Assembly (NCBI RefSeq): GCF_036417845.1
Contig: NC_089978.1
Location: forward strand, 84,128,007-84,192,006
Direction of reading: 5' to 3'
Origin: Apteryx mantelli
Taxonomy: Eukaryota > Chordata > Aves > Apterygiformes > Apterygidae
Length of the DNA: 64,000 nucleotides
A program made the translations under genes and the position numbers. The notes below the pieces were generated by a model. That model searched no databases, was not told where the DNA came from, and saw nothing but the letters and a program-made list of their open reading frames with translations. Each line of letters opens with the position of its first letter. The first letter of the stretch is position 1. Positions 1 to 64,000 of this stretch are shown here, piece by piece.

Positions 1-3000
1 TTGGAGCATGATCCTTTGTGCTAATAAACTGTTAGAACGTTCCCTGATAGGAGCTTGGCCCTTCCAAATACTGCTTTCCCTGAGTATTTCTTGGGGACAG
101 TTCAGCAGAGAGCCATTGCAGGGCTTGTTCCCACTACACAGTTTGCAGTTTGCATGCAGACACTCTTTTGGAAAATAAGAAATTTTTACTTCATTACATG
201 CCACTTTGCCTTGGTACCAAGGAACATTCTTGGATATGGTTAATTTACTAGTATAGATGATGCCTCTGTATTTTGTACATTTGCTTTTCCAATAGATTTG
301 AAGACTCCATGTACCACTAGGTTCTGTCTTTTGTAGGGTTCTGCTGACAGTTTGAAAAATCTCTCTTCCTTTTGCTGATTAATACTTTGCTGATTTTTGT
401 GGTTAAACAGACCTGCATCTCATCTCTTCTTGAATTTCACAGAAAGTATATACATTCTTGACATGAACATTAGCAGTCTTTCCATTGTGTCTTGCATTTT
501 TGCTCCTCAGTCAACAGGTCACACCTAAGTCTTTCCTAAAAGGAGCTTTTAATCATCACAACCTTGGCTTCTGCCTTTACCTTTTCCTAGTGGTAATGGT
601 GGCCATGACCTGTCCAGGCTTAATGAATTTTATCTCTTCCTACCCACAGCTAAGAAGATTAAAAGTTAACCAATGACCACAACAGGTTCCAAGACACAAT
701 GCTGGAAGGAAAAAAGGAACATAAGAGCATCTGACGACTATGATACTGATATCTCAAGAGAGGGCTGAGTCCACAACACCTCAGAGGTTAGTTGAACAGA
801 AGTTGTTCAATGAGTTAATTGGTTTAAATATTTGAAATGATCTGTTCTTTGTGGCTTTAACTATAAATATTGTCGACTTTTCACTGAGAAAAGAAGATAA
901 GCTATGAGAATGGTACTTTCAAATGCTACAGTATTTCAGACATGGTAAATCTGTGAACAGAGTTCTACAGAAGATATGTCAGGTTAAGAAAATGCAATTG
1001 AAGCTTTATCACCAAATAAAGATTTTTTTCCAAACTTTTGCACAGAAGGATTTTATAACACTATACTGAGTAGACAAATGGGTCTTATACCTCCATATAA
1101 TGAGTCTGACCAAGAGCTGGCTCAGTTTATTTCACAGCAACTGGGTGAAATCCAGTTTTGGCTGAGCTGGCATTCAGAAGGGTTTGGAGTGTGAAGGGGA
1201 AGGCTGGGATATGCTGTTGGAGATACTGGAGCCCAGGAAAGCTGGTCAGGCTCTAGGATTTAGGAATTTTTCAGGAGTTAAGGCGTTGGTTGGGTGGATG
1301 GAGGACAAGAATAAGTTAGGATCAGTGGGATGTCAAAATGTGGAGATTTCAGAAGGCTAGTTGGAGAGGGTGTGTGTGGGGGGGGGCATTTCTCCTGCTT
1401 CTGTTTCTCTCTTCCACCCAATTTTCAGCTGCTCTCTTGCTCTTGTGGGCCCTTCCTTCTTTCTCGGTCCCTTGGTTATATAGATTTCATCAGTATCACC
1501 TTGCCCTTTAGTGAGCTGAAACAAATATCCCTTTTTCCCTGCCTAACTCACCTGGTTCCTGTAGTATCTCGCATTAATCATTCTGAACTTCACTCCCATT
1601 GGGGAGGGGTCAGCGATAAGATGTAGAGATGGGGAGAGCATGGCTTTCTGCTCCTATTGCTGCTGTGACAAAGGAAGGGGAACAGACTGATGCTGCTAGA
1701 AGGAACTGCTTCATGCACAAGTGCCTTTCACATCAAAGCCTCTTCCTTACTGGTATCAAGAACAGCAGAGGAAACAGAGGACTGTGCAAGCAGGAGGTGA
1801 AGATTCAGTCTACACATGCTGCTATAACAGCTGATTCTTGTCTCTTTTAGCACAGGCAAAGCAGAAAATCTCTTCCCTGAAGTTCAGGGACAGCACTAGG
1901 CAGCTGCCTAATTCATCTACTCTGAGCTCTCGTCAGATCTGCTGTGAATAGCAGAAAGAAGGTTATGATTCAGAAAGGAATAAAAATATATCTTTTTTTA
2001 TATGTGTTTATTTCAGTCTGGAACCCAGCTTCACCACTTTTAGAAATGTTTAGAAAATTACTCATTCTAAGCAGCAAATGTCCTTTTCGCTTTTCTAACA
2101 AAATCAAATATTAGGTTGTTGCCACTAGATTGCTAAGGCTGCTGGTACAGAAAATTTGATTGCAGAAAAAAATTGACTTCACCTTTTCTATTGAGAAAGA
2201 AACACTGCCCTTGCATTAGCATTGAGTATCCACTGGCAAAAGTTGTGGTGTCATTCTGTCCATAGGTATAACGATAGAATTTATGAAGATCTGTGGAGGC
2301 TCCAACATAGCTACTTCAGAGAAACATATAGGAATATGATAGGTAAAGGGGCAGAGCACAGATACTTTACTCTCTTACTTCTTGCAGATCCCAGAAGATC
2401 TCTGTTACTGTGAATTTCATCTTGGCAAGAAATGGCTCAGTGTTTTTTGTTCTTTTCAACCACATAGGTATACTTTATTTTTCTGTTCCTTTGAAAGATG
2501 GTTCCATAAATATGAGCAGGTGGCAGGAAATAAGCTGTCAGATCTTGCATAGGGAAAATTACAATGAAAGAGATTTAAAAAGATAGTGTCCTCTTTTGAT
2601 ATAAAGAATTCATGAACCCTGGAGACTGATTCTGTAAAAAGGAGCGCTTTGAACACAGTATATATACATATACAGTTTTAACCTTCATGCAAATCACAAA
2701 GTTCCTCAGCTAATTCATTATTATGTATTTTATTTATGAGTGATTTTATTCATTGATATGCTTCATAGAGTATTAGAGCAGAGCCTCATGAGTAATTTGA
2801 AGTCAGGATACACAAGATGAGAAAACAAAGCTGTGTGGTACTCTTGCGATCTCCTATTATGATACCATAAGGTTGAAACAAAAATTACTGAGAAATTTAT
2901 AGTTTTTAAAACTAATTTCAGAAAAAAATGGGCACAATCATATCATGCTTCTTCAATATTTATTTCTATGCTTAGCCTCATAATAGAAGTGAACATTAAT

Positions 3001-3995
3001 ATGTGGATTGTTTGAAGCACTTTTGTATACATATTTTTTCCCCATTTTTATTTCTTTTTTTTTCTTGGTTAAAGGCTCCAGATGTTTTTTAGCATCTCAA
3101 AGTATCAAAAGTCTTTGCAGGATCTCATTCCTGTGGAAATGTTTCTTGGACGTGTATGACCAATGCTCTCAGCTTTTGCAAAGCCAATTTTTGGTATATT
3201 TTCTTGAAAGATTCTTGTCCCTTCTGATCTTGAAGAAAACTTTTATAATGTGAAGCAGAAGCAACTGTACCCAGTGGTACAATTGCCAAGCTGTGTGGGA
3301 ATAATGGCTATATTTTTAGGTCAGTTTTAAAAATTCCATTGTGAACAGGTATTAATTTTTTGAAACAGTCTGCAGGTGTCTCATAGCAATTGTGGTATAA
3401 CACTCAAAATTTAAGCAGGCCTGCTTATAAGAATAATGTTCTGTACATATATTTCTTCTTTACAAGTCAATGACCCTTTTACTAAAGAGATTAACAGTCC
3501 AACTGGCAGCAGGCCATGGCAGTTCCTACTTTACATGACTTGGGAACACATGCACCACAGTAGGCAGTGCTGTGAATGGATATATATGCTTTTCACTCTC
3601 CTTCCTTCCACTTCATAGTAAGTCTGCATCTGATTATGGGGATGAAAGAATTTATTTTAATGAGAATTAAGCTAATAAACACAGACAAACCACTGTAATT
3701 TCTCTTTGGAATAAGAATGTTATAAAACCCAATGCCCCCAATCCTGACTATAACTAATGAAACTATCATTGAAATCAGCCCAGAATAATCAAGAAGAATC
3801 AAGTATTGGTGATGTAGTTTTCATTTGTTTTGATTTGCATATGAAGATAGGCAATATGAAGAAATGTTTTGAAGGTGGAGTCATTTGTGGTGGACTAGAG
3901 GTACCAAGTTTGAGTTATGTGTACCTGTTAATATTTCATCTAATTTCTCTTTCTTGGTACTTGTTATGCCATTGTTAGTGAAACTTGATAAAAAA

Positions 3996-4023
3996 GGGAA
4001 GGGAAGGGAAGGGAAGGGAAGGG
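3996..4023. repeat. (GGGAA)n microsatellite
   Basis: About five and a half uninterrupted copies of the pentamer GGGAA stand in otherwise unique intergenic DNA. Confidence 0.9.
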
Positions 4024-4502
4024 TAAACTTTGGGAAATAAACAGACTATTTTGTCGTCCTGGTTTGTTTTTGGAGTGCACTTCAGGTGTCTTCCTTTTGG
4101 TGTGCTTGGGTTGCCTATCAGGAGGTAGTTGATAATTAATGGTCCATTTGCAGATCTTGTCCTGACATGGAGCAATCACTCAGCTGTGGGAGCAAGGGAA
4201 TGCTCTTGAGTCTCACTGCATAACCACAGCCAGAGAAACAGCAGGAGAGCTCCTAAAACTTTCCCTTAGTGAGTTTTACCCAGTGCTGATGGAATGTATA
4301 TGTATATGTAATCTGAATATGTGTTCTTCTTCCCTTTGAAGCAGTAGTAATGCAATAGTGATAGAAGAATGAGAATCAGAGGCATCACTGAGACTTCTGT
4401 ACTAGACTTGGGGCTATCTGCCTTCAGGGAATCTTTTCTTTACTTTGATTTGACCCTTAGGATTTCTATGCTGTCAAAACATAAGACTGTAATGCAACAA
4501 CA

Positions 4503-4592
4503 TGAGAAAAGCTATACTGGGTCAGATCAAATCTGACCCAGATATCTGCTATTCTGCCTCTGACCACAGCCAAAAGCAAGTGCCTGTGGTTG
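4503..4592 (+). repeat. Relic of a dispersed amniote repeat
   Basis: The stretch carries the pattern 'ATACTGGGTCAGA...ACCCAG...CTGCCTCTGAC...GCCAAAAGCA'. I recognise this from an old interspersed repeat common in reptile and bird genomes, often read as 'actgggtcagaccaatggtccatctagcccag'. I cannot give its library name. The copy is short and diverged, so it is an old insertion. The match is from memory of the consensus, not from a search. Confidence 0.4.
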
Positions 4593-7500
4593 TGAAAGTA
4601 TGGTGTGTTAAAAAGAGTGCAGTCTCAGATCATGATCTCTTTTCTTTTTTGCTTCTCATTTCTTCCCTTATGCCAGTCAAAAATGTCTATGCAGAATGGT
4701 ATTCTTTTGGAAAATTTGGTTTAACAGAATTAAGACACTGCATGGAGACATGTTGATTTAGTAGAAGATTAGAGAGGAGAACAAGCAGACAGTCTGGCAG
4801 GCTGGCTGGAGTCCTAAGGCTCCCAGAGATAGAACCAAGATGCATAAAAGACAAACTAAAACTTTCCAAATCAGCCTGAAGCAGAATTCACAGGCATTTG
4901 CCTTGCAAAAGAAATTGAAATCTTTAATCTTTTATCTTGAACTAGGCTATTTTTCTCCAAATTTTTAAAAGGGGTAGAAAACAGTTTTATAGACAGCTTT
5001 GGTTTTTGACTTTGAGATCTTGAAAGGATGATGTGTATTGATCTGCCCTCTCTTTCCACCTCAGTTTGCTGATATACTTCTTTTTGCAGTAGTGTAGTTC
5101 CTAGAGCTTGTGTTCTGTAAAGTAACACTTTGATGCAATCCTGTTTATACAAAGATATTACAAAGAAATATTTAGTTCCAAGATTAGTCTGCTGTCTTGT
5201 GTTTACCTACTCATACAAGTGATAGCACAGAAGATGATGAAGACTGGCTGTTGACTAACTGGGGGAATCAAAGGTAAAAGCCCTGTTATTCAAAGTGAGA
5301 ATCAGTTTTCAAGGAATAAGATTATGAGCTAATGTTCCTTTTGAGCTCCAATGGGCAAAATCATGGTTGAAAGAAAAAAAAAAGGTAAAAAAGGAATTAA
5401 AGTAAGAGATAAAATAGGAACTGAAAGTTCTGTAAACACTTGAAAAAAGACTTAAAACAAGAAAGGAATTAAAACAGCATATGAATGTTTTCCTAGAAAG
5501 AGTAGAGACATGACCTACTGGTAGGAACTAAATCTTTGTGCAAAAAATAAAATGTTTCATGATTCACTTAGAAACCCAAATTGGAGGATCTCAGTCTAAA
5601 CTGTTAGGACTAAACAAGGGGAATTAGATTGCTTTTTACTAAGTAAAAGACTTCCTTCAACTTGGAGCTTCCTAACAGGGATAAACTGCACCAAAGGTTT
5701 GAGGAACTGTGACCTCATCTTTAGAAGGAAGCAAATGTGTAACAAAGCTGGCTGGACAAGAAGAATTTAATACATGGCAGGTTTTGAGTTTTTAAATTTT
5801 TTTCTACTGTATGAGAATCCACTACTGGTTTGTCATGAGAAACCACTTCAACAGTGAGCCAAGGGCAATGTAACAGTTGAATAGGGATGTTGCAGCAGAA
5901 AATGAAAAAAAAGATGCTTTAACTTACCTGATCAACAGAACCCTTCCATAATGGACATAAAAGCTAGTACTTACAGTCTGAGAGAAGCGCTGACACATTG
6001 AACACAAAGTCATGAGTATATGATGGCTTAACATGGAAAAGTCTAAATGATCAGGAATTATATTATTGCACAACCCATGAGAAACTCCTAGCAGTGATAA
6101 AATCCAGAATAGTAGTAGCATTATAGAAAAAAAAGACTTTAAAAGGATCTTAAGAAAACACCTAGTGTGGCCCCTTGCCCCATAGCAATATCTACAGAAT
6201 CTACAAAAAAATCTTCAGTAGATCATTTTCACCACTATAATGTGGCAAACAATTTGTGCTCAGGACAAACCATGTATCACAGGTAGTAGCTTTTTAGATA
6301 TGAGAGCTTTGAAAGGCAGCTTGTAAGCCATTTGGGGAAACTGCATTATGATGTGACATATATTCATTCATTCTGTTATAACTACAAGAATAAGGAAATG
6401 ATTTCTTACTGCATTTGGGACCTCAAAGCTGAGATTAGAAAAACAGTGACAAGTTTTCCAGGAGAAAAAGGTTTCTCAGCCCGAACAGATATTTCCTGTT
6501 GTTCAGTTAAAGGCAGTTTAAGAGAAAATCTGTAAGAGAGGAAAGAGAACATCACTAGGGAGATAAGGATGGGGCTAAGAACAGTTAAGGCCACTGATGT
6601 GAAAATGTCCTGACATAAAAAGCATACAGTGAATAGTTAATATAACTTGTAGTTTGAAAATTATTTCTTTTCTCCCCACTGCTCATGGGTTGTATTAGAT
6701 ACCATTTGTTAGGTCATGGGTAGATCTGTGAAAGGGGTGTTATGATGGGCATAAGGAGAAATTTATGAAAGCTCTTTGGTTTAGCATCTTCATTCAGAAT
6801 AAATATAAGAAGGGCATTAAGCTTCTTTATAGAATAAAGTAGATGAAACAATAGGAGCTGTACATCCTCACAAAGTGGAGCTAAGTGATCAAAGAGATTT
6901 CATGAGCAGCTGAATTGTATATGATAGAGCAGTGGATCTGAAAGAGAAGCAGCAGCTGAAATATTCAGTCTTCATAAAATATCCGGAGGTAATATTAGAA
7001 ACAATTAGGGAAACCAGAAGCCAAAGATCAAAGTAGGGAAGCAATGGGGATTTGGAAGACTGCTGGGAGTACAACAGAGATGACTGGAGATATGTGGAAG
7101 CTGGGAACATCTGGGGCAATTTGGGAGGAGTAGGGGGCCAGGATCATGAAGAACAGGCTAGGTTATTGGGAGGCAGGAATAGCTAGAGAGGTCTGATGAC
7201 AAAACCTTACGCCCTCTCAGTGGCATTATTTATTTAACATCTTTTTCTATATTTATACTCGCAGGATAGAACAAGCTCTGGAAGAACTAGATCAGCATTT
7301 GAAGATAACAGAATTATGGGTCACAAAATGTAGAGATAATAGATTTGGACAGATGTGACTGTAACGTTGTCAGCTACTGCTATTCTGTATCAAGGTCTTC
7401 AGTATTTGCTGTTTATTTTTCAAGCCAAAGCCCTTGGAGACAAGTGATTAGAGGCAAACATTAGCTTTCATTTTTTAAAGAAGATTCTGAGAAAATCTTG

Positions 7501-10500
7501 AAATCATGACCCAAATGTTAACAGTTAAAAATCCACAAGACAAATAAAAAAACCCTGCAACCATTTCTTTTAAATCTCGGATTTTCAAGATTAACTCTTT
7601 TGAGACCTGAGCCATGATTTGTTAACATTTGACAATGAAATGATGTAACTGAGGGCAAAAATTGGCCAATGGAAACTTTTGCAAACTATGACTGTGAAAG
7701 GAAGGAATGAAACAGTTTGCTATTCAGGTTGTATTTCTGGGGACCCAACAGGGATTTTGTCTGTGTTTTTTTAAATTGCTGGATTTTGTGTTTTTTTTTT
7801 CCAACTAGAATAAAGATATTTTGTAATGTGAAAAAAAAAAAGGATCAGAAGTAATTGTGATACAAAAACTACAAAAAGCCTGTGTTACGTTGCGTGATCT
7901 TTTTTCAGAGTATTGGAAATATCAGAACTGAAAGGAGAATCCTAGAGTGAGCTATATGGGAAGATCTGCAAACCTGTGTACCAGAAATAAAACTAAGATG
8001 GGTGAAACATCACAGTTTTCTGTAAACTGGAGTCCCAGGTTGTTTGATTTCTGGTTCTGATATTTTAAGTTCTGTTGTTTTTATTTTGCTCTCATACATT
8101 TGCTCGAAGGGCTTTCTGCTGCAGCAGCAGAATTACATCTGCTTTCTTGGTTCCAGTTGACTGGTAATTGATGCACCTGCAAGTCTTTGTCATGGCTAAA
8201 CTGACCAATATTTACTAGCATCTAGTTACCAGGAAATAACATTTTCTTGTTCTCGGCTGATCGGGGGTCAAGAAAAAAAAAAACAAAAAACCCAACACTC
8301 AAAACCAAAGAAAATACCTTATATTAGATCAGGTAACACTACTTCTACCAACAACGTGATGACAAAAAGAAGACAGAAAGTTTTACTTTCTACTGTTAGG
8401 TGGGTAGTTACCTTATAGTTCTCATTCATTTAATCAAAAGAGAAAGGGGGAAGATACTGATTTTTGCTCTAAAACAGTGCAAAGCAAACACTCAGCTTCA
8501 AGCAGTGATGATATCAATTTTTGAATTCTGGTCCACTATTTTAGTCTCTTACAATCACAGAAAAGATAGCCATACTCTGCATGTCAGCCAGAACGTTTCT
8601 TTTGTACATCAGCCTCCACAGCTAGTTTAATTGACTGCTGTTTATATATTGTAGCTATAGGATAAACAGTAATTAGCACAAGAATCTTAGTGTTTTTGCT
8701 AACCAAGCTGAAAAGTAGTGTTTGAGTATCCAGTTAAGCCAGCAAGTAGAGAAGTATATAATAACTTCCATGTGACAAGAGTTGTAATTAGATACCCTAG
8801 AAAAAAGAAAGCAGATAAGGATATGCACCAAGTGAGCTAGCTCACTGTATACTGTAGGGTTCAGTGCTGCTAAACTTACATATAAAACACAGAAATCCAG
8901 ATCTATTAATACATGTAAAAAATTATTATTTTTAACTTAAAAGAATTCTCATTTCATATATTTAGCCTCTGATTTCTGAGAACTAAGCTAAAAATCTCTC
9001 AAGGATTTTTTTTGCTTCTATTGCTTTTTTCCTCAGAATTTGTTAAAAAACAATTAAAAGTTTTTCTGAAGATGATTTGACTTTGACAAAGATTGAATAA
9101 GTTGAATGTGAGATGCCAGTAGACCCCTGCCCAGAAAGTATATTTTCCTGCCAATTCACTTTTCCAGCCTCTTGGTAGCCTGTCCTCAACAGTTTGCTTG
9201 GCTGGCTGATATGGAGATTTCTGTGCTTGCAGCTTCTTCGGTCAGTCAGAGATGCTCAGTTCTGGGCAGCTCTATTTCTTTTCTTGTCTTCTGCAGGCAA
9301 TTTCAAATGTTCTGGTGTTAGTTTGAGTCCATAGTGAAGGTTGGTTTTCCTTTATTTCATTATTTTGAAGTTAAATTACCCTTTTCTGCCTGCCACGGTT
9401 TATAGTTCTGATAATCCCTGGGTCATATCTGCGAGTATTCTTTTTCACACATTAGAAACATGCAATCTTAATGAAAGCTGAGATCTCCTGTCATGGAAGT
9501 GAACGATTTTAGAACAACAGCTATTAAAAAGCACAATGAAATCCCAGCAGCTGGCAAAACTAGTAGTAGTAGAACAAAATGTGGCCTACAAAATTAGTTG
9601 TTGAAGAAGAGGTATGAACTGGAAAAAACATAGGTTTGACTTTCAGATGCTATCATGTTTAGAGTGTTCACAGTTAAAGCCATTTTTTTATTGCATAGAG
9701 AGAAAACACAAAGAAAGGTGCAGAAGGGTGAAGGGGCCATATAATTACACCTCATATGTTGAGGTTTTGGCAAGGTACCAAATACGTGTCCTCTGTTTAT
9801 ATTGTATCTGCAGTGATGCAAGACTTAGCAACAAGTATCCGTGATTTGTGGAAATATCTGGTGGGCTGGCTTAGATCACAGAGAATAGGAGCACAAGCAA
9901 CCAAAACTATTAACCCATAACTCCCTAACCCAAACTATTTATTACTCAGCTGTTGGCCAAAACATTCAGGTTTGGAAATAAAATTATTCCCTTTTTTTTT
10001 TTGATGGAGAAATTTCTGTTCTAAAAAAAGCTCTTTTTCAAGAAAAGTTTGCTTTGTTGAAAATCCAGTATTCAGCTGAAAAAACACTTTTATAGGACTT
10101 TCTGACCAGCTCTAAAACTGTCATTAAATCTGGACTATGGAACATTGGAGTTCAACTGATCATGAATAATCCCACTGATAGAGCATTAGTAAGCAACCGT
10201 TCAAGACCCTGCTCAGCTTTTAACACTGGAAAACTGAGGTGGTTCTTTAGTCATTTGCCCAATGCAATTTTTATTATTTTTATATATAAGCCTACAATTA
10301 CTTTAGCTAAAAGCTAAAGCTTTTTTTGCCTTTGATCAATTTTCTGACAGTAATTTGTACACAGAGCCAATTTCTAAGCAACATTAAAGAAAAATACTGT
10401 AATGGAAAATGAACGGTGTATATATATATAGAATTGACTGTAGGGTATTCAGGGACAGCTGCAGCAGCTAAAACTAATTAGATATCCATGTAATTAAGTA

Positions 10501-10796
10501 TATACCTAGCTATAGCTGTATTTTGTGATTGCTTTCAAGGTGATAGTGTCACCTGAACGATAAATACCCAAACAGCTAAAACGCTGTGGAGAGCTGCCAT
10601 TTGTGCATCTCTAGGAAGCACGTAAGAGAAGTAGAGGCAGGGCCGTGCTCGCCTGAGGGAAAAACCTAGCCTAAACCTGGCTGCCCAAACCCAGGACCTG
10701 CACCTTCGCAAGGGGGCTCGGCCGGGGGAGGGCTGACAGGGCAGGGGGCAGGCGTTGCGGGTGCTGCCCGTCTCCCGGCCCGGCTCTGCCGCCTCC

Positions 10797-10805
10797 TAAC
10801 GTCAC
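10797..10805 (-). promoter_or_regulatory. CRE/ATF-like site upstream of PRPS2
   Basis: TAACGTCAC reads as GTGACGTTA on the other strand, seven of eight bases of the CRE palindrome TGACGTCA. It lies inside the CpG island about 230 bases before the PRPS2 start codon, where functional CREB/ATF sites usually lie. The same nine bases recur at 11318-11326 in intron 1. Binding is inferred from the motif alone. Confidence 0.4.
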
Positions 10806-10820
10806 CTCTCGGCCACGTAA

Positions 10821-36427
<25,607 letters not shown>

Positions 36428-36591
36428 CTGCAAGAGGCTATGTTGTATCTTTGCAAGGGCTGTGTCAACTAGCCCTGTTCTTAACAGTGCATCTCAACCA
36501 CAAGAGATGAATATCTTTGTAGAAACCCAGAGCTTGCATGTTTAATTATTATATTTGTCTCCTAATTACCATTTGTTCCTTGTAAATTGGC

Positions 36592-36597
36592 AATAAA
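36592..36597 (+). promoter_or_regulatory. Proximal PRPS2 poly(A) signal
   Basis: Canonical AATAAA 165 bases after the stop codon, followed by a moderately T-rich stretch. It is probably used for a short transcript. Confidence 0.55.
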
Positions 36598-38428
36598 TCT
36601 CCATCCTGCAGAAACCTTTTATGAATTTCCTTGAGAGTTTGGGATCTTACCTGTTGCTAAGTTCTTTTGTGTGCTCATGCTGTCTTTCTACTAAATTGCT
36701 GCTTCAGATCTGTTTTCTATTCAGAATTACTAAACAAGTTTATAGAACTTAATGGAATTCATGCATATGAAATTGTTTTTCTGTGTTAAGCTAAATGCTA
36801 CAGATTTAAGCATCTGGAATTTAGTCATCTGTCAGGCAAGCAGTTTGTTGTTTTTTTCTCCTCCTTGTTCTGCTTAACTCCAATGAAAATTATTTTGTAA
36901 GCCCTAGCAGAATTTAAACCTCATGTTAGTTTTAAGGAACTGTTGACACATCCATAATATTACCTGTGTTTCATAAACTTGGTGTTCTTTTTCTTCACAA
37001 GGTATATATGGTTACAAGTTTTCTTCTGTAAAGCTCTCGCTTGTTCATTATGTTGTATCATTTTGTTGAAATCTATTGTGCAGATGATATAGTCAGTTAT
37101 AAGATTGATGTTTCAATATTGTTGGGATTATTTATTAATTTCCTGTATTTCAACAATAAGGACCAATTTTAAATCACAAGAGCAATTTTGTTTTGCATGT
37201 CATTTTTCCCGTAGTTTTTAGCATTCTGTGATTCTGATCATATGAATAATTTCATAATAGTTTTGCTGCTAATATTGTAAAACTTTACTATGCATAGTCC
37301 AAACAGCAAATATAAACACACATATATTTGTAAAAGATGGTCTCTACCCACATTTATTTGACTGAAAATATCAGAAAATACTTTCCATTTTTAACTGCAT
37401 AGTTAATAGAGCTTCAGCTTTCTATTATGAACTACCACAGTACTTCACTGTGTAGGCAGTGAACTATGGTAAACTAACCAGTCTTGAATACTTTAATATT
37501 AGAGAACTAAAACCACTGGGAAAACAGATTGTATTCTGAGAAGCTTATGGTTAGGTCCTGGTAAGTGCAGTCAATAATGGATTCTGGGGAAAAAACAAAA
37601 TTTCTGTCACTGTACTTTTAGGTCTTCACATTCTTTTACAGAGTTCTCAGCCTTCCTGCTAAAAAGGAAGAGTTCAGCTGTGTTAAGATAGTGTTCCTGC
37701 ACCTAAATCATAGGAAAACTCAGCTTTTCACCTGAAATTGCTGTTTTTAATTATAAAAGCACTTGCCATGCTTGAGAAATGTTTCATTACTGTGGAACCA
37801 CACAGAATAGCCTTATTTCATCCTACCTTGCTTATTCTGGGATATATTTATCATGATACACTGTGTTATAAAATGGATTTTTCCATTCAATTGAACCTGG
37901 TCTAATGTTCTGTTAGTTTCTCTGAGGAAAAAATGTGGCTATTTTGCCCTTACATTTTTTTTAATAATTTGCTATTTCTTCTGTGGGTTTCTTTGTATAT
38001 TGAAGATGAAGAAAACAATTTCACCTGTACTGCTTTATATAATGTGTAGAAATGGGTTCATAAGATAGTGCAATCAGAATTCAGTTCATCCATCAGTCCT
38101 CTGAGGAATTCCTCATTATAGTTTAATTTTTGAAATACTTTATAACACAATGGAATGAATCTACATTATTATCTGAATCAGAAAGCAATTTTTTAATGTA
38201 TGATTATTTAACCTACTGTATTAAACAGGTGTTTGAAATATTACTTTGTAGTTACATGGCTACAGTTTTGGTGTTAACAACTTAATTATATCACCAAAAT
38301 TTAGACCTTATTATACATACAAGGTATACAATAAACTTAATACCCGATATTAATTCAATTTTATAGATCAGATCTTTGTTACAAACAAAATGCTAAATTG
38401 TTTGCCTTTATTATGCACAAGTATTGTA

Positions 38429-38434
38429 AATAAA
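38429..38434 (+). promoter_or_regulatory. Distal PRPS2 poly(A) signal
   Basis: Canonical AATAAA about 2 kb after the stop codon, with a strong GT/T-rich downstream element within 30-50 bases. This is the best candidate for the main 3' end. Confidence 0.6.
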
Positions 38435-38947
38435 TCTTAAAAATTACATGTGCCAAGAGACTGCTTGTGTTTTTATTCTTTTGTTACTCTATTTATGAAG
38501 ACAATGTCCTGCACAGTTCAAGTAGGGAAGAATGTAGGCACTGATACTCATGCAAACCTTACTAATAAATTATGTACGAGCTGTCCTGGACATAAGAATG
38601 GACTGTTAATCACACCAGACTAGTACACATCTTCAAGATGATCATCCTCCTCCTTTATCTGGTCTGACAACAATGACACAATGTTTAAATTTCATTGGAA
38701 ATTTGAGTTAAGACTTCATGAGCGGTTGAAGTTCTTGCTTAGTTTGTTGTAAGCAAAACAATTCAGCTGTATTTAACAAGATTAGATAGGGGAAAGAGCA
38801 GAAGTAAGTTCAGAAGTAAGCTCACTGTCTGTACTGCATTTTGGGCACTTGAAATGCTTGTGAAGTTAGAGGTGAAAATCCTATCAATCTTTGACAAAAT
38901 TAAGGCATAGAAGCAGCTTTTTCCTGTATGCGTAAAATTGAGGTGTG

Positions 38948-38990
38948 TTTTTTTTTGTTTTTTGTTTTTTGTTTTTTTTTTTTTTTTTTT
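38948..38990. repeat. T-rich low-complexity tract
   Basis: T runs broken by single G residues, about 43 bases long, just downstream of the PRPS2 3' end. Confidence 0.9.
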
Positions 38991-41900
38991 AATGACATAT
39001 GCTCCCTGGCCCACTCTGGGATTCTGATTTGAAGATTACTTGGCAGAGTTTGGACTGAATGGAAACTTTCTTCTCAAAGCAGAATTATTTTGAACTCAAG
39101 GGAAAAAATACTGGATTGCATGTGTTCTGTGTCAAGAGGTACAGGTTCTTTGGAATCCTACAAGAAAGGCACAAGCTTTCTTTCAAGAAAGACAACTATT
39201 TTATTAGCAGCGCAGGGTGGGTGATGGCAAGTTATAAATTCTTATGTCCCTTCTGATGCTGGGAACCCCAAATTCATACGGTATCACAGACCTCTACTCA
39301 GGCCACAGCACACTGCTCAGATCCTGTCCATGGTGAGGTTCATCAGTATTGTGGCCTTTAGAGGTTTTTATAGGATTTTCTTAGTATTGTGGTGTAGATG
39401 GAAAATACATTGCTTCATTTCAAGCTAAGGACATGCTGATGGTGTCATCACTGGTGCCAAGTAGGTGCTGCCTCCATGGTCTTCCATTACAATTAGCTGG
39501 CTAAGTTCATCCTGTGTCAAGGGCTATGTGCAGCACTGCACAGTCCTGAAGGTCAAGTGATGTGCAGTACAGTACGTGCCTGTGTTTACTCAGGTCAACT
39601 TGTGTGGATCACTAACTTCTCAATGTACAATAGTCTTCCTGTTAGGATCACTACAGCATGCCAGAAGTTAGGCATAGATGAACTGAACCCCTACAAAACC
39701 TAATTTGACTAATCCTATCCTACAGTCATAATGGAAATACAAATTTTTGACTTTCTACTGTAAAAGGACTTGAAGTTTGCAGCCTTTTTGAAAGGTGGTG
39801 TTATGGACTCCAGGGTTTTCAATGTCAAAAGCTCAGACTCTTTTCCTGAGGCAGGGTTGTTGTCTGCAGTAAAACCTGAGCATGGGTATAACCTTACATT
39901 TTCACTGCACAAGTCCCTCTCCAAGTTGTCAGTCAATCAGTATACTATGAATCCTGATTCTCTACCTTCTGTTGTATGTTGTCATGACTGACAAACGAGG
40001 TGTGATTGTCAAATGTGGCTGGTTCTGACAGTCATTTACTTCTTACTCCAAGCTTGTGTCATGCTGTACTTAAAAGGTGAAAGAGGGAAAAGAGAATAAA
40101 AGACACCACAGAGAGCAAGCAAGAGAGCATGGGTGCTGCCTGCATTCTTTGCTCAAGCTAGATGTTGCCCACATATACACATGTGTGTGTAAATATGCGT
40201 ATGTATGTATGTTGTTGGCACAAAGGATGTTGAGATAGGTTCACATGCACAAATATTTACTAGTGGGGTAGCAGGTGAACACATCAATTCTAATGGTTAA
40301 TTACTTTTGGGGACAAATAAAAGGAGAGAGAAAAAAGGGGCATATGCTCCCCCGTGGCCAGATTTGGTTTATAGGGGAAAGGCCCTAGAGAATCATGGTG
40401 TGAGGGAGAAGGAAAAATACTGCCCCAGAGGCTCTGGGAAACAATGCCACAGTGCCTTGGGTGGTGGGTACCGAGCTGCCAGGGGAAGGCAGGCTGCAGA
40501 ATTGCAGGTGGGGGCCTTCAGCACTACACAGGTTAAGGCAGTTAAGGCCTGGGCAACTATGTGTATATACACATATTATATATGCCTGTATAACATATAT
40601 GGAGGTAGAAAATAAATCAGTCTGTATCAACTGTGATCTATGAAATTAGCAGCATCAAAATACCCTCTGTGGAGTAGTAGCCCTCTCCCCATAAAAAATT
40701 AATGTGCAATTTTCTTGAAAGGCAATAGTAAGCCCTATAATAAAAGAGAAAATCATGTTTTGTGGTCTCTGAAAACCTATAAAGTGACACATCGTGTGTT
40801 TAAGCATCCCTATTATTCCTTGCCTGCCCTAATCTTGGGCCACTATTTTATATGGACCTATATGGTTCCTTGCTATGAGAGTTTGAGTTCATCAGTGTCT
40901 TGGTTCCGCTTTCATTTTGCAAAGGCTAATCCAGTGGTCCTTCAGTGCTCTTACCTGAGAATAACCTCATAAGCCATGTCAGGATTGTTTATATGAAGCT
41001 CCTGAAATCATGGTGCTCCTACAGGCTAGTCATTTCTTCAATAAGAAATAGGACTTTAGGTTATCTGAGTCATAAATGCCAATTTGCCTCCAAACCTGTC
41101 AGCTGTATGATTTGCCAGCACTTCCTGCATTAGTGCTTAAGCATTCCCCCCCCCCCCTCCAAAAGACAGCAGGGGTGCCCTTAAGGCTACCTATCTCTGA
41201 TGCCTTAGGGAGGGGGAAATAGGAAAAGAAGAATTGCATCACTAAGCCTGGACAGCTTGGAAACTAACTGCATTTTATTTTAGACATTTCTGGATGCCTA
41301 CCCCCTTGAAGGTAACTCACTGTCAGTAATAGGAGCAGCCTTTGCTGTCAGCAAATGGATAGTTGACTGGTAAACACCAAATGTTTGTTTTTGGCATTGT
41401 GGTAGCCTGGGGTAATTAGTTTTCAAAACCTGGAAACAGTCTATTTCTGTGATGATAGGGGCTCCCTCAGTCATGTGCTGCAGCACTGGATGGTTGGGCA
41501 AGCTCTTAACGCAGAACTGGGAGCATCGCTTTTCTCACGCAGCGATCCAAGAGCAACCGGTCACCACCCTCCGCCTTTGTTGTAGGCTGATCTTGGCAAC
41601 TGTTGCCTTTTGTTTATTGTTTTGGTTCTTTTTAGTGCCCCCCCCACAATTTCTGCAACAGTTATCAGCAGGGATGCTACATTTTTACAGCCCTTAAGGC
41701 TTCTGCAGATGGTTTCGTTATCATTTCCTCAATTTTCCTATCCATTTCTCTTGTGGTTCTCTTTGTACATCTGTCTACATCAGTTTAGAGAGTCATCTCA
41801 TGTATTTCAAAAATTGAGCAACTTATCTCTGTGATAATTTCCTGGTTAAATTATGCAATGTTACACTCCGAACATGATACTAACAGTGAATATTTGGGTG

Positions 41901-42700
41901 CTAAGATAATTATTGGTGTGCAGGTTACCACAGAGAGAAAAGACATTATGTAAGATTTTAACTAAACTACCCACTTTAAGTTAAACACAGTAGAACCCTG
42001 ATTTTGATAAACGAAGGAAGTGACTTGATGTAAGTTTTCATTTAGAAGGAAAAAAAAATGTTTAATGTTCACTAGTATGATTTCATTCTAACTGAAGACA
42101 AAACTTGTAGATGAAGGATTAAGGAGATTAAATTAAAGACTTTTGCTCTATGGCAAATGATATTCTTCCTCTACAGAGGCAGACGAATACATGTGTTTGT
42201 TGTTACCAGTGTGTTTTTTCCTGGCACATGGTGCAGTAGAAAGTACTTTTCTGCTTTCATTTGCTGTGTGTTTCACAGCAGGCAAGAGAGATTTTTGCAC
42301 AATGTCTGGGGCAAACCTGAGCTTTTAAGATCAGTAAGGCAGTGATTTCCTAGTGCCTCTAAAAATAAAATTATAGCTCTGAAGTTTTGGACTGCTGAGC
42401 TCCCCTGCATTTACCCCCACCTTCTGAAGGGAACTATTGCTGTACTCTGCTTCCCACAGTTCTTAGATTTAAAAAAACAAAAAAAACCCCAAAACCCAAA
42501 CTCTGCATTTCTATTAGCATTCAGTTAAGTTGCAGTTTCACTCTGCACGGAATTGAAACTCAAATGCTCTTGGCTGAATGATGATTTGTTCCTAATTAGG
42601 AAAAAAAATAAAAAGAAAATCCACCTTAGTCCAAAAGAAAAGGCAAAATTTTTGTAGAGTTATTAAAGCTTCTGAAGTTTGTAGCTATAGCCTGCAAGGG

Positions 42701-42772
42701 AGATTTCCAAAAGCATTGAGCACCTATTGAAAATTAGCAAGGTTGGGTGGCGACAGTGTCTTTGAAAACCTG
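42701..42772. repeat. Possible relic of a short inverted-repeat element
   Basis: AGATTTCCAAAAGCA at the left and TGTCTTTGAAAACCTG at the right are imperfect inverted copies. They enclose 'GAGCACCTATTGAAAAT'. The layout resembles a dispersed repeat of birds and reptiles with 'TTTTCAAAAG...GCACCTA...CTTTGAAAA'. It is old and diverged, and the assignment is from memory. Confidence 0.35.
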
Positions 42773-43978
42773 CTTAAAACCAAAGTGAGGGGGCATCATG
42801 TTTAATCTGCGTTCCAATGTGATACGCTGGGGATGTGTTTAGGTGCCTGTAGGAATCAACCTTCAAAATGCAATTGGTGCTGAGCCATTTTCTTAGGTAC
42901 CGCTATACAATTAAACACATTTGTTTTATAATGATGTGAATAACTATAAATGAGTTCAACCTAACTCTCTGCTCTGGTGGTTCACAGTCTGAAATGTTTG
43001 AGTGGAACAGCTAAAAGTACACTGCTTGCAATGAATATTTTCCTCCTACCAAAAATATGTTGAATAGTCTTGCAGAACTCAGCAGGATTTTAGTGAGATG
43101 TCTGCATTAATTATAATAGCCCCAACTGAAAAGCTCAATGCCACTTACATGAAAAGAAAAATCCAGTTATCAGTCAATAGCGGAAGACTCATATTTTATT
43201 ACAGTATTTTTAGTATCCAAGCACAAAGTTTTAGAAATAGAGTCCTGAACCTATAGTGAGTTAATGAGCCCTTTCATAGTCCTTGATTGAAATGTTAATG
43301 ATGCTAAATGTTTTTCTTCTGTGAACTTTTTTGTTTTTATGTTTACATGACACAGCCACAAACAACAGAAAGTTTTAAAGAATGATTGCAAATCCTTTCT
43401 CTCTTCATTGTTCAAGTTTTAGTCTTTTGAAATGAGTTCTTCAGCTCCACAACAGTTAGAGAAACCATGAACTGCTGTTTAAAATGTAGAGAAAAATGTG
43501 CAGGGAAAGAAGAAATGAAAAAAACCCTTTCAAATATCATAACCATTGAACTGGCATGTCCTGCTAAGCCTAGAAACTACCAAGGAAGAAACTCTCAGAG
43601 AAGCACCATGTTCATGAAATGCTTAATTGTCACTGACTTATGTCTGTCCATGTCATCTTCAAGTTGTTCCTTTCTACATTCTCTCCCATGCATTTTTTCA
43701 CCTTATTACATGGTGTTTTCTCTGCTCTTACCGCTATCCTTTTTTTCTGGTTTGTTTTGGTTTCCTCCCCCAAAGTCCCCTTCACTTAATAAATAAACAT
43801 TTCTTCCACAAAGTATTCAAGCTAAGAAATTTGTCAGCTTATGTTAGTCATGCAACTGATGATTGATTTTTTAGTAAGGGCCCGGTTCTTGACCCTATCA
43901 GCAGCAGGAATGAACCCCAGATAATAATAATAAAAATGATTAAACTTTCAGCTCTAAAATATTGTGCATATCAGGGTT

Positions 43979-43999
43979 TCTCTCTCTCTCTCTCTCTCT
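43979..43999. repeat. (TC)n microsatellite
   Basis: About ten TC dinucleotides lie roughly 660 bases before the TLR7 start-codon exon. Confidence 0.85.
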
Positions 44000-44660
44000 T
44001 TCTTTCTGTTCATGTAGCTTACACTAAAAAAAGGGCGGAAAAAAAGGAACTTGACTTCTGCAAATCTTGGTTGTCTCAAGTGAATGTTATGCTTATGTAG
44101 CACATTCGCCTCCTTTCTGATTAATCTTTTGTTCTCCTTCTAAATATTTTGCAATTGGTTTCCAGTGGGGTTCCCTGTCTGTTCACCTTCTTGGGGTAGA
44201 CCCTAATACAGTCGCTGAAGGTATGAGACTGTAGCTGGTAAAATATGCAACTTAAAACGAAAACCACGTTCAAATGTAGCAAAGAAGGGAACAAATCACT
44301 GCATATGAGACCAAAAGGAATGAAATCCTTTGCCACAGCAACACGTGGATTTATGAGTAATGTGTGAATTTGTGTAGAAGGGGAAAAAAAATAAGAGTAC
44401 TCTCAGTTATTTTTATGGGGGATGGAGGACTAAATGAGGTACTGCTGTTTCAATTTTAAAGACAAGTATTTGAGGAAGTGGGTTGCAGCAGTTGTTTCAC
44501 ATTTGATTATTTCTCCAAGTTGCAGATGAAGAGAAGAAACATAGAGTAGTGGTTACTGCTGTTGTCTTGTGTGAGTTATGTCATGTTTTACTCTCCTCTG
44601 TACCTGAGCTGAACCAGTGGGGACCCCTTTTATGCTGTTTTCTTCTGCTCTGATTTACAG

Positions 44661-44707
44661 TGTCCTCTAACAACAAATCTTACAGACCTGGAAGAGGACA
44701 GAAAATG
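44661..44707 (+). CDS. TLR7: TLR7 exon ending on the initiator ATG
   Basis: A 47-base exon is delimited by a good acceptor (TTCTTCTGCTCTGATTTACAG) and a donor (ATG|GTAGGT). Its last three bases, 44705-44707, are the start codon. All but the ATG is 5' UTR. The exon ends ACCTGGAAGAGGACAGAAAATG, strikingly like the end of mammalian TLR7 exon 2, where the ATG is also the last codon of the exon. Spliced to the large exon it gives ATG-GTG-CCT (Met-Val-Pro), with A at -3 and G at +4, a strong initiation context. This explains why the large exon has no ATG of its own before the signal peptide. Confidence 0.82.
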
Positions 44708-44790
44708 GTAGGTTAAACTTTCATTTTAAACTTGTTCTTAAAACTCTTTAACTGGAACAGTTGTGAAAGATTTTTAAGAATGTAGTCTCC

Positions 44791-44829
<39 letters not shown>

Positions 44830-47800
44830 ACATGTCTGAATTAGCTGTTGTGGTTATAAGTTGCAATACATAATGACATGGATAAGGGAAGGATAGCATT
44901 TCTTCCTACTAATGTGTTACAGGCTGAGTATAATAATGATGTCTTCTATAATATCTATAACTTTTGAGAAGCTGTTTTCTCTCAAACCTTTCACCCTCTC
45001 ACCTTTTAGAGTATGTATGGACTATCTACAGAAAAACTACATTAAGAAACACCTAGCTGTATTGTTTCTGAATATTTGATGAATACTATAAATCAGATGT
45101 AAATTCAGCTTTGGCTTTATGCATATGCTCAGTTAATATGAAAATATTAGTACTTTTTGAACTTCTTATAAAACCAAACATGATCACAGAGAAAATGATA
45201 GTTCACATGGCTAATCTAGCTTTTCTTTTATACTTGTTTCTCATTCCAGAGACTTTGAACAATTTATTTATTTCTTCTAATTTCTACAGTCCTTTTTTTT
45301 TGTTGAAGTATCACTACATATTATGCATGAAAATAGTTAGACAGCGTCATAATGTAACAGTTTACAATTTAAATAGATACTACATTAAAAGGGTTTTGGA
45401 AACAGAAGCACATAAAACAGAAATGAAGCACAAAGATATTAAGAGCTCGGTTAGCTCTACAAGGACACTTCGGTTCCTAAAAATATAGCAATTGCTGAGA
45501 GTTCAGAATCTGAGCATTTTGAAAAATCTGAATAGGTATTTTTTGATGTCTTAAGGGACTTGCTTACAAATATATTTGTGAAGGTATATAAGGCCCAGAT
45601 TCCTTGCACCTAATTTCAGGCATGTAACTGAAGAGTCTGTGTTAGAAGTGAGGTCACGCAGAGCTCCCTCCATATTCAGAGATCTGAACAGCGCCTGAGG
45701 GGGGGCCTCTCTCCTCTCTCTCCTTCTCTCTTGAATGTCAGTGCCCAGGGTGACGGCACTGAGGGGAGGAACTGCAGGTAAGCGCCTAAAATTAGGTGGC
45801 TCAGCGCGGTGTCTGAGTACGAGTTCATGTAGAAGGCTTGTGATGATCTAGACAGCAATTCCACATTGCCTAAGTTCTAATCTAGTACTTGGACAGGCTA
45901 CAGAGGATTTTAATTCGGTTTAGCAAATTTTTTTGAAAGGTTGATTCTGATCAGCTTTTCTTCAAAAGCAGCAAATCTGTGGTTTGGCTCCCAAGCTGGC
46001 AGCATCCTTCCTTATTTTAACATTGCCATTAAACATATATTTTAGCTATAAGTAGCCCATTTTTTTCCAAGACTGGTGACTAAAAAGTGTCAAAGCATGG
46101 ACTTGAATGAATAGCAGTAATAAATAAAATGAAATACACTATTGTAGTAATAATAAATAAAGCAGTTACAATGCTGGCTACTATTACCATTACAGCAAAA
46201 AATCTTTCAGCACTTTTCATAATGGCAGTGCAAGACAGACTGTTAAAGTCTGATCCATCGCAGCTGTCAGAATTTCGCTTGGTAGGTACAGGTACTGTGT
46301 GCGTGGCTGATGGATCTGTACTTTGCGTGCTGCTGTGGTGTGCATCAATAGATAAAGGTAAAAGGCATCCGTGTGACTGCCTGACATGTCTTGCTGTTCG
46401 GGGAGGGTCTGTGGTTTCCCTGTCAACTCTCTGCCACGTTTTATGGGCATCTGCCTTGGTTCACAACAACTGTGGACCCTGGGGTGCGTTGCGCCTGGAA
46501 GGGGAAGAGAGTCAGTCACGTGGAAATGTGGAACCAAGGCCAGTTAAGTTAGGATAGGCTCTCTCAGGGTTTCATTATTCTAATAAACAGCCATTTACAT
46601 GCACAATTCAATGAGTCCTTTGGAAAAGGAGGAAGGAAAATATTTACAAGAACCTATCCAAATTTTTCTTCTGGAATGTCTTTCAAAGATCTTTATTTTT
46701 CTGTATAATTAATTTCAATTATATTGCCCCTCCTGCCTCCCAATTACCTGACCATATTAATGGAGAAGAAAGAGTTCTATAAAAAACTAGGATAATGGGA
46801 GAAGTTTAATGTATTTTATCTTCTCCAGATTAGCTCTCCACTTACTCTGATTGTTCTTATTCACCATTTTCATCCAAATGCTTGTCTACATCAGGAAATC
46901 AGAAAAATTAATCATCCTCTAAAGTGGATTGGTTAGACCACACTGAAGACCCTGGTGAGCTCTCTTATCCAGTGGCCTCAGTCTGGGTGAGTTTCCAAAG
47001 TGAATTACTATAAGCCAAATTAAGGTTATTTTAATTCTTAATAAATGCCCTCACAAGAGTTGATAGTAATGAAATATGGCTCAGTGCCTTGGAATTCATG
47101 GTCATGGTCCTGCTCTAGTTAGTCCAGATTAGCTTTCCCTGAGTATGTGTATAACAATAGTCATGGGTACCATCCTGGATATTTAAATACCTTTCCCTTT
47201 TCTGTGGATCTGTTGAAGAGAGCACTGTAACACTTCCTGCCAACGTAAAAGGAAGTCATGCCAGAGGAAAGGCATGTTACAGAGTACCAGGTTACCGATA
47301 TGAATTTTATATGACAATATGTTGAATTCAAGGTTTGCAGCAGGCTTTTACATTTTTCTTTCTTTACTGAAGCTTTGTATTCAAAAGCTGATTGAATGAA
47401 TCTCCAAAGTGACCTCATTTGGTTGTTGAATCCACAGAGCAGAAGTGCAGTGCTGTATGAGATTTGATCTAGCTTCTCTTACATTTGTTGCCCTACTAGT
47501 CACTCATCTAAATAGACATATAGATGAATAGATCAATTTAACATTGTTATATGGAGTAAAGCAAAAAACATAACTGAGGAGATGATACAGTAGTCTAAGT
47601 AAACAGAGGATACAACAGGAAGCCCTATTTAATATCTGTATCTGTGTTACCTACAAAGCATGTTTCAGGTAACACTCAAGTGTTTTCACCTACTGTCGAT
47701 GTAATGAGAAGCTCTTAGTATCTTGACATATCCCAGCTGAAGAGAAAAAACATTTTCATATATCTTGGAAACTTTACCTAATCATTTTATTTTCAGCTGC

Positions 47801-50800
47801 TTACCTGGGTATTATACTGGATCAGTATAACTCCATGCAGAAGTAATTCTGGTTATTAAACAGCATTCTGATGCCGTGTGTTGCTTTCCAGTCCTTAAAA
47901 ACTGAGTTATCCAGGGAGAAATGTTGATTTTGATTATTGTGCTTTTGATCGTGTTTAAATGTCTTGACTGATCCAAGACTGGTACTACACGCAGGCAGTT
48001 AAGGAGCTGTGTAAGGCAGCAAAATGCTCACAGCCCCTCTGCCTGGGTTGTGCAAGCCACGGCCTGGACTGCCTGCTTGCCTGGCTGGCTGCCTCCCCTC
48101 AAAGGGCCAAGGGTTCTTTGACATTGGCTGCTGCTGAGGAAAAAACTAGTATGTTGTGAAACATTAACAGCCCATTGCTCTCCCATAGTGAATACCCATC
48201 TATAAAGTAGGCAAGGTTGCAAAGACTTACGACTTATTTTGGCAGGTTCTTTACATGCCTGCGGGATTTTGGCTCTCATTTTATTATTATTATTCTTTTA
48301 AGGGACATGCTCAGTTTGAATCTTTCCTTGATTTTTATTTTTACACATATCTTTGATACAGTGTCCTCTTGGCCCTCTGTCCTTACTGGACAATGAAAAC
48401 ACATACTGGTATGAAAAGCATTTGGAAGCATAACCATAAACTGATTTTAGTCATCCTTATGTCTGTCCTGACACCTTGTGGAGGAAGAACCCTCATGATA
48501 ATGTGAAATTTAAATTAAGCATGAAGTTGTTAGTCACTGGGATTTTGATAATTTAGATTAGATTTTAGCTGATTTTAGATTTTCATTAAGTTTCATATGC
48601 CTCTAAAAATTAGCTTTGTTCATTTTTGCATATTATACAATCTCAGTCTGTTGCATTTTTAATACCTTTTGTTTCTCCTTAAATAAAGACTATTCACAGG
48701 AACATAGCCTTTAATCACCTGCCTTGTAATTTTTAGTAGATTCTTTAATGTTTTCTATGATTCACTATGTAGAGAGTGATATTTTGTTCCACAATATTTA
48801 GTGATAAGAGAGGAAAGAAAGCAGCTGAGGAAATACCAATACATGAATTTCCCAGACTTACAATCCTTCCTGCACATCCACTGATAGTCAGTGTGGGAGA
48901 CAGGACCCTGGCTTAGATGTATCTTTGGTCTGATACATATACAAAATATGGTTGATGTGATATCCTATGCCATATGTTCCCATTGCATTAAATTAATACC
49001 TTACTGTTTTCTTATTTTTAGGTGCCTCATGCAAAGATCCCAAATGCATTGCCATATGTCTTGCTCTTCGTGTTTCCAAAGTTGCTGTCAGGAGTTTGGT
49101 TTCCCAAAAGCTTACCCTGTGATGTAGAAGTCTCCAAAGCTACTGTGACAGTGGACTGCAGCGATCGTCGCCTCACGGAAATCCCCCGAGGAATCCCTAC
49201 AAATGCTACCAATCTTACCCTGACTATTAACCATATCCCACATGTCTATCCAACATCCTTTGCTCATCTCGAAAACCTCATGGAGATTGACTTCAGATGC
49301 AACTGTGTGCCTGTCAGACTGGGGCCCAAAGATCATGTCTGCACCAGGACACCTCAGATTGAGAATGGCAGTTTTGCTGCATTGGCAAGATTGAGGTCAT
49401 TGTATTTGGATGCAAATCAGCTGTTAGAAATACCACGGGGTCTTCCCACTACTTTACGTCTGCTGAGCCTGGAGGCAAATAGTATCTTTTCTATCACAAG
49501 AGCAAATTTGTCAGAGCTAAGAAACATAGAGGTATTGTATCTGGGACAGAACTGTTACTACCGTAATCCCTGCAATGTTTCATTTGAAATTGAAGAAACA
49601 GCCTTTCTGGACCTGAAAAATTTAACAATACTGTCCTTGAAGTCTAACAACTTAACTTATATTCCACCCAATTTGTCATCGACTTTAAAGGAATTGTATA
49701 TTTACAATAACATGATTCAAGTGATTCAAGAACATGACTTAATCGCCCTTCACAATTTAGAAATCCTTGATCTAAGTGGTAATTGCCCACGTTGCTATAA
49801 TGCCCCATATCCTTGTACTCCCTGCCCCAAAGGCACAATTGAGATACATCCAAAGGCTTTTCAGTCCTTGAAACAATTAAAAATTCTGCGACTTCACAGT
49901 AACTCTCTTCAGAGAATACTCAGCAGCTGGTTTGAAAACACCAGGAATCTCAAAGAGCTTGACCTCTCCCAAAATTTCCTTGCAAAGGAGATTGGAGATG
50001 CTCAGTTTTTGAAGCTTATTCCTAGCCTTGTAGAGCTGGATCTGTCCTTTAATTTTCAACTGCAGATGTATTCTCCATCCTTGAACCTATCTAAGACATT
50101 TTCCTCCCTTGTTAACCTAGAAATCCTGAGGCTCAGGGGTTATGTCTTTAAAGAACTGAAGCAAGAAAATCTAGACCCATTGCTCCATCTTAGAAATCTA
50201 ACAGTGTTGGATCTTGGGACGAATTTTATCAAAGTTGCTGACCTGAAAGTGTTCAAAAAATTCCCAGCTCTGAAATTCATTGACCTCTCAGTGAATAAAA
50301 TTTCTCCTTCTTCAGGTGAAAGCAACTGTTACAGATTTTGCCCTAATCCCAGAAATTCAGTAGAGCAGTACAATAGGCAAATATTACAAGATATGCATTA
50401 TTTCAGGTATGATGAGTATGGGCGAAGTTGCAAGTCCAAAGACAAAGAGGCTGCTTCCTACCGACCTTTAGTTAATGAGGATTGCCTGAAATATGGAGAA
50501 ACTTTGGACTTAAGCAGAAATAACATATTTTTTATTAGCCCCTCAGATTTCCAGGATCTTGGTTTTCTCAGATGCCTCAACTTGTCAGGTAATGCCATAA
50601 GCCAAACTTTAAATGGAAGTGAATTCTACTACCTGTCTGAACTGAAATATCTGGATTTTTCTAACAATCGGATCGATTTGCTATACTCAACTGCTTTCAA
50701 AGAGCTGAAACTTCTAGAAGTTCTAGATCTAAGCTATAACAAACATTACTTTCTTGCAGAAGGCGTTACACATGTGCTAAATTTTATGAAAAACTTGACT

Positions 50801-52162
50801 TATCTGAAGAAGTTGATGATGAATGAGAATGAGATTTCTACCTCTATTAGCACAGGGATGGAAAGCCAATCTCTTCAAGTTTTAGAATTCAAAGGAAATC
50901 GTTTAGATGTTTTATGGATGGATGGAAATGCTAGATACCTGTCATTCTTCAAGAATCTGACCAGTCTAGAGAAACTGGATATTTCCTTCAATTCTCTCAG
51001 TTTTTTGCCTCCTGGTGTTTTTGAAGCTATGCCTCCAGAACTCAGGATACTCAACTTAACCAGTAACAAGCTGAAGAGTTTCAGCTGGGGAAAACTCCAG
51101 TTACTGGAGAAACTAATAACGTTGGACCTTAGCAATAACCTTCTGCTTACAGTTCCCCGAGAACTGTCTAATTGCTCTTCAACCATCCAAGAACTGATAC
51201 TCCGAAACAATCGCATTCAACGGCTAACTAGACATTTTCTCAGAGGTGCTTTTAATTTGAAATACTTGGACCTCAGCTCAAACAAGATTCAAATAATTAA
51301 GAAATCTAGTTTTCCTGAAAATGTCATCAACAATCTGAAGATGTTGCTTTTGCACGGAAATCCTTTCAAATGCAATTGTGATGCAGTATGGTTTGTTTGG
51401 TGGATCAATCAGACCCAAGTGACTATTCCACTCCTGGCCACAGATGTGACCTGTGCTGGCCCGGGGGCACATAAAGGAAAGAGCGTGGTTTTCTTAGATC
51501 TCTATACCTGTGAGCTGGACACCTCCTATTTGATCCTGTATGCTGTGTCAGCTTCAGCTGTCCTAGGTTTTATGGTGTTCACAGTTATGAGCCATCTCTA
51601 TTTCTGGGATGTGTGGTATAGTTACCATTACTGTACTGCCAAGTTGAAGGGCTATCGCCGTTTACCTTTACTGGATACTTGCTATGATGCTTTTATTGCC
51701 TATGACAATAAAGATCCAGCTGTGAATGAGTGGGTGCTGACAGAATTGGTTGAAAAATTGGAAGATCAAAAAGTCAGACAGTTCAACCTATGCCTGGAAG
51801 AAAGGGACTGGCTCCCAGGACAGCCAGTCTTTGACAACCTTTCCCAGAGTATTCAGCTGAGCAAAAAGACCATATTTGTCCTGACCAACAAATATATGAA
51901 AAGTGGAAGCTTCAAGACAACATTTTACATGGCCCACCAGCGACTTATAGATGAAAAAATGGATGTAATTATTTTGATATTTCTTGAGAAGGTTTTGCAG
52001 AAGTCCCGGTATGTCCGGTTGAGGAAGAGGCTGTGCAGAAGTTCTGTCCTGGAATGGCCAACTAACCCTCGATCTCAGCCTTACTTCTGGCAGTGCCTGA
52101 AAAATGCAATAACTATGAACAATACCCTGGCTTACAACAAACTTCTCCAAGAAACCGTTTAG
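44705..52162 (+). CDS. TLR7: Toll-like receptor 7, complete
   Basis: Endosomal receptor for single-stranded RNA and guanosine-like ligands; it signals through MyD88 to NF-kB and IRF7. Coding exons are 44705-44707 and 49022-52162, giving 1047 residues (1049 in human). Visible in order are a signal peptide (about 1-26), an N-terminal cap with C34, and leucine-rich repeats to about residue 783. The last include NCPRCYNAPYPCTPC and a Z-loop insertion around 430-500 that is rich in Cys and basic residues. A C-terminal cap follows (C785, C787), then a membrane segment at about 837-857 and a TIR domain from C888. The TIR domain keeps box 1 (CYDAFIAYD), the BB loop RDWLPGQP with P933, and FW near the end. 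The frame is uninterrupted, so the receptor should be functional. One copy only is present. TLR8 is excluded by closer match to TLR7 throughout. Confidence 0.97.
44791..44829. repeat. (CTTT)n microsatellite
   Basis: About ten copies of a pyrimidine-only tetramer lie 84 bases downstream of the TLR7 start-exon donor. Confidence 0.92.
45607..45798. mobile_element. Candidate small inverted-repeat (MITE-like) element
   Basis: CACCTAATTTCAGGCATGTA at the left end is matched by an inverted copy at the right end. Reading inward, about 21 of 27 bases agree and the outermost ten are identical (CACCTAATTT / AAATTAGGTG). The similarity ends abruptly outside the arms. The enclosed 190 bases are richer in GC than their surroundings and hold no reading frame. 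The form suggests a small non-autonomous DNA transposon. I cannot name the family, and no target-site duplication is clear. Confidence 0.45.
49022..52162 (+). CDS. TLR7: TLR7 main coding exon
   Basis: Encodes Val2 to the C-terminus (ETV, stop TAG at 52160-52162) in one exon, as is usual for this subfamily. It begins GTG CCT CAT directly after the acceptor AG. The GTG is Val2, not a start codon. The next in-frame Met is about residue 88, beyond the signal peptide and cap, so starting there would break the receptor. Many N-glycosylation sequons (for example NATNLT) sit in the repeat domain, as expected for an endolysosomal ectodomain. Confidence 0.97.
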   Translation: MPHAKIPNALPYVLLFVFPKLLSGVWFPKSLPCDVEVSKATVTVDCSDRRLTEIPRGIPTNATNLTLTINHIPHVYPTSFAHLENLMEIDFRCNCVPVRLGPKDHVCTRTPQIENGSFAALARLRSLYLDANQLLEIPRGLPTTLRLLSLEANSIFSITRANLSELRNIEVLYLGQNCYYRNPCNVSFEIEETAFLDLKNLTILSLKSNNLTYIPPNLSSTLKELYIYNNMIQVIQEHDLIALHNLEILDLSGNCPRCYNAPYPCTPCPKGTIEIHPKAFQSLKQLKILRLHSNSLQRILSSWFENTRNLKELDLSQNFLAKEIGDAQFLKLIPSLVELDLSFNFQLQMYSPSLNLSKTFSSLVNLEILRLRGYVFKELKQENLDPLLHLRNLTVLDLGTNFIKVADLKVFKKFPALKFIDLSVNKISPSSGESNCYRFCPNPRNSVEQYNRQILQDMHYFRYDEYGRSCKSKDKEAASYRPLVNEDCLKYGETLDLSRNNIFFISPSDFQDLGFLRCLNLSGNAISQTLNGSEFYYLSELKYLDFSNNRIDLLYSTAFKELKLLEVLDLSYNKHYFLAEGVTHVLNFMKNLTYLKKLMMNENEISTSISTGMESQSLQVLEFKGNRLDVLWMDGNARYLSFFKNLTSLEKLDISFNSLSFLPPGVFEAMPPELRILNLTSNKLKSFSWGKLQLLEKLITLDLSNNLLLTVPRELSNCSSTIQELILRNNRIQRLTRHFLRGAFNLKYLDLSSNKIQIIKKSSFPENVINNLKMLLLHGNPFKCNCDAVWFVWWINQTQVTIPLLATDVTCAGPGAHKGKSVVFLDLYTCELDTSYLILYAVSASAVLGFMVFTVMSHLYFWDVWYSYHYCTAKLKGYRRLPLLDTCYDAFIAYDNKDPAVNEWVLTELVEKLEDQKVRQFNLCLEERDWLPGQPVFDNLSQSIQLSKKTIFVLTNKYMKSGSFKTTFYMAHQRLIDEKMDVIILIFLEKVLQKSRYVRLRKRLCRSSVLEWPTNPRSQPYFWQCLKNAITMNNTLAYNKLLQETV

Positions 52163-55100
52163 CCCTACCACTCCATGTAAAATATTGTTATGATGGATGG
52201 TGAGGAAAAAATCCCAAACTTTGTTTGGAGAAAATGTCAAAGCATGGAGGATAAATTTAATTTTGATATTATACCCCAAAATGAAATGCACAATTAGTCC
52301 CAAAGTTGATAATTTCCTTGTTTCGCTGTGACAAGATTCAATATAAGCCGTTGCCAGCACAGATCTCTAATTGACATGCACCTTGCTTGGTATTTCCTGT
52401 TGCACAGCAAAATAGGATGCACTACTCACTGGAAGTCCCTGGTTTAGAAGAGAATCACCACTTCCAGCTTTCAGTTCACTGGAGGCCTCCAGCATTTCCT
52501 GTGGTTGGGCCAAATTTTGGTGAGACACTTGCTCAGCTTACTCTAGTACACAGACTGCCAGGAGGAGTTTGGCTGTGCCTAAAGTTGCTGCTGTTTGGAT
52601 CACTGTTTGAGTAAATATGATTTTAATAGAAAATTATAGTTTCTATATGTGTGTGTATATGTAAAACAGGAAAAGCGTTTACTGATACATTCTTGTCAGG
52701 AAATACTCTAAGCAAAGTTCATGCTTTACTTTTAGGAGTCATAGAAATTTGAGCGCTACTATTTTTTCATCTTGGGCTTACAGCTGCTGAGCCGACCTGC
52801 TCTGTCTGACCAGGCAACATGCCTCATCTCTGGAAAGGACGTGCTGGTGGGACTGCTGTCAGGGGTTTGCATGCTGTATAGGAGCTCTCCCATGGCTGCA
52901 TTGTCAAAATGCTCATAAATCTGAAGACTGGAAGAACTTTTATGGGCCAAAATGAGAATGTATGAGAGGAACAATTTCAGAAGGGCTTGCAGACTGTTGG
53001 TAGGAGGAAGTTACAAGATAGAGGGAGCCCTGTGCATGGGGGTGTTGCACAAGAATAAGGAGGGGGAGCAGGACAGCAGATAGACTGAAGGAAGCCTTTG
53101 CACAAGGCAGATGAAGAAAATCAAGGAAAACAAAGAGGAAATCAAAAGAGATAAGGAAAGGAAGGTAAAAGAAAAAAAAAAGAGAGAACACAGAAAAGGC
53201 AGGAAAAAATAAAGAGAGAAAAGCAATAGCTAAATTATGACCTAAAGAAAGATTTGCTGATAATTTCTAATAGCCTCTTCACTTTGCATTTCACCTATCT
53301 TCCTGACTGCTTGTTGAGCTGGCTTCTCTCTGAGGACTCAGAGCTCCTTTTCAGTGTCAGGCCTTCAGTTTTCACCTCTGCCTAGGAGGAGCTCAGCTTT
53401 TCTGTTTTGGTTCAGGCCCTGTGTTACCATCCCTTGTATATCACCTGGGGTGGTGTCAGCGGGTCCAGGAAGGGTTGGCCCCTAAGGAGATGCTAAGCTG
53501 GCTGAATCACTTGCCTCTGCCTGCCTAGACTTTCTTCAAAGCAAAACATACTCATTTAAAATCACCAAACATGTAAGACCTAGTCATACAACAAAAGCGT
53601 CCTGCTGACTATTTCTTTAGCTAGGCTGTGGCTGCTCTAGAAGGCTCAGTTTCAGTGCCAGCCTAAAGCCCTCCTTGATCCCTGGACAGGCCTCTCTTCC
53701 ACAGCAGCTCTTGGGGTTCCGCTGAAAAACAGAGCTGGGAACCAGTCTGGCTTTAGAAACACCCTGAAAAAGAAAAGAAACTTCAGAGAAAATGAATGCT
53801 TAAGCCTGTTCCCTAGTCTGGTTCATAGCACATCCTCATAAAACACATCATAGTGTTTCAGCTGAAGTCTTTGTAATGGCAGCATAAATCTCACTGTGCA
53901 TTGCACAAGAAGGTTCTGCTTGTTGTAATTATCTCTGATTTGGGAGGAACAGTGTGCTCTCTCTTCTCGCCTGGCACTTTTGTCCACAGCCAAGCTGAGC
54001 AGCTTCTCTTCTCTCTCTCAAAACCCTTTTTCTTTTCTGCTGACTAGTCTCTGTGACTGCTCTGGCCCAGAGGGAGCCGACACTGTTAACTACTTGGAAT
54101 CTGCATATCTAAACTGCCTGTTTCTGTTACTAGTCTACCTATTCTGCTTGGTTCTTTCTTTGAATGACCCCTTTTTCATTTAACTCTAGGCATCCAGGCA
54201 GACAAGAACATGAACAAGAAAGACAAACTGCATTAATAACAGGTTTCTTTTCTCAGTTTGTCACAGCATTTTTATTGATTAACAACAGAAGCAGGAGAAC
54301 GGGAAGCCCTGGTTAGAAGAGGGGGTGTTTAGTGGTTATTTTTTAAAGAATACCTTTCTAACAACTGTTGTGTTTATGAGCCTAAATAATCTGTATCTCT
54401 AAACAGAATAACATGAGCTGTAATACCAGTCTCTTCATAAGGTAATGCTAATATAAATACTTCTGCTCCTCAAGTACTTTCACATCATCTTCCTCCCTCT
54501 CCCCACATCACTACTTCTGTCTGGAATAACTTCTTACTCCTGGGTCCAGGTGGTTAAGGCAGGGGCAAAAGGTCTCTTGGCCTATCAGAGATTAAGGGGA
54601 GAAGTATTTTCTCCTCTTCCATCGAGCAGAAGCCAAAGGAGCAGTATGGGGAGAGTAGGTAAGTGTTAGCTAAGGCTGTGAAGTGGCCTTAAATATAAGC
54701 AATGGGTCTATCAACAAAAACCTGAGATGGTGGTATGGCAAGGAGATTATTCACACTATAGTGCAAGTATGGAGAGAGGCCAGGGAGACTGCATGAACCA
54801 GTTTGTGAGTATCCAAGAGAAATGGTAAACTCCATCTGCAGTGCGCTCTGCAGTGGGAAGCAAGCAGTCTTCTGCACGGCACTGCCCACCACCTTGGCCA
54901 GTGCTCTCTGCCTGCACCTGCTTCACTGGGTGAAGCACCAACAGCAGTTTTCACATGGCAAAACCCTTTCTGATGCCTTTCTATTTCCCCTGCAATAAAC
55001 ACACAGCCACGGGAATAAGAAGGGATCAAGGAAGACTGAAACACCAAGTGTTCCTCTAGCTATTGATAGGTTGGGGCGGGGGGGGGAGAAAATTCTCCCC

Positions 55101-56431
55101 CTCCCCCAATTGCTTTTGTTTCCTGTGATATACCTGGATAGGTACAGTGCTTTGGGGAAGAGGTGCCATCCCAATTAGAAGAGGCAGGCATACAACCTTC
55201 TCTCTGAATGCTTCAGGGTATCCTAGAAGAGGACCTGCATACTGTACTGGCCTATGTAGGTTTCACAGGCTGAAGATGACCTCTGTAAGCACAGACTGAC
55301 TAGGTTCGGGGGGGGGGTTAGGTGTAGTTTCATAACTGGCAGCTAAGAGCTTTGCACTGGTGGGCACAAGCTCAATCTAAGCCTTTCTTCAGGAGGAAAA
55401 AAAATTAATTGAATTTATATTCAATAAACTTATACCTAAGAAATGTCTTAAATGGGCATGCCCTCCATTCTTCCTGGAACCTTTTTTATAATGGAGCACA
55501 ACTGAAAAGGTAGAAGTTATTTGACAGATTCAAACTAATAATTTACACTTAAACTGTGTGAGGATTTTTAACTTTGGGGCGTGCTTGCCTAGTTGGTGTC
55601 GCAGTGTCTGAATTTATTTAGATCCAAATAACACTGAGGAGTCCTGAGATTTCTATGGCTCAGGGTTTCAGGGTGGTATAGCTTGTGACCTTGTGTGAAA
55701 TTAAAGAGGATGTGGCAGTAAGGACATTCAACTGACTTAAATGTAGATATCTACAGCTGTGTTAACTGGCCTAAGTTTTTTTCTCCCTTCAAAAGTGAGA
55801 TGCAGATGTTTTGAGGATATGACTTATCTACTACAGAAGTTTAAGATAGGTCAAAGGAATTGCACTCCAAAAGTACTATTTCTATCCATTAATTGTAAAG
55901 GATTCCTATGCTGGCTAGTTCAGATGTAGGTGGCTACACGGCAGATGTCTTTAGTTAGATGAGGCGAATGCTGCTCCAGGCTACATGTGCAATTAGTAGC
56001 AAGTTGGTCCTGAACGACTATGTCATGTGGATGGGAAAACATCTGGAGTGCTATCAACACCAGCTCTGATGACTGAAACTGTTCTACTTCAGACACTATT
56101 TCCTTAGAAAGATTTTACCAGACACTAGCTAGACATGTTATTTAGCCTACATGACCTGGAAAGCCCACACATAGAGAGGAGGAAGGAAGAAGAAGAGAAG
56201 GGAAGGAAAATGTTGCTGGATTTATCAAGTTTTTACAGTCATTGTGAAATCAGCAGAAAAATGTCCTGTTTACATTACTGATGATATCACTATTTTGCCA
56301 CAAGAAGAATATCAAATGAAAACTGGTAAGAAACATTCTTATTTACAGCATAGATTTATATGAATATAACAATCTCTTCACCCTCATTTTTTAAGAACTG
56401 ACATATGAGGAACTTCAGGTGACTCCGCGTG

Positions 56432-56525
56432 AGAATAATTTAGTTTGGAAAGGACCTCTAGGGGTCAAAGCAGGTCTAATTTCAAAGTTACATTAGATTG
56501 CCTAGGGCCTTTTCCTGATGCAAAG
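56432..56525 (-). mobile_element. CR1 LINE 3'-end fragment, reverse orientation, internally deleted
   Basis: GAATAATTTAGTTTGGAAAGGACCTCTAGGGGTC, then AAAGCAGGTC, CAAAGTTACATTAGATTGCC and AGGGCCTTTTCC, follows the reverse complement of a CR1 3' end block by block. The consensus is gaatcatttaggttggaaaggacctctggaggtc...aaagcagg...ttagatcaggttgctcagggcctt. About 20 bases of the 'atctagtccaacc' part are missing. CR1 is the dominant LINE of birds. The match is from memory of the consensus. Confidence 0.6.
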
Positions 56526-56954
56526 TTGGGGTACTGTATAACAAACGTTACCCTGTAAAGGAACTTCATAGTAGCATCTTTAAAAAATATATAAAAAGCA
56601 GGAGCCTTTGGTCCGCAGTAGATCACTTGTTTGGACGACAGGCACTCCAAAATAGAGAATATATTTTTTTACGTACTGAACACTTCTTATCTCTTCATTT
56701 CCTAAATCTTCATCTGTAAAGTATCTGCCTGTAGAAATAAGCTGTGTGATAGGCTGCTCATCTGAAAAATTTAGCACTTTCTCCATTTACTTTGAACAAG
56801 AGATTGAGATCATTTAGGTTATAATTCTGCTCAGTTGCCTCTATAGGAGCTTAACTTCATTGACTACATATAGAAGTTAACCTCCTAATTTGGAAACATA
56901 AATTGTGTAACTAAATGCAAAAGACATACATATTAATCCACCATTATCTCCAGG

Positions 56955-57055
56955 GTCTATAAATGGGAAAACTAGAGCACCAGAAGTTGAATGATTTCCT
57001 ACTGTGTCCATCCATTGATGGCAAAACTAAAAAGGAAACCTAGATTTCCAACCTT
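56955..57055 (+). repeat. Possible MIR/L2-type tail
   Basis: ATAAATGGGAAAACTAGAGCACCAGAAGTTGAATGATTTCCTACTGTG...GATGGCAAAACTAAAAAGGAAACC parallels the shared tail 'acagatggggaaactgaggcacagagaggttaagtgacttgcccaagg...gtggcagagc...gaacc'. It is diverged and lies just downstream of the CR1 fragment. Confidence 0.35.
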
Positions 57056-58593
57056 TAAAAGCAACCTGAATATATTTCTTGGTTACTAGGCACATTAAGG
57101 TTATTGTAAATGAGGTTCTTTACTTAGAAAAATAGGCAATCTGAGAATCAAATGTGTACATGGGGAGAAATTCTGAATTTGGGAGTGCAGAGTATTGAAG
57201 CTGTTTGTGAGGCAGTAGGAAGCCCTATTAAGTTCTGTAAAACTGTTTTTTTCTTTCTGTGGGAGAATATCTTTGTTCAAGACATACATTATTGAGGCAA
57301 AGAAGTGGTATCAGAATAGTCACCAATCTAAAACCAAGGCTTTATCTCCCTGCCATTTGTTTTCCTTCCTTTGCTGTTACTGAGGTGAACTGCTAATGAC
57401 AAACTTCTGAGAAAAGCAGTTCTAGATAACTGAGCTTTTTTTGAGAGAAAATGAAAACACCCACAAAATCAAACCCATCCTTGCCTGTACAAATTCAGAA
57501 ACATTTGAGGAAATAAAGTTTCAGTCTTTTTGGTAGCAAATGCATTATTAAAGCACTGACAACAAATTCTTGTAGTGATGGAAAAGGTGGCAGGCTTGCA
57601 AAACTGAAGGTGTCAAATTTCAATCTCTAAATCTTTTTCTGAATGTTTCTTTTATTTTTAGAAGTGAATTTCCAGTCTCACTGCCTTGGCTCTCTGATTT
57701 ATCTATGCCACAGTCCTCACAGTAATATATGCAAGCCTGACCTTATGCATTCTCTTGGTTTATTTTACTAAGACTCCACAAGAGTGAGAGGTTCTGGAAG
57801 TACATATTGCTTAAAAACACATAAGCTCAGTCTTGTATTTTCCTATAGACATAGTACTTTTCAAGTGAAAAGGGAAGCTGTCAATTAGACCCTTTTTTGT
57901 CAATACATCTGTTTCTTTTCCTGTCCTAAGTTGCTTCTGCTTTTGCTTCCCTAACTGAATAACTCAAAATCTGAGTTTTAACTGACATTCCCCAATGAGG
58001 AATTGTTCTAAGAGTACAAGAACAAAGGAAAATTTCCTGAAACATAAAACAAGTGAATTTTTATCTTATATCCTTGTTTTCTGGCTGGCAGATGATTCTT
58101 CCCCATCACATACCTGTAATATTTCAGATCCACAAGTTTGTATGGAAGAACATTTATACAAGAACATGCTCTTGGTTAAAAGCTGCATTCTGTTCATAAT
58201 AAAATCTTTTAACCTAATTATCTAATTATCTTAGGCTATGACTTATCTTATTTTTAATTCCAGTATTACCTAAGAGAAATTCAATCACTAAACTGTGCTC
58301 TTGTTTATCTATTCTGAAGTCAAGTTTGTGATGCAAAAGCAGCAACTACCAAAGAAGAATTTTTGTGACCCTTGCACTTTGGTTCCAAACAAATCTCAAA
58401 GCCCTTGTGTAATTTCCTCTGTTTTCTCACCTCACATAGTCTTCTCAGATGTTCCACAGTGTCACCATGTTAGAAGCTATTATGTCCTAGACCCCATCTC
58501 ATGCAACACTGGCACAAAATTTCCCACTGGTTCACCAAAACCCAGAGCTGGATTATTCATCTTTGTAAGCCAATCAGCAATTTGGGCTGCTGC

Positions 58594-58678
58594 AAGAAAA
58601 AGAAAGAAGAAGAAGAAGAAGGAGAAGGAGAAGAAGAAGAAGAAGAAGAAGAAGAAGAAGAAGAAGAAGGAGAAGAAG
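58594..58678. repeat. (GAA)n purine tract
   Basis: About 85 bases of AAG/GAA repeats with a few GGA units. Open frames running into it read as poly-Lys or poly-Glu and are not genes. Confidence 0.95.
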
Positions 58679-59767
58679 TGATGTGTAGCCTATTCTTATG
58701 AATAAATCAAACACTGACTAAAGACTCCCTCTTAGTATTACTCCCTCCCAGTGGCTCTACTTCGGCTTCCCATAGCTGCCCCTAAGAAAAACCCTGCTTC
58801 GAGGTGAGACCTAATCACAGAAAGTACCTGGCAGGAAAGTTAATGCTTTGGGCTACAGACATTTGGGTTTTGGATTTCCTTGGGACTGTTACGCTGTATG
58901 CTTGCTTATGTGTGGACTCTGGGGGCTGATGTGCACCCTTTTCAGCTCCAGAGCACCTGCCAGCATGGGGGCAACTCTAGAGGTGACAGAGAAAGACCAG
59001 CTGCCTCTGCAAAGAGCAGCCATGGCAGTATTCAGCTTTGCAGCAGCTAAGACCTTCTGAGGTTCTTGCCCTTTGACCAAAGACACTTAGAGCAGTTAAA
59101 AAATCAACTCTGAGTGATCCTGAAATCCTGAAAAAAACACCTCTTAGCCAAAATTTAAATCAGTAATTTATAATGTCAGGGACCACAGCAAGAATTCTTC
59201 AGACAACCCCAAATCTTCATTACATTGTCAACAGCAGACCAAAATCAGCTGAGAAATCTCACAGTAATGTAAGAAATGATGTGATTTACATATTAAAGGA
59301 GAAAAAAAAAACAAAAAACAAGAAACAGTACTTTTAAGGGAAACTAAATATATAAATAGCTCTAAAGAAAGAGGAAGCGAAGAGTACAAAACAAACATAT
59401 TTTCTCAAGGCAGAAGTCTCAGGAAAGAAAAAGTTAACTGACAGTCTGAGTCTGGCACTGTTCTCAAGTATTTTCTTATAATAGTAATTTTACATGCAAG
59501 GAGTGACTTATTAATATATATTGAGAATGTAGGTTCTTATGTAGTTTCCTTTATTATGTATTTTTATACAGTAGTTATACATGTCTTTTAAAGCACTGAA
59601 CTAATTTTGCAACTGCATATTTTAATCAAAATTAATATGAAAAAATACTGCAATATCTGCTATGGAAATACATTCATTAGTTATCAGCATCCAATAATCC
59701 AAATGGTTATACAGTGATGTTATTACTTCCTTGGAAATTAGAGACTATAAAAGCACAAGTAGATACT

Positions 59768-59851
59768 TCATATATATATTCATATATATATTCATATATA
59801 TATTCATATATATATATATTCATATATATATTCATACATATATTGATATAT
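59768..59851. repeat. AT-rich 12-base minisatellite
   Basis: About seven tandem copies of TCATATATATAT. One is extended by an extra TATA, and the last ones are diverged. Open frames across it read as Tyr/Ile repeats and are artefacts. Confidence 0.92.
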
Positions 59852-60359
59852 ACATTTCATTTAGCAATTATGTCAAATTACTTTATTGTGGAAGATTCCC
59901 ACAGTGGTGCAAAGCTAAAACAAATACATTAAACTCACATCAATGGCAATGAATATCTTTGTTGCACAAAATGGTTAACAATAACAGTGACCAAAGTTTA
60001 TTTAGCACTCAATGACTATTCACTGTATAACTGACTTCCTGTATAACAGTATATTGTCCAACAAGAAGTCTAGAACCTGCTCTAAAAACTTTAAATTATA
60101 GTTGTTTCTTTCAACATGAAAACATGCTCACTGTTTTAGAAAAAAGAAAAACATATTTCTCTTGTGTATTTCCCCAGAGACAACCTTCAGACATTTTTCT
60201 GTCCCTTTGTCTGCTAAACTGGGGAACACTGTGCTTGCACATGCTTTCCCCTATTTTAGTATCCCCAGGCTACGACCAAATTAATTCCTCACCTTCTAAC
60301 TATCTCTTGGATATGATAACTATGTTCTTCTTCTCAAGTCTCTCATGATAAGGCACTTC

Positions 60360-60640
60360 GAACTAGTGCCCCTTGCCCACCTTGTCCTGCTGTGAGCTGC
60401 TGGCCAGCGTGCCGAAGTCAGGAGGCTGCTTTTCCTGAGGGGTTCAAGGCCTGAGAGCAGCTTGTCATGCCCTGGCCCTACTCCTGCCCCAAGCACCCCT
60501 CAGAGGGGCCAGGCTGTCCCCAGATTGCCCAGGGGAGCTTTCTTCCAACTGTAGGAACCTGTGCTGGGGGGCTAAAATGGAGTAGTGTCAATGTCCCGAG
60601 GGGTCAAACTCTGCCATCTGGACTGTCATTTCCTGAGACA
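60360..60640. other. GC-rich patch in AT-rich intergenic DNA
   Basis: Composition rises clearly for about 280 bases, with runs such as CCTGGCCCTACTCCTGCCCC. No reading frame of note, repeat family or gene is recognisable. It could be an unrecognised repeat or a small regulatory block. Confidence 0.4.
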
Positions 60641-61120
60641 ACCTGATCAAAACTTCCAAGTGCTCCTTTTTTTATATCCATCTACGTAGCCTGTCTTGAC
60701 TCTGTTGTAGAGCAGAGAGCTCAGCTGGGAGTTTAGAGGTGAACATGGCACAACAGGGCCTAATCCTCTTTGGCTAATCCTCCTATTTAGTCCTCTTTGA
60801 CTGGAGATAGGGTTGCCGTTGGGCTGAGAGTGAGCTTGCGAGGGTGAGCAGGTATGGAGTGCGAAGGATGAGGGGAATTCTGCAGACTCAAAGAATCCCT
60901 AAATGAAAGAGGAACTAAACAACATATCATGCAAAGAACACTCAGTAACTTGGTCCTTTGTGAATTAATTATGATGTCCTTTCCTGCTCATTTCCCAGTC
61001 TTCTATGTGTAGCTAGTTGTGATTTGTTATTTTTATATTGTGTAATGTGGGAAATCCCCCCAAAACCCCATTTGTTTAAAATTAAATTCCTGATAACTAA
61101 AAGATTTCTGTTAACTTTAC

Positions 61121-61159
61121 TCTCCTTCTCTCTCTCTCTCTCTCACTCTCTCTCTTTCT
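61121..61159. repeat. (TC)n microsatellite
   Basis: Imperfect TC dinucleotide tract, interrupted once by CA. Confidence 0.88.
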
Positions 61160-62559
61160 TCTTCCCTAAAGAAAGATTGTAATATGTTGTCAAGACTACA
61201 GCAGAGCACAGTAGCTCTTGTGCCTTGGTAACATGATACAGCATTTTTTCATGGACAGAAGTGAAAATTTTCTTGTAGTATAACTGAATGGAAAATGCAT
61301 GTTGGCAGAATGAAACGATCCAAGCTGGAGTATGACCTGGATGTAATTTCAGTATATTTCTGTTCCTGAGAAAGAATATCATGAGATGGTTATTTCTCAT
61401 CTAGTGCTCACATTCCTCTGCCTGCTGATCACCACATGCCCTCTCCATCCCATCAGATAGATAGACACACTGGTTCTGCTTCCTATTTTTCTTTTCACTT
61501 TTTATTGATCTTCCTTCTCACCTCACTTCTACCTCCTGTTTTATGGGGGCTCTTCCTGCAGAGAAAACAAATTGATTCAACATTAATCTTAATTGCTTGC
61601 ATTCTCTCTAGCCATAATGTTTTTGACTTCATTAGAGATGATAAAATATCTCATGCTAACAATTCAGTATGAGATATTTTATATGCATGTAGATACTAAC
61701 TAAAAGAATATCTAGGTTATCCTTCACATCATTTTACAGTGATGAAGACGACACATGCCTGCACTGTATTTTGACAGACATTTCTCTTCATCTTACTGCA
61801 GAACCATTAAATTAGTTGACAGCATCTGTGCTTCATTCTACAAGTAAACAGTTAACTCTTTCAGGATAAATCTGTATTCAATATTTTTTTGTTTATCATG
61901 AAAGCATTTGGGGTTATTTTTACTTCGTGTGATTGTGTGTGACAGTATTTTCTAGGAACAGCTATACCAGAGAATTGCACAGCATTTCAAGTTTGTTGCT
62001 GCATGTGATCCAGCTGTAAATATAAATTTTTGAATTTTCAGGATAGAGGACAACTTCATAACATTTTTCATAACTAAAGCTTTTCCTTCAGTTTGATTTC
62101 TAACTAACTGGAGGGTCTTTGCAGACTTATAATGGCTGATGTGAATGCTTCCTGTATGTTTTCCTTGTGAGTGGTGCTTTCTTGACCTCAAGTCTATGGC
62201 CAGAGTACAACCAAGCTCCACCTTGATCATTTTAACACAGATTATGGGCATACTGCCTGGTCTGTACTAGACTATTAACACCTTTTTTTTAGTATGTGAA
62301 AAGTAGCATGATCAAGCTTTGAGTTTAAATGAGGCCTGGGAAAATTAGAGAAGCAGTGCATCTGATACTTTGTCTTGACATCAGTTATCATGACATTTTA
62401 AGAGTACTGAAGAGATTTCTCTGGAGGATTTTTACAATTTTAAGCACCTTCAGACTTTGATACTGGACTGGAATTAGCATATTAAGGCCAAAAAAATCTG
62501 ATTACGATAGGTCTCCAACCTTTGTTTACAGCAAATGCAATTGCCTCAAGTTTAAAAAG

Positions 62560-64000
62560 GTTAAAGGAACTGCGCTCTTAATGGTGATCAGCTGAAGACA
62601 GTACCCAGAGGCATTCCACCTGCTATTGCCTTGATATGGCTCATGTCCAGCAACATCGTCTCCATCACAACAGACACTTTCTCAGCATCCCAGACTTCAG
62701 GGAACTGTGTAGGGACGAGAACCATTATTTTGCTAACTCTCGTGGGAAATGATTTTCCATAGAATATGGGGTTCTCTCTGCTCTTGCCAACCTGACTGTG
62801 CTGTCACTCTCACACTATAACCTGACCTAGGTGCCATCCTGCCTACCCGTATCTCTCCAGAAGCTTGACCTAAGTCATACTAACATAAGGAACATCTTGT
62901 TCATCTAATAGTTCTTGATGCAAGTTTGAGCTGTCCCAGATGCCTCAATGCTCCTCTTCCACGTGAAGCTTGCTCTGGAAACTCTCCCATTCAAATACAT
63001 CTTTAAACATAGCTTTCCAAAATCTTAACAAATTAAAGACTTTAACTCTGACTAGCGCTGTGCTTACTGAAGTACTTGTCTGGTTTCAGAACGAGCCACA
63101 GCTGTGGGTGCTTCATTTGGTGTCCAACTTCTTCACACAGGCGACGGACTCTGGAGAGCTCTTGCAGAGTTTGTCTGCTCTGGAGGGGCTGGATTTATCT
63201 TTCAATTACCAGAAGCAAGTCTACTCCTGGTATCTAAAACTTCCTCAACACTTTTCAGTTCTAATATCATTGGAGCAATTAGATATTAAAGAGTATGTCT
63301 TCAAAGAACTAGACAAAGTGCATTTAAACCTCTTTTTATCATTAAAAAGCTAAATATTCTCAATTTTAGTCCAAACTTTATTAAAAAAGCTGTTATGTCT
63401 GTCTTCCAGGAATTTAAGAACCACACAGACTTATCGCTGAAAGAAAGTAAAATAGTCCCACAAACAAAGGAAATCAATATATTTCTTGTTTGAGAAAAAA
63501 AAAGACAACTTGACAGATTACTCTTACAGCTAATAGTGAAAACCCAAGTCATATGCAGCATATTCTGATTATGAAAAAGAGCAAATATACTATTTAGATA
63601 ATCAGCACTGTAAATCATGTAGAAAAGTCTTGGATTTGAGTCTAAAAATATTTTCTTCATTAATGCAAGTCAGTTTAAAGATCTTAAGGGCATAGTTTGT
63701 TTGAATTTGTCTTCAAATGCCCTTGGTGAAGCTTTCAATGGCACTGAATTAATCTTTTCTCCTAATCTGAAATATTTAGCTCTCTCTTTTAACAAATTGG
63801 GTTTCACCACTTATTTGCATTTAAAGAATTACGTAACCTTGAGGTATTAGACCTCAGCTATAACAAACATTACTTTTGGTGGCAGGTTTGGAGCAGAACC
63901 TCCTATTTGTTGAAAACATTCCTAAATTAAAAGTTTTAAATTTAAGTTTTCTCTATTGATAATATCTGAACTAAGAAGTTCACCCCTTCAAAAATTAGAA
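62560..64000 (+). pseudogene. TLR8: TLR8 pseudogene (partial, runs off the window)
   Basis: Leucine-rich repeat blocks align in order with the TLR8 ectodomain, from roughly residue 150 to 620, but in shifting frames. The blocks are QLKTVPRGIPPAI (from 62589), LSALANLTVLSLSHYNLT (62774), SCPRCLNAP (62929), LSFNYQKQVYSWYLKLPQ and EYVFKEL (63200-63310). Then come LNILNFSPNFIKKAVMSVFQ (63350), VLDLSLK (63627), NASQFKDLKGIVCLNLSSNA (63662) and FKELRNLEVLDLSYNKHYF (63820). Stops occur at 62750, 62828, 62906, 62909 and 63957, with about eight frame changes. Its place after TLR7 on the same strand, and the VCLNLSSNA and LSYNKHYF blocks, fit TLR8. No membrane or TIR part is in the window. A second decayed TLR7 copy is the alternative, but position and the shorter loop favour TLR8. 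Confidence 0.85.

Follow-up and report, generated by a model that had tools for sequence, protein, structure and literature searches.

The loss of TLR8, a virus-sensing immune gene, has been published for chicken, duck and goose (PMC7157566) and, by Liu et al. (PMC6946030), for every bird in their study, and the turkey genome paper reports it for 'all three birds' in its comparison. The TLR8-like sequence of chicken is interrupted by a 6.1 kb insertion that has CR1 homology (Philbin et al. 2005, as relayed by the review PMC7157566), and a 1.4 kb CR1 separates TLR8 fragments in duck; the relevant section of that review describes TLR8-CR1 insertions as present in galliform and absent in non-galliform birds. 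Turtles and crocodilians carry duplicate TLR8 genes, TLR8B and TLR8C, of which TLR8C is described as a pseudogene for green turtle and for desert tortoise, and birds have no TLR8 orthologue according to the part of PMC9951749 that treats these genes.

We analysed 64 kb of the kiwi genome (C1:84128007-84192006 of a 1.504 Gb assembly), called the window below, together with the next 100 kb, for which the window coordinates are continued beyond 64000. In our reading, to which we assign a probability of about 0.9, a unitary TLR8 pseudogene occupies its ancestral place here, with 62415-64000 as its first half, and this pseudogene is the first of three tandem TLR8-like pseudogenes (copies 1, 2 and 3) between TLR7 and TMSB4X, which suggests that three neighbouring TLR8-like genes, rather than a single one, were lost in the kiwi lineage. 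The chicken pseudogene is similar in its location beside an intact TLR7, in its stop codons and in the involvement of CR1, but it carries the 6.1 kb insert, whereas kiwi copy 1 has none and copy 3 has a LINE insert; multiple TLR8 copies are not mentioned in the chicken account as given in PMC7157566. Duck and goose resemble kiwi in that TLR8 fragments, interspersed with CR1 or other retroelements, follow downstream of TLR7, but these fragments are ascribed, in the account of PMC7157566, to one TLR8 gene and the kiwi remnants form an array of three, which raises the question of whether the duck and goose fragments stem from different copies. Turtles and crocodilians share the presence of several TLR8 genes, as described in PMC9951749, but all three kiwi copies are dead. 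The published accounts, as far as they treat the locus, describe the loss of one gene, linked in fowl to a CR1 insertion, while the array would represent the loss of a small family of RNA sensors. In searches of mostly open-access papers, we found no report of several tandem TLR8 pseudogenes in a bird, or of lesions shared among them.

Homology and lesions of copy 1

Copy 1 was aligned with a purpose-written, codon-level and frameshift-tolerant protein-to-DNA aligner, with the human TLR8 ectodomain chain as reference. On the forward strand, 62415-63947 aligns with residues 56-570 of this chain with a score of 713, against a mean of 54 and a maximum of 75 for 100 dinucleotide shuffles of 62400-64000, and a score of 40 for the reverse strand. 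The TLR8-like repeat blocks that a preliminary description had placed at 62560-64000 are thus real, and recognisable homology begins 145 bases ahead of 62560, at 62415; some aligner settings pull the start back to 62186 or 61948, and an N-terminal extension upstream of 62415 is not convincing (best scores 29.5-51.5 at a cheap shift penalty). The window truncates the gene: copy 1 extends to about 65212, including the transmembrane (TM) and TIR regions, and aligns from end to end with no large insert, so that a CR1 insert within the coding sequence is absent from it.

The same aligner gave, for the window part, 665.5 with the kiwi's own TLR7 and 625.5 with macaque TLR7, references whose shuffle maxima (n=100) were 85.5 and 86, respectively. 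The order is the same for the whole ectodomain with its flank (human TLR8 912, own TLR7 874, macaque TLR7 796.5) and for the full length of copy 1, which scored 1175 with human TLR8 extended by the human TM and TIR tail, and 1065 with own TLR7. The longest open stretch of copy 1 (62967-63353, forward strand, 128 amino acids), an unedited query that does not depend on the alignment, has human TLR8 as its best match in the PDB (phmmer, 64.6 bits, E 1.2e-16), followed by 52.5 bits for the best TLR7 and 43.3 bits for the best TLR9, and it matches the Pfam family LRR_8 (E 1.3e-6). The TLR8 identity proposed for the remnant is therefore supported by the order TLR8, TLR7, TLR9 in the unedited frame and by the alignment scores, in which TLR8 and not TLR7 comes first, by a modest margin in each case.

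From 62577 onward, the alignment reproduced exactly the frame run given in the preliminary description (0,2,1,0,2,0,2,1,0), and it added two blocks upstream, 62415-62486 in frame 0 and 62489-62572 in frame 2. There are 10 frameshifts over 62415-63947, a count that varies with the shift penalty (8-16 at penalties 7-16, and 26-34 at the cheap penalty 5). Two of the five stops listed earlier, TGA at 62750 and TAG at 62828, lie in matched codons; the other three are conditional or fall outside the alignment. To be in frame, those at 62906 and 62909 need the frame-2 block to continue beyond 62891, and the alignment has shifted by then; 63957 is just beyond the end of the window-part alignment, and the longer alignment passes over it through a shift at 63951 but has TGA 63967 in frame. 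Stops absent from that list were found at 62475 and 63491 in matched codons and at 63531, 63534 and 63537 in an inserted stretch, which makes 4 matched stops and 3 inserted ones for 62415-63947. Over the whole of copy 1 (62415-65212) there are 22 frameshifts and, in 898 matched codons, 13 stops, with 3 more in inserts; death by many lesions, as had been proposed, is borne out along the full length.

The modest margin between TLR8 and TLR7 bears on the idea that copy 1 is a decayed tandem duplicate of the bird TLR7, a gene reported as duplicated in some birds (PMC6946030, in its remarks on TLR7). The closeness of the own TLR7 score (665.5 vs 713) speaks for such an origin, as do the mixed 50-column windows, in some of which copy 1 is as close or closer to TLR7, and two six-sequence trees in which the remnants form no clade and copy 1 lies beside TLR7 with supports of 85 and 49; these trees are unrooted, have very long branches and contain neither a TLR9 outgroup nor reptile sequences. 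The four-taxon test, made on human TLR8, the two TLR7 sequences (macaque and own) and a read-through of copy 1 in which X replaces stops and shifts, points the other way: 31 informative sites join copy 1 with TLR8, against 3 with own TLR7 and 6 with macaque TLR7, both groupings of copy 1 with a TLR7 are rejected (delta lnL 49; AU 5e-6 and 7e-10), and the split uniting copy 1 with TLR8 has a support of 100, in an unrooted tree that cannot separate a position inside TLR8 from one on the connecting branch. In addition, a duplicate of bird age would be expected to be no more distant from own TLR7 than macaque TLR7 is in the same region (344/524 identical), but copy 1 shares only 184/491 residues with own TLR7, compared with 183/492 with macaque TLR7 and 196/482 with human TLR8, the read-through being TLR8-guided. 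At the DNA level, blastn between copy 1 and own TLR7 gave one 29-base match, and none for copies 2 and 3. A TLR7 duplicate is thus rejected by the four-taxon test (31 vs 3 sites; AU 5e-6) and we regard it as highly improbable.

Even less credit can be given to a working TLR8 broken only by sequencing or assembly errors. Small shifts are indeed a frequent assembly error, but TLR7, 10 kb away on the same contig, has 0 frameshifts in 3138 bp against 10 in 1533 bp for copy 1 (p about 1e-5), the stops are substitutions, and much of the TIR is missing from copies 2 and 3; an artefact was rejected on the frameshift contrast. Slightly less remote, though still very improbable, is a new role for the remnant, as a transcribed RNA or as an enhancer for TLR7: the homology is still legible after a long time, which is the only, and indirect, argument in its favour, while the lesions are distributed over the whole length and the window has no Rfam match at the gathering threshold. 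A decayed TLR8 that presumably has no present function thus remains our preferred reading of copy 1.

The tandem array and the lesions common to copies 1 and 2

The genes of the locus are all on the forward strand, in the order PRPS2, TLR7, three TLR8-like remnants and TMSB4X. PRPS2 is represented by seven blocks of coding exons (11034..36424), found by tblastn with human PRPS2; seven of the eight matches were kept (81-100% identity), the eighth (E 2.0) was discarded as chance, and exon 1 has PRPS2 as its best PDB match. TLR7 is intact, with a main coding frame of 1046 open amino acids at 49022..52162 that includes LRRs and a TIR (Pfam) and matches human TLR7 in the PDB with 1553.9 bits. The right flank is marked by a TMSB4X exon at 123571 (extended coordinates). 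In human, the locus has PRPS2 upstream and TLR8 in the slot between TLR7 and TMSB4X, and the position of the remnant, on the same strand between PRPS2-TLR7 and TMSB4X, agrees with the earlier proposal that it is in its ancestral place. No further TLR7/8-like remnant was found in the 164 kb: among 218 tiles of 3 kb, the 202 with no overlap with TLR7 or the three remnants on the forward strand reached at most 74 (TLR8) and 83 (TLR7) on both strands, which is within the shuffle range. Tiles that contain the TIR of copy 1 or copy 2 score higher with the TLR7 probe than with the TLR8 probe, which there has no TIR.

Copy 2 lies on the forward strand at 75313-77626 by protein alignment, and extends to 77696 by DNA. 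As a whole it scores 611 (510 for own TLR7), with 25 shifts and 13 matched stops. Copy 3, also on the forward strand, is in two parts. The first, 87268-88873, has 16 shifts and 6 matched stops, and the second, 91393-92135, which a DNA match prolongs to 92262, has 4 shifts and 5 matched stops. With human TLR8, own TLR7 and macaque TLR7, respectively, the ectodomain scores are 500, 428 and 452 for copy 2, 414, 364 and 292 for the first part of copy 3, and 284, 190.5 and 208.5 for its second part. Every copy scores lower against the read-throughs of the other copies than against human TLR8, and the ectodomains are far apart, with a reference-anchored nucleotide identity of 0.42-0.49 and only one short blastn match per pair (47-209 columns, 70-83%). 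Both downstream copies have lost parts of the TIR. Copy 2 lacks about 282 bases of it, positions equivalent to 64860 and 65143 of copy 1 being joined at 77629-77631, and copy 3 lacks the TM and most of the TIR, its sole blastn counterpart there being 92160-92262, 81.7% identical to 65078-65180 of copy 1.

Copy 3 is split by a LINE insert, from about 88.76 kb (left edge placed by eye) to 91.40 kb, which terminates in GATTCTATGAT and is immediately followed by the resumption of TLR8-like sequence; from this end and general knowledge, we take the insert to be of CR1 type. Its 3' 1.1 kb is 72.5% identical, in inverted orientation, to an element at 78479-79624 beside copy 2, where a CR1-type LINE directly follows the pseudogene and has a 383-amino-acid open frame on the reverse strand (78924-80072) that matches the reverse transcriptase family PF00078 (E 3.2e-32). 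Three other pieces, two of them from the copy 3 insert, had no Pfam match. In the window, a probe for the CR1 3' end gave a single weak 29-base match, at 56460-56432.

In contrast with the ectodomains, the TM/TIR stretches of copies 1 and 2 are close: 64622-64860 and 77394-77631 are 84.5% identical (K80 0.184, 238 aligned bases), as are, at 82%, 65143-65210 and 77629-77696, and identity sinks to background on either side. Three lesions are common to the two copies, a TGA at 64686 and 77458, a one-base shift at 64725 and 77497, and a second one-base shift at 64835 and near 77601, while the TGA at 64799 is in copy 1 only. The common broken frame path is visible in a raw three-frame reading of both copies, with no aligner involved; at a cheaper shift penalty the aligner gives copy 2 extra shifts in this stretch. 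Their agreement in one stop and two one-base shifts means that already dead sequence was copied between copies 1 and 2. The mechanism that fits best is gene conversion or some similar recombination, because the common stretch stops close to where the coding region ends. A broken TIR could equally be spread by unequal crossing-over or by duplicating a dead gene at a late stage, and the array is tandem; but the common stretches sit behind very different ectodomains, and similarity stops by about 65210/77696, where a crossover would be expected to carry downstream DNA as well, which leaves this a doubtful, though not negligible, alternative to gene conversion. Elsewhere in the genome, two pairs of TLR genes are homogenised and offer a living counterpart to exchange in the dead TLR8 array: the tandem TLR1-like genes at C5:38417059 and 38425147 are 97.7% identical over 799 amino acids, and the TLR2-like genes at C5:62024440 and 62013134 are 80% identical over 584 amino acids.

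The following history would account for the locus. An ancestor of the kiwi lineage would have had at least three old and divergent TLR8-type genes, all three of which would have lost their function while TLR7 remained intact; the dead copies would then have accumulated frameshifts and stops, deletions in the TIR and, in the case of copy 3, an inserted LINE, and gene conversion or a similar recombination from an already dead donor may have moved the broken TM/TIR stretch between copies 1 and 2. We consider it slightly better than an even chance that what birds lost was a tandem array of three or more ancient TLR8-type receptors, which predated birds and had the duplicated TLR8 genes of turtles and crocodilians as relatives, and that the dead members went on exchanging sequence by gene conversion. 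If the array reading is true, shared lesions in avian TLR8 remnants are not simply evidence of a shared ancestry of the loss, and because lesions can spread between dead copies, a single ancestral loss should be inferred from shared stops only with caution.

Age of the loss and TLR genes elsewhere in the genome

The age of copy 1 was estimated by simulating the neutral decay of TLR7 until the stop count was reached, with an assumed transition bias and an assumed CpG factor. The 13 stops in 898 codons are reached at about 0.16 substitutions per site, 0.10 and 0.25 each marking a tail of about 10%; the window part only gives 0.08-0.16 substitutions per site for 4 to 7 stops. At an assumed bird rate near 2e-9 per site per year, the decay of copy 1 would represent some 50-125 million years, while the conversion, at 0.092 per copy, would be about 45 million years old, both as orders of magnitude. 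The old loss deduced earlier from the heavy decay fits such a value of about 0.16, but only roughly, the dates needing an assumed rate. Liu et al. (2019), in the part of PMC6946030 that concerns these genes, describe TLR8 and TLR9 as gone from all birds and place the loss in the ancestor of modern birds, and our stop count does not contradict an ancestral loss, with which it is compatible and of which it is no proof. Three old dead copies, the first of them with no large insertion, alter how the loss should be dated, and since any good bird assembly gives access to the locus, one loss versus several is directly testable.

A search of the assembly with TLR7, in which 44 of the 190 candidates were scored, found no intact TLR7/8/9-type gene other than TLR7, in an assembly that may be incomplete. 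TLR7 itself was recovered at 100%, copy 1 was matched with many stops, and the next intact frame is 33% identical; the TLR7, TLR3 and TLR13 structures match this last gene about equally, TLR8 and TLR9 far lower. The extension of the known avian TLR8 loss to the present species, proposed in the preliminary description and expected from the literature, is thus confirmed as far as a dead remnant and no detected intact copy allow. A search of the assembly for TIR domains, in which 34 of 34 candidates were scored, yielded 24 matches, and the three remnants are not among them. The repertoire of bird TLRs is usually listed as ten, and the kiwi may have one more: an open TLR gene, whose closest solved structure is TLR2, lies at C31:2113501-2114487 on a 4.7 Mb contig (L027:1168-3987, reverse strand). 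It is 30% identical to the TLR1-like pair and 36-37% to the TLR2-like pair over a shorter stretch, and it has a repetitive Thr/Asp/Val tail. A search of the assembly for mitochondrial cytochrome b had a single match to that family, a degenerate nuclear fragment at C5:76869236-76869688.
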